A DNA stretch of 50,750 bases from Candidatus Methanomethylophilaceae archaeon (GTDB taxonomy: Archaea; Thermoplasmatota; Thermoplasmata; Methanomassiliicoccales; Methanomethylophilaceae). Below, one piece after another: positions 1-50,750 of the stretch (positions within the stretch are counted from its first letter, which is position 1; the number at the start of each line of letters is the position of its first letter). Made by a program: the position numbers and the translations under genes. The stretch lies in contig SKGM01000003.1 in assembly GCA_007117455.1 (NCBI GenBank), positions 1-50,750 of the forward strand. The letters run 5' to 3'. Below the pieces are notes generated by a model that worked only from the letters and a program-made list of their open reading frames with translations, was not told the DNA's origin and did not search any database.

Positions 1-11
1 CGTTAGCGTTA

Positions 12-119
12 TCACTTCTTACGCATCTTCTGCGCCCTCTTCCTGCGGCGCATCTTCTTCTTACGCCATTTCCATCTCTGGTTCCCAGGCTTCTTCCAGG
101 CTCGTGAGCTTCTCTTCAT
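12..119 (-). CDS. rpl41e: 50S ribosomal protein eL41 (35 aa, not in ORF track)
   Basis: Reading the minus strand from the ATG at 119 gives a 35-residue protein that is more than half Lys/Arg and ends at a TGA at 12-14. The C-terminal part, KWRKKKMRRRKRAQKMRKK, aligns closely with the eukaryotic/archaeal eL41 core (KWRKKRMRRLKRKRRKMR). eL41 is a single basic helix buried at the ribosomal subunit interface. Compared with the usual 25 residues this version carries about 10 extra N-terminal residues; no later Met lies upstream of the core. It is too short for most gene callers. The function is known from the family; the assignment rests on motif similarity only. Confidence 0.8.
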   Translation of the reverse strand: MKRSSRAWKKPGNQRWKWRKKKMRRRKRAQKMRKK

Positions 120-178
120 TGGTACTCCTCGATCTTATACTGTGATTGAGCCATTGATAATGGTGTCATCCCATCGAA

Positions 179-276
179 TGGCGGGCCCGTCGGGATTTTC
201 GGCCCATCTCTGACTTTCGAACCCGAGGCGTCTGGCTTAGAAGGCCAGCGCTATATCCTGGCTAAGCCACGGGCCC
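179..276 (-). tRNA. tRNA-Arg(TCT) with a 20-nt intron in the T-loop
   Basis: The minus strand folds as acceptor GGGCCCG/CGGGCCC, a D arm containing GG, anticodon stem CTGGC/GCCAG with loop CTTCTAA (anticodon TCT at 241-239), a 5-nt variable loop, T stem TCGGG/CCCGA, discriminator G and an encoded CCA. The T-loop is 27 nt instead of 7. It folds as a perfect archaeal bulge-helix-bulge: TTCG pairs with CGAA, flanked by 3-nt bulges AAA and AAT, closed by GTC/GGC. Cutting after the second base of each bulge removes 196-215 and leaves the canonical loop TTCGAAT, placing the intron at 59/60. A TATA-like CTTTAAAT lies about 28 bp upstream (around 302-309). The gene reads as functional rather than as a pseudogene. 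Confidence 0.92.
196..215 (-). other. Noncanonical tRNA intron (position 59/60)
   Basis: This is the 20-nt segment predicted to be excised by the splicing endonuclease from the T-loop of tRNA-Arg(TCT). Its ends sit in two 3-nt bulges separated by a 4-bp helix between exon TTCG and intron CGAA, which matches the strict hBHBh' substrate. The internal hairpin is GTC/GGC around a 7-nt loop. The exact boundaries follow the family rule of cleavage after the second bulge nucleotide; alternatives shifted by one or two bases give the same or an equally good spliced loop. Confidence 0.85.
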
Positions 277-315
277 GCAGGGTTCCCGATTACGTCCATC
301 TGATTTAAAGCTTTA

Positions 316-945
316 CTATAGGTTCAGATACTCCAGGATGAAATCCACGATCGAGGTCTCGTAGTATATGGCGACTGACTCTCCCAATGCCAGGAGTCCG
401 AGCGCCATCAGCACCGGCCAAGCGTTGACGATCTTGCTGAAGAACAACGCGATCTCCTGAACGAAGCGGAATGCGGTGAACACCATTATGGCCAACACGG
501 CGGCGATACCTCCGCGCACTAGGTCATCTGTAAGGAACTCGAGTCCCTGGATGTCCACTGTGCCCAGCAGAATGAACACTGCCACACCGACTATCAGACC
601 CAATATCACTGCCAGATTCAGTGTGCGGAAGGGCCGGAAGAACAGAGCGAATCCCGTCAAACCCAATATCGCCATGGAGAATGGGGCCCATTCACCGGTA
701 GCATTCAGCTGCAAGGAAGCCACTGTAACCATCATCGCAACGCCGATTATCACTCCGAACAGAGTCAGCAAGCGGTATTTCACCCCCTTGCCTCGAGTGG
801 CGAAAAGATATGCCATAAAAACTGCAACGAACCCGCCGAAGGCTAGAACTGCCTCAGGTATGGGATTCACAGCCAAGTCCTCGAACACCCCCATGGGGGT
901 CGCTGACTCGATGTAAGATTGAATCGATTCCAAACTTATGTCCAT
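316..945 (-). CDS. Hypothetical six-helix membrane protein
   Basis: The 209-residue protein has about six hydrophobic segments (roughly residues 30-50, 57-77, 85-103, 109-130, 143-162 and 172-192) and short charged loops. I do not recognise a family and see no catalytic or metal-binding motif. The ORF track starts at a TTG (954); I chose the ATG at 945 because a TATA-like CTTTATATC around 973-982 would place transcription start almost on it, typical for leaderless archaeal genes. It stands alone between tRNA-Arg and an amidohydrolase gene, both on the same strand but apparently with their own promoters. Confidence 0.7.
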   Translation of the reverse strand: MDISLESIQSYIESATPMGVFEDLAVNPIPEAVLAFGGFVAVFMAYLFATRGKGVKYRLLTLFGVIIGVAMMVTVASLQLNATGEWAPFSMAILGLTGFALFFRPFRTLNLAVILGLIVGVAVFILLGTVDIQGLEFLTDDLVRGGIAAVLAIMVFTAFRFVQEIALFFSKIVNAWPVLMALGLLALGESVAIYYETSIVDFILEYLNL

Positions 946-994
946 GGGTAACAATCAGTTGCACCGGGATATAAAGGTGTTCCAATATAGAACC

Positions 995-1894
995 TCATAT
1001 TTGCAATATCCTTGCCATATTGCCACCTAGGAGCCTTTCCTTGACCGTTGCGTCCCCCCATCCCCCAGAACGTATGAGGTTTAGGAACTGGAGGGTGCTG
1101 AACCTTATCTCGTAATTGGGGAAGTCGGAACCGAAGACCACCCGATCGGGGAATTCACCACATACGTCCTGCAAACGGGAATGTACCATATCCGGATTGC
1201 TGGGCAACCACCCTTGTAGGGCAGAGCAGTCCGTATAGACATTGGGGCACTCTCTCATCAGAGGTCTCAGCTCATCGTAGAACTTGCCACCGAGATGAGC
1301 GATGATGATCTTCATGTCAGGATGCCCGTCCGCGACATCCTTGAAGAAGCAAGGACGACAGTATTTCTCATCCAACGGAGCCAATGCCATACCTGCGTGG
1401 GTAAGCACTACGAGTCCCAGATCGTCGATCAGGTCCCAATATGCACGGTGACATTCCTCATCCGGATAGAACCCGGTCGCAGGATAGACCTTGATACCTG
1501 TTGGAGCGTACCTCTTGACCATCCTCTCCACCATTCGGAGACCCTCCTCGCCCCGGTTGGGGTCGACCGAGATGAAAGGTATCAGCTCGTCATAGGCGCT
1601 GCATTCCTCGAAGAGCATCTCTGTGTAATCCTCGTTCCCCAGATCACTATCGTTCAACAACTCGAAGTCCGTGGCCAGGATCACCGCCTTATCAACACCG
1701 CTGACGGACATCTCCTCCAACAGTTGTTCAGCACTGATTGAGAAATCACCGAAGGCGAAGTCCTTGTCCAGGTCGAAATCGAAGAACTGCTTGAGATTCT
1801 CATCCATGTTGTTCAGTGGTTCTAGGTACCTTTTCACAGCTTCGTTCGGAAGCATGCGGCGGTTCCAGAGATGGACATGGGCATCGATGATCAT
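995..1894 (-). CDS. Amidohydrolase-2 family metal-dependent hydrolase
   Basis: The protein is about 299 residues and has the TIM-barrel pattern of the amidohydrolase-2 (PF04909) family: N-terminal DAHVHLWN with the HxH metal ligands, a central THAGMALAP histidine, IIIAHLGG, and a late GSDFPN aspartate. These enzymes hydrolyse or decarboxylate C-N/C-C bonds of small cyclic or aromatic substrates; the substrate cannot be read from sequence. The ORF starts upstream at a TTG (1918), but the ATG at 1894 begins right before the HxH strand, as usual in this family, and a TATA-like GTTTATTATT lies about 25 bp upstream. It is monocistronic. Confidence 0.8.
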   Translation of the reverse strand: MIIDAHVHLWNRRMLPNEAVKRYLEPLNNMDENLKQFFDFDLDKDFAFGDFSISAEQLLEEMSVSGVDKAVILATDFELLNDSDLGNEDYTEMLFEECSAYDELIPFISVDPNRGEEGLRMVERMVKRYAPTGIKVYPATGFYPDEECHRAYWDLIDDLGLVVLTHAGMALAPLDEKYCRPCFFKDVADGHPDMKIIIAHLGGKFYDELRPLMRECPNVYTDCSALQGWLPSNPDMVHSRLQDVCGEFPDRVVFGSDFPNYEIRFSTLQFLNLIRSGGWGDATVKERLLGGNMARILQI

Positions 1895-2000
1895 CCTTCC
1901 ACGAAAGGGTGTCGCCAATAATAAACATATGTCGTGGGCCCAAAATAGCCTGGTATCAAATATAAAAAATTATTTTTTTCAATCTAAGTAACCATAAAGT

Positions 2001-2020
2001 ATTAATATATATGCACATAT
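2001..2020 (+). promoter_or_regulatory. Promoter with small inverted repeat of the cofactor/ATPase operon
   Basis: The AT-rich 1919-2054 interval holds a TATA-like ATTAATATA (2001-2009), about 25-30 bp before a plausible start site, overlapped by ATATG-CA-CATAT (2009-2020), a 5-bp-arm inverted repeat. A Shine-Dalgarno GGTG lies just before the ATG at 2055. The repeat could be an operator, for example for the DUF134 protein at the end of the operon, but that is inference. Confidence 0.4.
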
Positions 2021-2054
2021 GAGCAATTGAAGTATAAATTCAAAGGTGTTAAAA

Positions 2055-2270
2055 ATGCCAGGATTTGATGGAAAGGGCCCTCGTGGAGATGGGCCGTTGA
2101 CTGGGCGCCGGATGGGCCGTTGTGACCCCTCCGGTAACGGAAATGAGTCTATGGAAACAAATCCCCCTCTAGGACTGGGAAGGGGAGGACGCCCCCGGGG
2201 TTGCGGAAGGGGTTTCGGAGGTGGAAAGATACGCGCCATGCGGCGAACCCCATCGGAGGTCGAGGAATGA
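2055..2270 (+). CDS. DUF5320-type small Gly-rich protein
   Basis: The 71-residue protein starts MPGFDGKGPRGDGPLTGRR, the hallmark of DUF5320 proteins found beside NifX/NifB-like and MinD-like genes in strict anaerobes. It is rich in Gly, Arg and Pro, has two Cys (GRC near residue 23 and RGCGRG further on), and shows no membrane segment. The ORF track starts at a GTG (2046); the ATG at 2055 is preferred because it gives the family's typical N-terminus and has a GGTG ribosome-binding site 5-8 bases upstream. Its stop overlaps the next start (ATGA), so the two are translationally coupled. The biochemical role is unknown. Confidence 0.75.
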   Translation: MPGFDGKGPRGDGPLTGRRMGRCDPSGNGNESMETNPPLGLGRGGRPRGCGRGFGGGKIRAMRRTPSEVEE

Positions 2271-2959
2271 AGATCGCTGTCGCTGATGACGATGGTATGG
2301 TGTCCGAGCACTTCGGTCATTGCCGCAACTATGCGGTGTATAACAGGGACGGGTCCAATGTCGAAAAGATGACAGACCTCGCAAGCCCGGGTCACGAGCC
2401 TGGTAAATTGCCGCTCTTCCTGGCCTCAGAAGGAGTGGACATGGTCATCGCGGGTGGTATGGGGCCGAGGGCTGTAGAGTTGTTCCGTCAGAATGGAGTC
2501 GAGGTGCTGTTGGGCGCCTCTGGACCCATCGACCAGGTTGTACAGAGCTTCGCGTCCGGTGACCTCCTCACCGGGGAGAGTACTTGTCATCACACTGTCG
2601 ATGAACCTCATCATAGCGATGCCAGGATGATATGCGTAACCTCCCAGGGAGAGGGCCTCACCGCAACCGCCGAGGAACGGTTCGGAAGGGCACCATACTT
2701 CGTTTTCCTGGATATGCAGACCGGAAAAGCGACCACGGTCGCCAACCCATTGTCTGATGCCTCTGGAGGGGCGGGGCCCAGGGCCGTCCAGTTCGTCAAT
2801 GAGAATGGTGCCAACATAGTGATAACCGGACAGTTGGGCAACAACGCCGCCCAGGCCATGGCCTCCAGTGGGATCAAGGCATACAGTTACCGTGAAGGCG
2901 GCCAGGTATCGGATGCTCTGAAATCGTACATCGATGGTAAGCTGATGCCATTGAACTAG
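2267..2959 (+). CDS. Tandem NifX/NifB-type dinitrogenase cofactor-binding domain protein
   Basis: The 230-residue protein contains two copies of the FeMo-cofactor-binding fold (PF02579): residues about 1-110 begin MKIAVADDDGMVSEHFGHC, and about 120-225 begin MICVTSQGEGLTATAEERFGR. Each copy keeps the variable-strand, FGxx, and IxGxxGxxA pattern. Single-domain relatives bind or carry iron-sulfur or FeMo-type clusters. Nothing else here suggests nitrogen fixation, so an Fe-S or metallocluster carrier role with the downstream ferredoxin-ATPases is more likely. The start at 2267 overlaps the DUF5320 stop; the longer ORF start at 2201 is an artefact. Confidence 0.82.
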   Translation: MKIAVADDDGMVSEHFGHCRNYAVYNRDGSNVEKMTDLASPGHEPGKLPLFLASEGVDMVIAGGMGPRAVELFRQNGVEVLLGASGPIDQVVQSFASGDLLTGESTCHHTVDEPHHSDARMICVTSQGEGLTATAEERFGRAPYFVFLDMQTGKATTVANPLSDASGGAGPRAVQFVNENGANIVITGQLGNNAAQAMASSGIKAYSYREGGQVSDALKSYIDGKLMPLN

Positions 2960-2966
2960 GTGGACC

Positions 2967-3818
2967 ATGCGCATAACCGTCGCCAGCGGAAAGGGCGGGA
3001 CCGGTAAGAGCACCGTCGCCGCCAACCTCGCCCAGGCCATCTCAGAGACCCAGCCTGTGGTCCTCGTGGACTGCGATGTCGAAGAGCCGGATCTTCATCT
3101 GTTCTTCCCCTCTGAGAACAACCAATGTGACATCTGTGTCGATAATCCGGTTATTGACGAGGATGTCTGCGACAGTTGTGGGCTATGCGGGCGGTTCTGT
3201 CGTTACGGTGCCCTCACAGTGATCAACGGTCGCCACAATTTCTTTGCTGAACTCTGCCACTCCTGCACGGGATGCGCGGTGGTCTGCCCCAAAAACGCCA
3301 TAACCATGGTGCCAAGACCTGTTGGGGTTGTCAGGGTTCAAGATCCGTCACCGACACTGAGGCTCATCAGCGGGGTCTTGAACGAGGGTGAGGTTCAGGC
3401 TCCCCCAGTTATAAGTGGTGCTAAGGCCCGGGCCAGAGGTGAAGCATTGGTCATATACGACTCCTCCCCCGGTATAGCATGTCCAGTGATCGAGACCCTC
3501 GAGGGTTCGGACTTCTGTGTCCTGGTGACGGAATCAACGCCTTTCGGACTCCACGACCTGGAACTAGCATACGGTGTGACCGAGGAGATGGGCATACCAT
3601 CTGGCGTGGTGATAAACAGGAGTGATGGAGGAGACGAGGAGATTTGCGATTTCTGTGCTGAAAAGGGAGTCCCTATACTCATGACCATACCCTTCGACCG
3701 ACACATCGCCGCGATTCAGAACATCGGTGGGCTCATAACCTTGGAGATACCGGGGTGGGACAGGAGATTCATTGAGTTGTTCTCCCGTATAATGAGGATG
3801 ACGGAGGCCATAGTATGA
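2967..3818 (+). CDS. MinD/Mrp-type P-loop ATPase with inserted ferredoxin domain (first copy)
   Basis: The protein has 283 residues. The deviant Walker A GKGGTGKST lies at about 9-17 and the aspartate of VDCDVEEPDLH at about 36. A dicluster ferredoxin insertion follows at about 60-110 (CDSCGLCGRFCRYGA and CHSCTGCAVVCPKNA). The C-terminal half keeps the MinD switch region (IYDSSPGIACP). This matches COG1149, paired MinD-superfamily ATPases that occur next to NifX-like proteins in anaerobes and are thought to act in Fe-S or metal cluster trafficking. It begins eight bases after the NifX-like gene and overlaps the second copy by four bases. Confidence 0.88.
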   Translation: MRITVASGKGGTGKSTVAANLAQAISETQPVVLVDCDVEEPDLHLFFPSENNQCDICVDNPVIDEDVCDSCGLCGRFCRYGALTVINGRHNFFAELCHSCTGCAVVCPKNAITMVPRPVGVVRVQDPSPTLRLISGVLNEGEVQAPPVISGAKARARGEALVIYDSSPGIACPVIETLEGSDFCVLVTESTPFGLHDLELAYGVTEEMGIPSGVVINRSDGGDEEICDFCAEKGVPILMTIPFDRHIAAIQNIGGLITLEIPGWDRRFIELFSRIMRMTEAIV

Positions 3819-4678
3819 GGAGGATCGCGGTGGTAAGCGGCAAAGGGGGGGCGGGCAAGACGATGGTCAGCGCCGCCCTGGCAGATTCGAACGCGAACAT
3901 CCAGGTGCTGGCGGACTGCGATGTGGAGGCATCCAATCTGGGATTCTTGATTCCCGGGGAGCTAACCTCGAGAGAGCCTTTCATGAGCCTCGACATCGCC
4001 GAGGTCGATCCTGCCATCTGCACCGGTTGCGGGATATGCGCGGATCATTGTGTCTTCGATGCTCTGGTAAAAAGCAGCGACATGCATGTGCTGCCGATGA
4101 GGTGCGAGGGTTGCGGCCTTTGTGAGCATGTCTGTCCACAGGAGGCCATCACCATGGTGAAGAGGCCTAGTGGGGAGATATTCCGATCCAGGACGGACAT
4201 AGGGATGATGGCCCATGGGAGATTGAATCCCGGCTCAGGCACCTCTGGACTTCTGGTCAATGAGGTTAAGAAAAGAGCATTGCTGTTGGACCCTGCAGCG
4301 GATACACTGTTGATAGATGGACCTCCGGGCATCGGTTGTGCCTTGATATCCACAGTCAGCGGTGTTGATGCCGTGATAGCTGTGACCGAGCCGAGTGTAT
4401 CGGCCATACATGACCTGAAGCGGTTGCTCACGGTTTGTCGCCGTTTCGATATGCGGTTCATGTTGGTCATCAACAGATACGATCTGGAAGAGGGTCTGAG
4501 TGGAAGGATCGAGGAATACGCCCAGGAGCAGGGGGTCCCGGTCATCGCCCGGATACCTTTCGATGCCGCAGTGGTGGATGCGGTCAGGAGAGGCCTCCCG
4601 GTGACCAAGATCGACTGTGAGGCAGCGAAACCCTTTTCAAGGCTCTGGGAGGTAATCGATACCGAGCTGAGCCGATGA
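3815..4678 (+). CDS. MinD/Mrp-type P-loop ATPase with inserted ferredoxin domain (second copy)
   Basis: The 287-residue paralogue of the preceding gene has Walker A GKGGAGKTM, LADCDVEASN, two 4Fe-4S motifs (CTGCGICADHCVFDA and CEGCGLCEHVCPQEA) at about residues 68-115, and LLIDGPPGIGC as the switch. Paired copies are the rule for this family and suggest an obligate heterodimer, since MinD ATPases work as dimers across the nucleotide. It overlaps both neighbours by four bases, so expression in fixed ratio is likely. The client cluster is unknown. Confidence 0.88.
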   Translation: MRRIAVVSGKGGAGKTMVSAALADSNANIQVLADCDVEASNLGFLIPGELTSREPFMSLDIAEVDPAICTGCGICADHCVFDALVKSSDMHVLPMRCEGCGLCEHVCPQEAITMVKRPSGEIFRSRTDIGMMAHGRLNPGSGTSGLLVNEVKKRALLLDPAADTLLIDGPPGIGCALISTVSGVDAVIAVTEPSVSAIHDLKRLLTVCRRFDMRFMLVINRYDLEEGLSGRIEEYAQEQGVPVIARIPFDAAVVDAVRRGLPVTKIDCEAAKPFSRLWEVIDTELSR

Positions 4679-5046
4679 ACCCTGAACAGAAGCCCTGTTG
4701 CCGCAAAAGGCGTGGAAGACCTAGAGCGACACAGTCACTGGATGCTGATGGGAGATATCGTTGTTACGCACCCTTGTGCCGTAAGGTTGATTCCCTGGAA
4801 GCTCCAGTTCTCCTCGCGGCGGAGGAGATGGAGGTGTTGAGACTGGTTGACCTTGAAGGGATGGGGCAGGAGGAGGCGGCCAAGAAGATCGGCATCTCAA
4901 GACGCACATTGTGGAAGGACCTTCATGAGGCCAGGAGGAAGGTCGCCGATGCCTTGGTTAACGGTAAGACCATCAAGGTCGTCGGATGTCTTGCTCAGAA
5001 GGATGGCGACTGCGAGACAGAGACCATTATGATCGAGGAGGAGTGA
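4675..5046 (+). CDS. DUF134 family predicted DNA-binding protein
   Basis: The 123-residue protein matches DUF134 (COG1342): N-terminal basic RRGRPRA, a middle section with EEMEVLRLVDLEGMGQEEAA, and a helix-turn-helix GISRRTLWKDLHEARRKVA at about residues 75-95. The N-terminus adds several Cys (KPCCRKRR, YAPLCRK) that could bind a metal or cluster. As the last gene of an operon of cluster-handling proteins it is a plausible autoregulator that senses metal or cluster status. The DNA-binding call follows from the family; the target is inferred. Confidence 0.82.
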   Translation: MNPEQKPCCRKRRGRPRATQSLDADGRYRCYAPLCRKVDSLEAPVLLAAEEMEVLRLVDLEGMGQEEAAKKIGISRRTLWKDLHEARRKVADALVNGKTIKVVGCLAQKDGDCETETIMIEEE

Positions 5047-5048
5047 GC

Positions 5049-5072
5049 GGAATCCGGGATCGATCCGGTTCC
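5049..5072 (+). terminator. Stem-loop after the DUF134 gene
   Basis: GGAA-T-CCGG and CCGG-TTCC pair into an 8-bp stem with one bulged T around the loop GATCGAT, beginning three bases after the DUF134 stop and just before the convergent tRNA-Ala. There is no strong T-run, so it may be a processing or mRNA 3'-end hairpin rather than an intrinsic terminator. Confidence 0.35.
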
Positions 5073-5088
5073 GGAATATGGAGAAAGA

Positions 5089-5164
5089 TGGTGGACTGGG
5101 CGAGATTTGAACTCGCGGCCTCTACCATGCCAAGGTAGCGATCTTCCAGCTGATCTACCAGCCC
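5089..5164 (-). tRNA. tRNA-Ala(GGC)
   Basis: The minus strand folds as acceptor GGGCTGG/CCAGTCC, D arm GATCAGCTGGAAGATC, anticodon stem CTACC/GGTAG with loop TTGGCAT (anticodon GGC), T stem GCGAG/CTCGC with loop TTCAAAT, discriminator A and encoded CCA. The acceptor has G3-G70 region pairing of GGGCTGG with CCAGTCC containing one G-T wobble, the usual alanine identity feature. There is no intron. A TATA-like CCTTTAATTA lies about 30 bp upstream (around 5190-5200). Confidence 0.95.
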
Positions 5165-5268
5165 GTTGATTCGGGAAAAAGAGTTGTTGTAATTAAAGGT
5201 TGTGTTCCTGACCAGGTCTGGGGTGCTGAAACCGGACCATATTTAAGTTAATGTCCGGTCATTCCCCC

Positions 5269-6378
5269 TCAGAGGGCACCGTCTTTGCCCAGGACGCTCT
5301 CCGCCAGAAGGACCGAGACGTCCCTCATGTCCAGCTCCTCTTGTGAAGCGTTGCACACACCGCTTATATGGTGCATGCAGAACGGGCAGTAGGAGATCAG
5401 CGCCTCTGAGCGGGTCTTGTAGTCCTTCACCGATAGCATGGCGATATCCGCCGAGGTCTCAGGGAAGTTGGGTTTCAGTCCGGCGGGCCCACCGCAGCAG
5501 ACGTGTCTGCCATCGAACAGCTCATTGATCTCCGCCCCAGTACTGCGGACGATCTCCCGAGGGATGTCCTTCATATCGCGCAAGGGACAGGCATCCCGGA
5601 TGGAAACAGTGAGGTCGAGCGGCTTTGGTTCCAACATCCCTTCACGGATCATCTCTGCGAAAATGTCCAATGAGTATAGGACCTCGAAATCCGGATCACG
5701 GTACAGACTCGCATAGTGGTCCCGCATAGTGGTCAGACAACCTGGGCAGGATGCGATAACCTTCTTCACACCCAGTGACTCGATGTACTCCACAAAGTCC
5801 ACAGCCCTTTCCTTGGCCTGATCGAAGTGACCGTTGTCGATCAGGAAGAAGCCGCAACACCTTTCCTGGTCCAGGAGTCGGGGCTTGACACCTGCATGGT
5901 TCAGGAGCCTTATGGTCGACCGGGCTATCTGCGGCTGGCTGTATGCGATCCAACAACCGGTCATGTATGCGGTGTCCGACTCTGGGTCCATCTCCAGGTC
6001 AGATGTCACCCAATCGAACCTCTTGGCCGGATCCATGCCACCCGGACTGTTCAGCTCCATGATGTTCCTGGATATGCCCGTGGTGTTCTGAGGTTCACAG
6101 CCCTGTCCGGCCAAGAGTGCCCTCTCATACTGGATTATCTCTGTTATGGGAATGTTGGAAGGACATACGTCATCACAGGCACCGCAGCGGGTGGAGAGAT
6201 AGATGTTGTCCATCTCTTCTTGGGAGAGTTGATCGCCAGCAATCACCTTCGCCAACGACATAATCTTCTCTTGCGGTGTGTAGACGTCACCACCACGTAC
6301 GGTGTTGACCGGGCAGACCTCCCAGCACAACCTGCAGTCCACACAGGTCTCGACCTCCTTATGGAATTTGAAGGACAT
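5269..6378 (-). CDS. HdrD/GlpC-like iron-sulfur protein with two CCG domains
   Basis: The 369-residue protein begins with a dicluster ferredoxin-like region (CVDCRLCWEVCP, then CGACDDVCP) within the first 90 residues, followed by two cysteine-rich CCG domains: the first ends QERCCGFF plus CPGC, the second has HVCCGGPAG and YCPFC. This is the architecture of HdrD and of heterodisulfide-reductase-like oxidoreductase subunits, which hold a noncubane 4Fe-4S cluster. There are no membrane helices. It has its own TATA box (TTAATAATTC around 6400-6410), with no HdrE or flavoprotein partner beside it, so the electron donor and substrate are open. The CCG assignment is firm; true HdrD function is an inference. 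Confidence 0.82.
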   Translation of the reverse strand: MSFKFHKEVETCVDCRLCWEVCPVNTVRGGDVYTPQEKIMSLAKVIAGDQLSQEEMDNIYLSTRCGACDDVCPSNIPITEIIQYERALLAGQGCEPQNTTGISRNIMELNSPGGMDPAKRFDWVTSDLEMDPESDTAYMTGCWIAYSQPQIARSTIRLLNHAGVKPRLLDQERCCGFFLIDNGHFDQAKERAVDFVEYIESLGVKKVIASCPGCLTTMRDHYASLYRDPDFEVLYSLDIFAEMIREGMLEPKPLDLTVSIRDACPLRDMKDIPREIVRSTGAEINELFDGRHVCCGGPAGLKPNFPETSADIAMLSVKDYKTRSEALISYCPFCMHHISGVCNASQEELDMRDVSVLLAESVLGKDGAL

Positions 6379-6446
6379 CGCCGGGGTAACGGCGTTGAAT
6401 TATTAATTATCGGGGTGGTTCGGTTACGTGGTCAATGCTACGGCGC

Positions 6447-7853
6447 TCAGAACTCGTTGTCCAAACGGCTCTGGAACCGGTGTGTCTCGCCGGATATGTT
6501 GGTGGGGTACTTCCCGGTGACGCATGCCAGACAAAGGTCGTTCTCCGGTAGGTCCAGGGCTTTCACGAGACCCTCCTTGCTGATATATCCCAGGCTGTCG
6601 GCCGTTATCAGCTCGGCGATCTCCTCCACACTGCGGTTGGTGGCCACGAACTGGTCCCGGGATTTCATGTCCACCCCGTAATAGCAGGGTGATATGATGG
6701 GAGGACAGCCTATACGGACATGGACCTCGGTGGCACCGGCCTTGCGCAGCATCTGCACCAGTTTCCTCAAGGTGGTCCCGCGCACGATGCTGTCATCGAC
6801 AACAACCAATCTCCGGCCTTTGATGGTCGACTTGATGGGGTTCAGTTTCAAGGAGACGGCCCCTTCGCGCATCTTCTGGTCCGGGAGTATGAAGGTCCTC
6901 TCCACATGCCGGTTCTTCATGAAGCCCTCCTCATAACTGATGCCAGACGCCTCAGCGAACCCTAGTCCATGCGCCCTTCCGGAGTCCGGTACCGGTATGA
7001 CGACATCGGCATCCACAGGGCATTCCTCTGCCAGTATCGCGCCGATGTTCCTTCTGACCTGGTATGTCTCCCGGCCGTCCATCACCGAGTCCGGACGGGC
7101 GAAGTAGACCCATTCGAACATGCAGTGCGCTTTGTTTCCGACGCTGCGGGCAGGGGTTATCTTGACCTGGTCCGGGGTTATCTCCACGATCTCCCCGGGC
7201 GCCACATCGCATACGAACTCCCCTTGGAGGATGTCGACGACCGCGCTCTCGGAGGCCAGGAAGTACCCCTCCGGCGTTTTCCCCACGCATAATGGGCGGA
7301 ATCCATAGGGGTCACGGAGCCCGAAGATGCGGTCTCCGATCATGACTGTCAATGAATATGCACCGTCTATGACCGCGGTAACGTTCTTCAGAGCCTTGAC
7401 CGGATCGTGGAAGCAGTTGGGCTCCTTCGATAGGAGCCTCAGAACGATCTCCGAATCGGAGTCGGTGAGGAAGGCCCATCCCTTCTTGAGATACTCGTTG
7501 CGAAGCTGCTCGGCGTTCGTGATGTCGCCGTTATGAGCAAGGGCCATCTGTCCATGGAGGGTGTCCACGGTTATGGGCTGGGAGTTCATCGAGGCCTTGG
7601 AACCGGCGGTTGAGTAGCGAACATGGCCTATTCCGCAGGAACCGTCCATCGTGAGAAGTTTCTCCGGTTCGAAAACCTCATGCACCAGGCCCTGACCTTT
7701 GATGGTCTGGATGGACTCCCCGTCGAAATATGATATGCCGGCAGACTCCTGTCCCCGATGCTGGATGACGCGGAGTGCCTTGTAGATATAAGGTGTAATA
7801 TTGGTGTTTAGAGCGAAACCGACTACCCCGCAACTATGCTTGGGTCCGCTCAT
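6447..7853 (-). CDS. purF: Amidophosphoribosyltransferase
   Basis: The 468-residue protein is the first enzyme of purine synthesis (PRPP plus glutamine to phosphoribosylamine). After a short propeptide (MSGPKHS) Cys8 becomes the N-terminal nucleophile in CGVVGFALN. The glutaminase domain includes GIGHVRYSTAG and AHNGDITNA; the C-terminal phosphoribosyltransferase domain has the PRPP loop VVVDDSIVRGTT. Late cysteines (ENDLCLAC) are as in enzymes with a 4Fe-4S cluster. It follows eL37 with only 11 bases between, so it is likely cotranscribed with LSm and eL37, a gene order seen in other archaea. Confidence 0.96.
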   Translation of the reverse strand: MSGPKHSCGVVGFALNTNITPYIYKALRVIQHRGQESAGISYFDGESIQTIKGQGLVHEVFEPEKLLTMDGSCGIGHVRYSTAGSKASMNSQPITVDTLHGQMALAHNGDITNAEQLRNEYLKKGWAFLTDSDSEIVLRLLSKEPNCFHDPVKALKNVTAVIDGAYSLTVMIGDRIFGLRDPYGFRPLCVGKTPEGYFLASESAVVDILQGEFVCDVAPGEIVEITPDQVKITPARSVGNKAHCMFEWVYFARPDSVMDGRETYQVRRNIGAILAEECPVDADVVIPVPDSGRAHGLGFAEASGISYEEGFMKNRHVERTFILPDQKMREGAVSLKLNPIKSTIKGRRLVVVDDSIVRGTTLRKLVQMLRKAGATEVHVRIGCPPIISPCYYGVDMKSRDQFVATNRSVEEIAELITADSLGYISKEGLVKALDLPENDLCLACVTGKYPTNISGETHRFQSRLDNEF

Positions 7854-7864
7854 GAGAAATCACG

Positions 7865-8032
7865 CTAGTGGCTCTTGGCCCAGGCGTAGTTCCTCAACTT
7901 GGTGGTCTTGCCGTATCCGCAGGATGCGCACTCGCTCTTCCTTGCATGGTAGGAGTGCTTACCGCAGCGCCGGCAGGGGATGTGCGTCTTGTGATTGTTG
8001 TGTTTTCCCTTTGAAGGAGTACCTTTGGTCAT
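7865..8032 (-). CDS. rpl37e: 50S ribosomal protein eL37 (55 aa, not in ORF track)
   Basis: The minus strand from the ATG at 8032 encodes a 55-residue basic protein starting MTKGTPSKGKHNNHKTHIPC with a C4 zinc finger (CRRCGKHSYHARKSECASCGYG) and ending in TAG. This is a complete eL37, the zinc-ribbon protein of the large subunit. It lies 12 bases after LSm, the classical archaeal lsm-rpl37e pair, and 11 bases before purF. A GGAA/AGGGGAGAGG purine stretch lies upstream of the start as a ribosome-binding site. Confidence 0.95.
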   Translation of the reverse strand: MTKGTPSKGKHNNHKTHIPCRRCGKHSYHARKSECASCGYGKTTKLRNYAWAKSH

Positions 8033-8044
8033 TTTCCTCTCCCC

Positions 8045-8272
8045 TCACGGTGATATGTATATGACGTTGTCCCCACGGACTATGGCGACATCCATCTTCC
8101 TAACTGATTCCCCGGCCACCAGCTCCTCGGCGTTCTTGAGGACCAGGTTCATATGGGGGTCGTACCCGTCCAGGACACCCCTGTACTCCCTCTTGGCCTT
8201 CAGCTCTACAATCACGTGGCTGTTGATGGACTGGTTTAGTACAGATAGGGGTTTCCTCATTTGGGTCACCAT
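8045..8272 (-). CDS. LSm/Sm-like RNA-binding protein
   Basis: The 75-residue protein has the two Sm motifs: Sm1 with [24 protein letters not shown] and Sm2 with GDNVIYISP. Archaeal LSm proteins form heptameric rings that bind U-rich RNA and act in RNA processing or tRNA metabolism. The start is either M1 (8272) or Met5 (8260, MRKPLSV); both leave the fold intact. It heads the lsm-rpl37e-purF group; a TATA-like TTCAAATAC is found around 8294-8302. Confidence 0.93.
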
Positions 8273-8322
8273 TCAGCCGATATCGAGTGGAGTATTTGAA
8301 GTTATTGGTGTGTGGCCAGACT

Positions 8323-9441
8323 TCATATGAAAGCTCCCACCGTGGGAGCGTCCAGGCGGTCCATGTCGTAGAATATGATGGCCTCCCTAATGCCTTTGGC
8401 ATCCATGGAGTAACCGTGGAAATGAGATAGCATGGACGCCCTCCACAAAAGGTCCACCACCGTCACAGCCAGCATGCCCAGGTAAACGTTGGAGAGGTGG
8501 TCGGCGTAACCATACATGTCAACCAGCTGATAGGCGTTGCCCATGATGCTGTCCCTCTCGTTCAGGATCGATATGTACCGCAGGAGTTCCTGCTCTCCGT
8601 CCGGGGTTAGGGGCAGGAGTCCGACCTGCTCAGCGCTGACGAATCCACGGTGATGCAGGTCCCCATCGTCATCCAGCACCTTCCATTCCACTCCTTTGGG
8701 TGAGGACATGTACAGGTTCCAGGACCAATCGGGCCCGCAGTACACGGGAACGTTCACCGGGTCCTCGGACTCCATTGACACCAGGGCGGCCTCGCGGGCG
8801 GCCTCCTCCATCTCCTCGGCGTTGTAATCGGCATCCCGGCCATCGATGGTGGAAAGGTCGGCCTCCAGGTCATCGTTCGCCATGAGCATGACTTGGCCCA
8901 GGAAGCTTAGGTCCTTGAAACCATCCAATCTTGACCTCACCTGTGCCCGGAGCTCCTCTGGCCCCCTCCAAACCCCCGCGGCCTCGCAGTTGGACCGGAA
9001 CTCCCTGTACACCTTGCGAGACTGTTTCAGTGTCTCCTTTATACGGTCCTCGTTCAAGGAGATCAGACGCCTAGCCTCCTCCTCAGCCGGAACGCCCCCC
9101 TTCTCCCAAACCATCCGGCATGAGAGGTCGAGCTCCACCGAAAGGCGTTCACCGACATGGAAATGGAAAGGGAACATGCTGCAGAAGTGTGGCCGGTCGG
9201 AGTAGATACTACAGCGACGACCATCCAAGAGCACACAGGACCCCCGGCCCTTCTTCAGAGCCAGGGCCAGATGTTTATGGGGTGTGCTCTTGCGCACGAT
9301 CTGCTTGGAATGGTTGCGGCGGAAAAAGGGAGCCTCGTCAGGCAATATCTCTGGCTGGCATAGGCAGCATAATCCGCATCGGTCGCTGCAATCATACCTC
9401 CAACCGGAGAGGGTTGTCATGTAGACTTCAAATCCAGGCAT
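8323..9441 (-). CDS. YkgJ-family cysteine-cluster protein
   Basis: The 372-residue protein has the YkgJ zinc/iron-chelating cluster near the N-terminus (CSDRCGLCCLCQ) and further Cys in RGSCVLL, GRRCSIY and FCSMFPF at about residues 65-95. The remaining 270 residues are mostly helical and unrecognised, which makes it longer than simple YkgJ proteins. Its start lies within the last codons of pyrC (14-base overlap), although the Met8 at 9420 would also fit. It is the last gene of a tightly packed arsA-to-pyrC operon. Metal binding is inferred from the motif; function unknown. Confidence 0.75.
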   Translation of the reverse strand: MPGFEVYMTTLSGWRYDCSDRCGLCCLCQPEILPDEAPFFRRNHSKQIVRKSTPHKHLALALKKGRGSCVLLDGRRCSIYSDRPHFCSMFPFHFHVGERLSVELDLSCRMVWEKGGVPAEEEARRLISLNEDRIKETLKQSRKVYREFRSNCEAAGVWRGPEELRAQVRSRLDGFKDLSFLGQVMLMANDDLEADLSTIDGRDADYNAEEMEEAAREAALVSMESEDPVNVPVYCGPDWSWNLYMSSPKGVEWKVLDDDGDLHHRGFVSAEQVGLLPLTPDGEQELLRYISILNERDSIMGNAYQLVDMYGYADHLSNVYLGMLAVTVVDLLWRASMLSHFHGYSMDAKGIREAIIFYDMDRLDAPTVGAFI

Positions 9442-10687
9442 CCTTGATGTTCCTCCCTTTCCTCTCCCCGCAGAGCTCTCCTCCCTTTAACTGTATCTCC
9501 CCGGCCATGATCACCGTCTGCGGGAATATGGCCTCCATGCCCTCATAGGGGCTCCAACCGCAGCGGCTGTGTAGTTCACCACCGTCTATGACCGTGACCT
9601 CTCTTGGATCGTAGACCGCCAGGTCCGCCAGCATACCCTCCTCTATCCTCCCTTTCGGAATCCCGAAGCGGCGGGCGGGAGCATCGCATGCCATTCGAAC
9701 CAGTTCCGTCAAGGGCATCTCATTGCGCTTCACGGCGGCCATCATCAATGGGAAGGACGTCTCCACGCCCGGAACCCCTGACGGGCAGATGTCGAACTCC
9801 TCCGCCTTCTCCTCGATGGTGTGGGGGGCATGGTCACTACCCATCATCGTCGCCTTTCCGGAGGTCACGGCGGAATACAGTGCGGTTCTGGCTGCTGGCT
9901 GTCTGAGGGGAGGGTTCACCTTACCCCTGCCTGCCAGTCCGCAACCGATGTCCAACATCATATGGTGGCATGCGACCTCGGTGGACATACCGGCCCTGAC
10001 CGCCATGTCCAATATCTCCGCCCGCGTCACATGGCAGAGGTTCACACCCCTGGCCCCCATGGCTATAAGTCTCTGGACGGCATTGAACTCTGCCTCGGCG
10101 GGACGGTTGCGCAGGTGGCCCTTGAGGTCATTGGCTTCCTCATGCTGGATGAGCATGTCGTCCTCAGCGTGCACGGAAACCGGCATCGACAGCTCCGCCG
10201 CCTTCTTCAGCATACGCTGTATGCTCCGGTCTTCATTGTTCAGCAGAGAGCCGGTGGTCGAGCCCATGAATATCTTGAGTCCCGCAGCGAGCTTGGACAT
10301 CGCCTCCAACCTACGGGGGAGGTCGGTGGTTATGAACAGTCCGTAATCCACGAACGACCTTCCCCTGACCATCCTCAGCTTGTCCTTAAGGGACGCCGAT
10401 CGGTCGGTCGGGGGGATCGTGTTGGGCATGTCCAGCACTGTGGTGACTCCTCCATGGAGAGCAGCCAGTGAACCGGACTCGAAATCCTCCTTATGGGTCA
10501 TCCCCGGTTGACGGAAATGTACGTGGGGGTCCATGGCCGCGGGCAGGACGATGCGATAGCCGGCATCGATCCTCCTCTCTCCCCTAAGAACCTTCTTCAC
10601 CGCCACTATGCGGCCGTCCTCGATGCCGACGCATCCCTGCTCCAGTCTGTCCCCCAGGAACAGCCTCCCCTCGACGACGAGATCCAT
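9428..10687 (-). CDS. pyrC: Dihydroorotase
   Basis: The 419-residue cyclic amidohydrolase makes dihydroorotate in pyrimidine synthesis. Visible features are the metal ligands in DPHVHFRQPG, the likely carboxylated lysine in GLKIFMGS, HAED, LCHVT, and the catalytic aspartate in GSDHAPHT. The usual REPG is RQPG here, a small change next to the first metal site. Allantoinase is the main alternative, but the length and pattern fit archaeal class I dihydroorotase. Its start overlaps the AMMECR1 stop by one base. Confidence 0.9.
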   Translation of the reverse strand: MDLVVEGRLFLGDRLEQGCVGIEDGRIVAVKKVLRGERRIDAGYRIVLPAAMDPHVHFRQPGMTHKEDFESGSLAALHGGVTTVLDMPNTIPPTDRSASLKDKLRMVRGRSFVDYGLFITTDLPRRLEAMSKLAAGLKIFMGSTTGSLLNNEDRSIQRMLKKAAELSMPVSVHAEDDMLIQHEEANDLKGHLRNRPAEAEFNAVQRLIAMGARGVNLCHVTRAEILDMAVRAGMSTEVACHHMMLDIGCGLAGRGKVNPPLRQPAARTALYSAVTSGKATMMGSDHAPHTIEEKAEEFDICPSGVPGVETSFPLMMAAVKRNEMPLTELVRMACDAPARRFGIPKGRIEEGMLADLAVYDPREVTVIDGGELHSRCGWSPYEGMEAIFPQTVIMAGEIQLKGGELCGERKGRNIKDAWI

Positions 10688-11286
10688 CAGTCGGCTTTCC
10701 CCCGCCTCATTACCTTGCCCCGGGGCTCGGTCTCAGCGAAGACCATGCTCTCGAAACGGAACAGGTCAGCGTCCATCCAATCATCAGGACCGAGACCAGC
10801 CTTGCGGCAGAGGTTCTGCAGGAACATAGTGACATCCCATCCCCATTCAACAGCGACCTGCGGCAGGAGCAGACCGCGGTATGGACCCTTGCTTATGATC
10901 AAGCCGTCCCGGCCGACCTCTATCGACCCCAATACCTCCTGGGGGCTGGAGGCATGAATGGGCTCGGGAACGCTCAGCACACTGACCTCCACGACCACCT
11001 TGTCCAGCTCGTGGGAGCGGAGAGGAGGGAAACGGGGATCCTCGCATGCTCCGGCGGCGGCACGAACGATGGCCTCAGCCAAGCTGAATATGGGCTCCGG
11101 ATATCCGATACAGCCCCTCAACTGGTTCTGCGGATGGGTGTGCAGCGTGACGAACGCCCCTCCCTTCTCCGAGAATCGGGATGGGAGTCCTATCTCCGGC
11201 GGGCGGCGGACCACATGCGCCTCAACGGCCTCACGGGCCGCTTCCACCGCTAGGACCCCTTCCTCCTCCAGGAGACCTTTGCTCAA
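10687..11286 (-). CDS. AMMECR1-domain protein
   Basis: The 199-residue protein shows the family's signature LRGCIGYPEP at about residues 55-65, preceded by FVTLHTH and followed by DPRFPPL and ELDKVVVEVSVLS. AMMECR1 proteins are conserved in archaea and eukaryotes, have a fixed cysteine in RGCIG, and lack an agreed biochemical function; a redox or RNA-related role has been suggested. It overlaps the upstream His/Cys-rich gene by four bases and pyrC by one base, so translation is coupled. Confidence 0.9.
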   Translation of the reverse strand: MSKGLLEEEGVLAVEAAREAVEAHVVRRPPEIGLPSRFSEKGGAFVTLHTHPQNQLRGCIGYPEPIFSLAEAIVRAAAGACEDPRFPPLRSHELDKVVVEVSVLSVPEPIHASSPQEVLGSIEVGRDGLIISKGPYRGLLLPQVAVEWGWDVTMFLQNLCRKAGLGPDDWMDADLFRFESMVFAETEPRGKVMRRGKAD

Positions 11287-11624
11287 CCCAGGTCCACCTT
11301 GGTGAGTTCGTCACCTTCACGGTGCTTGCAGTAGGGGTTATGGGCGCAGAAGGCCTCCTCTATGACGAACTGGACATAGTCATTGGTTATGTCCGAGGCC
11401 CTCTTCATCTGATCGGGCATTGGCAGGCTCTTCATTATGTTCTCGAAGGCCATGGCGAACTCCACACCAGCGCGTATGAAGTGCCTCTGCGTCTCACGGC
11501 TGGTGATCGCTCCCACCAACTGCTTGGCGAACTCTATCGATTTGTTGTCATGGCATTGCTTGCACTCGCAACCCTCTCCGTGTTTGTGCTCGTGCGCCTC
11601 CTTGCTCTCATCATGATGGCTCAT
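11283..11624 (-). CDS. Small His/Cys-rich protein linked to ArsA
   Basis: I do not recognise this 113-residue protein. The first 30 residues look like a metal-binding tail (MSHHDESKEAHEHKHGEGCE then CKQCHD), with eight or so His and three Cys. The rest is an amphipathic helical domain (SIEFAKQLVGAITS onward) ending with CAHNPYCKHREGD, another CxxxxxCxH. It overlaps arsA by four bases and AMMECR1 by four, so it is probably made together with ArsA and could be a metallochaperone or adaptor for it. That link is inference from context. Confidence 0.7.
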   Translation of the reverse strand: MSHHDESKEAHEHKHGEGCECKQCHDNKSIEFAKQLVGAITSRETQRHFIRAGVEFAMAFENIMKSLPMPDQMKRASDITNDYVQFVIEEAFCAHNPYCKHREGDELTKVDLG

Positions 11625-12799
11625 TCGTTATCACCTCTCTTGAATCTCACCAGCAGGCGGTCACCTTTGAGCTCCGCCCCCTCCATCTCCAGCTTGGCCA
11701 GTGACAGTGGCAGGATTATGTTCCTCTTGTGGTTCCCCACCTGCACTATGAGTATATCCCCTGATTTATTATAAAGTTCCACTTGTTCCTTGGTGGAGAA
11801 GGGCATCTTCAATGCCATGATGTGATGCTTCTCCTCCTCCCAGAAGGACATGGGGCTCTCATCCGAAAGTAGGGCCGCAGGGTCCTCGTCGCCGAACACC
11901 ATGTCGGCCAGAAGGCTGAGTTTCTTGGTGCCGATCAATTCCGTGGGAAGCTGATTGGCGACCATTATGGGCATGGGGTCGAAGGCCTCGTGGATCATCT
12001 CGATGTAACGCTTCTGCTCCTCCAGCTTCTCCATGAAATAGCCGCACTGCTCCTCCTCCGGTATAACGCGATTGAGGACCAGGCATTCGACCGTCAGTCC
12101 GTAGAGGCACATGTAGGTGTAAGCACGCTTGGTCTCGTTGATCACCATCCGCTCCGGGTTTACGACCAACCTGATGGTCGTGCGCTTGGGGTCCTGTATC
12201 AGGGTACGGACGTCGATCATGCGGTTGCTGATATGCTGCATGCTCTTCAGGAAACCGTCGGTGGGCAGCGGCACATCCACCATCTTACCCACCGTGTAAC
12301 GGGCCATGCTGATGACCCTTCGCAGGATGGCGTACAGCTTGTCGATGTACCACTGCGATACGTCCGGGAAGCTCAGCAGGCGGAGGGTCTCAGCGGTCGG
12401 GGCGGTGTCCATTATCACCACATCGTACTGGTCGGTCCTCTCGAACTCCCATAGGTAGAAGAGGGCGGACATCAGCTCCATGCCTGGAAGCACAGCGAGC
12501 TCCTTTGATGATATGGTGCCCAGACCCTGTGACTGCAGGAGGTCGCTGATGTAACCCTCGATCTCCTTCCAACGGGTCTCCATCTCATAGAGGATGTCTA
12601 TCTCGATGGCGTCCAGGTTCTCATCGATGTTCTGGATCTTCCCAGACAAGGGAATCTCCAATGAATCAGCCAAGGAATGGGCGGCATCGGTGCTCATGAC
12701 CATGGTCCTGTATCCCATCTTGGCGGCGCGCCTAGCGGTCGCGGCGGCGACAGACGTCTTCCCCACTCCGCCTTTGCCAGTGTAAATTATGACTCTCAT
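11621..12799 (-). CDS. arsA: ArsA/Get3-family ATPase
   Basis: The 392-residue protein has the deviant P-loop GKGGVGKTSVAAA at about 8-20, MSTDAAHSLADS (switch I) and DTAPTAETLRLLSFP (switch II), and a C-terminal small beta domain (from about residue 325) of the type found after the ATPase in archaeal ArsA proteins. There is one ATPase half, so it would act as a homodimer like Get3. In archaea without an ArsB partner such proteins are more likely chaperones for tail-anchored membrane proteins or metal carriers than arsenite pumps; no arsB or arsR is present. A TATA-like element is found about 25 bp upstream of the ATG. Confidence 0.9.
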   Translation of the reverse strand: MRVIIYTGKGGVGKTSVAAATARRAAKMGYRTMVMSTDAAHSLADSLEIPLSGKIQNIDENLDAIEIDILYEMETRWKEIEGYISDLLQSQGLGTISSKELAVLPGMELMSALFYLWEFERTDQYDVVIMDTAPTAETLRLLSFPDVSQWYIDKLYAILRRVISMARYTVGKMVDVPLPTDGFLKSMQHISNRMIDVRTLIQDPKRTTIRLVVNPERMVINETKRAYTYMCLYGLTVECLVLNRVIPEEEQCGYFMEKLEEQKRYIEMIHEAFDPMPIMVANQLPTELIGTKKLSLLADMVFGDEDPAALLSDESPMSFWEEEKHHIMALKMPFSTKEQVELYNKSGDILIVQVGNHKRNIILPLSLAKLEMEGAELKGDRLLVRFKRGDNE

Positions 12800-12868
12800 T
12801 ATGTTCGAACGAATAATAAGGTGTCAATATATCAAATGTTTCGAATACTGTTATAGAATTGTAGGATA

Positions 12869-12976
12869 TGGTGCCGGGGACGGGGTTCGAACCCGTGACC
12901 TTCGGATTTCCCTGGAAGAGGTCCAAGAACCTGAACCCTATGAGTCCGACGCTCCACCAGGCTGAGCCACCCCGGC
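12869..12976 (-). tRNA. Elongator tRNA-Met(CAT) with a 31-nt anticodon-loop intron
   Basis: The minus strand gives acceptor GCCGGGG/CCCCGGC, D arm GCTCAGCCTGGTGGAGC, anticodon stem TCGGA/TCCGA, T arm ACGGG/CCCGT with TTCGAAC, discriminator A and encoded CCA. The loop is CTCATA, then a 31-nt insertion (12908-12938), then A, so the intron is at canonical 37/38 and the spliced anticodon is CAT. The bulge-helix-bulge is relaxed: three of four central pairs form between CTCA and the intron end. Elongator tRNA-Met introns are common in euryarchaea. Initiator tRNA or tRNA-Ile2 are less likely because of the acceptor start, but the latter cannot be fully excluded. It is 20 bases downstream of eS1 and has no clear TATA box, so cotranscription is likely. 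Confidence 0.9.
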
Positions 12977-12996
12977 ATGGGTGTTTGATTGGGGTT

Positions 12997-13701
12997 TCAG
13001 TTCTCTGCCGGAACTTCCTCGGGGGCGGCCTCCTCCGGAGCCTCTGGCTCCGTTGGCTCCTCCGGGGTCTCCTCAGCAGGTGGCTCTATGGACTCGGGTA
13101 TACCCTCTCCGGCCTGGAGGATCTCCGTCTTGCTTATCTCCACCCTCTTGATGGGGACAATGCTGCGGCAGGCGCGTGCGAGGTCACGGGCCATGTCACC
13201 GGATATTATGTTCTTGACCATCTCGGAGACGGTCATATCGGCGGCCATGGCCTTGATGCTCTCATCCATGATCACCCTGATAGCGGACTCCTGAGAGGAC
13301 TGTATCCGACGGTCGGCCACGCTCATGGGCTTGACCCTCATTACGAAACCGTCCTTGGTGGTGACATCGATGACGTGATCGGTCTTGGTCCTCTTGCGAC
13401 GGGTCAGCCTTCTGACGTAGTCGCTGGTGAGATCGTGTCCCACGAAGACCGTGCGGGCGTCCTTGCCCTCGACATCGCTCACCTGAAACCTCAGCTTGAT
13501 GTGCATCTTGGAGAAGTCGCCGGTGAGGTCATGCACAGTGACCTCAGCGGTGCGACCCATAAGGTATGCGGGGTCAGCGCTGGGCGTCTCGCCTATCTCC
13601 ACCTCGTTGAACATGCGGGGAGCATGTAGGGTGTACCATTCCTTCGACTTCCACTTGTCCCTGATTTTCCGGGATGCACCTTTACCTTTCTTAACAGCCA
13701 T
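12997..13701 (-). CDS. rps3ae: 30S ribosomal protein eS1 (S3Ae)
   Basis: The 234-residue protein starts MAVKKGKGASRKIRDKWKSK, the usual archaeal S3Ae start, with FVGHDLTSDYVRRLTRRKRTK in the middle and PIKRVEISKTEIL near the end. The last 35 residues are an acidic Glu/Pro/Ala tail typical of the protein in this lineage. The ORF start at 13719 is rejected because the ATG at 13701 matches the family start. eS1 sits on the small-subunit platform near the mRNA exit. A TATA-like TTTTAATATG lies around 13743-13752. Confidence 0.96.
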   Translation of the reverse strand: MAVKKGKGASRKIRDKWKSKEWYTLHAPRMFNEVEIGETPSADPAYLMGRTAEVTVHDLTGDFSKMHIKLRFQVSDVEGKDARTVFVGHDLTSDYVRRLTRRKRTKTDHVIDVTTKDGFVMRVKPMSVADRRIQSSQESAIRVIMDESIKAMAADMTVSEMVKNIISGDMARDLARACRSIVPIKRVEISKTEILQAGEGIPESIEPPAEETPEEPTEPEAPEEAAPEEVPAEN

Positions 13702-13827
13702 CGAGATCCTCCATCTCAAGCAATCTGGTGATTATGTGTTCATATTAAAAGGTTTTCAATGTGTCCAGAGTGTAGATGCTGGTATTCCAGACATCAAAAA
13801 TTTAGGAGTGTTAAGGGGTTTTGAGGA

Positions 13828-14103
13828 CTATCCGTCCACCGCGTTCAGCAGAACCTCGGCCTCCTCCTCGGGGAGGAATGCCCTCTGCCGTCCGAGCTCC
13901 TGCATCAGGCTTTCCAGGTCCAAGGTGTCCACGAACACCGGGAAGTAACTGCTCGTCCCGCCTATGGCGAGAATGGCCACTTCCTCGTTGCCCGTTAGAT
14001 CCCTTCCCTCGCTGAATGCCCGATGGTTCACGAAGCCCTGGTAGGGTCCAGGGACCTTGTCGGCCCTGAACACCCCTACCAGCCTGGCGGCGTGGTCCCG
14101 CAT
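13828..14103 (-). CDS. Small conserved-looking protein after hdrB
   Basis: I cannot assign this 91-residue soluble protein to a family. It contains HAARLVGVFRADKVPGPY, a strand-rich centre (EEVAILAIGGTSSYFPVFVD) and an acidic helix at the end. It starts only six bases after the hdrB stop on the same strand, so it is very likely the third gene of an hdrC-hdrB operon and may assist heterodisulfide reductase or be a small regulator. No cysteine is present, so it does not bind a cluster itself. The coding call is supported by tight spacing and codon use like its neighbours. Confidence 0.65.
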   Translation of the reverse strand: MRDHAARLVGVFRADKVPGPYQGFVNHRAFSEGRDLTGNEEVAILAIGGTSSYFPVFVDTLDLESLMQELGRQRAFLPEEEAEVLLNAVDG

Positions 14104-14109
14104 GCGGCC

Positions 14110-14964
14110 TCAGAGCTTGACCGGGGTCAAGTGGGCGTCCAGGCCGAGCTCCTTCTTATCCATCCCCAGCGCCAGAGCGTATAGCTGGGAGAGATGGAGG
14201 ACAGGCATGCTGTAGCCCTTGAGCTCCTGTTGGCCCCTGTCGAACTGCAGGTGGCAGAAGGGGCAGATGTCGACTATGACCTCCGCTCCGCCATCCTTCA
14301 TGTTCTTGAGGTTCTCCTCGGTGAACTTCATCGCGTAGTCGCTGAACTCCGACCTCAGACCTCCGCCGGCACCGCAGCACATCATCTTGTCCTTGCGGTA
14401 CATGCTGCTGGCCCCGGTGGCCTCGACCATCTTGTCCAGCATGCTCGGGTTCTCAGGGTCGTCCAGGGCCTTGATGTCACTGGGCTTCAGGAAGTGGCAG
14501 CCGTAGAAGGTGGCGACCTTGAGGTCCAGGGGGTTCTTGACGGCCTTCTTGACCTTGTCCATGCCGACATCGTTGTAGATGACCTCGGCGAAGTGCCTGA
14601 CGGTGGTCCCGCCCTTGTACTCCAGACCGATCTCGGCGAGGATCTTGTTGACCTCCTTGAGCAGCTCGGGGTCCTCGTGCAACTCATGGGCGGCGTCGAA
14701 GAGTGAGCCGTAGCAACCGTTGCAGATGGTGAGTATGTTCACACCGGCCTTCTCAGCGAGGGCCAGGTTACGGGCGGCCGCGGCTATCCAGGTCTTGCGG
14801 TCGAACGACCTTATGACACCGGGTGCCGGGCAGCAGCTGGCGTCATTGAAGTCCACCAGGTCTATGCCCAGAGCGGCACACACATCACGGGTGGATTTCT
14901 CGATTCCGGGGTATCTCAATGGGGCTATGCAGCCCAGGAAGAAAGCGTATTTTGCCTTAGCCAT
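14110..14964 (-). CDS. hdrB: CoB-CoM heterodisulfide reductase subunit B
   Basis: The 284-residue protein carries the two CCG domains of HdrB: FFLGCIAPLRYPG at the N-terminus, SCCPAPGV, CNGCYGS, then FYGCHFLKPS, KMMCCGAGGG and ICPFCHLQFD. In methanogens HdrB holds the active-site noncubane clusters that reduce CoM-S-S-CoB. The ORF begins at a GTG (14973); the ATG at 14964 is preferred as a GGTGA ribosome-binding site precedes it by five bases. That start lies one base after the hdrC stop. HdrA is not in the window, so the soluble HdrABC complex must be completed elsewhere. Confidence 0.93.
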   Translation of the reverse strand: MAKAKYAFFLGCIAPLRYPGIEKSTRDVCAALGIDLVDFNDASCCPAPGVIRSFDRKTWIAAAARNLALAEKAGVNILTICNGCYGSLFDAAHELHEDPELLKEVNKILAEIGLEYKGGTTVRHFAEVIYNDVGMDKVKKAVKNPLDLKVATFYGCHFLKPSDIKALDDPENPSMLDKMVEATGASSMYRKDKMMCCGAGGGLRSEFSDYAMKFTEENLKNMKDGGAEVIVDICPFCHLQFDRGQQELKGYSMPVLHLSQLYALALGMDKKELGLDAHLTPVKL

Positions 14965-14965
14965 T

Positions 14966-15466
14966 TCACTCACCTATGGTCTTCTTGAATCCGGTGGCCT
15001 TCATGATCTTGTCGAAGTCCTTCTTGGCATCCTTGCTGGCAAGGACGGTCGGGGGGACCTCGGCCAGACCGAGGGCCTTCCTCTGCTTCTTGACCTCGTC
15101 GTTGATGGGCACGGTGTGACCGTTCTTCATCAAGGACTGGGCGACCTTCTTGTGACCCTCGAACATGTTACCGGAGGCGACAGCGAGGTTCCTCATGGCC
15201 ACGATTATGTCCACGATGGCGACGTCACGGGGGCAGCGCTCGGTGCAGCTGTAGCAGGTGGTGCAGAACCACAGGTCCTCAGAGGTCAGTGATTCGTCCT
15301 TCATTCCGAGCTGGGCCATCCTGACCAGGCGCCTGGTCCGGAAGGAGGTCTGCCTTCCGGAGGGGCAGCTGGCGGTGCAGGTGCCGCACTGGAAGCACAT
15401 GTTGACCGACTCACCGCCGTTGGCGATGATGTCGTTCACGAAATCCATGTTTGGTGTAGCGGTCAT
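14966..15466 (-). CDS. hdrC: CoB-CoM heterodisulfide reductase subunit C
   Basis: The 166-residue protein has two 4Fe-4S ferredoxin motifs: CFQCGTCTASCPSG at about residues 24-36 and CTTCYSCTERCPRD at about 68-80, the HdrC pattern that passes electrons from HdrA to HdrB. It heads the hdrC-hdrB-small-protein operon. On this strand a TATA box TTATATAG (15493-15500) lies about 30 bp upstream of the ATG, implying a leaderless or very short-leader mRNA. This is strong evidence for a methanogen or an Hdr-using anaerobe. Confidence 0.94.
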   Translation of the reverse strand: MTATPNMDFVNDIIANGGESVNMCFQCGTCTASCPSGRQTSFRTRRLVRMAQLGMKDESLTSEDLWFCTTCYSCTERCPRDVAIVDIIVAMRNLAVASGNMFEGHKKVAQSLMKNGHTVPINDEVKKQRKALGLAEVPPTVLASKDAKKDFDKIMKATGFKKTIGE

Positions 15467-15492
15467 GTTATCGTTCCGTGAATGAGGTCGTT

Positions 15493-15546
15493 CTATATAA
15501 TGGTGTACGGAAAATCAAGCATAGTATTACCTTAGAAGGTAACACT
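15493..15546 (-). promoter_or_regulatory. hdrCB promoter with an upstream 24-bp inverted repeat
   Basis: The TATA box TTATATAG (15493-15500) sits about 30 bp before the hdrC ATG. Upstream, 15523-15546 holds AGTaTTACCTT-AG-AAGGTAAcACT, an inverted repeat with ten of eleven paired positions that overlaps the stop codon of the ModE-like gene. It could be an operator bound by that regulator or act as the regulator's 3'-end hairpin; both are inference. Confidence 0.5.
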
Positions 15547-16345
15547 ATTTCTGCATCCTTTCCCTCAGTGTCTTGATCAGTGAGATGACGCGTGCATCCT
15601 GGCTCCTATGTACGGCCATCACCGAATGTCTCAGTAGGTGGGGATCCGTGCTGCTGCGGACCCTGATACCCAACCTCAGTAGTAGTATCTCTTCCACGAA
15701 GAAGCTCCTTCCAGATGCCAGGAGGTCTTTGACAGACAGCAGCTCATCCTCAACCGTGTGATCTACCTTGTTCAGCTCCAGATGACGGAAGCCTATTCGT
15801 TGCGCCCCGTAACGGTGCCTGACGTACCTTGGACCTTTGTCCACATGCACCATGTCCATCTGCCCTATCTCCGTTGCCGGAAGTTCCTGATCCTCCATCA
15901 GGAGCAGGGGGTCGTCCAGGACCACCAGGTCTGCAAGGCCCTGCTCCAGAAGTCGCAGGTTGTGGAGGTCGTGGGACACCACCAAGCCCATGGACGGATC
16001 CACCGAGGGTATCGATGACATCACCAGCTCCTCGGTGACCGGGCTGCAGGCCACGGTCAGCACCGCCTCACTCTGCAGTCTTGACCTAAGGGCATGGTAT
16101 TCTGCGATCAGGTCCATGCCTTCAGAGGTCAGGGTGCTGCCTCTTTTGGTGCCTTGCACCAGTCGCACCCCGGCGGAAGACTCAGCCGCCTTTATGTGCC
16201 GGAATACCACGGGAGGCTTCACACCCAACCGGTCTGCGGCAGCGTTTATGCTCCCAGCCTCCTTTACCGCCACCAGCACATCCAGCTGCCTGGAGGTAAC
16301 TTGGCCTCCATCCAAATCAAATGAGAGCACCGGACGCGGCTTCAC
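15545..16345 (-). CDS. ModE/LysR-type one-component regulator
   Basis: The 266-residue protein has an N-terminal ModE/LysR winged helix-turn-helix (about residues 18-80, with QLDVLVAVKEAGSINAAADR then GVKPPVVFRHIKAAE) and a C-terminal region of about 180 residues resembling a periplasmic-binding-type effector domain, including SDLHN-like and ADLVVLDDP stretches. Such proteins sense oxyanions such as molybdate or other small ligands and regulate neighbouring genes. It is divergent from the DUF1538 cluster and upstream of hdrCB on the same strand, so either may be its target. Molybdate sensing cannot be shown from sequence. Confidence 0.75.
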   Translation of the reverse strand: MKPRPVLSFDLDGGQVTSRQLDVLVAVKEAGSINAAADRLGVKPPVVFRHIKAAESSAGVRLVQGTKRGSTLTSEGMDLIAEYHALRSRLQSEAVLTVACSPVTEELVMSSIPSVDPSMGLVVSHDLHNLRLLEQGLADLVVLDDPLLLMEDQELPATEIGQMDMVHVDKGPRYVRHRYGAQRIGFRHLELNKVDHTVEDELLSVKDLLASGRSFFVEEILLLRLGIRVRSSTDPHLLRHSVMAVHRSQDARVISLIKTLRERMQK

Positions 16346-16366
16346 AATCTCGAATGATACTGACTT

Positions 16367-16427
16367 CTATAAAACGTGTGAGCAAGAAAACGTTATCAAT
16401 AATGTTTACTTAATTCGTACGAGTCGG
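16367..16427. promoter_or_regulatory. Divergent promoter with imperfect palindrome
   Basis: The 82-bp gap between the regulator and the DUF1538 gene has a TATA-like TTCTATAAAA (about 16367-16376), which on the opposite strand lies about 25 bp before the regulator ATG, and the near-palindrome AACGTTA-TCAA-TAATGTT (16389-16406). The latter has the CGTTAT...ATAA character of ModE-type half sites and is a candidate operator for the adjacent regulator. Confidence 0.4.
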
Positions 16428-17120
16428 ATGAGTACCTTCAAGGAAGACAGCAAGGAGACGCTCATGGCCACGCTGCCCATCATCAGCGTGGTCCTTGCCA
16501 TGCAGATATTCGTCCTCCGCAGCCCGATCGAGGACGTGCTGCTTTTCATCGGCACGGCGATAATGGTGGTCGTCGGGTTCACACTGTTCCTGGTAGGGGT
16601 GAGATGGGGCTTGCTGCCCATCGGAGAGGCCGTGGGCGCAGAGATGCCTCAGCAGGGGTCATTGCCCTTTGTGATAGTGGTAATGTTCACGCTCAGTTTC
16701 CTGGTAACCATCGCCGAACCGGACGTCAGGGTCCTGGCATCCTTGGTGGAGTCGGTTTCCGCCGGCATGTTGGACAGGACCCAGTTCATATTCGTCATCG
16801 GCTTCGGGGTCGCCTTCTTCATGGTGGTCTCTGCATTGCGGACGCTGTATGGCGTATCGATCAAGAAACTCCTGGCCGTCGGATACTCGATCGTCATAGC
16901 CCTCTCATTCATAACCCCCGCGGAATTCCTCGCCGTGTCCTTCGACGCGGGAGGCGTGACCACCGGACCCATGACGGTACCGATAATATTGTCCTTGGGG
17001 GTGGGGATCAGTGCCGTCCTATCCGGAAGGCGTGACCTCTCCAACACCTTCGGCTTCATCGGCCTGGCGTCCATAGGTCCGATCATAGGGGTGATGTTGA
17101 TGGGGGTGTTCCTCTATTGA
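16428..17120 (+). CDS. DUF1538 membrane protein (first copy)
   Basis: The 230-residue protein has about six hydrophobic helices and the DUF1538 hallmarks LVTIAEPDVRVLA and AVSFDAGGVTTGPMTVP. Bacterial members often have two such domains fused; here they are split into adjacent genes. DUF1538 proteins occur with PII-like proteins, as here, and are thought to be transporters or channels of unknown substrate. The ORF track extends upstream to 15960, but the ATG at 16428 directly follows the promoter region and begins with a normal cytoplasmic MSTFKEDSKE. Confidence 0.85.
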   Translation: MSTFKEDSKETLMATLPIISVVLAMQIFVLRSPIEDVLLFIGTAIMVVVGFTLFLVGVRWGLLPIGEAVGAEMPQQGSLPFVIVVMFTLSFLVTIAEPDVRVLASLVESVSAGMLDRTQFIFVIGFGVAFFMVVSALRTLYGVSIKKLLAVGYSIVIALSFITPAEFLAVSFDAGGVTTGPMTVPIILSLGVGISAVLSGRRDLSNTFGFIGLASIGPIIGVMLMGVFLY

Positions 17121-17134
17121 CCCATGCGGCCAGC

Positions 17135-17836
17135 ATGCCGGAGGTCATATTGGATGTGCTCCAGGCCATATTGCCGGTCCTGGCCTTCTTCCTGCTTTTC
17201 CAATATCTGTACATACGGTACCCCTGGGTGACCCTTAAGAGGATCCTCATGGGAGTGGGGGTAACAGCCTTGGGGATGGTGCTCTTCCTGGGCGGCGTGT
17301 TCATCGGATTCATGCCCATAGCCCAGGACATGGGCGAGCATCTTGCGTTGAATTATGACACCTGGGTTATACTGGCTTTCGGTTTCCTGATGGGCTTCCT
17401 GGCCACCTATGCTGAACCGGCGGTCAGGGTCCTTTGCGGACAGGTGGAGAAGAGCTCTGGAGGTTACATACATGCCAATCTTCTGCTCTGGACCCTATCA
17501 ATAGGTGTGGCCGTCCTGGTCACCATCGGCATGGCCAGGATAGTCTACGGTGTTGATTTCAGGTTGATAATCATAACAGGATATGCCCTGGCCCTTCTGA
17601 TGATGTGGAAGTCTGAGTCCCAGTATGTGGCCATCGCCTTCGATGCCGGAGGTGTCGCCACCGGACCGATGGCGGTCTCCATCATCATGACCATGGCCGT
17701 GGGCATCGCATCGGGTATCGAGGGCGGCAACCCGATCATCGACGGATTCGGGATAATCGCCCTTATAGCACTTGCGCCCATACTGTTCGTGTCAGCATTG
17801 GGCGTGGTGTTGACCAGAAAGGAGGTAGAGACATGA
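17135..17836 (+). CDS. DUF1538 membrane protein (second copy)
   Basis: The 233-residue partner has the same layout: about six helices with FLATYAEPAVRVLCG and AIAFDAGGVATGPMAVS. The repeated AEPxVRVL and FDAGGVxTGPM motifs line up with the first copy, so the two probably form a pseudo-symmetric heterodimer. A TTG at 17117 overlapping the upstream stop is possible, but the ATG at 17135 starts right at the first helix. It overlaps the PII-like gene by four bases. Confidence 0.85.
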   Translation: MPEVILDVLQAILPVLAFFLLFQYLYIRYPWVTLKRILMGVGVTALGMVLFLGGVFIGFMPIAQDMGEHLALNYDTWVILAFGFLMGFLATYAEPAVRVLCGQVEKSSGGYIHANLLLWTLSIGVAVLVTIGMARIVYGVDFRLIIITGYALALLMMWKSESQYVAIAFDAGGVATGPMAVSIIMTMAVGIASGIEGGNPIIDGFGIIALIALAPILFVSALGVVLTRKEVET

Positions 17837-18252
17837 ACTGCGAGACGGATGTTGCCCTGATAATCACAGTGGTTAAGAAGGGCTGGGCAGAGGTCGCACT
17901 GAAGGCTTCCGTGGATGCCGGTGCGCAAGGCGGCACGGTGATGTACGGCCGCGGCATAGGCATGCATGAGAGGAAGACCATCCTGGGGATGAGGATCGAA
18001 CCGGAGAAGGAGATACTGATCACGGCGGTCAAGAGGAACCTCAGCGACCAGGTTATGCTCGCCATCAGCGAGGCTGCCGAACTCTCCAAACCCGGACAGG
18101 GCATCTCCATGATGCTGCCGTTGGACAAGGTCATCGGAAGGGTGCACATGATCCCCGAGGATGACAGCTTCTTCCCGCTGAGTGCCATGGAGGTCGACCG
18201 GCAGGAGGAGAAGGAGGCGGAGAAGAACATGAAGGACGGACCGAAGTGCTGA
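17833..18252 (+). CDS. PII-like signalling protein
   Basis: The 139-residue protein resembles PII/GlnB-like trimers: strand LIITVVKKGWAEVALKASVDAG, a T-loop-like stretch GTVMYGRGIGMHERK, then EKEILITAVKR and the closing GQGISMMLPLDKVIGR. The last 25 residues are a charged tail with a terminal Cys. PII proteins bind ATP/ADP or other effectors and control membrane transporters by inserting a loop. Overlap with the DUF1538 genes indicates that it gates that transporter. There is no uridylylation Tyr consensus I can confirm. Confidence 0.82.
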   Translation: MNCETDVALIITVVKKGWAEVALKASVDAGAQGGTVMYGRGIGMHERKTILGMRIEPEKEILITAVKRNLSDQVMLAISEAAELSKPGQGISMMLPLDKVIGRVHMIPEDDSFFPLSAMEVDRQEEKEAEKNMKDGPKC

Positions 18253-18254
18253 CC

Positions 18255-18749
18255 ATGGCACAGTCCTTGAGCGATACCATATTGATAATCGGGCTGGGAA
18301 GTCCGATAGTCTCCGACGACCGTGTCGGCCTGGAGGTCGTGCAGAGGTTGGAGGACATGGGATTGGATGGAATCGAGACCCGTCAGGAGGCCATAGGAGG
18401 CCTGGACATCCTGCCCATGATCTGGGGCTACCGCAGGGTGATAATCGTCGATGCCATACAGAGCCGCACCTGCCCCCCCGGGACGGTTATGGTTTTCAAT
18501 CCCGAGGACTTCGCCCCCACCATCGCCGACGCCTCCGCCCACCAGGTCAATCTGGCCACCGCCATGGCCCTGGGGAGGCAGTTGGAGCCCGAGCTGATGC
18601 CGGAGCAGGTGCGTTTCGTAGCCATCGAGGTGGAGGACATACTCACCGTCAGTGAGGATATGACCCCCGCGGTCGAGGCGGCGGTGCCTGAGGCGATGTC
18701 CGAGGTCCTGAAGCTCCTGGGCCTAGAGGTCGAGACTGCTGAGGTCTAG
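18255..18749 (+). CDS. Hydrogenase maturation protease (HyaD/HycI family)
   Basis: The 164-residue protein has the nickel-sensing protease pattern: GLGSPIVSDDRVGLEVV near the start (first acidic ligand), IIVDAIQS (second) and ADASAHQVNL (histidine ligand). These endopeptidases clip the C-terminus of a NiFe-hydrogenase large subunit after Ni insertion. No hydrogenase gene is in the window. It starts three bases after the PII-like stop (a GTG at 18246 is also possible), so cotranscription with a transporter/PII cluster is suggested, which is an unusual setting. It converges with and overlaps the M16 peptidase gene by 27 bases. Confidence 0.85.
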   Translation: MAQSLSDTILIIGLGSPIVSDDRVGLEVVQRLEDMGLDGIETRQEAIGGLDILPMIWGYRRVIIVDAIQSRTCPPGTVMVFNPEDFAPTIADASAHQVNLATAMALGRQLEPELMPEQVRFVAIEVEDILTVSEDMTPAVEAAVPEAMSEVLKLLGLEVETAEV

Positions 18750-19997
18750 TGAACGGAGCTCCTCCGTCTCCCGACCGTAGACCGCCAGATTGAGCCTCTC
18801 CGGCCTCAGTATGTCGGCGGCCACGCGCATCACGTCATCCACATTCACGGCGTCCATCCTCTCCAGGTCATCCATGAATGTGACCGCCTCGCCACTCAGC
18901 ATGTAGTTCCTCGCCAGCCTGTACATCCGCGTCGATGTGGACTCCATCGCCCGGACGAGATGACCGCGGATCATGTTCTTGGCCTTCTGCAGCTCATCCT
19001 CCTCGATACCCTCCTCCAGTAGTCTCCTCATCTCCTTGGCCACAGTCTCGATGGTCTCCATCACGTTGTCCTCGGTCGATGAGAAGTAGGCGGCCAAGGA
19101 ACCGGCGTCGGAATGCTGGTCCACAGAGGTGTGTATCGAATACACCAAACCCTTCTCCTCCCTCACGCTCTGGAAGAGCCTGGATGACCCTCCCGCCCCC
19201 ATGATGGCGTTCAGGGCGCGTAGCGCTGTGCGGTCCGGATGGTTGGCGGGGTAGGCCGGGAAACCCATGGCGACGTAGCTGTGGTCCCCCTCACGGGGGA
19301 ATACACGGAGCCCGGTGCCGTGGTTCTGCGGCGGGGAGCGATCCAGGCCGGGGGATCCGTTCCTCCCCTCGAAGCTCTCCTCGGCCCAGTCCACGACCTC
19401 GTCCACATCGACGTTGCCGCAGGCTATGACCGCGATCTCCGGTATGCGGTAGCGCTCCTCGAAGTAGGAACGGAGGTCCTCCTCCCCCAAGGCCTTCACC
19501 GTCTCCACCGTTCCCGCCTCCAACTGTCCCAGGCCATGGTCCTCCCACATGGTCCGGGCGAAAAGGCTGTGGATATAGGAGTCGGGGTCGTCCTCCCACA
19601 TGCTTATCTCCTGCAGGACTATCTTCTTCTCCATCTCGATGTCCGCGGATCGGATGAGAGGGTTGACGGTTATGTCCGCCACCAGGTCCTTGGCCACCTG
19701 GGCGGTCCGGTCCAAGGTGACACCGAAATAGGCGGTCACCTCGGCGGAGGTGAATGCGTTCAGCTGACCGCCGGCGGCCTCCATCTCCCTCATTATCTGC
19801 ACGTTGTCACGGTTCTTGGTGCCACGGAAGAGCACATGCTCCAGAAGATGTGAAATCCCCATGAGAGCCTGCGGCTCGTCACGGGACCCGGTCCTGACGG
19901 CGAGCAGGTATCCGCTGGTCTGGGACCCAGGTATGCGTTCCACCGCCACAGGTATTCCGGACGGGGACTCCTTCAAAGTCAACTCGTATTCGCTCAC
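18723..19997 (-). CDS. M16 family zinc peptidase (insulinase-like)
   Basis: The protein is about 424 residues with the inverted zinc motif HLLEH in GISHLLEHVLFRGT and the third ligand Glu about 76 residues on, plus the C-terminal M16 domain with GMGGSSRLFQSVREEKGLVYSI-type signature. It is a single-chain, half-size enzyme like bacterial processing peptidases and would work as a dimer. The ATG at 20045 is in frame, but the GTG at 19997 lies about 25 bp after a TATA-like TTATTTATC, so I chose it; the true start is uncertain. Substrate unknown; cytosolic. Confidence 0.88.
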   Translation of the reverse strand: MSEYELTLKESPSGIPVAVERIPGSQTSGYLLAVRTGSRDEPQALMGISHLLEHVLFRGTKNRDNVQIMREMEAAGGQLNAFTSAEVTAYFGVTLDRTAQVAKDLVADITVNPLIRSADIEMEKKIVLQEISMWEDDPDSYIHSLFARTMWEDHGLGQLEAGTVETVKALGEEDLRSYFEERYRIPEIAVIACGNVDVDEVVDWAEESFEGRNGSPGLDRSPPQNHGTGLRVFPREGDHSYVAMGFPAYPANHPDRTALRALNAIMGAGGSSRLFQSVREEKGLVYSIHTSVDQHSDAGSLAAYFSSTEDNVMETIETVAKEMRRLLEEGIEEDELQKAKNMIRGHLVRAMESTSTRMYRLARNYMLSGEAVTFMDDLERMDAVNVDDVMRVAADILRPERLNLAVYGRETEELRSLDLSSLDL

Positions 19998-20013
19998 AGA
20001 CTGGGGATGAAGC

Positions 20014-20031
20014 AATTGATAAATAAGCTTC
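20014..20031. promoter_or_regulatory. Shared divergent TATA element (M16 / PAC2)
   Basis: The element TTGATAAATAAGCTT lies about 25 bp from the GTG of the M16 gene on one strand and about 35-40 bp from the PAC2 ATG on the other. Because TATA boxes are near-symmetric, one site may serve both genes or two sites may overlap here. Confidence 0.35.
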
Positions 20032-20060
20032 ACCGGGTTTACCATTATTCAAGTGGTAAA

Positions 20061-20810
20061 ATGGTCGAAGAGCTAACGGTCACTGAATATTCGAAGATGG
20101 ACTGCAGGAAAGCGATGGTCCTGGTGGGTTTCCCCAGTCTGGGATTGGTGAGCTCGATAGCGACCAACTTCATCGTCCGGACCCTGGGCCTGAAGAGGTT
20201 GGCCGGGATAAGCTCGCCGGACTTCCCGCCATACGCCATGGTGCAGGATGGTTTCCCCATGCCCCCGGTGCGCATCTACGGCGGAGACCGGCAATGTGAT
20301 GAGGACGGGGAGAATTGTGAGCACCTCATCGTGATCACCGCCGAGTTCCTGCCGAAGATGGAGATGCACCACCCCATGACCCAACTGATACTGGAATGGT
20401 GCGAGGAGAACGAGGTGGAGACCATCGTCACCATGGAGGGCATCGCCGGGACCGACACTGAGCAGTCCCCTGTGTGGGGCGTCGGAAGCAACCCCGCCAT
20501 GCGGGAGATGATGGAGAAGTACGGCATCCAGCCGATGGACGAGGGCATGGTGCGCGGGCTTTCGGGCATCATGCTCTACGAGGCCGCTGCGAGGGGGATC
20601 AACGTCCTGACCCTCATGGGACCAGCGCGGATGGACATCCCTGATGCCCGGGGAGCCGCCAGGCTGATGGAGAAGGTCGCCAGGATGCTACCCGAGCTCG
20701 ACCTGGACACCGAACCTCTGATCAAGGAGGCGGAGGAGCTCGAGAAGCGCATGAGGAGCGCCATGGACACCACTGGCATCGCCAGCGACAACTCCCATCT
20801 GTACGGATGA
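20061..20810 (+). CDS. PAC2-family proteasome assembly chaperone-like protein
   Basis: The 249-residue protein matches the PAC2/PbaB family: ALVLVGFPSLGLVSSIATNFI-type N-terminus, GISSPDFPPYAMV, and EGIAGTDT with later GIMLYEAAARGINVLTLMGPA. Archaeal PbaB homologues resemble eukaryotic PAC proteins and can interact with proteasome or other chaperone assemblies, but the exact role is unsettled. The C-terminus is a helical, charged tail. The start at 20061 follows AAA and begins MVEELTV; the upstream ORF start at 20007 would lie in the promoter. It overlaps the SdpI gene by four bases. Confidence 0.85.
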   Translation: MVEELTVTEYSKMDCRKAMVLVGFPSLGLVSSIATNFIVRTLGLKRLAGISSPDFPPYAMVQDGFPMPPVRIYGGDRQCDEDGENCEHLIVITAEFLPKMEMHHPMTQLILEWCEENEVETIVTMEGIAGTDTEQSPVWGVGSNPAMREMMEKYGIQPMDEGMVRGLSGIMLYEAAARGINVLTLMGPARMDIPDARGAARLMEKVARMLPELDLDTEPLIKEAEELEKRMRSAMDTTGIASDNSHLYG

Positions 20811-21193
20811 TCGCCCTATACCTACTCAGCGTCCTGACCATACCTGCGGTGGTGGCATTGTTAGGTTATGTGTTGTGGAGGCATCCTCCCCGCTTCAGCC
20901 ACCTGTTCGGATACCGTACGAGGATGTCCATGTCCTCAGCTGCGATGTGGAGGGAGGCCCAACCGTTCGCAGGGAGGTCCTTGGTCATCGCCGCAGGATC
21001 AGGTCTGGCAATCAGCGCCCTGATCTACGGCCTGATGGGCTCCGGTTCAGGCTCCATACTGACATCGGTGTCCATCCAGACCCTGTTGGTACTATCCGTG
21101 ATTCCGCTGACGGAGAGGCATCTGCACCGAGTGAGGGAAACCGACCACTTGGACGATGGTGAGGGGGAAAGATTAAAAAGTCGACGCGGATAA
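20807..21193 (+). CDS. SdpI/YhfL-like membrane protein
   Basis: The 128-residue protein has an N-terminal helix (about 3-24), the SdpI-type motif FGYRTRMSMSSAAMWREAQ at about 35-53, and two more helices (about 58-78 and 84-102) before a charged tail. The FGYRTxxSMxxxxxWxxAN-like signature defines the SdpI domain, which includes immunity proteins and small membrane proteins of unknown role. It is translationally coupled to PAC2 through an ATGA overlap. Confidence 0.75.
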   Translation: MIALYLLSVLTIPAVVALLGYVLWRHPPRFSHLFGYRTRMSMSSAAMWREAQPFAGRSLVIAAGSGLAISALIYGLMGSGSGSILTSVSIQTLLVLSVIPLTERHLHRVRETDHLDDGEGERLKSRRG

Positions 21194-21201
21194 GCGGGGA
21201 C

Positions 21202-21672
21202 ATGCACCTGGTCCCGAAGAAATTCTTCGTCAGTTCGGGAGCCGCGATTAGCGAGGTTTCCGATCTCAACGCCTTCGACAAAGCTCTTATCAACGCCGGC
21301 GTCGGCGAGCAGAACATGCTGTCAGTTTCATCAGTCATACCTGAAGGCGCTGAGAAAGTCGACCCCCGCCCCCTCCCGATGGGTGCGATCACCCACTGTG
21401 TGCTCGCTCAGATGAGGGGCAGCGAGGGTGAGATGATCTCCGCCGGCATATCCTACGCGTTCCGGAAGGATGGCAAAGGCGGTTACGTGGCCGAGGGACA
21501 CCTGCACGGCTCCAAGGAATCACTGCGTGAGGTCCTGGAGTGGAAGATGGAGGAGATGGCCAAATTACGTGACATCGAGCTCGAGGAGATCCAGTTCGAG
21601 ATACAGGAGATGAAGATCCCGATGGACAACTACGGGACCTGCATCGCCTGCCTGATCTTCGTGGATTACTGA
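21202..21672 (+). CDS. pdaD: Pyruvoyl-dependent arginine decarboxylase
   Basis: The 156-residue proenzyme is cleaved at the Ser-Ser bond in MLSVSSVIPEGAE (about residues 40-46), generating the pyruvoyl cofactor on the second serine. The start (MHLVPKKFFVSSG) and the acidic catalytic region (EEIQFEIQEMKIPM) fit the archaeal family, which turns arginine into agmatine for polyamine and tRNA agmatidine synthesis. It is a short, soluble trimeric enzyme with complete length. It begins eight bases after the SdpI-like gene. Confidence 0.94.
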   Translation: MHLVPKKFFVSSGAAISEVSDLNAFDKALINAGVGEQNMLSVSSVIPEGAEKVDPRPLPMGAITHCVLAQMRGSEGEMISAGISYAFRKDGKGGYVAEGHLHGSKESLREVLEWKMEEMAKLRDIELEEIQFEIQEMKIPMDNYGTCIACLIFVDY

Positions 21673-21686
21673 AGCGGGACGGAATC

Positions 21687-22124
21687 ATGTTCGGGGTGAT
21701 ACTCTGCTCCGGTTGCGGGAACCCTCGGGTCATCGACCTGGCCTCGACCTCGTCGAGGTGTCCCCGCTGTGGCGGATCGGCCGATCATCGCCGAGCCAAG
21801 GTCCATCTCCGCTCCGATGACCAGGCCGAGCTTAGGGCGGCCATATGGTCGCTCAACAGCACGCCTGGTTTCATACCGGGTCAGGAGTCCAAAGAAACCA
21901 TTTCAACCGACCCCGTATCCAAATTGCAACGCCAGGCCGAACGCATCTCCGACCCCGAGGAGAGGCTACGGATGGTCGTTGATGTCCTTTCCGAGGACGG
22001 GGAGGGGTTCACCCTCTCCGATCTCGAGGATTCTTTCCCGGAGAATGCTGGATCGATGCTACAAGGAATGATCGAGCTCGGCCTTGTATATGAACCGCGT
22101 CCCGGCCGATATCAGCGCCTCTGA
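21687..22124 (+). CDS. Zinc-ribbon protein with C-terminal helical/winged-helix region
   Basis: The 145-residue protein starts with a C4 zinc ribbon (LCSGCGN and CPRCGGS within the first 30 residues), a polar linker, and a C-terminal section (about 85-145, EERLRMVVDVLSEDGEGFTLSDLE) that looks like a small winged helix. This layout resembles small archaeal transcription or replication accessory proteins, but I cannot name a family. It follows the arginine decarboxylase by 14 bases on the same strand. Confidence 0.65.
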   Translation: MFGVILCSGCGNPRVIDLASTSSRCPRCGGSADHRRAKVHLRSDDQAELRAAIWSLNSTPGFIPGQESKETISTDPVSKLQRQAERISDPEERLRMVVDVLSEDGEGFTLSDLEDSFPENAGSMLQGMIELGLVYEPRPGRYQRL

Positions 22125-22186
22125 TACACTGCATCCTATCATACCGGCCCCTCATGGTTCAGAATTGATCCGTTCAGAGGGTTCGT

Positions 22187-22202
22187 TCCTGACTCGTCAG
22201 GA
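22187..22202. terminator. Inverted repeat between convergent genes
   Basis: TCCTGAC-TC-GTCAGGA is a 7-bp inverted repeat in the 79-bp gap between two convergent genes. It may fold as a bidirectional hairpin; there is no T-run, so a terminator role is only suggested by position. Confidence 0.3.
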
Positions 22203-22203
22203 G

Positions 22204-22458
22204 TCAGCGAACGGAAAGCGGTCCATCGGAACCCGCCGCAGCGGCGGTGATGCCCATGTTCAGGGCCATCTGCTCAGGGAACAATGAGAAAGGCATGGAA
22301 TCGATATCGTCCAGTTCTTCGATGATGCCTTCGATGTCCGCGAACTCATTGACGCCGTCCCATACCGCCTCATGCAGGGTGGAAGAGGTTGCGAATCCCA
22401 GCAACACTATGATAACCCCGGCGATAATCGCAGCCTTGAACCAAGCGCCAATACCCAT
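22204..22458 (-). CDS. Small single-span membrane protein
   Basis: The 84-residue protein has one N-terminal hydrophobic helix (about 7-24, FKAAIIAGVIIVLLGFA) and an acidic, mostly polar remainder with IEELDDIDSM. It resembles no family I know. It could be a membrane-anchored peptide facing outward. Coding status is supported by the absence of any competing ORF, a plausible ATG and base composition like its neighbours, but it could be spurious. Confidence 0.5.
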   Translation of the reverse strand: MGIGAWFKAAIIAGVIIVLLGFATSSTLHEAVWDGVNEFADIEGIIEELDDIDSMPFSLFPEQMALNMGITAAAAGSDGPLSVR

Positions 22459-22498
22459 GATGGAATTGATTGGTATAAGGGTTAATTAACACTTCGCA

Positions 22499-23182
22499 TC
22501 ACAGACGGTACTGCCTGACGGCCTGGCTCACCAACAACGGGACCCTCTTCCGGACCATCCACCAGCAGTATGCCGAGACCAGCCCGAATGCGGCCATCGA
22601 GCTCAGGTAGGCCCAGGGGAACATGCCGCTGTACAGGGGCAACATCAGGAGCTGGAAGCACAGGTTGACCCCCACCGCCTGGGAGAAGAACTCCCAGGTG
22701 TGGTCCCTGACCACGCCCTCGCCGATGGTGGTGCCTGTGGAACAATGGAGGAACACCTGTTGGAGGGTGAGCAGGGCGACGATAAACCAATCGAACCAGG
22801 CGGGGTCCTCTGCGAGGGTGAGGGTATAGAAGGCCAGCCCGAAGCCGAACGTGGCGCCCATGCCGATTCCGAGCGAAGTGCCGTAGAACACGGTGTCCAA
22901 TCGGCGTTGGAAACGGGGAAGGTTCAGTATCACCAGTTTCACCAGTTCCAGGACGAGGGCGAAACCGACCGCGACGAATATGGATGACCAGGGGAACCAG
23001 GTGTAGGCGGAGAACAGTATGACCCCGAGGACCATGCCGATGGCGAAGAGCAGGAAGAGCTTGCGGTCCTCGAAGAAGGCCTTGTCGGTCTGCGGATAGG
23101 TGTAAGGGCCGATCGCGTAATACAGCAGCACCAATGCGGGCCCGATGCCCATGACCGCCGCGATGGCCATTACCAGGTCCAT
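22499..23182 (-). CDS. Multi-span membrane protein, possibly PrsW-like
   Basis: The 227-residue protein has about seven hydrophobic helices. A charged residue pattern inside helices, LELVKLVIL, GATFGFGLAFYTL and LHCSTGTTIGEG, resembles the PrsW/CPBP type of intramembrane protease (E..K, GxxFGxxF and H.. motifs), but the usual EE pair and second histidine are not clear. It might therefore be a degenerate or non-catalytic relative. It is on the minus strand after the PAPS-reductase-type gene and has 39 bases of separation from it. Confidence 0.6.
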   Translation of the reverse strand: MDLVMAIAAVMGIGPALVLLYYAIGPYTYPQTDKAFFEDRKLFLLFAIGMVLGVILFSAYTWFPWSSIFVAVGFALVLELVKLVILNLPRFQRRLDTVFYGTSLGIGMGATFGFGLAFYTLTLAEDPAWFDWFIVALLTLQQVFLHCSTGTTIGEGVVRDHTWEFFSQAVGVNLCFQLLMLPLYSGMFPWAYLSSMAAFGLVSAYCWWMVRKRVPLLVSQAVRQYRL

Positions 23183-23221
23183 ATCCGACGCAATGTGCCC
23201 TTCCGTTTATAAGCGTGATGC

Positions 23222-25102
23222 TCAGGCCACGATTCGGTCATGATAATGGGCGACCATGCAGGAACGGAGGCATCGACCGCAACGGTCACAGGCCTCGGAC
23301 ACCCTCAGGCCTCCATCGATCCTTATGGCCTTCCGAGGACAGCCTTTGGCGCATATGCCGCACTCGGTGCACATCTGATATCTCACCAGCGCCTTGACCG
23401 TCAGGTCGAATAACTCCTCCGCCGACTCACGGTTGGGAGCGACTACCGAAACCTGTCCTCCAGCGAAGACCTTGGCGGTGGCTCCCTTGTGACGTAGGAG
23501 GGCCAGGTCGAACTCCTCCGAATAGCGGACGTCCCCGACCGTCCTCAGGGAGTCCCGCATCATCTCCAGCGGCCTCCGCAGAGGCGTGCGGAGGACGGCC
23601 TCAACCGAATGGCCTCCAGCAGCGCAGGGGGAGACCCCTTTCACCATCTTCAGGGACACATTGTCGGAGCCCTCCGGACGGAGCCTGATGTCCATATCCT
23701 CCGCCAACCGGAGCATCTTCGGTGGCAGGGACTTCCATCTCCAGAAACCCTGCTCCACGAACTCGGGGGGTAGACCCCTCCCCTCTGCCCAGTCGCGAAG
23801 ATGGGAATCCCATCTGGCATAAAGCTCAGGATGGATGGACCTGGTCCGCTCCCAATCGCTGCCCAATGATGCCGGGCATAGGTAGCAGCCTATACGTGCG
23901 TAATCCATCTCGTAAAGCGGGTTGTACTCCGCCCCCTTCATCCAGATATATGCCCAGACCTCGGCGGCGCTCCAGGACCGGATGGGATTCATCACGGTCT
24001 GGTTGGGCACGAAGGGATTACGGGCCACGAAGCGGGTGTCGGAGCGGGAGAATGACTCCAAGGAACGGTTCCCTTCCACGGTTATCGTCCCCCTGGGATA
24101 TAGTGATGATATGCCTTCCGTCATCGGACCCAACTTACAACTCTTGCAGCACCAACGGAAGTCCTTGGCCGGGGGGCCGAAGGCCTCCACGTTCTGCCAG
24201 AAGGAATCCCCGGCATCCATCTCATGCAGGGTGAGTCCCCTTCGGGATGCGAATTCCCTGACGTGGTCCACGGTCTCCGGGAACTCCAGACCGGTGTTTA
24301 CGAAAAGCAGGTCCAGAGGCCCGAGGGCCTTCTCAGCGAGAAGATATGATGCCAGCGAGTCCTTCCCTCCCGAGAACGATGCGGTCACCGGCTGCCTCTT
24401 ACCCTTGGCGAAGGAACGGATGTCGCTAAGCGCATTGGACTCCAGTCTCCGGAGATGCTCAATGTTGGCGGCCACGAACACATCCCGTGTCGACCGAGGG
24501 CCGGCATCGAAGGGTGCTTTGCAGACCCCTTTGACCTTGAACGCCTTGTCAGCATCCATGATCGACCGGGAGTCGGCACGTGCGACGGCGGCCATGACCG
24601 AGGCGCCGCTCCTCACCACCAAAGGGTCTCCGGAGGAGAAATCCCCCATCACCTTTCTGATCGTGCTGCCAGGATAGGTCCTGCCCTGAACATGACCACT
24701 CAGCTTCCCGCATTCGATCACGTTGCTCACCGCATGAGGCTCGATCATTGAGGCCCCGTCGGCCTTGAGGTCGAGGAGGTATCGCCTCTCCACAAGGTCC
24801 CATCTCAAGGTCCCGACCACCGAGCCGCCGATCACCACCTCCTCGGTACGGTCCTCTCCTGCGACCTTGTTAAGGAACACAGGTCTTTCCTCCAGGGGAG
24901 AGTCGGAGCCGAAACTCCTGCGGAACAATGACCTCACCAGCTCCTCCCCCCCATCCATGGCCGGCCGGATGTCCCCGGGGGAGTTCACCTCGAACACTCT
25001 TGGTTTACTGGAACAGTGGGAGCAACCCCTCCCGAGCAGGAGGGTGCCACAGCTGTCACACCATCGCATCTCCTCCTTACCGTGGGACCTGTGTTCGGCC
25101 AT
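23222..25102 (-). CDS. PAPS-reductase-type PP-loop protein with zinc ribbon and ferredoxin
   Basis: The 626-residue multidomain protein has an N-terminal zinc ribbon (CDSCGTLLL...CSHCSS, about 15-32), a PUA-like region (about 110-175, with GHVQGRTYPGS), the PP-loop SFSGGKDSLAS near 245, a PAPS-reductase core with WCCKSCKLGP and GCYLCPAS, and a C-terminal dicluster ferredoxin (CTECGICAKGCPRKA and CDRCGRCLRSC). Methanogens have similar fusions annotated as phosphoadenosine phosphosulfate reductases. A PUA-like domain and zinc ribbon suggest an RNA or sulfur-transfer role rather than sulfate assimilation. Met12 (25069) is an alternative start. Confidence 0.82.
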   Translation of the reverse strand: MAEHRSHGKEEMRWCDSCGTLLLGRGCSHCSSKPRVFEVNSPGDIRPAMDGGEELVRSLFRRSFGSDSPLEERPVFLNKVAGEDRTEEVVIGGSVVGTLRWDLVERRYLLDLKADGASMIEPHAVSNVIECGKLSGHVQGRTYPGSTIRKVMGDFSSGDPLVVRSGASVMAAVARADSRSIMDADKAFKVKGVCKAPFDAGPRSTRDVFVAANIEHLRRLESNALSDIRSFAKGKRQPVTASFSGGKDSLASYLLAEKALGPLDLLFVNTGLEFPETVDHVREFASRRGLTLHEMDAGDSFWQNVEAFGPPAKDFRWCCKSCKLGPMTEGISSLYPRGTITVEGNRSLESFSRSDTRFVARNPFVPNQTVMNPIRSWSAAEVWAYIWMKGAEYNPLYEMDYARIGCYLCPASLGSDWERTRSIHPELYARWDSHLRDWAEGRGLPPEFVEQGFWRWKSLPPKMLRLAEDMDIRLRPEGSDNVSLKMVKGVSPCAAGGHSVEAVLRTPLRRPLEMMRDSLRTVGDVRYSEEFDLALLRHKGATAKVFAGGQVSVVAPNRESAEELFDLTVKALVRYQMCTECGICAKGCPRKAIRIDGGLRVSEACDRCGRCLRSCMVAHYHDRIVA

Positions 25103-25188
25103 CGGGCTTCGATTGTGTTCCCCTTATTTAGGCTTTCGAAGGGGTTGGACCGTTACCGTTAATACGACCTATCGTACTTGACCCAACG

Positions 25189-25824
25189 ATGTACGACCCC
25201 TTTGACAGCCCCTACAAGAGGTCCGGAGGCATGGTGAGGTTCAGCCGCCGGGAGATCTATGAGATCGGTGTGTCGGTGGTGGTCCTGACGGTGGCCTTCG
25301 CCATCGTCTTCATGCAATGGTACGACCTACCTGAGGCAACTGCCTTGGGAGAGTTCGCCACCTGGCTGATCATATGCTTCGTCATCGTCCTCGCGGGGTT
25401 CGTGTTCCATGAGTTGGGTCACAAGTTCGTCGCCCAGGCCTATGGCGCCTGGGCGGAGTACCGCATGTACCCCCAGGGCCTGGGATTGGCCTTGGTGGTC
25501 TCTTTGCTGGGATTCATCTTCGCAGCGCCGGGAGCGGTCTACATCCAAGGGATGATCAGCAAGCGTCAGAACGGCATGATCAGTGTGGCCGGACCGATGG
25601 TCAACCTGGTGGTGGGGATCATCGCGCTCTTGGTTGCATCATTGCTCAACGGCGGCATGCTGGAGTTCGCATTCCTGATGCTGGCCCGGATAAGTCTGAT
25701 ACTCGCCCTGTTCAACCTCATACCCTTCCCGCCCTTGGACGGGTCCAAGGTCATCCGCTGGAGCCCTGTCGTCTACTTCCTGGTTGCGGGTAGCGCCCTG
25801 GTCATGTTCATCATGACCTTCTGA
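25189..25824 (+). CDS. Site-2 protease family (M50) membrane metalloprotease
   Basis: The 211-residue protein has about five or six membrane helices, the zinc motif FHELGHKF at about residues 75-80, and NLIPFPPLDGSK at about 180-190 giving the third ligand. This compact form lacks PDZ or CBS domains. M50 enzymes cut transmembrane segments, often to release regulators. It lies between divergent PAPS-reductase-type and convergent B-box genes, with no recognisable substrate nearby. Confidence 0.9.
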   Translation: MYDPFDSPYKRSGGMVRFSRREIYEIGVSVVVLTVAFAIVFMQWYDLPEATALGEFATWLIICFVIVLAGFVFHELGHKFVAQAYGAWAEYRMYPQGLGLALVVSLLGFIFAAPGAVYIQGMISKRQNGMISVAGPMVNLVVGIIALLVASLLNGGMLEFAFLMLARISLILALFNLIPFPPLDGSKVIRWSPVVYFLVAGSALVMFIMTF

Positions 25825-25827
25825 ATT

Positions 25828-26289
25828 TCAGGTCTCCTCGGCGATCGACCGCAACCTCTCCCTTACCCTCTCCAGCTCAGCCATTCTCTCTGGAAATGCC
25901 CTGAGTTTGCGGTACTCATACCACAGGCCCAGGACCGGGAGCCCTATGAAAACCACATATACCATGGCCATGACTGCCAATTGGACCTGGCTAGATGCGT
26001 CGCCGAAAAAATCATCCACCGCGACTTCGCCCAAACTCATGGCTATGACGGCGGACAGGGGCAGAGCCAATATCAGCAGTGCTATAATGAACAATCGAGT
26101 CAGGGGCTTCCCGAGCTCAACGATTTCCCTCTCCACCTTGCAGAGTGGGCAGATCCTATGATATCTTATCTTGCCACTGTCGGGATCCTTTTCTGATTCC
26201 GTGGTGCAGCATTCCTCACAGACCCGGGCGCCGCATTCATTGCAGACCCTTTTACCCTCTGCATCATGGTGGAACCGGCATTTTTCCAA
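25828..26289 (-). CDS. B-box-like zinc-binding membrane protein
   Basis: The 153-residue protein starts with a B-box-type zinc finger (CRFHHDAEGKRVCNECG, CEECC, then CPLCKVE near residue 50), followed by two transmembrane helices (about 65-85 and 100-122) and a basic coiled tail. Such proteins with a B-box-like finger and two helices are common in archaea and bacteria and remain of unknown function. It is convergent with the M50 gene, four bases apart, and the only small zinc-finger protein in the window apart from the zinc-ribbon gene at 21.7 kb. Confidence 0.75.
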   Translation of the reverse strand: MEKCRFHHDAEGKRVCNECGARVCEECCTTESEKDPDSGKIRYHRICPLCKVEREIVELGKPLTRLFIIALLILALPLSAVIAMSLGEVAVDDFFGDASSQVQLAVMAMVYVVFIGLPVLGLWYEYRKLRAFPERMAELERVRERLRSIAEET

Positions 26290-26334
26290 TACATTCCTCC
26301 TTGCAAGGAAGGTTTGTCATTATCCGCATAAGAA

Positions 26335-27774
26335 CTATTCCACCGACTTGGGGTCACAAGGGTATCTCAAAGGACCCAGCAACCCATCCTCCTCCCATTG
26401 ATGGAGTTTACCCGGATTGAGTATGTTGTTCGGGTCCAAGGCCTTCTTTATCTCCACCATGGTGCTCAGGGCGGACCTCCTCTCCAGGATGAAGTCCGGC
26501 GCCTTGGACATTCCCACACCATGCTCACCGCTCACCGAACCGCCGAGTTCTATGGTCGCCTGGAATATCTCGCGTACCGCCTTCTCCGCTGCCAGCCACT
26601 GTTCTTCCGAACGGGGGTCGATGAGCATCTTGGTGTGCAGATTGCCATCGGCGGCATGGCCGTAGGTGGCCACGGTCACACCGTTGCGCTCCGCTATCGC
26701 CTGGTAGGCCTTGACCGCCTCCGGTATACGGCTGACCGGGAGTACCATATCATCAGCCAGTGAGACCGATGAGTGACCGGGTCGTAATGAACTGAGGGAT
26801 GTCATGACCGCCTGACGGCTCTTGGACCATGCCGCCATCTGGACCTTATCGTGGGTGGTCTCGACGGTGGTCGCCCCCTGACGCTCGGCGACCTCCTTCA
26901 CGACCGCTAGTTCCTTATCCACTATCATCGGGTCTCCGTCAACCTCCACCATGCACAGAGCCTGGCAATCGGGGAGTGGACCTCCCAAAGCCTGGTTCAC
27001 AGCGTTGATGCTGACGCTGTCCATGAGTTCCAAGGACGATGGTATCAAAGGCTCGGCGATCAGTGCGGCCACAAACTCACCCGCCTGCTCCGGACCAGGG
27101 AAGGCGGCCAATGCCATGGCGGAGGACTTCGGTTTGGGGGATATCTTCAGAATCACCTCGGTGATGACCCCCAAGGTCCCCTCGCTGGCGACCATGAGTC
27201 TTGCCAACTGGTATCCGGATGAGTCCTTGAGGGTCCCGGTACCCGCCTGCACGATCTCACCGTTCGCCTTGACGAAGGTCATACCCAGGACGTAATCGCG
27301 GGTGGCGCCGTACTTTATGGCGCGCATACCGCTGGCGTTGAGGGCCACCATGCCGCCTATCTGACAAGCCTCCCCGCTGCCAGGGGTGGGCGGGAAGAAG
27401 AAACCATAGGGTGCCAGGGCCTTGTTGAGGTCATCATACACAACCCCGGGCTGGACGACACAGAGCAGATCGGCGACGCTGATCCTCTCCACGCCGTCCA
27501 TCCGGCTCATGTCCAGGACCATGCCGCCTTTGATCGGTACTGCGGACCCGCATAGTCCGGTACCCCCTCCGCGGGGCACCACCGGTATGAGATTCTCATT
27601 GGCCACCTTCATCAGCTCTGAGACCTGCTCCGTGGTCCGGGGCTGAACCACGATGTCCGGTTGGCCCCGGTATATGGAGGCGTCGAACCCGTATGTGTAG
27701 GTGCGGGCCTTGCTGGTGCTGTATCCATCCTCACCCACTATAGCGGCTATCAAGGCTACGATGCTCTGGTCCAT
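26335..27774 (-). CDS. glcD: FAD-binding oxidoreductase (GlcD/D-lactate dehydrogenase type)
   Basis: The 479-residue protein has the FAD-binding type-4 domain (VVPRGGGTGLCGSAVP, PGSGEACQIGGMVALNASG) and the C-terminal FAD-oxidase domain ending SGEHGVGMSK...LDPNNILNPGKL. It oxidises 2-hydroxyacids such as D-lactate or glycolate, or a related substrate. Usually an Fe-S CCG partner (GlcF or HdrD-like) is adjacent; none is here, although the HdrD-like protein at 5.3 kb could serve. It is monocistronic. Substrate cannot be fixed from sequence. Confidence 0.9.
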   Translation of the reverse strand: MDQSIVALIAAIVGEDGYSTSKARTYTYGFDASIYRGQPDIVVQPRTTEQVSELMKVANENLIPVVPRGGGTGLCGSAVPIKGGMVLDMSRMDGVERISVADLLCVVQPGVVYDDLNKALAPYGFFFPPTPGSGEACQIGGMVALNASGMRAIKYGATRDYVLGMTFVKANGEIVQAGTGTLKDSSGYQLARLMVASEGTLGVITEVILKISPKPKSSAMALAAFPGPEQAGEFVAALIAEPLIPSSLELMDSVSINAVNQALGGPLPDCQALCMVEVDGDPMIVDKELAVVKEVAERQGATTVETTHDKVQMAAWSKSRQAVMTSLSSLRPGHSSVSLADDMVLPVSRIPEAVKAYQAIAERNGVTVATYGHAADGNLHTKMLIDPRSEEQWLAAEKAVREIFQATIELGGSVSGEHGVGMSKAPDFILERRSALSTMVEIKKALDPNNILNPGKLHQWEEDGLLGPLRYPCDPKSVE

Positions 27775-27869
27775 ATTCCCTCCCCCTCACGATGTTGGCG
27801 GTTCGATTTATAGATATTGTAGGACCCGCCCACACTGGTAAACGTAGTTGTCCGGGGTCCGCAGGACAC

Positions 27870-28325
27870 TCACTCTGGAGACATTAGAAGGTAGCGGACC
27901 TCCCTGAGGACCTCGCCCAGCCGTCGGTTGAGCCGGCTGAGCGACAGGATGGTCACCGCCAGGATAACCACCGTTACGCCGATGAAGGTCTCCATCCCCG
28001 CCGAGAACCACCCTCCCAGGAACAGTACGGTGAGCAGGAAGGTGGCGACTCCCGCCTCTGTGAGCAGTTCCCGCGACTGAAGGCAGTCCCTCCAACGCGC
28101 ATCGTGCATATGGTAGGCGTCACGGAAATGTTCTGGCCTCACCTCCTCAACGATCCTCTCGGCCGACTCCCGAGGGGAGGCGGAGGAAATCCTGCCTTGG
28201 AGTGAGAATCTGGTCGTCAGTACCCTCCAAAGCACCAACGGTATCGATTTGGCGAGCAGGAAGAAGGCGGATATGAACACCGCATTCACTGCCACCTCGT
28301 ATCCTATCTCGAAGGACATCGGCAC
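27870..28325 (-). CDS. Hypothetical membrane protein
   Basis: This 151-residue protein of no recognised family has one hydrophobic helix near residues 10-30, a central polar part with RIVEEVRPEHFRDAYHMHD, and two closely spaced helices at about 92-110 and 113-130. The final segment is basic and helical. It is divergent from adk and lies after a 95-bp gap from the FAD oxidase start; no operon link is clear. Confidence 0.55.
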   Translation of the reverse strand: MPMSFEIGYEVAVNAVFISAFFLLAKSIPLVLWRVLTTRFSLQGRISSASPRESAERIVEEVRPEHFRDAYHMHDARWRDCLQSRELLTEAGVATFLLTVLFLGGWFSAGMETFIGVTVVILAVTILSLSRLNRRLGEVLREVRYLLMSPE

Positions 28326-28397
28326 CTGACCAAGGTGATGGCATTTATAGTGAACGCCCTGCGAAACCGTTTATTAAGAGAAGTCTTATGCCACGGC

Positions 28398-29021
28398 ATG
28401 GAAGCAAGGATCGTGCTGCTCGGCCCCCCGGGGTCCGGTAAGGGCACCCAGGCGGAGAGGATGGAGGATGAGCTCGGTTTCGTGAGGCTCTCCACCGGTG
28501 ACCTGCTCCGCGAGGCGGTGCGCAATCAGACCGAACTCGGGAAACAGGCCAAGGAGTTCATGGACCAAGGCCTGCTGGTCCCGAACGAGCTGGTCATCGG
28601 CCTCATGAAGGAGAAGATCGACCGTATGGACGGCGGTTACATCCTGGACGGTTTCCCGCGCACCGTACAACAGGCCGAGGTGCTGGAGAGCATCACCTCC
28701 GTGGACCACGCCATCAACCTCGATGTGGATGACGAGGAGCTCGTCAGCCGCCTGACCAAGAGGCGGAGCTGCCCGGACTGCAACGCTGTCTTCCACCTGC
28801 TCTACAAGCCTCCGGCCGCAGAGGGCGTTTGCGACCGCTGCGGCGGTGAGCTCTACCAGCGCTCCGACGACAGCGAGGAGACGGTCCGCAACCGTTTGAA
28901 GGTCTACCGTGAGAACACCTTCCCGCTCATAGAGTTCTATGGGAAGAGGGGCGTTCTCCGCGATATCGACGGTGTCGGTGACATCGACGAGATATTCCAG
29001 GCTATCAAGGGATTGCTCTGA
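28398..29021 (+). CDS. adk: Adenylate kinase (long, zinc-lid type)
   Basis: The 207-residue protein starts MEARIVLLGPPGSGKGTQAE with a P-loop at about 9-17, has the NMP region STGDLLREAV, GFPRTVQQAEVLE, and a LID with CPDC...CDRCGG (about 135-165), giving a four-Cys zinc finger. This is the bacterial/eukaryote-type long enzyme rather than the archaeal AdkA. The ORF start upstream at 28335 is discarded, since the ATG at 28398 matches the family. It balances ATP, ADP and AMP. Monocistronic, followed by tRNA-Gln. Confidence 0.95.
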   Translation: MEARIVLLGPPGSGKGTQAERMEDELGFVRLSTGDLLREAVRNQTELGKQAKEFMDQGLLVPNELVIGLMKEKIDRMDGGYILDGFPRTVQQAEVLESITSVDHAINLDVDDEELVSRLTKRRSCPDCNAVFHLLYKPPAAEGVCDRCGGELYQRSDDSEETVRNRLKVYRENTFPLIEFYGKRGVLRDIDGVGDIDEIFQAIKGLL

Positions 29022-29053
29022 GAAACCACTTCCTTACCTCTTTCCCAAGAGAA

Positions 29054-29063
29054 ATTTTTAAAA
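29054..29063 (+). promoter_or_regulatory. TATA box of tRNA-Gln
   Basis: A TTTTTAAAAG element lies about 26-30 bp before the tRNA-Gln 5' end, the normal archaeal spacing, in the gap after adk. Confidence 0.55.
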
Positions 29064-29088
29064 GGATGATTACTTACGGGGGTCTGAA

Positions 29089-29164
29089 AGCCCCGTAGTG
29101 TAGCGGTCAATCATGCGAGACTCTGGATCTTGCGACGGCAGTTCGAATCTGCCCGGGGCTACCA
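29089..29164 (+). tRNA. tRNA-Gln(CTG)
   Basis: The plus strand folds as acceptor AGCCCCG/CGGGGCT, a D arm, anticodon stem CGAGA/TCTTG with loop CTCTGGA (anticodon CTG), T arm GGCAG/CTGCC with TTCGAAT, discriminator A and encoded CCA. There is no intron. The start A1-T72 pair is typical for tRNA-Gln. Its 3' end abuts the stop of the convergent TrkA-C gene. Confidence 0.93.
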
Positions 29165-29737
29165 TCACTCCAACTTCTCAGAACCCTTCGCCAAGGCGAT
29201 GAAGTACTCCTCGCCGTCCTCTGGACCGCGGGCTATCACTACGTCCCCGGCCTCTACCTGGGTCCTCCTGTTGGGACCGAATATGTACCTCTTACCACGC
29301 TTGATGGCGATGGCGAACATCCCGGAGATGCTGCTGAGCTTCACGTCACCCAGGGTCTTGCCGGCAAGGTCCGATGACTCGGAGACCGTCGCCCGGGATA
29401 TGACCACGTCCGCATCCCGGAGGGACATCTGGACCACAGGGTGCTGGGGGACGCCCCTCAACACCACATCGGCGATGGATGCCGCGGCATCGGCTATCTC
29501 CTCCATGGCCATCTGGAGCCTCAACACCACCAAGGAGCGCATCACATCACCTCCTTGGGATGACTGGTTGATGACCATCTCCTGGATCTCATCCCCCAGC
29601 TCATCCATCATGCCCTCCAGGAACACCACCTCCTCGGCGATGTCGTGGTTGTTGTAGAGCAGGGAGGAGTATGCGAGGTCTATCATCAGCTCGGAGGTGT
29701 CCTTGAGCTCCAGGAGCTTCCTCTCCAACTCCTGCAT
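29165..29737 (-). CDS. PhoU-like/TrkA-C (RCK-C) regulatory protein, second gene
   Basis: The 190-residue protein has an N-terminal PhoU-like helical domain (about 1-95, LELKDTSELMIDLAYSSLLYNN) followed by a TrkA-C/RCK-C domain (about 105-185, DLAGKTLGDVKLSSISGMFAIAIKRG). This architecture is found in archaeal proteins that regulate K+ or Mg2+ channels by binding nucleotides or ions. It starts directly after the preceding paralogue (TGA-ATG contact), so the two are made together and probably form a heteromeric ring. No pore domain is fused. Confidence 0.82.
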   Translation of the reverse strand: MQELERKLLELKDTSELMIDLAYSSLLYNNHDIAEEVVFLEGMMDELGDEIQEMVINQSSQGGDVMRSLVVLRLQMAMEEIADAAASIADVVLRGVPQHPVVQMSLRDADVVISRATVSESSDLAGKTLGDVKLSSISGMFAIAIKRGKRYIFGPNRRTQVEAGDVVIARGPEDGEEYFIALAKGSEKLE

Positions 29738-30358
29738 TCAGACCGCCTCCGGATACTCTGGCCAGTGCTGCCTACCGTTGGTGAACTCCGCCAACCTCTC
29801 GTAGCCGTCCTTCGTCCCCCGGACTATCAATGTGTCCCGGGCCTTGAGCTTGGTATCCGGCTCGGGATCGTATATCCAGCGCTGGCGCCTCTTGATGGCG
29901 ATGATTCGCATACCGGTCTCCGCCTCCACGCCCAGCTGCCCGATGGTACGGTTGACCATGTCCGCTTTCTCCGAAAGGGTGGTCATACGTATCTTCTCCT
30001 CCGACTCCCTGAGCATGAAGGAGAGGAAGGGGCGTCGCTCGATGTCGACGCTCTGTAGCTTGACCAGGTCGCCTGCGGCGTTGGATATGGATTCGGCTGC
30101 GGCGGCTATCTGCAACAGACCCGACAGTTGGATCGCATCATCCCGAGTCCGGGCTGCCAGCAATGTTTTGATCTTGATCGCGTAGTTCAGATTGTCCATC
30201 TCGGCCTCCAGTTCGGAGACCTTCTGGGCTATGTCCTCGCTATCGAACATCAAGGCCGCATACGCCAGGTCGACCATGACCTCCGACTTGTCCTTCATCT
30301 CGGTGAGTATCTCCCTGACGCTCAGGTCGATGAAGGGAGGCTCGTCAACATCCATCAT
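29738..30358 (-). CDS. PhoU-like/TrkA-C (RCK-C) regulatory protein, first gene
   Basis: The 206-residue paralogue of the next gene has the same PhoU-like half (EILTEMKDKSEVMVDLAYAA) and TrkA-C half (MVNRTIGQLGVEAETGMRIIAIKRR). The ORF track begins at 30430; I chose the ATG at 30358 because AGGAGG lies eight bases upstream and the family starts near this point. Met26 is an alternative. It faces the MgtE-type transporter across a 245-bp divergent region, so the pair likely controls that transporter. Confidence 0.8.
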   Translation of the reverse strand: MMDVDEPPFIDLSVREILTEMKDKSEVMVDLAYAALMFDSEDIAQKVSELEAEMDNLNYAIKIKTLLAARTRDDAIQLSGLLQIAAAAESISNAAGDLVKLQSVDIERRPFLSFMLRESEEKIRMTTLSEKADMVNRTIGQLGVEAETGMRIIAIKRRQRWIYDPEPDTKLKARDTLIVRGTKDGYERLAEFTNGRQHWPEYPEAV

Positions 30359-30440
30359 GTCCTTTGCCTCCTGATGTAGAAAACAGGTCTTGGCGAACGC
30401 TGGGACCACCGTAACGGTCCGAATCGTCATCGCAGTCTGC

Positions 30441-30569
30441 GGTCAATCCTGGCTCACCATACCTGACCCATCCGGTCAATCCCGTTTTATGTCCATTTCC
30501 CTATAAAGCGTTTCCGAAAAGCCTCCCAGGACTTGTGTTGAGCTCGAACATACATAAATATGATTGACC
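30441..30569. repeat. Three copies of GGTCAATC/GATTGACC in the divergent promoter
   Basis: GGTCAATC occurs directly at 30441-30448 and 30474-30481 (33 bp apart, about three helical turns) and in inverse orientation at 30562-30569. All three lie between the PhoU/TrkA-C operon and the MgtE-type gene. They look like binding sites of a shared repressor or activator. A TATA-like CATAAATATG (around 30552-30560) and CTATAAAG (30502-30509) lie among them. Confidence 0.5.
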
Positions 30570-30603
30570 ATTAAGGACAAAGGACCGATATGGGGTGAGA
30601 TGG

Positions 30604-31827
30604 ATGTTCGGGCGGAAGAAGGGGTGCTTCTATGGCGAATACAGGTGCGTCCTGTCCATGGGATTCAGTGCCTTGACCGTCTCGGCGATAGCCGCCCTCC
30701 TGGCAGGTGTCACACTCAGTAGCCTGGCGGAGTTCCTGGAGGCCCTCCCGGGCCTGATCGTCCTTATACCCGCCGCCATGGCGATGAGGGGCAACATATT
30801 CGGGGCCATGGGCAGCCGCCTCGGTACCGCCATGCATCTCGGTACTTTCGAATTGAGTCTGAGGAAGGGCACGGTGCTGCGTTCCAACGTGGAGGCCGCC
30901 CTCGCATTGACCCTCGCCCTGTCCTTCATGATGGGGCTGCTCGCCTGGGGCGCCACGTTCGTATTCGGGATCACGGCAATCAGTCTGACCCAGTACGTTT
31001 TCATATCTGTATTCGGAGGCATCCTGGCCGGGTTCTTCATGCTGGTCCTGAACATCGTCATCGCCTCCCAAGGATACAAGAGGGAGTGGGATGTGGACAA
31101 CATCACCGCTCCTCTGATCGCCGCCGCCGGGGATATCGTCACCCTACCCATGCTTTTCCTGGCCGCCTGGTTGGTCCTGAACACCCCCGTGATGCTTGTG
31201 GACTCGCTGTTCCTGGTGTTCACCCTCGCCACAGTGGTCATGATGCACCACTACTATGTCAGGCGGCACAAGGAGGGTGAGGCCCAGCGCATACTTACCC
31301 AATCAACACCGGTTCTTCTGATCTGCATCACGATGAACATATTCGCCGGATTGATACTGGAGATGGAGCTGGAGTCCCTGATCGCATCCAAGGCTCTGCT
31401 GATCCTCCTGCCCACCTTCCTGAACGAGGCCAACGGCCTCGGCGGTATACTGACCTCTCGCCTATCATCGATGCTCCACCTCGGCCTGGTGAGACCGGAG
31501 AGGATACCCACCCGCAAGGCGCAGGAGAACTTCTTCATCATCTACGTGTTCTATCTGGGGATATTCCTTCTGATAGCCATTCTGGCCCACATCCTGGCCG
31601 TGGTCCTCGGCATGACAAGCCCGGGCCTGGGTAACATGATCGCCATCGCCATGCTAGCCGGGTTCCTCACGGTCACGGTACTGAACATCTTCGCCTATTA
31701 CATCGCCGTGATGACCTACCGTTACGGTCTGAACCCTGATGACCACAGCATACCGCTCACAGCATCCGGTGTTGACCTAATAGGCACGGTGTTCTTCGTG
31801 TTCGTGGTGTTGGCGTTAGGCTTATGA
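30604..31827 (+). CDS. Tandem MgtE-domain divalent cation transporter
   Basis: The 407-residue protein is entirely membrane-embedded with about ten helices and two MgtE integral domains (PF01769): the first around AAMAMRGNIFGAMGSRLGTA, the second around PTFLNEANGLGGILTSRLSS. The duplicated NxxGxxxSRLS signature is that of SLC41-like archaeal transporters, which move Mg2+ or similar ions. There is no N or CBS domain, consistent with regulation by the separate PhoU/TrkA-C pair. The GTG at 30595 is in frame, but the ATG at 30604 follows a GGGGTGA ribosome site and is preferred. Confidence 0.85.
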   Translation: MFGRKKGCFYGEYRCVLSMGFSALTVSAIAALLAGVTLSSLAEFLEALPGLIVLIPAAMAMRGNIFGAMGSRLGTAMHLGTFELSLRKGTVLRSNVEAALALTLALSFMMGLLAWGATFVFGITAISLTQYVFISVFGGILAGFFMLVLNIVIASQGYKREWDVDNITAPLIAAAGDIVTLPMLFLAAWLVLNTPVMLVDSLFLVFTLATVVMMHHYYVRRHKEGEAQRILTQSTPVLLICITMNIFAGLILEMELESLIASKALLILLPTFLNEANGLGGILTSRLSSMLHLGLVRPERIPTRKAQENFFIIYVFYLGIFLLIAILAHILAVVLGMTSPGLGNMIAIAMLAGFLTVTVLNIFAYYIAVMTYRYGLNPDDHSIPLTASGVDLIGTVFFVFVVLALGL

Positions 31828-31884
31828 GACGTTCGCTAAACAAACTTATAATATCCATCCTGATTACGCGGCAGTGATGTTCCT

Positions 31885-33042
31885 ATGATAGACCGGGAAA
31901 AGGTACTCGCAACCCTGGAAGGCTACGACCTCTCCGATGCCAGGATCGGCATGGTGGCCTCCCATTCCGCTTTGGACACCTGTGATGGCGCGGTCTCCGA
32001 GGGTTTCCGGACCCTCGCCGTGTGCCAGAGAGGCCGTGACCGCACCTTCGCCAACTACTTCCGGGCCCAAAGGGATGCCGGCGGCAATCTGGTCCGCGGA
32101 CTCGTGGACGATGTGGCCATGGTCGACCATTTCCGTGAGCTCATCGACCCCGGGATGCAATCCCACCTCAAAGAGAGGAACACCCTGTTCATACCGAACC
32201 GGTCCTTCGTGTCCTACTGCGGCATCGACGCCGTGGAGGAGGATTTCACGCTTCCCATCGTCGGCAGCCGTAACATGCTGCGTTCCGAGGAGAGGGGGGA
32301 CGAGAAGGATTACTATTGGATACTGGAGAAGGCCGGTCTCCCATACCCCAAAAAGGTGGATAGGCCGGAGGACATCGACTCCCTCACCATAGTCAAGGTC
32401 CATCACAAGGTCAAGAAGTTGGAGAGGGGATTCTTCACCGCCTCATCACCGGAGCAGTTCGAGCAGAAGAGTCAGGAGCTGATATCACAGGGTGTCATCG
32501 AGGAGGACTTCCTGCAGAGCGCCCGCATGGAACAGTACATCATCGGCCCGGTCTTCAACCTGGACTTCTTCCATTCCCCCTTGGAGGAGAAGGGGGAGCG
32601 CATAGAGCTACTGGGGGTCGACTGGCGTTTCGAGAGCTCCTTGGACGGATATGTTAGGCTTCCGGCCGGGCAGCAGGCCAACCTGGAGAAGGATGGCGTG
32701 CTACCGGAGTACACCGTATGCGGCCACAACTCCGCCACCCTGCGGGAGTCCCTGCTGGAGAAGGCCTTCGAGCTGGCTGAGCTCTATGTGAAGGCGGCAC
32801 AGAAGCACTATGCGCCGGGGGTCATAGGCCCATTCTGTCTCCAGACCTGCGTGGACAAGGACCTCAATTTCTACATCTATGATGTCGCGCCCCGCATCGG
32901 CGGTGGCACGAACGTCCACATGGCCGTCGGCCACCCCTACGGCAATGCGCTGTGGAGAACCGAGATGAGCACCGGCAGACGACTGGCCATGGAGATCCGC
33001 CGGGCGATCGAACAGGAGCGGGTCGAGGAGATAGTGACCTAG
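31885..33042 (+). CDS. purP: Formate-dependent FAICAR synthetase PurP
   Basis: The 385-residue protein matches archaeal PurP: MVASHSALDTCDGA at about 23-36, AVCQRGRD, NRSFVSYCG, VGSRNMLRSEER and APRIGGGTNVHM at the end. It is an ATP-grasp enzyme that formylates AICAR with formate in purine biosynthesis, replacing PurH transformylase. This enzyme is a strong archaeal marker and pairs functionally with purF in the same window. A TATA-like ACTTATAATA (around 31845-31853) is found 30-35 bp upstream. Confidence 0.95.
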   Translation: MIDREKVLATLEGYDLSDARIGMVASHSALDTCDGAVSEGFRTLAVCQRGRDRTFANYFRAQRDAGGNLVRGLVDDVAMVDHFRELIDPGMQSHLKERNTLFIPNRSFVSYCGIDAVEEDFTLPIVGSRNMLRSEERGDEKDYYWILEKAGLPYPKKVDRPEDIDSLTIVKVHHKVKKLERGFFTASSPEQFEQKSQELISQGVIEEDFLQSARMEQYIIGPVFNLDFFHSPLEEKGERIELLGVDWRFESSLDGYVRLPAGQQANLEKDGVLPEYTVCGHNSATLRESLLEKAFELAELYVKAAQKHYAPGVIGPFCLQTCVDKDLNFYIYDVAPRIGGGTNVHMAVGHPYGNALWRTEMSTGRRLAMEIRRAIEQERVEEIVT

Positions 33043-33082
33043 GCTCCCAGAGTCATCTGGCTCGTATGGAAAAAGAGCATAT

Positions 33083-33160
33083 CTTTATTAATGGAGATGC
33101 AATAAGGCACTCAATCGACCCGTCCACCGTACCGTAGGGTATCGGTTGAAGGAGGGAATA
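33083..33160 (+). promoter_or_regulatory. Promoter and ribosome-binding site of the surface protein
   Basis: CTTTATTAATG (33083-33093) is a TATA-like element; GGAGG (33151-33155) precedes the ATG at 33168 by 12 bases. A leader of about 55 nt is implied, longer than the mostly leaderless genes around it and consistent with strong translation of an abundant surface protein. Confidence 0.5.
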
Positions 33161-33167
33161 CATACAA

Positions 33168-35885
33168 ATGAAATTGAAAGGACTTGTCTCAAGCTTCGTG
33201 ATGCTGGCACTGATCCTCTCAGTATTCGCCGTGCCCTTCGCGAGCATGGCAGGCTGGGACGACAGCTCCAGTTCTTTCACGTTTGCAGTCACAGATGCAG
33301 ACGCCGGCAGTGGAGTACCCGGAGCATCTTGGACTGTGAAATCAGTCATAACCGGAGAAATCAAGGACAGCGGTGTGACTGACGCCCAGGGTGATGCCAC
33401 CACTAAAACCCTGGAGCATGGTAACTATCTGCTCACGATCAACAAAGATGGATATCAGTACAGGACCGTTCTCGTCGAATATCTTGACGGGGACTTCCGA
33501 CAGGATGGCGATTCCGATTTCTTCGTTGAGCTTACAAAGTTCGACCCCAAAACTATTGAGGTCACGGTGAACAACATTGAAGTGGGAGCGCAGGTCACAG
33601 TAACTGCCACCATGAAGATCGATAAGTTCAATGGTGTCAGCGTTACCAATACCACTGTTGCCACTGGAGTCTCGCAGAGCGTTAACATAACCATAATGGA
33701 TGGTGTTGACCATAACTTCACAGTGACCGCCAAGAAGGATGGTAGCAACTACATCCCTTACGCGGCCGTAGGTAATGATGACTTCACCGCCAATATGGAA
33801 ACCGGCGTTGTGGTCAACGGAAAAACCACTGTGTTGGCACCGATGGACGTCACCTTTGTCAGCAAGAATGAAAGTCTGAAGCTCGGAGAGAGGGTAATTC
33901 GTGCTGATGTGACTAACCGTGATTTCAGCGCTGCATTGGCGGATGACCAGGAATATTGGGTTTTCATTATGGCTGCTGGCTACAAAGGCCTGGTCGGCGA
34001 TTTGACGATTACTGGCGGAACCTGGGATGTCGATGGTGAGGGACTTTCCAAGTCCGGAGCAACTCTCAGAGCGGTGTTGACTGCTAAAGGCGATGACAAG
34101 CATGCCATCGACAGGGAGTTCAACTTCGAGGACAACATGTCCACGATCGAATACGCTGTGACTATCGATGCTGGATTCAGCTACTCCATCGGCGTTCTTG
34201 ACTACCACTACCTTCCACTCAGGATGCAGATAGACCTCCTGTATGGAGATGGGAATGGAACCGTTGAGCAGTCCGAGGTAGATGCGTTCCTGTCTGCACT
34301 GGAGAACAAGACCGGAGCATTCCCATCCGTCACCGATAGCCTACTGGCCGTTGATGGAGTGACCTATCAGAGCAACGGTAACCTTAAGATAACCCAGATC
34401 GGCGAGAGTCTGCAGGGCCTGGTAAACAGCACCGAACGCGTGTCAATGGCCCTCAAAGACAACTACACCGCACTGGACTCCATCGAGGTGAGCACTGACC
34501 ATGAGGCCAAGGCCAAGATGGTCTATGACACGGCCGATTTCGACAACACCTACACCTTCATCCTCCCGGATGACTTCGAGGTCAACCGCTACAACAGCCT
34601 TGTCACCCCCTTCCTGAAGGTGGAGCGTGTCGAGGCGGGCAAGTTCGTTTTCGACCCCCAGTACCGTGATGCATCACCTATCACCGTGACCATGGAGCTG
34701 ACCACCTCCGCTGAGCCCACCGCCATCGGTGAGATAGTGGAGAGTGACTATGCCTACGCGGTCATGGACGATGGTGAGCTGGACTATTACATAGTCGGGA
34801 TCGACCGCGATATAACCTTCGACGCATCCCAGTCCGTGGACGGCAACGGCAACCCTCTGGCCAACTTCAACTGGACCTTCGGCGATGGCAAGTCCGCTGA
34901 GGGCGAGGTTGTGACCCACAACTACACAGTTGCTGACAACTTCACCGTGACCCTGACCGTTGAGAACTTCTATGGAGCTAATGACGCCCACACCTTCGAG
35001 GTGAAGGTGGATGCGGTCGCTCCTGAGGCGGAGATCGTGTTGGTCACCAAAAACCCGCGGGCAGGACAGTCGGTCAGCTTCGCCGGCCATAACAGCACTG
35101 ACGACATATTCGCCGGTGACGGCCTCGGTAAGATAGCCAAGTGGAGCTGGGACTTCGGCGACGGTAACACTGCCAACAGGACCACCGACAACGGCAACGT
35201 CAGCCATGTGTTCCAGAGCAACGGTACCTACACCGTCACCCTGACAGTGTTCGACGTGGCAGGTAACAACGACACCGTGACCAAGGAGGTCGAGGTTTTC
35301 CGCGCTGAGGCCCCCAAGTTCTCGGTGAAGCTGCCGGATGTCATGCCCAGCTTCGAGGAGGGTACCACAAGCAGGATATCGGTGACCGTCAACAACACCG
35401 GTACCTTCGATGCTGAGAACGTTCTGGTAACACTCTACTACATGAGTGGCGGTGATTGGAAGAGGATCACCGATACGACCATCAGCGACCTCGCAGTAGG
35501 TGAGGAGCAGACCGTCCAGCTCTCATGGAACCCCGGTTCCTCAGGCGACAAGCGCATCAAGGCAGTTGCCAGCGTGACCTACCAGGGAGCGGAAGTCGAA
35601 GGCACCGCGTTCGCGACCGTCCCGGTCGATGAGGCGGGATGGAGGAACATCGCCATCTTCGCAGCGGTGATCCTGGTCATCGTGCTGGTCATAGCACTGG
35701 TGTACTTCCGCAACCGTCTGCCCAGCCGTGGTAAGCTCAACCTCAAGGGCGGTAAGGACCAGTTCTCCGCCCCGGCCAAGGTCGAGAAGCCCCCGGTCGA
35801 GGACTTCGAGATGCTGGAGGAGCCCAGGAAGAGGCCTTCCCAGCAGCAGAGGTCCTCTCAGTCCAGGGGTAAGAAGAGGCGCTGA
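33168..35885 (+). CDS. Large secreted PKD/CARDB-domain surface protein with C-terminal anchor
   Basis: The 905-residue protein has a signal peptide (about 1-28, LVSSFVMLALILSVFAVPF), a carboxypeptidase-regulatory-like beta domain (about 37-115), long beta-rich regions, two PKD domains (about 545-610 with NWTFGDGKSA, and about 621-705 with SWDFGDGNTA), a CARDB-like domain (about 714-815), one transmembrane helix (about 825-847) and a 58-residue Lys/Arg/Pro-rich cytoplasmic tail. It is very rich in NxT/NxS sites, so N-glycosylation is likely. It probably forms part of the cell envelope or an adhesin. The first half looks more AT-rich than its neighbours. Confidence 0.85.
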   Translation: MKLKGLVSSFVMLALILSVFAVPFASMAGWDDSSSSFTFAVTDADAGSGVPGASWTVKSVITGEIKDSGVTDAQGDATTKTLEHGNYLLTINKDGYQYRTVLVEYLDGDFRQDGDSDFFVELTKFDPKTIEVTVNNIEVGAQVTVTATMKIDKFNGVSVTNTTVATGVSQSVNITIMDGVDHNFTVTAKKDGSNYIPYAAVGNDDFTANMETGVVVNGKTTVLAPMDVTFVSKNESLKLGERVIRADVTNRDFSAALADDQEYWVFIMAAGYKGLVGDLTITGGTWDVDGEGLSKSGATLRAVLTAKGDDKHAIDREFNFEDNMSTIEYAVTIDAGFSYSIGVLDYHYLPLRMQIDLLYGDGNGTVEQSEVDAFLSALENKTGAFPSVTDSLLAVDGVTYQSNGNLKITQIGESLQGLVNSTERVSMALKDNYTALDSIEVSTDHEAKAKMVYDTADFDNTYTFILPDDFEVNRYNSLVTPFLKVERVEAGKFVFDPQYRDASPITVTMELTTSAEPTAIGEIVESDYAYAVMDDGELDYYIVGIDRDITFDASQSVDGNGNPLANFNWTFGDGKSAEGEVVTHNYTVADNFTVTLTVENFYGANDAHTFEVKVDAVAPEAEIVLVTKNPRAGQSVSFAGHNSTDDIFAGDGLGKIAKWSWDFGDGNTANRTTDNGNVSHVFQSNGTYTVTLTVFDVAGNNDTVTKEVEVFRAEAPKFSVKLPDVMPSFEEGTTSRISVTVNNTGTFDAENVLVTLYYMSGGDWKRITDTTISDLAVGEEQTVQLSWNPGSSGDKRIKAVASVTYQGAEVEGTAFATVPVDEAGWRNIAIFAAVILVIVLVIALVYFRNRLPSRGKLNLKGGKDQFSAPAKVEKPPVEDFEMLEEPRKRPSQQQRSSQSRGKKRR

Positions 35886-35929
35886 GCACAGCCTAAACCA
35901 TTTACACTCCAACCCTTTTCCCCTTTTTC

Positions 35930-36637
35930 ATGTCCCTCAGGGTTATAGACAGCGGAGTCCTTGAACCGCATTGGTCGGCCGCATTGGACCATGCCCTGGT
36001 GGATGCCGTAAGGCTCGGGGTGTCAACATCTACCCTGCATATTTACCGAAGACCTCCCACCGTATCCCTGGGATATTTCCAGCCCTCGGAGTCCGTGGAC
36101 CGTCAGGCTGCCGCTGAAAGGGGCGTCGCCGTACTGCGGCGTATGAGCGGGGGAGGGACGATATTCAATGATGAGGGGCAGTTGATATACACATTGGCGG
36201 TCGAGAAAGGCCTGCTCCCCCAAGGACGGGACGCATGTCTGAGACTCGCCTGCGCCGTCGTTGCCCAAGCAATATCCGTACTAGGAGTGACGCCGGTGCT
36301 GAAGGAGCCCAATGACGTCCTGGTGAGAGGATTGAAGGTCTCGGGGAACTCCCAGCTGCGTTCCGCATCAGCAGTGGCGTTGCAAGGCACGATAATACTG
36401 AGTCCCGCGCAGGGGATGGATGTGCTGAGAACGGACGCGACCAAGGTCGGTTCGTTGTCGGAGATCCTCGGCAGGGAGGTCGATCTTCAGGAGGCCATGG
36501 ATGCCTTGGTGGAATCTTTCGCCGCCACCTTGAACCTGGAGGCCTCGAACGGCCGACCCACGGAGTGGGAGGGTGTTCGGGCCGGAGAGCTCCTCCGCCG
36601 TCGTTACGGGGATGAGGACTTCATTTGGGGACGTTGA
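35930..36637 (+). CDS. lplA: Lipoate-protein ligase A family protein
   Basis: The 235-residue protein has the BPL/LPL fold with GYFQPSESVD, RRMSGGGTIFNDEGQLIYT and EPNDVLVRGLKVSGNSQ. It attaches lipoate, octanoate or biotin to a lysine of carrier proteins. There is no C-terminal accessory domain, so it resembles the N-terminal half of split archaeal ligases (LplA-N), which need a LplB partner; none is seen here. The alternative is octanoyltransferase. Convergent overlap of 17 bases with the GNAT gene. Confidence 0.87.
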   Translation: MSLRVIDSGVLEPHWSAALDHALVDAVRLGVSTSTLHIYRRPPTVSLGYFQPSESVDRQAAAERGVAVLRRMSGGGTIFNDEGQLIYTLAVEKGLLPQGRDACLRLACAVVAQAISVLGVTPVLKEPNDVLVRGLKVSGNSQLRSASAVALQGTIILSPAQGMDVLRTDATKVGSLSEILGREVDLQEAMDALVESFAATLNLEASNGRPTEWEGVRAGELLRRRYGDEDFIWGR

Positions 36638-37124
36638 CCTTGCGCTCGCTGAGGTCGAGAAGGGCTACCTCACGGGTATCGGTGAAGAACCCTAGTTTGC
36701 GATGCATCATCAAAGAGGGTATGTTGTCCGGCTGTATGGCGCTGTGCACCACTGTGGCCCCTTGCCTCTGCGCCTCGTCGATGCATGCCTCCAGCAATCG
36801 GTAGCCTATGCCGGTGCGGCGGTAGTAGGGATGGACGCCCATGTTCTCAATCCACGCCATGTTCTCCACGTTGTAAACATGGTGCAGCATCTGGGCGAAG
36901 ATGAATCCCACCACGTCACCGTCCTCCTCGGCCACGAGACACAGTCCGCCTTCGACATGATGGCGGTATGAACGGGGGTTGCTGGCGCCCAGGTTGTCCA
37001 CCCATTCCGAGGGCAGTTCCTCCCAACGGTTCTCCATGATCTTCTCGAAGTACTCGCGCACGCATTGGAGCTCCAGGTCGCGTACCGCGACCAGGTCCTT
37101 CATCCTCATGTTGCGGATATTCAT
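36621..37124 (-). CDS. GNAT-family N-acetyltransferase
   Basis: The 167-residue protein has the GNAT acetyl-CoA pattern: VVGFIFAQML, then IENMGVHPYYRRTGIGYRLLE with the R/Q-x-x-G-x-G/A loop, and a late ALLDLSERK strand. It resembles RimI or Ard1-type enzymes of archaea. It follows argS with one base between, in a translation-related operon (aRF1-argS-GNAT), so N-terminal or ribosomal protein acetylation is plausible but unproven. Confidence 0.87.
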   Translation of the reverse strand: MNIRNMRMKDLVAVRDLELQCVREYFEKIMENRWEELPSEWVDNLGASNPRSYRHHVEGGLCLVAEEDGDVVGFIFAQMLHHVYNVENMAWIENMGVHPYYRRTGIGYRLLEACIDEAQRQGATVVHSAIQPDNIPSLMMHRKLGFFTDTREVALLDLSERKVNVPK

Positions 37125-37125
37125 A

Positions 37126-38844
37126 TCACATCCCCTCCGGAGCCACGATGCCCAAGGTGTCCAACGTCTCCTTGAGGACCACGCGGGCGCAGTCCACCAA
37201 GGTCAGTCTGGCATCACGCAGGTCACCCGAGTTGAGGACGGGCACCACCGCGTAGAACTGGTTGAAGGCGGAGGCCAGCTCATGGGCGTAGGACGGCAGC
37301 ATGTGTATCCTCTTGTTCTCACCGCAGTCCCGGATTACCTCCGGGAACAGTGAGAGGGCCGATACCAGCCTCCGCTCGTATTCATCGGTGAGGAGCGTCT
37401 CGTCAGCCGTCCTGGTGAACTCCCCCGCCTTGCGCAGGATGGAGCAGGCACGGGCGTGGGAGTACTGCAGGAACGGGGCGCTGTTGCCGTCGAAGTTCAT
37501 GGCGTCCTCCCAACGGAAGACCATCTTCTTCTCCGGTTGGACCCGTACGATGTTGTACCGGACCGCGCCAACGCCGATGACCCTTGCGATCCCCCTCATC
37601 TCCTCTTCGCTGAGGTCGTCACGCCTGGACTTCACCTCCTCGTAGGCCCTCTCCACCGCCTCGTCGATCAGGTCGTCGAGGTACACGACGGTACCGCGGC
37701 GGGTGGACATCTTGCCCTCGGGCAGAGAGACGAAGGAGTAGAACATGGCCTCCGGCTTCTTCTCCGACCCCAGTATCTCCAGGGCGGCGGTCAGCTGCTG
37801 GCTGCCGAGCTTCTGGTCCTCCCCCAGGACGTCCACCGCCCGGTCGGCGCGGCGGAATTTGTCCAAGTGATAGGCCAGGTCCCTGGTGGTGTACAGCGTC
37901 GTACCGTCGCTGCGGGTGAATGTGAAACGGGTGTTCTTCCCGTGGATGCCGAAGTCCTTCAACTCCAGGTAGGCGGAGCCGTCGTTGTCACCGCAGTATG
38001 GCGACTGTTTGAGGGACTCCACGACCTTCCTAGCCGATCCGTCCGCTATGTACTGCGACTCCCAGGTGTAACGGTCAAGACGGACGTCGATGCTGTCCAA
38101 TGTCTCCCGGAGTCCATCGAGCATCATCTCGGTGACCTCCCTCACCTGGTCGATTACCTCTTGGTCGCCGGTCTCGAACCGCTGCAGCATGGAGGAGATC
38201 TCCGCCCGGACGTTTTCGTCCTCTTCCATCATCTGGTTCGCGCGGCGGTAGTAGGGTACGAGGCGATGGTCGTTCTTGGCACGGTCGGAACCATCCACAT
38301 CCGATTCCGGCAGGTTCCTCACCCCCCATGTGAGCAGGACGACCTGTTTCCCGACATCGTTCACGTAGTACTCGGCCTCCACCTCATAACCGCAGCGACG
38401 CAGGCAGCGGGAGAGGGTGTCACCGATTATCGGGTTACGTGCCCTTCCCACGTGTATCGGCCCGGTGGGATTGATGGATGTGTGCTCCACATTCACCTTC
38501 ACCCCCTTGGATGGATGCCGTCCATAATCCTCCTTGGCGGAGACTATCTCCTGCAGGGTCTCGCGCACCAGCACATCCTGGTCGATGAAGAAGTTCAGGT
38601 AGCCGTTGACGTCCTTGACCTCACAGACCGGCCCGTCGCACTCGATCATCCCGCAGAGCTCGGCCGCTATGGCTTGAGGAGCCTTGCGCAAGACCTTCGC
38701 CAGCGGGAAACAGGGCACCGCTATGTCGGCCACGCCGGAGGATGGGGTCTCCACCTCGAAGCAGGCGTCACAGCCCATGCCCTCCAGAGCCTTCCGCACC
38801 TTCTCCTCCACGGCCTCCCGGAACCGCTCCCTGACGGTCATCAC
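37126..38844 (-). CDS. argS: Arginyl-tRNA synthetase
   Basis: The 572-residue class I synthetase has an N-terminal Add-1 domain, the HIGH motif HVGRARN in TGPIHVGRARNPI, the KMSKS equivalent KMSTRRGTVV, and a C-terminal anticodon-binding DALR domain with SYAHELASAFNQFY. It charges tRNA-Arg, including the intron-containing tRNA-Arg(TCT) of this window. Full length with no gaps. It overlaps aRF1 by four bases. Confidence 0.97.
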   Translation of the reverse strand: MMTVRERFREAVEEKVRKALEGMGCDACFEVETPSSGVADIAVPCFPLAKVLRKAPQAIAAELCGMIECDGPVCEVKDVNGYLNFFIDQDVLVRETLQEIVSAKEDYGRHPSKGVKVNVEHTSINPTGPIHVGRARNPIIGDTLSRCLRRCGYEVEAEYYVNDVGKQVVLLTWGVRNLPESDVDGSDRAKNDHRLVPYYRRANQMMEEDENVRAEISSMLQRFETGDQEVIDQVREVTEMMLDGLRETLDSIDVRLDRYTWESQYIADGSARKVVESLKQSPYCGDNDGSAYLELKDFGIHGKNTRFTFTRSDGTTLYTTRDLAYHLDKFRRADRAVDVLGEDQKLGSQQLTAALEILGSEKKPEAMFYSFVSLPEGKMSTRRGTVVYLDDLIDEAVERAYEEVKSRRDDLSEEEMRGIARVIGVGAVRYNIVRVQPEKKMVFRWEDAMNFDGNSAPFLQYSHARACSILRKAGEFTRTADETLLTDEYERRLVSALSLFPEVIRDCGENKRIHMLPSYAHELASAFNQFYAVVPVLNSGDLRDARLTLVDCARVVLKETLDTLGIVAPEGM

Positions 38845-40073
38845 ATCATCACCTGGAAACGGAGGAGTGCGGCCACGCCTCCGAAGGCCTTGATCAACAT
38901 CTCACCCTCCTCGGAGTCTGCGGATATGAGTTCCAGCTTGGAACCCACGGTCTCCGAGAGCTCGAAGAAATGGTCCACCAGGTCCATCTCCTCGACGTCC
39001 TCGACAGGAGAGTCGCACTGGTCGCAGGAGGGCTTGGAAGGTGGGTTCTTGGTGGTGAACTCCTTCACATGGCCGTTGTTGCAGGTCAGCTTGACCCTTT
39101 TCAGGTCCAGACCCTCTGAGACCAGCAGGGTGTCCACCGCCCCGGCGATCAACAGTTCCCTCACGTGGTCCTCACCATAGGCCGACAGTCCCCCATCCTG
39201 CTTCCTGATCTCCGAGAGGAGACGTTGTATCAGATCCTTCTCCCGCATCAGGTCCATGTCGTGCAGCGCCGCGGCGGCGTTGGTGACCAACTCCTTGAGG
39301 CCGTACTCATCGGTGTAGCCGGTGTCGAAGGTGTCCACGACCTTCTTCTGCAGCTCATGGTGCAGGTACCCCTCCTTGACGAAGAAGTCCTTGGTGGCTC
39401 CAGGGCCGCCGACGATTATGCCTTGCAGGTCCTCCCTCTCCAGGAAGGCCTCCTCGGCGTTGTTCGCTATCTTCTTGAAGAACTCGTGGGCGGCGAGTTC
39501 GATCAACCGCTCGAAACGCTGGGCGGACTGACCTCCCTGGCGGTGCTTCCTGGGCACCTGGGAGTCGAAGTTCTTGATCAGGTTGACCTTCTTACCTATG
39601 AGCAGCCCGATGCTCGCCTCCGAACGGTCCATGACTATCAGGCCATAGGACTTCTTCTCCCGGAGCATGTCGGTCAAGGGTTCTATGAAGAACGTGGAGT
39701 CGCAACGGTACAGGAACACGGTCATCGGCTCCGGCGGCTCCAGCACATACTGGACCATCCTTGTCTGGTCCCCTCCGGCGGCTACCTCGCCGCAGAACAG
39801 CACCAGACCGTTCTCGGGAACGGTCTTGAAGGTCTTCAGCCGGGCCATTATGGACTCTATGGCACCCATGACGTTCTTGCGGGTGCTCTTGCTCTTGATG
39901 TTCGTGGATTGGGAGTACTCATTGCGCAGATAGGAGGTCACATCGGATATCTGCTTGTGCGCCGGGACGTAGACCGATATCAGCTCGGTCCCTCGACCTC
40001 GCAGGTCCACAATGTCCTGCATGGCCTTCTTGAAGTCATAACGCGCGCGTTCAACAGAAACCTCATCGCCCAT
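38841..40073 (-). CDS. prf1: Peptide chain release factor aRF1
   Basis: The 410-residue protein has the stop-codon recognition motif NIKS in QSTNIKSKSTRKN (about residue 60), the catalytic GGQ in RQGGQSAQRFER (about 175), and a C-terminal domain with the zinc pairs CNNGH and CDQCDSP. It terminates translation at all three stops. The stop-recognition region is intact. It starts the operon aRF1-argS-GNAT. A T/A-rich upstream region (40080-40105) probably holds the promoter. Confidence 0.96.
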   Translation of the reverse strand: MGDEVSVERARYDFKKAMQDIVDLRGRGTELISVYVPAHKQISDVTSYLRNEYSQSTNIKSKSTRKNVMGAIESIMARLKTFKTVPENGLVLFCGEVAAGGDQTRMVQYVLEPPEPMTVFLYRCDSTFFIEPLTDMLREKKSYGLIVMDRSEASIGLLIGKKVNLIKNFDSQVPRKHRQGGQSAQRFERLIELAAHEFFKKIANNAEEAFLEREDLQGIIVGGPGATKDFFVKEGYLHHELQKKVVDTFDTGYTDEYGLKELVTNAAAALHDMDLMREKDLIQRLLSEIRKQDGGLSAYGEDHVRELLIAGAVDTLLVSEGLDLKRVKLTCNNGHVKEFTTKNPPSKPSCDQCDSPVEDVEEMDLVDHFFELSETVGSKLELISADSEEGEMLIKAFGGVAALLRFQVMM

Positions 40074-40137
40074 TTAAAAACCAACCCATTATTTTTTTTA
40101 GAGAAAGGGAATCCCGTATAAAGCTATTGGTGATATC

Positions 40138-40818
40138 ATGGAAAAGATAGTGGTGTCCATCGGAGGGTCCATACTAATCCCGGGAGAGGGTGACTCATCC
40201 TATATCGTTGAACTTTCGAAAATGCTCCGTTCCGCTGCGCCGGGACGGGCCATGATGGTGGTCTGTGGCGGCGGGAGGATATCACGGTACTACTCCGAGA
40301 CCGGTCGGGCCCTGGGGGGAAGCGTCGAACAGCTGGACACCATGGGCATCATGATAACCAGGGTGAACGCCGCACTGCTGCGGATCGCCCTGGGCGATGT
40401 GGCTGTCGAAGGCGCCCCGGACACCGTGGAGGATGCCGCCGCCCTCTGCACCGAGGGTAAGGTGATGGTGATGGGCGGGACGGTTCCGGGACACACCACG
40501 GATGCCGTCGCCACCATGCTCGCCAGGGAGGTGGGTGCCTCCAAGGTTATCAACGCCACCGCCGTGGATGCGGTCTACTCCGAGGATCCCAAGGTCAATC
40601 CCGATGCGCAGAGGTTCAGAGAGCTCAGCATATCCAGACTGGCCGAACTGGTCTACTCCCAGCATGATGCTGGCCGCAGCTCGGTCTTCGACCCCAAGGG
40701 AGTGGGGATCGCCGCTGAGGAGGGTATAAGCATAATCATCGTGTCCGGGCGGGACCTCAATGACCTGGAGTCGGCCATACTGGGAAGGCCGGTGAAAGGG
40801 ACCGTCGTCAGCCCCTAG
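40138..40818 (+). CDS. pyrH: UMP kinase (archaeal type)
   Basis: The 226-residue amino-acid-kinase-fold enzyme has VVSIGGSILIPGEG at the start, VVCGGGRISRYY, NAALLRIALGD, VMGGTVPGHTTDAVATMLA and NATAVDAVYSEDPK. This is the shorter archaeal UMP kinase, which phosphorylates UMP. TATA-like CGTATAAAG (40113-40121) lies about 20-25 bp upstream and GGTGAT just before the ATG. Convergent with dtdA with an 11-base overlap. Confidence 0.94.
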   Translation: MEKIVVSIGGSILIPGEGDSSYIVELSKMLRSAAPGRAMMVVCGGGRISRYYSETGRALGGSVEQLDTMGIMITRVNAALLRIALGDVAVEGAPDTVEDAAALCTEGKVMVMGGTVPGHTTDAVATMLAREVGASKVINATAVDAVYSEDPKVNPDAQRFRELSISRLAELVYSQHDAGRSSVFDPKGVGIAAEEGISIIIVSGRDLNDLESAILGRPVKGTVVSP

Positions 40819-41647
40819 GCTCGAGGTCATCGGAACGTAGGAGGGGGATGTCCATGTCCTCCAGGACCGCGGATATCATCGAGGCCCGGGAGCGTTTCAT
40901 CGACTTGCGGTGCATATAGGCCGCCTCGGCGCCGCTGGCATCCATGGCCTTCCGCACCATGGACCGCACCGCTTCCTCATCCGCACCATCCAACGCATGG
41001 GCGGGGACCATGTGGCCGAAGTCCGCCCTTCTCGTGAGGCAGATGTCGGTGAATCGGGGGCCGTAGTGCCCTCCCCCTATCCCTATCAGTACCGGGTTGT
41101 CCTCCTCCACCACATCCAGTATGGCATCGGTCAGGCATTCCGCCGCCCCCATGTGACCCCACTGTGATTCCTCACTGCCTATCTCGATGTAGACGGTGGG
41201 CGTCTCCAACCATGGACCATGATGGGTGACCTCGAACGATATCTGGAACGGCAGTCCGCTACCGTATTCCGAGACCTTGCGCAGCAGTCCGTTCATCAGG
41301 TGGGGCGCCGCAGGAACAAGCATACCGTCCCTCCCTCCGAAGGAGGCCTCGGACCAGTTGCCGATGGGGTGCACTGTCAGAGTGGGGATGGCGGAGGCCG
41401 CTTTGTGCCGGGAGAGGAATATCACATCATCGACCGTTTCGCCCAGGACATCCTGTGCCCTGCGGTCGAGGTCGTCCTCGTAGATATGGATGTCATCGAT
41501 GGTCACCATGGCCATTCCGTCGGTGACCTGGAGCCGGCCGGTACCGAAATCGCCGCCGTCCACCTCCTCCCATTCCCTCTTCTCCAGAAGGAGTTGCCGC
41601 ATGTTGCGGGAGGCGATGTCCTCCTCACTGCTGACCAAGAGGCGCAT
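40808..41647 (-). CDS. dtdA: D-aminoacyl-tRNA deacylase (DtdA/GEK1 type)
   Basis: The 279-residue protein matches the archaeal/plant GEK1 family: LVSSEEDIASRNMRQLLL at the start, HPIGNWSEASFGG, PTVYIEIGSEESQWG, GIGGGHYGPRFTDI and GHMVPAHAL. It hydrolyses D-aminoacyl-tRNAs through a zinc-dependent active site whose His residues lie in GGGHYGPR and VPAH. Monocistronic; a small AT-rich segment upstream probably serves both it and the divergent regulator. Confidence 0.94.
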   Translation of the reverse strand: MRLLVSSEEDIASRNMRQLLLEKREWEEVDGGDFGTGRLQVTDGMAMVTIDDIHIYEDDLDRRAQDVLGETVDDVIFLSRHKAASAIPTLTVHPIGNWSEASFGGRDGMLVPAAPHLMNGLLRKVSEYGSGLPFQISFEVTHHGPWLETPTVYIEIGSEESQWGHMGAAECLTDAILDVVEEDNPVLIGIGGGHYGPRFTDICLTRRADFGHMVPAHALDGADEEAVRSMVRKAMDASGAEAAYMHRKSMKRSRASMISAVLEDMDIPLLRSDDLEPRG

Positions 41648-41710
41648 GCCCCTTGAACCGGCTCAAAGATGATAACGGTTTTCCGTATGTAGTGTCGATG
41701 TAGGGTGCGG

Positions 41711-41750
41711 ATTATATACATCTCACTGCGAATTATATGTGAGTGAGATG
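41711..41750 (+). promoter_or_regulatory. Promoter with 9-bp perfect inverted repeat
   Basis: TATA-like ATTATATA (41711-41718) lies about 25 bp before the GTG at 41739. A perfect inverted repeat CATCTCACT (41719-41727) and AGTGAGATG (41742-41750) with a 14-nt spacer brackets the expected transcription start, with the right arm reaching into the first codons. Such a placement would let a bound dimer block RNA polymerase, so autorepression by the winged-helix protein is likely. Confidence 0.6.
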
Positions 41751-42995
41751 ACCGGACTTACCGTAGCAGAGAGGATCATCGTGCACCTGGGCCGATTCAT
41801 CGGCCATTGTGATGAATACAGCGCCCCTGTGGATGTCAGCCAGAACGGCATATCCCAGGCGGTGAGGATCTCCCGTGCGCATGCCGCCATAGAATTGAAG
41901 AAGTTGAAGGAGACGGGAATGGTCACCGAAGGCCTGGCCCATATAAAGGGCAGCCGTCAGAGGAGGAAGGTCTACAACCTGACCTCTGCGGGGATGTCCC
42001 GGGCGGAGCAGATACGGAACTTCGCCGAGGAGGAGGGCATAGACGTGTCATCCCTGCTCGACCTCGCCCGCTGCGACCCCGTCGTCTTCTGGGATTCGTT
42101 GACCGAGGATGAGAGGTCGGTCTTCACCCTGGCCTGCGTGTTCCGTGGGCCCTTCGACCCTGCGGTGATCGGCGAGACAGGTCTCAGACTGGTGCCTGTG
42201 GACGATGATGGTCGGGCTTGGGTCCCGGAGAACATGCGGGAAGCCGTTCCGACCTTGGCCGACCCTGCTGCCCTGCGGGAATGCCACAGTCGGGCTGCCG
42301 ATGAATGTCTGAGGACCAAGGACTACCGCGGTCGCCTGCATCACCTCGCCAGGGCGGGACGTCTCCGCGAGGCCGCCATGCTCATCTCCTCCAAGGGCGA
42401 GGAGTTGCTCAAGGTTGCGGACGCCACCCTCAACGATGACCTCGCCCTTCTGACCGATGTCCCGGAAAGGCACCGGCCGCGGGTCTGGGAGCTTCAGGCC
42501 CGGGTCGCCATGTCGACCTCTGACTGGAGCCGCTGCAGGGACATGATCACCAGCGTCTCGGGCTCCGGGGACCAATGCACCGCCTTGCTACTGGAGGGAG
42601 AGATGCTCTCCCGGGAGGGCAGGTTGGAGGAGGCCCTGGAGGCCTTGGATGAGGCGAAGGAGATGATGGGGAGCCCGTCCGTCGAGCTCCATTGCCGGAT
42701 GGCGGAGGTCCTTTGCGGACTGGGGAGACATGAGGATTCGCTTACCATGCTCCAGGAGGTTCTGCGCGAATCGGCGGGTGCCGGTTCCCTGGACCGTGCG
42801 GACCTCCTGTTGTATCAGATGGGGCGTTCGTTGCTGAACGGGGGGAGGCCGGAGGAGGCGATCAAGACCATAAGCAAGGGCATGAGTCTGGCGCCTCCGG
42901 AGGACCGCCGTGGCTGGCATAGGATCATGGGTGAGGCCTATCAGGCCGCTGGCATGCAGGACCGCGCTGCCGAGCATTTCCGTCTCGGTCGTTAG
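41739..42995 (+). CDS. Winged-helix/TPR regulator
   Basis: The 418-residue protein has an N-terminal winged helix (about 5-75, ISQAVRISRAHAAIELKKLKE then KVYNLTSAGMSRAEQI), a middle of unknown fold, and a series of TPR-like helical repeats from about 190 to the end (EGEMLSREGRLEEALEALDE, YQMGRSLLNGGRPEEAIKTI, YQAAGMQDRAAEHFRLG). No ATPase motif is present, unlike STAND regulators. TPRs would bind a protein or peptide signal. The start is GTG 41739 or ATG 41748. It converges with pheS, four bases overlapping. Confidence 0.8.
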   Translation: MSEMTGLTVAERIIVHLGRFIGHCDEYSAPVDVSQNGISQAVRISRAHAAIELKKLKETGMVTEGLAHIKGSRQRRKVYNLTSAGMSRAEQIRNFAEEEGIDVSSLLDLARCDPVVFWDSLTEDERSVFTLACVFRGPFDPAVIGETGLRLVPVDDDGRAWVPENMREAVPTLADPAALRECHSRAADECLRTKDYRGRLHHLARAGRLREAAMLISSKGEELLKVADATLNDDLALLTDVPERHRPRVWELQARVAMSTSDWSRCRDMITSVSGSGDQCTALLLEGEMLSREGRLEEALEALDEAKEMMGSPSVELHCRMAEVLCGLGRHEDSLTMLQEVLRESAGAGSLDRADLLLYQMGRSLLNGGRPEEAIKTISKGMSLAPPEDRRGWHRIMGEAYQAAGMQDRAAEHFRLGR

Positions 42996-44512
42996 AATAT
43001 GGTGTTGCGGCGCAGCATGTCGATGTCGCTGACATAGAGGTCGCGGATGTCCTTCATGTCCCAGGTCAGCATCGCCAACCTCTCGAATCCCAGGCCCCAT
43101 GCCAGGACCGGGTGCTCGACACCGAAGGGCGCCACAACCTCGGGCCGGAATATCCCGGCGCCTCCCAGTTCCAACCATTTCCCGTTGAAGAACACCTCGA
43201 CCTCCAATGATGGCTCGGTGTAAGGGAAGTAGGCAGGCCGGATGCGCATCTCCTCGAAACCCATCCGCTTATAGAACTCGCGCAATATGGAGACCAGCAT
43301 GTCGAAGCTCCCGTTCTCGTCCACCACTATGCCCTCTATCTGAGTGAACTCCGGCAGATGGGTGGAGTCTATGGCCTCGTTACGGTGCAGACGACCGAGG
43401 GAGAATACCTTCGTGGGCGCACCCGGGTTGCGCGCCAGATGACGGATGGTGTTGACCGTGGTATGGGTGCGGAGCATGGCCTTGGACGCCACATCCTCCG
43501 ACCATTCCCCTCCCCAGCCTGTCGATCCGGTGTCCCCTCCGTCGATATGTATACGCTTGACCTTCTCCACCAGCTCCTTGTCCTCCAGCTCCACCGACGG
43601 CGGGTCCTGGAGATAGAAGGTGTCGTGCAGCTCACGGGCGGGATGGTCCTGAGGGGTGAACAGGACGTCCATGTTCCAGAAGGCGGATTGGACGTACTCC
43701 TCCTCTATCTCCGCGAAGCCCATCTGCAGGAATATGGACCTTATCCGATCCCCCAATCTGGTCAGGGGATGTCTCTTGGCAGGATAGACGGCAGGGGCGA
43801 AGGTGTTCACATCGTAGCGCCGGAAATCCTTATCCTTCCATCTTCCGGATTGGATGAGTTCTGGCGTCAACTGGACGACCTCCTCCTTCAGCTCTATACC
43901 TGACTCCAGGGCCTCCAGGCCCAGGTCGGTCAGGGCCAGGCTGCGACTGGATCGAAGGTCCTCCCGGACCAGGCCCTTCCTGCCCAACAGGTCCTTCAGC
44001 AATCCCTTGTCCGCCTCATTCTCGGAGACCGGGGCCATCTGCATACGGGAGATCAGAATCTCATCGGGGGTGGGCTCTGAGAGGTGCCTCCTCCCCTTCT
44101 CGGTGATGCGCAGCAGTTTGTCGCCGTCGCTGGGGACGATGTCCGCCAATCCCTTCCTCTTCAGCCAACCTATGGAGGCCTTGGCATCATCGACCGGAAG
44201 GACCTCCGAGAGGCTGGACATGCTGACCTCCCCTCCCGAGGAGTCCAGGTGGAACAGGGCCCTCCTCTCCGGCAGGCCCCCTTCCAGCATGCTCTCATCC
44301 CCTATGGAATAGAAACGCTCCCGCTCCTCCTCTATGGTGAGCAGTCCCTTACTCTGCAACCAGGATGCGGGGTTCATGACCTCCACCTCCAACTGGAAGT
44401 CGGAAACGGAGAGGAGGTCCTCCGGGCTGGCCCGGCCACCCTCTTCTCCCAGAGCTAGAAGGAGCCTCTTCTCGTTGTGACTGAGGCCTTCCAGGACTTT
44501 AGAGGGGATCAT
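42992..44512 (-). CDS. pheS: Phenylalanyl-tRNA synthetase alpha subunit
   Basis: The 506-residue archaeal/eukaryotic-type alpha subunit has N-terminal helix-turn-helix-like DNA-binding folds (about 1-200) and the class II catalytic core with motif 2-like FSLGRLHRNEAIDSTHLPEF and motif 3-like GLGFERLAML. It charges tRNA-Phe with the beta subunit, which is not in the window. TATA-like CCTTATAAGC (about 44534-44543) lies about 25 bp upstream, implying leaderless mRNA. Confidence 0.95.
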   Translation of the reverse strand: MIPSKVLEGLSHNEKRLLLALGEEGGRASPEDLLSVSDFQLEVEVMNPASWLQSKGLLTIEEERERFYSIGDESMLEGGLPERRALFHLDSSGGEVSMSSLSEVLPVDDAKASIGWLKRKGLADIVPSDGDKLLRITEKGRRHLSEPTPDEILISRMQMAPVSENEADKGLLKDLLGRKGLVREDLRSSRSLALTDLGLEALESGIELKEEVVQLTPELIQSGRWKDKDFRRYDVNTFAPAVYPAKRHPLTRLGDRIRSIFLQMGFAEIEEEYVQSAFWNMDVLFTPQDHPARELHDTFYLQDPPSVELEDKELVEKVKRIHIDGGDTGSTGWGGEWSEDVASKAMLRTHTTVNTIRHLARNPGAPTKVFSLGRLHRNEAIDSTHLPEFTQIEGIVVDENGSFDMLVSILREFYKRMGFEEMRIRPAYFPYTEPSLEVEVFFNGKWLELGGAGIFRPEVVAPFGVEHPVLAWGLGFERLAMLTWDMKDIRDLYVSDIDMLRRNTIF

Positions 44513-44553
44513 GACACTTGTAATATGAACCGCTTATAAGGTTTTTTCAGGAC

Positions 44554-45678
44554 TCACCAGCGGAAACCGTCGAAAGATACCTGGTCGATGAATTCCCGTG
44601 CCTCCTCTCTCTTGGCCTGATGGGACTCCAGGAAGGTGTTGATCTTGGCGCTGAGCTCCGCCTTGCACTCGCCACAGAGAATGTCGCCTGAACGACAGCG
44701 GGCCGTCAATTCATCCAACTTGCTGTCGTCATCCTCGAAGAGGAAGTAGTTGTACTTGAAGATCGCACATATCTCCGGGTTTCCGCCTTTTTCCCTCTGT
44801 TCATCGGCGGAGACGCAGCCGCCGGTGAACGCCTTGCCCACCTTCCTCTTGACGGTCTTGGGTTTGTCAGTGGTGTAGATGGTGGCATCCGGATTGGAGG
44901 AGGACATCTTGTCACCTCCCTCCAGGCCAGGGAACATCTTGTTGTATATCAGGGCCGGCTTGGGATACCCCAATCCGGGGGCGACATCCCGGGCCACCCG
45001 GAAGTGGGGGTCCTGGTCTATCCCGCAGGGTATCAGACAGGGTACCTGCTTGCCCTCCCTATCAGACTCCAGATAGCAGGGTGCGGCCTGGATGGAGGTG
45101 TAGAATATACTGCCTATGTTGGTGCTGTTATCGAAACCGAACACCGCCTTGGCGGTGGAGAAGGTGATCTTCTTGGAGACCTTCAATGCCAGTGGGTAGA
45201 GGGAATGGATGCATTCGGTGTCCAGGATTATCCGGGTCTTTTCCGGGTCGAACCCCAGGGCGAGGAAGTCCAGTGCGTTCTCGTAGGCCATGGAACGGGT
45301 GTCACTGAGTTCCAGGTCCTGACGGAACAGGAACTTCTCATCATCGGTCAATTGGAAGTATATGTTGGCACCGAAGAGGTCCTGGAGATGCTTGGCGAAG
45401 ATCCAGGGCATCAGATGGCCCAGGTGGGTGTGTCCGGAGGGACCCCTGCCGGTGTACATGAAGAAGCTTTGACCCTTGTCGTAACGGTCCAGGAGCCAAG
45501 GCAGGTCTCGATGGGAGTAGAATACGTTCCTCCTCAGAAGCGGGTGCATCTCACCGTAGCCGGCGAGCCTGTCCTTGAGCGATTCGTCTATGTGGCTGGT
45601 TCCGAACCTCTCGACCAGTATGTCATAGTCTATGTCGCCGCTGACCTCCCATGGCGTTACCTTGAATTCCGGGCCCAT
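44554..45678 (-). CDS. trpS: Tryptophanyl-tRNA synthetase
   Basis: The 374-residue class I synthetase of the archaeal/eukaryotic type has the HIGH-like SGHTHLGHL at about 83-91 and KMSSSNPD (KMSKS) near 255. The intervening region includes IPCGIDQDPHFRVARD, the Trp pocket signature. It charges tRNA-Trp. TATA-like CTTAAATAC (about 45708-45716) is upstream on this strand. It stands next to, and divergent from, the ubiquitin-like operon. Confidence 0.95.
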   Translation of the reverse strand: MGPEFKVTPWEVSGDIDYDILVERFGTSHIDESLKDRLAGYGEMHPLLRRNVFYSHRDLPWLLDRYDKGQSFFMYTGRGPSGHTHLGHLMPWIFAKHLQDLFGANIYFQLTDDEKFLFRQDLELSDTRSMAYENALDFLALGFDPEKTRIILDTECIHSLYPLALKVSKKITFSTAKAVFGFDNSTNIGSIFYTSIQAAPCYLESDREGKQVPCLIPCGIDQDPHFRVARDVAPGLGYPKPALIYNKMFPGLEGGDKMSSSNPDATIYTTDKPKTVKRKVGKAFTGGCVSADEQREKGGNPEICAIFKYNYFLFEDDDSKLDELTARCRSGDILCGECKAELSAKINTFLESHQAKREEAREFIDQVSFDGFRW

Positions 45679-45872
45679 TTGAAATCCCGGTGATGATTGG
45701 TGAATTCGTATTTAAGGGTCTATCATGGCCTCAGACCCTTCCGTAAAACGGATAAGTGCCAGAGGTCGTTGCTCACGCCTACCGGCCAACTGAAAGAGGA
45801 GGATGGTCACGGATAGGCAACCTGATCGTCCTGGTGTGAGCGGTCGGGATGGTTTTTGTGATTTTGGGCGGT

Positions 45873-45920
45873 GGCTGCCAAAGCAGCATGCAGCCTGCAG
45901 GCTTGTCATAATATAATATA
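45873..45920 (+). promoter_or_regulatory. Promoter and inverted-repeat cluster of the ubiquitin-like operon
   Basis: A TATA-like ATAATATAATATA (45908-45920) lies 25-30 bp before the GTG of the E1 gene. Immediately upstream are the perfect 12-bp palindrome AGCCTGCAGGCT (45892-45903), the hairpin GCTGC-CAAA-GCAGC (45874-45887) and GGCTGC...GCAGCC (45873-45895). Their density next to the TATA box suggests an operator. The rest of the 264-bp gap from trpS (45679-45872) shows only the trpS promoter. Confidence 0.5.
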
Positions 45921-45942
45921 CAATAAAAATCAATGAACATCT

Positions 45943-46713
45943 GTGATTGGTCAGCCAGTAGGAGCGGACCGATGGGACCGCTCAAGGCGCTTGGGCTGGA
46001 TGGACATGGACTCCATCATCGGCTCCCATTGCCTGGTCGTCGGCGCTGGAGCCCTGGGCAACGAGACCGTGAAGAACCTGGTGCTCTCCGGCGTGGGCAG
46101 GATCACCCTCGTTGACATGGACCATGTGGAGATGAGCAACCTGAACCGTTGTCTTTTCTTCAGTGTCGCGGACGCCCAAGGCAGGGCGGCCAAGGCGGAC
46201 ATGGTCGTCCACGGGGCCGCCCGGATGGCCCCGGACTGTGAACTGAGGCCGGTCGTATCCCGTCTGGAGGATGTTGACCTCGATTGGTCATCCTTCGACC
46301 TGGCCTTCGGCTGCTTGGACAACATCAAGGCCCGTCTGCACCTGAACTCCTACAGCCGCCATCACGGTGTGCCTTACGTGGATGCGGGTACCGATGGCTC
46401 ACGGGGCAAGCTCCAGGTCGTGCTCGGTGACGGCCCCTGCCTCCAGTGCACGATGAACAAGAGCCACTATCAGGTGCTGGAGAGAAGGTTCAGCTGCACT
46501 GGTTCCGACTTCTCCTACTACGAGCCGCCGATGGCCGCCGAGGTGACCACCACCGCCACCATGTCATCCATGCAGGTCAAGGAAGGGCTGAAGATACTGA
46601 GTGGCAGGGAGGATGACTGCATACGGCACCTGTTGTTCTATGACGCCATGCGGAATGAGATGCAGACCTTGGAGGCCGATATCGACCCTGGGTGCCCGAA
46701 TCACGAGATGTAG
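45943..46713 (+). CDS. E1-like ubiquitin-activating enzyme (ThiF/UBA family)
   Basis: The 256-residue protein has the adenylation signatures: VVGAGALGNETVKNL (nucleotide loop, about 32-46), LVDMDHVEMSNLNRC (about 56-70), GCLDNIKAR (123-131) and DAGTDGSRGKLQVV (147-160). CxxC (166-169) is followed by SCTG with C185, an arrangement like eukaryotic UBA3 where the CT cysteine is catalytic. It lacks the ubiquitin-fold domain of UBA1 and so is MoeB-sized. The GTG at 45943 follows the TATA box at leaderless spacing; the Mets at 46000 and 46006 are alternatives. It would adenylate the Gly-Gly end of the downstream Ubl. MoeB/ThiF-like cofactor activation is the alternative, but the neighbours argue against it. 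Confidence 0.88.
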   Translation: MIGQPVGADRWDRSRRLGWMDMDSIIGSHCLVVGAGALGNETVKNLVLSGVGRITLVDMDHVEMSNLNRCLFFSVADAQGRAAKADMVVHGAARMAPDCELRPVVSRLEDVDLDWSSFDLAFGCLDNIKARLHLNSYSRHHGVPYVDAGTDGSRGKLQVVLGDGPCLQCTMNKSHYQVLERRFSCTGSDFSYYEPPMAAEVTTTATMSSMQVKEGLKILSGREDDCIRHLLFYDAMRNEMQTLEADIDPGCPNHEM

Positions 46714-46773
46714 TGTCCATGTAATGACCATGTTAAATGCCTGTAGTTGACATGAAAGGTTTGGTGATACGAT

Positions 46774-47013
46774 ATGGAAATCGAAGTGACCATAAGGAAC
46801 GCAGAGAACGGTTCGGTCCTCAACATGGAGTTGGACCCGAACACCACGATTGAGGATGTGATCGAAGGGGCAGCCGAGTTCTGGCACAAGGAGGCTGGGG
46901 CCTATGTGCTCCGCCGGGGCAAGAAGCTGCTCAAGGGACAGTCTACCGTCGCCGATGCCGGACTCAAGAACGAGGACGTCCTGGAACTGATCCCGGACCC
47001 CGAGGGTGGTTGA
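46774..47013 (+). CDS. Ubiquitin-like protein ending in Gly-Gly
   Basis: The 79-residue protein has a beta-grasp pattern: MEIEVTIRNAENGSVLNMEL (strands 1-2), TTIEDVIEGAAEF (helix), then AYVLRRGKKLLKGQSTVAD and NEDVLELIPDPEGG. The order of strand, GK turn, and -TVADAGLKNEDVLEL matches ubiquitin's [25 protein letters not shown]. It terminates exactly with GG, so it needs no processing before activation. It has five lysines. A GGTGAT ribosome site ends five bases before the ATG. The last codons overlap the E2 start. A SAMP/ThiS-like sulfur carrier is possible in principle, but the adjacent E2 favours protein conjugation. Confidence 0.9.
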   Translation: MEIEVTIRNAENGSVLNMELDPNTTIEDVIEGAAEFWHKEAGAYVLRRGKKLLKGQSTVADAGLKNEDVLELIPDPEGG

Positions 47014-47530
47014 ACTGCCCCTTCCCCCTGATATCCTGGCAGCCCGGCTCCAGAATGAGCTGGAGTCCTGCTCCCGGTATCTGGGGGCGGTGCTCACCCC
47101 CGACGGGCCTTTGAACAGCCTGCCGGTCGAGGTGGAGGTGGAGATGAGGAACGTCGTCGGTCCATCGATGATCGGCGACCGGGTAGTCAAGAGGCGTAAC
47201 CACCGCTTCACGATGAGCATCGACCGGGAGTACCCGTTCGAGAAACCGAGGGTTAGGTGGAGGACCCCAGTGTTCCATCCCAACATAATGATGCCGGAGG
47301 ACGGTGGTTTCGTCTGCATCAAGCAATTGGACGGTTGGACGTTCAACTCCACCCTCCTCTCGTTCATAAAATCCGTCGAGTCGTTGCTGACCAACCCCAA
47401 TCCCCACAACCCATTCGGCACCCCCAGCTGCACCGCCGCTGCCGAGTACTTCAACCGCAACCGCATCGACCACGGGCCGACGATCGTGAGGCCCAGACCC
47501 AGGATAGTGGAGAAATGCCAACAAAGATAA
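47006..47530 (+). CDS. E2-like ubiquitin-conjugating enzyme
   Basis: The 174-residue protein has the UBC core: YPFEKPRVRWRTPVFHPNI (about 76-94), HPN at 91-93, the candidate catalytic C104 in GGFVCIKQLDGW, W111, and LLTNPNPHNPFG (127-138). Spacing and order match eukaryotic E2s, with the HPN-to-Cys loop three residues longer than in UbcH5. The short N-terminal helix is where E1 and E3 bind in E2s. It starts at a GTG that overlaps the Ubl stop by eight bases and overlaps the JAMM gene by 16 bases. RWD or UEV pseudo-enzymes lack the Cys, so an active E2 is favoured. Confidence 0.9.
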   Translation: MVELPLPPDILAARLQNELESCSRYLGAVLTPDGPLNSLPVEVEVEMRNVVGPSMIGDRVVKRRNHRFTMSIDREYPFEKPRVRWRTPVFHPNIMMPEDGGFVCIKQLDGWTFNSTLLSFIKSVESLLTNPNPHNPFGTPSCTAAAEYFNRNRIDHGPTIVRPRPRIVEKCQQR

Positions 47531-48114
47531 CCTCCTGGTCCGAATACCAGGTAAGGGAGCGTCCCCCACCGCCCCCGGAGAGGGTCTCCAGCCATCGTTG
47601 GTTCACGGAGGACATGGACCACATATACCGTGAGGTACGGGATGAGCTGCCCCTCTACGTGCAGCGGACCGCCGAGGAGAAGATGAGGAACCATTCCCTG
47701 GCGGGAATGAGGGCTTCGCATGAGGTGATGGGTCTACTGCTGGGAGGAAGGTTCACCTGGCAGGGGAGGGAGTACGCCCTGGTGCGGGATGTGGCGACCA
47801 CCGAACTGGAGGCCAGCGAGTACCATGTACGTTTCCATGAGGATGGGATGGAGGGCCTATTCGAATCATTGGACGACCTGGACTTCGTGTACTCCATAGT
47901 GGGATGGTATCATTCCCATCCCGGCATCGGATGCTTCATGTCCGATACCGATGTCCGCACCCAGGAGGGTTCCTTCAACAGCCCTCACCACAGCGCACTG
48001 GTCCTGGACCCGGTGAGACGGGAGATGGAGGCCTACCACATGGTGGAAGGGAATGTCGTACTCCGCGCCCTAGGCATATATTGGGACCTACACCAGGACC
48101 CCTATCGCGGTTAG
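47515..48114 (+). CDS. JAMM/MPN+ metalloprotease (deubiquitinase-like)
   Basis: The 199-residue protein has the JAMM active site: E70 in SHEVMGLLLGG, then HSHPGIGCFMSDTD with H133, H135, S143 and D146 (HxHx7SxxD), as in Rpn11 and CSN5. The fold continues through SALVLDP and ALGIYW. An N-terminal extension of about 60 residues with a Pro run (ERPPPPPERV) precedes the domain and may bind partners. The ORF begins earlier (47257) in another frame of the E2; the ATG at 47515 is the true start. It could remove Ubl from targets. Its stop overlaps the convergent SIS gene by four bases. Confidence 0.92.
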   Translation: MPTKITSWSEYQVRERPPPPPERVSSHRWFTEDMDHIYREVRDELPLYVQRTAEEKMRNHSLAGMRASHEVMGLLLGGRFTWQGREYALVRDVATTELEASEYHVRFHEDGMEGLFESLDDLDFVYSIVGWYHSHPGIGCFMSDTDVRTQEGSFNSPHHSALVLDPVRREMEAYHMVEGNVVLRALGIYWDLHQDPYRG

Positions 48115-48650
48115 ACCCATATGGCATGCCTCTGACGCATGTCCGACTCCTCCTGGCCGAGCTTCTCCATCAGCGGCGGTACGAGGCTGTCGAAGAATAT
48201 CACCGCCGCATCCTCGAAGAGAGTGCCCAACGGGGCATGCTCCTTCTTATCGCCGTTGCATACCTGCGGTATGTACACCAACAGGTTGGAGGCATGGGCG
48301 AGTTTGCTGTCGCTCTCGGAGGTGACGCCCACAACGAAACAGCCCAGACGGCGGCAGATGTTCGCTGTCTGCGACGCGGACATGGTCTCCCCGGTGTTGG
48401 AGACGATTATTATCACATCCCCTTTTGCAACGATGGGCGTGGTCATGTCACCTACGAAGTGGACATCCAGGCCCAACTGGACCAATCTTACGGCAAAGAA
48501 CTTGCCGGCTAGACCGGAACGGCCGGCACCGTAGATGAAGACCTTCCTCGCTTCGGTCAGAGCATCCAGGATTGCATCGACCACTTCATCCGGGATCTCA
48601 TCCAGGGACTTCGCGATCTCCTGCAGGATATAGGTGTTGGATTTCCTCAT
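48111..48650 (-). CDS. hxlB: SIS-domain sugar isomerase, probably 6-phospho-3-hexuloisomerase
   Basis: The 179-residue protein has the SIS sugar-phosphate-binding features: VFIYGAGRSGLAGKFFAVRL, IIIVSNTGETMSAS and a C-terminal FEDAAVIFFDSLVPPLMEK. Length and pattern fit 6-phospho-3-hexuloisomerase, which acts in the archaeal ribulose monophosphate pathway for pentose supply or formaldehyde fixation. The usual SGSGET is SNTGET. The hexulose-phosphate synthase partner is not visible. It overlaps the endonuclease IV-like gene by four bases, forming a two-gene operon. Confidence 0.82.
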   Translation of the reverse strand: MRKSNTYILQEIAKSLDEIPDEVVDAILDALTEARKVFIYGAGRSGLAGKFFAVRLVQLGLDVHFVGDMTTPIVAKGDVIIIVSNTGETMSASQTANICRRLGCFVVGVTSESDSKLAHASNLLVYIPQVCNGDKKEHAPLGTLFEDAAVIFFDSLVPPLMEKLGQEESDMRQRHAIWV

Positions 48651-49711
48651 TCCTCGTCCTCGTATTCGTCGTCGATGTTCTCCTCGACGACCTTGCCCTT
48701 CTTGCGCATCGCCTTGGCGACCCGCTTTGTGAGCACCCTCTCGTGGATGACCTTCATGTACATCGCATCGTGTTCCAGGAGGGGGGAGCTGGAGATTATG
48801 GTTATCTCAGGGCGTTTCTCGACCAGTGCCTCGGCCAAGGGTTCGAAGCGGAGGTCGCCTTTCTTGATCGGCGTGAGCCTCTTCTCATTGTAATCGTCAT
48901 GCTCAACCCCGGCGAAGTGGGCATGGAACCTGCCACCCACATACTCATGCACACGGTCGAGCAGGTCGGAGAAATCCGCCTGCTCCATCAGCACACCGCC
49001 TTCGCGGGCGTGATGATGGGGGAAGTTCACCACAGGCACCACGTTGTCCAACTCATCGCAGATCTCCAGAACCTCATCCAGGCTTCCGAAGACCTCCTGC
49101 CTGCCAGAGGTCTCGAGTCCAAGGCGGGGGGAGATGTTGTTGTCCTCCCACCAGGCCATGATGTCACCGAGTGATTCGATTATCAGGTCCATGGTCTCCT
49201 TCTTGCCCCTGCCGTTGTACAGGCCCATATGGGTGACCACTATGTCACCCTGCAGGGCGTGGGTCATGAAGGCGGACCAGCGTATGGAATCCATGCATTT
49301 TCCGCTCAGTTCGTTCCGGGCGGCCAAATCCATGTAGTAAGGGGTGTGCATCGACAGGGAGACGTCCAGTTTCTTGGCCAAAGCGCCGATGTTCAGGAGA
49401 TCCTTGTAACTGTTCGTCACCCCTGACCCCATGCATACCAATATGTCCTCCTCGTCGACCACCGCAGAGGGGTCGCTGACCGGTGCATCATCGAGACCGT
49501 CGTCCTTGATCAGCTCGACCACAAGCCCTCCCTCCAGCTCCCCCAAGGTGAGGCCTATCTCCTCCTCTTCAGGATAGCGGTCCAGGGTGTTAGTCCTGAC
49601 CATCTGCACCTCCAAGGCGCTCAGGCCGAGGTTGTGCACATCCTCAATACCATCCTTAAGTGTACGACCTTTACAAGAAAGCGGAATACCAGCTGGACCG
49701 AACCTAATCAT
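48647..49711 (-). CDS. nfo: Endonuclease IV/xylose-isomerase-like TIM-barrel protein
   Basis: The 354-residue protein has the AP-endonuclease-2 TIM barrel: GPAGIPLSCK, LEVQMVRTN, SMHTPYYMDLAA, VTHMGLYNG, GLETSGRQE, NFPHHHAREGG and HFAGVEHDD, giving the His/Glu/Asp ligands of three metals. It resembles archaeal deoxyribonuclease IV homologues that cut abasic DNA. A C-terminal tail rich in Glu/Asp/Lys (from about 320) is added. The SIS gene is downstream in the same operon, which does not itself suggest DNA repair, so a sugar-isomerase-like function cannot be excluded. Confidence 0.82.
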   Translation of the reverse strand: MIRFGPAGIPLSCKGRTLKDGIEDVHNLGLSALEVQMVRTNTLDRYPEEEEIGLTLGELEGGLVVELIKDDGLDDAPVSDPSAVVDEEDILVCMGSGVTNSYKDLLNIGALAKKLDVSLSMHTPYYMDLAARNELSGKCMDSIRWSAFMTHALQGDIVVTHMGLYNGRGKKETMDLIIESLGDIMAWWEDNNISPRLGLETSGRQEVFGSLDEVLEICDELDNVVPVVNFPHHHAREGGVLMEQADFSDLLDRVHEYVGGRFHAHFAGVEHDDYNEKRLTPIKKGDLRFEPLAEALVEKRPEITIISSSPLLEHDAMYMKVIHERVLTKRVAKAMRKKGKVVEENIDDEYEDEE

Positions 49712-49872
49712 CTGTTCACCCGTAGAGCCTTAGGGTTATCAATCTTTCATATTTACCAATATCTGTCACGTATGAGCCCCGGTGCTCCCTTTAGGTTGCA
49801 GCATCTTTAATAAACCGTTGATGTTCCCATCGCAAACATGCGAAGGGGTGCCCCTCTGCCATGTTGGAAAGA

Positions 49873-49880
49873 TTTATAAA
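49873..49880 (+). promoter_or_regulatory. TATA box of the L18e operon
   Basis: TTTATAAA lies 47-54 bp before the L18e ATG, giving a leader of about 25 nt. The 49712-49926 gap between divergent genes also has the upstream T/A-rich element TCTTTAATAAACC (around 49804-49816), and I see no small RNA or other gene in it. Confidence 0.6.
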
Positions 49881-49926
49881 CAACATTCTTATTGGTGCGT
49901 TACCCAATGTCGGGAGAGTCAGAAAT

Positions 49927-50289
49927 ATGAAGAGGAACTTCAAGACGGATCCGAACCTAGTGGCCCTCATATACGACCTGAAGGCCATAAACAGGGAGAA
50001 CGGAGCCGCCATCTGGCGAGACATTGCTAAGAGGCTGGAGAAACCCAAGAGAAATTGGGCGGAGGTCAACCTCAGCAATCTCGAGCGCAACACCAAGGAC
50101 GGGGATGTTATCCTCGTCCCCGGTAAGGTGCTGGCGGCCGGTTCCATAGACAAGAACATCACAGTAGCAGCCTACAGCTTCTCGGAGAGGGCTTTGGCCG
50201 CCATCGAGGGCGCCGGAGGCAAGGGAATGACCATAAGGGAGCTCATGGAACAGAACCCCAAGGGCTCCAAAGTAAGGATAATGGGGTGA
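49927..50289 (+). CDS. rpl18e: 50S ribosomal protein eL18 (L18e)
   Basis: The 120-residue protein begins MKRNFKTDPNLVALIYDLK and includes EVNLSNLERNTKDGDVILVPGKVLAAG, the L18e/L15 fold. The ORF start at 49861 is rejected as the ATG at 49927 gives the normal length. It begins the cluster L18e-L13-S9, a conserved archaeal operon that continues into RNA polymerase subunits N and K. Large-subunit component. Confidence 0.97.
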   Translation: MKRNFKTDPNLVALIYDLKAINRENGAAIWRDIAKRLEKPKRNWAEVNLSNLERNTKDGDVILVPGKVLAAGSIDKNITVAAYSFSERALAAIEGAGGKGMTIRELMEQNPKGSKVRIMG

Positions 50290-50295
50290 TTTCTG

Positions 50296-50715
50296 ATGGT
50301 TACCATAATAGACGGAAGGGATCACATCCTCGGCAGGCTCTCCAGCGTAGTCGCCAAGAAGATATTGGAAGGCGAGGAGGTCGTGATCCTCAACGCCCGT
50401 GACGTCCTGGTCACCGGCGAGAAGTACCGAACCTTCGCCGATTACAAACAGATCGACGATCTGGGTAAGATACGCAAGGGACCCTACAACCCCCGCAGGG
50501 CCGACCTCATAATGAAGAGGACCGTCCGCGGCATGATACCGTTCAAGCAGCCCAAGGGAAGGGATGCCTACCGCAGGCTCAAGGTCTTCGTGGGCGTGCC
50601 CAAGGACATGGAGGGCATCAAGCCCGAGCGCATCGAGGACGCGATGAGACTGAACACTTCGAGGTACACGACCCTTGGAGAGGTCGCCAAGTTCCTGGGA
50701 TCCAACGTGAGGTGA
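50296..50715 (+). CDS. rpl13: 50S ribosomal protein uL13
   Basis: The 139-residue protein has DGRDHILGRLSSVVAKKI at the start, NPRRADLIMKRTVRGMIPFKQ in the centre and MRLNTSRYTTLGEVAKFLG at the end, the archaeal L13 pattern. It follows L18e by six bases and precedes S9 by five, in the standard order. GGTGAT in the L18e stop region serves as ribosome-binding site. Confidence 0.97.
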   Translation: MVTIIDGRDHILGRLSSVVAKKILEGEEVVILNARDVLVTGEKYRTFADYKQIDDLGKIRKGPYNPRRADLIMKRTVRGMIPFKQPKGRDAYRRLKVFVGVPKDMEGIKPERIEDAMRLNTSRYTTLGEVAKFLGSNVR

Positions 50716-50720
50716 AGGAA

Positions 50721-50750
50721 ATGGCAGATATAGTCAACACAAGTGGTAAG
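50721..50750 (+). CDS. rps9: 30S ribosomal protein uS9 (partial, runs off the window)
   Basis: Only the first ten codons are present (MADIVNTSGK), but VNTSGK after a short start is the archaeal S9 beginning, and the position right after L13 is the conserved place for it. The start ATG is preceded by GGTGAAGGAA as ribosome-binding site. The gene continues beyond the window end. Confidence 0.85.
   Translation, partial: MADIVNTSGK

Follow-up and report, generated by a model that had tools for sequence, protein, structure and literature searches.

A predicted RNA-directed sulfur-insertion enzyme of the PAPS-reductase type in Methanomassiliicoccales archaea

We analysed a window of 50,750 nucleotides (contig SKGM01000003.1, positions 1 to 50,750), whose host is a Methanomassiliicoccales archaeon of the Methanomethylophilaceae, and we propose that a fusion protein of 626 residues encoded in it is an Fe-S sulfurtransferase that depends on ATP, is sensitive to oxygen and acts on RNA, probably tRNA. 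We give this reading a probability of about 0.6, and we infer the RNA substrate, the adenylation, the cluster ligation and the role of the ferredoxin. Sulfur insertion is favoured because a cysteine desulfurase takes the place of the ferredoxin in orthologues, and because the protein has a stretch and several motifs in common with BrxP of type 4 BREX. The family itself is already catalogued (NCBIfam PRK13795, NF010366-NF010369) and is functionally uncharacterised, our literature searches having found no functional studies of it; thus, what is new here is the reinterpretation. The features on which the argument is built are as follows.

23222..25102, minus strand: full coding sequence of an A-type PRK13795 protein; intact ORF, matching NF010366 at 1.5e-195 over residues 8-625.
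25013..25063, minus strand: zinc ribbon, residues 14-30 (C15, C18, C27, C30), from cysteine conservation and weak DZR matches in relatives.
24743..24970, minus strand: C2-like domain of the ArcTGT 'patch-forming' type, residues ~45-120, from TGT_C2 matches in relatives, the paralogue profile and fold matches to 1j2b and 1iq8.
24518..24727, minus strand: divergent PUA domain, residues ~126-195, from Pfam matches in the family, profile-profile alignment and fold search.
23870..24385, minus strand: PAPS-reductase-type PP-loop domain, residues 240-411, matching PF01507 (PAPS_reduct) at E=1e-41.
24356..24379, minus strand: PP-loop SFSGGKDS, residues 242-249, kept in all A-type, B-type and fusion proteins.
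24146..24157, minus strand: invariant RWCC motif, residues 316-319, with predicted Fe-S ligands C318 and C319; aligns with the paired cysteines (CC) of APS reductase.
23876..23890, minus strand: invariant GCxxC motif, residues 405-409, with predicted Fe-S ligands C406 and C409; aligns with the CxxC of APS reductase 2goy.
23387..23656, minus strand: TBP-like alpha/beta domain, residues ~483-572, from the structural model and profile matches.
23252..23386, minus strand: 2x[4Fe-4S] ferredoxin, residues 573-617, with eight invariant cysteines and Fer4 matches that are each below the cut-off.

An earlier note on this DNA had read a zinc ribbon, a PUA-like region, a PAPS reductase and a ferredoxin in one chain, and all four were recovered in an ORF that is intact at exactly these coordinates, with a strong PF01507 match and invariant cysteines. 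The TBP-like domain had been missed, and with it the chain has five parts, namely, zinc ribbon, C2-PUA, PAPS-reductase-type PP-loop, TBP-like domain and ferredoxin. The best NCBIfam model for the protein, NF010366 (PRK13795, 'hypothetical protein'), scores 651 bits, below its curated cut-off of 745. Among 56 aligned A-type sequences, the PP-loop core, the two cysteine pairs of the PP-loop domain and the ferredoxin cysteines (C578, C581, C584, C588, C605, C608, C611 and C615) are invariant, as are C15, C27 and C30 of the zinc ribbon, whereas C18 is found in at least 90%. PP-loop residue 243 is F or Y across A-type, B-type and fusion proteins. DZR matched weakly in 8 of 33 A-type sequences, and single Fer4 models of Pfam gave weak matches at residues ~573-617. 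The model of the full protein has a pLDDT of 87.5 and a pTM of 0.77, and its sole internal segment with pLDDT below 50 (residues 317-319) lies inside the RWCC motif. In this model the TBP-like domain, which follows the PP-loop domain and precedes the ferredoxin, has the topology beta-beta-alpha-beta4-alpha; the top matches of its profile are TATA-binding proteins, at E values of 0.003-0.01, and PF00352 (TBP) matches 5 of 13 family members, the best at 0.008.

The PUA domain of the 626-residue protein itself is below Pfam detection, and its presence is supported by relatives, by alignment to the paralogue and by the predicted fold. PF01472 (PUA) matches 20 of 33 A-type sequences, with a best value of 3.4e-6, and TGT_C2 matches four of the 33 and the paralogue as well. 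Over its whole length the A-type N-terminal profile can be aligned to the paralogue family (hhalign 100%, 1.6e-51), in which the PUA domain is clear (PF01472 1.2e-19, and 1.9e-23 in a relative). The paralogue profile in turn matches residues 432-579 of ArcTGT 1iq8 (7e-13) and PH0734 (1e-18), and the paralogue matches the C-terminus of ArcS (4e-18, NCBIfam). Structure prediction, proposed earlier as a check, bore this out: residues 1-215, modelled with AlphaFold2 (pLDDT 94.2), have as their top PDB fold matches AF0587, PH0734.1, APE0525, MCTS1, a Thermoplasma PUA protein, a Nip7 homologue and ArcTGT, and the full-length model retrieves CysH/APS reductases, FAD synthase and TtuA. The A-type family thus has in common with ArcTGT and ArcS, the enzymes of archaeosine synthesis, a C2-PUA tRNA-binding module, whereas their catalytic domain is unrelated to its own. 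ArcTGT and ArcS act on position 15 of the tRNA D-loop.

The C-terminal part of the chain is exchangeable. One group of genomes, belonging to the phylum of Methanosaeta, keeps the part from zinc ribbon through PUA to PP-loop in frames of ~870-885 residues (11 of 13 fetched loci, namely, L154-L158, L160-L162 and L164-L166), and both of the two frames tested run directly into a complete class V aminotransferase (Aminotran_5, 8e-111 and 6e-124); the one fusion tested against NCBIfam matches SufS at 1.7e-109. A C-terminal domain of this kind in methanogens had already been noted by Yu et al. (PMC6286981). Since the fusion proteins nest inside the A clade (support for A plus fusions, 95/98), the TBP-ferredoxin part gave way to a cysteine desulfurase in the course of the A-type line. 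To us this domain swap is the strongest single clue that the TBP-ferredoxin part may concern sulfur supply.

The earlier note overlooked that there is a paralogue, that the family is broad and that it had been catalogued before. The closest named relatives of the 626-residue protein, at 77-69% identity, are from Methanomethylophilaceae and Methanomassiliicoccaceae. The host genome holds a second copy, the B-type paralogue, which has 639 residues, is 34% identical, has the same architecture and passes both NF010368 (604 against a cut-off of 588) and NF010367 (567 against 456). A PAPS_reduct match occurs in 61 of 61 sampled genomes of the order, nearly always in frames of ~630-700 residues, so the fusion is not a chance event, and near-complete genomes mostly carry two full-length family proteins. 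A-type proteins are also found in Methanothrix, Methanosarcinaceae, Methanocella and Methanoperedens, and in the phylum of Methanothrix and Methanosarcinaceae an A-type protein above the cut-off is usually accompanied by a B-type copy. By elimination, Methanosarcina acetivorans is probably the control genome whose protein passes the NF010366 cut-off, and genomes related to it have both types. Within Thermoplasmatota the family (E<1e-60) is present in 59 of 145 genomes and is nearly mutually exclusive with haem-copper oxidase, genes for which occur in 3 of 59 carriers and 55 of 86 non-carriers, these genomes being related, which means that the p-value is not to be taken literally. Class V aminotransferase matches are present in each genome of the order, and are full length (~1e-110) in most. 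A role specific to methanogenesis was considered and rejected: in the phylum sample the genomes with mcrA are 17, all from the order, and of 59 family carriers 42 are without it, strong A-type model matches without mcrA being found in G007 and G017.

Gene neighbourhoods were rejected as functional evidence. The neighbours of the gene include an M50 peptidase, an FAD oxidase, PvlArgDC, PAC2 and adenylate kinase; the M50 peptidase, a membrane protein, the FAD oxidase and adenylate kinase owe their conservation to vertical synteny in Thermoplasmatota, and these conserved neighbours were not seen at the Methanosarcinales loci read. Outside vertical synteny, no conserved RNA-related neighbourhood was found at the loci read, which tells against a role in RNA sulfur insertion. 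The membrane protein (22499-23182, minus strand; no Pfam match) lies 39 bases downstream of the gene, and counterparts stand beside A-type genes in the Thermoplasmata loci L093, L099 and L108. The B-type paralogue (L003:7113-9032, contig C26 of the host genome, G000) is near ORFs read as a TruA-like pseudouridine synthase and methionyl-tRNA synthetase, which may be chance. In one Thermoplasmatota genome (L102:8895-11021) the A-type gene is followed by a gene that reads as aldehyde:ferredoxin oxidoreductase-like.

One alternative is that the protein works as an assimilatory APS/PAPS reductase and receives its electrons from the fused ferredoxin instead of from thioredoxin. CysH enzymes combine a degenerate PP-loop with a catalytic ECGxH tail. 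The PP-loop domain is assigned to PF01507, the fold search was led by CysH-type structures and FAD synthase, and C318, C319, C406 and C409 align with 2goy as the full CC...CxxC [4Fe-4S] ligand set of the APS subtype, so that fold and cluster cysteines are common to CysH and the 626-residue protein. However, identity to CysH is 21-23%, the protein carries extra domains, and its C2-PUA module has no evident role in APS/PAPS chemistry. The ATP-type PP-loop is intact in 35 of 35 family rows (SFSGGKDS, against SFSGAED or TSSMED in CysH), and the C-terminal ECG[IL]H tail, present in both CysH controls, is absent from all 35 and from the protein itself. The earlier note's remark that no sulfate assimilation genes are nearby extends to genome level in the sampled relatives, which carry the weight for gene absences because the host genome is 68% complete. 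Of the 18 genomes of the order that belong to the phylum sample, none gave an ATP sulfurylase, and no full-length APS kinase was found in 61 genomes of the order, where the matches are nothing but short P-loop fragments scoring 30 bits or less; no CysH or CysD was recognised among the PAPS_reduct matches in the sampled genomes of the order, where matches outside the family are mostly short or weak PP-loop hits together with a few defence-like proteins. Because the PP-loop is intact, the tail absent and neither sulfate-activation genes nor CysH or CysD were found in the sampled genomes of the order, PAPS reduction by this protein is unlikely.

The main counter-evidence to RNA sulfur insertion comes from the literature. 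As cited in three papers (PMC3448663, PMC6286981, PMC10322725), homologues from M. jannaschii are reported to reduce APS or PAPS (Lee 2011; Cho 2013), and the reductase activity of MJ_0973 is given as low in Vmax or kcat (PMC3448663, PMC10322725). Yu et al. 2018 name the methanogen homologues, which have the architecture of the 626-residue protein over the full length, putative APS/PAPS reductases, a label that rests on the M. jannaschii proteins, and note that for many ANME and methanogens it is not clear where APS/PAPS would come from (PMC6286981). The authors of a 2023 study left the physiological role of the M. jannaschii homologues open, and M. infernus, which has the genes, was studied as an example of an organism whose genetic potential is not enough for it to grow on sulfate (PMC10322725). 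On balance, we regard assimilatory reduction as improbable. The earlier note preferred RNA thiolation to PAPS reduction, and motifs, gene absences, the C2-PUA module, the desulfurase fusions and kinship with BrxP speak for this preference; from these sequence features we infer that RNA thiolation is a plausible role, with more in its favour than PAPS reduction has.

This kinship raises another alternative, that the family makes phosphorothioate linkages in the backbone of RNA or DNA, as is known or believed of DndC, SspD and BrxP acting on DNA. BrxP matches the 626-residue protein with 140.7 bits and the paralogue with 150.3 bits over the stretch from PP-loop to ferredoxin, the reciprocal comparison of BrxP with PRK13795 gives 174 bits, and identity in the core is 29-34%. 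The RWCC motif aligns with RWC[CT] of BrxP, SspD and DndC. An intact PP-loop, RWC[CT] and GCxxC are common to the protein, BrxP and SspD, whereas in DndC the first cysteine of GCxxC is missing in the alignment used. With BrxP the protein also has in common the arrangement of an alpha/beta domain followed by a ferredoxin; in BrxP and some SspD an alpha+beta domain, likened to the Mog1p/PsbP fold, precedes a ferredoxin-like region (PMC12839542). Architecture and profile scores favour placing BrxP nearer than CysH, while the deep PP-loop tree does not decide the branching (AU p 0.34 for grouping with BrxP and 0.46 with CysH). Against backbone phosphorothioation, the family is inherited vertically as a core gene in two copies, no pglZ, brxL, DUF4007, dnd or ssp genes were recognised at the loci read, and the RNA-type C2-PUA module stands where the DNA-type DUF4007 would be, DUF4007 having no Pfam match in the protein. 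At BrxP loci there are pglZ/brxL, or a class V aminotransferase together with DUF4007. We regard phosphorothioation as unlikely. The boldest reading, in which the A- and B-type proteins would be two housekeeping RNA-modifying kin of the BREX-4 enzymes, each of PAPS-reductase type with a built-in ferredoxin or desulfurase, and in its most novel form would make a phosphorothioate of the RNA backbone as an RNA counterpart of DNA phosphorothioation, is very unlikely. Separately, a plasmid of Treponema saccharophilum (L114:8668-10299) holds an unannotated BrxP-like ORF with DUF4007 and a class V aminotransferase, apparently a BREX-4/Ssp-like system, and a few Methanomassiliicoccales genomes hold extra, divergent PAPS_reduct proteins in frames of 436-795 residues (G125:C27:10596-11129, G016:C21, G110:C5 and G075:C1), possibly defence-type phosphorothioation enzymes.

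Sulfur might also be inserted into, or an Fe-S cluster assembled on, a protein or small-molecule cofactor, with the PUA-like module binding protein or cofactor. The A-type PUA is divergent, which tells against RNA sulfur insertion as well; the family goes with genomes that are without haem-copper oxidase; and LarE is a PP-loop sulfur-insertion enzyme of a cofactor pathway (PMC9283937). However, the paralogue keeps a canonical PUA and TGT_C2, and the N-terminal matches of its profile among solved structures are RNA-modification or RNA-binding proteins, and we hold a cofactor role to be rather unlikely.

In RNA sulfur insertion as we envisage it, the zinc ribbon and the C2-PUA module would hold the RNA, and the intact PP-loop would take ATP and adenylate an oxygen of the target nucleotide with release of pyrophosphate. 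The Fe-S cluster predicted on C318, C319, C406 and C409 would then offer a sulfide or persulfide sulfur that replaces the oxygen, AMP being released, while the ferredoxin may give electrons to reduce the persulfide sulfur or the cluster; in some methanogens the sulfur-supply role would pass to the fused cysteine desulfurase. Characterised Fe-S thiolases have three cysteine ligands and leave one iron open, whereas the four cysteines here are the full ligand set of APS reductases, which counts against this mechanism. In its PP-loop chemistry, Fe-S cysteines and RNA-binding module the protein would work like TtcA, TtuA, NcsA and archaeal ThiI, although it belongs to another PP-loop subfamily (PF01171, the TtcA/TtuA/NcsA type, has no match in it at E<=1), has its cysteines at other positions, carries C2-PUA where those enzymes have THUMP or zinc fingers, and is fused to a ferredoxin or desulfurase. 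Fe-S-dependent PP-loop thiolases adenylate the nucleoside and deliver cluster-bound sulfide (PMC10067955).

As a first target we suggest 2-thiocytidine, for example s2C17, because ArcTGT and ArcS, the kin of the C2-PUA module, act in the D-loop, in which s2C17 also lies, and because the archaeal s2C enzyme was listed as 'to be determined' in a 2017 review (PMC5372739). The modification occurs in tRNA of M. maripaludis and P. furiosus (PMC7668247), and in T. kodakarensis it is independent of the sulfur-carrier Ubls of that organism (PMC11323500); the link is weak in Thermococcales. That s2C is the product is a guess, and an unlikely one. An s4U8 synthase replacing ThiI was rejected as a role, since ThiI-domain frames of 381-398 residues and B-type proteins co-occur in the same genomes and deletion of thiI abolishes s4U in M. 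maripaludis (PMC5372739). In Methanomassiliicoccales the ThiI-domain protein is short (207-209 residues in the two read, L174:1985-2614 on contig C62 of G000 and L175:1452-2075, and mostly ~210-290 in others), leaving no room for a THUMP domain, and in both genomes read its gene adjoins those of a Csl4-like exosome protein and a small methyltransferase.

Many methanogens keep this family in two copies, and studies of methanogens call its members sulfate-assimilation enzymes. Our reinterpretation predicts a PAPS-reductase-type, RNA-directed sulfur-insertion enzyme with an exchangeable sulfur-supply module. If the family does consist of RNA sulfurtransferases, reconstructions of sulfate assimilation in methanogens would be wrong on this point, a candidate would be at hand for archaeal thio-modifications that have no known enzyme, such as s2C, and housekeeping RNA thiolation would be linked to defence by DNA phosphorothioation. 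Because ferredoxin and cysteine desulfurase are exchanged in nature, the sulfur source can be tested directly.
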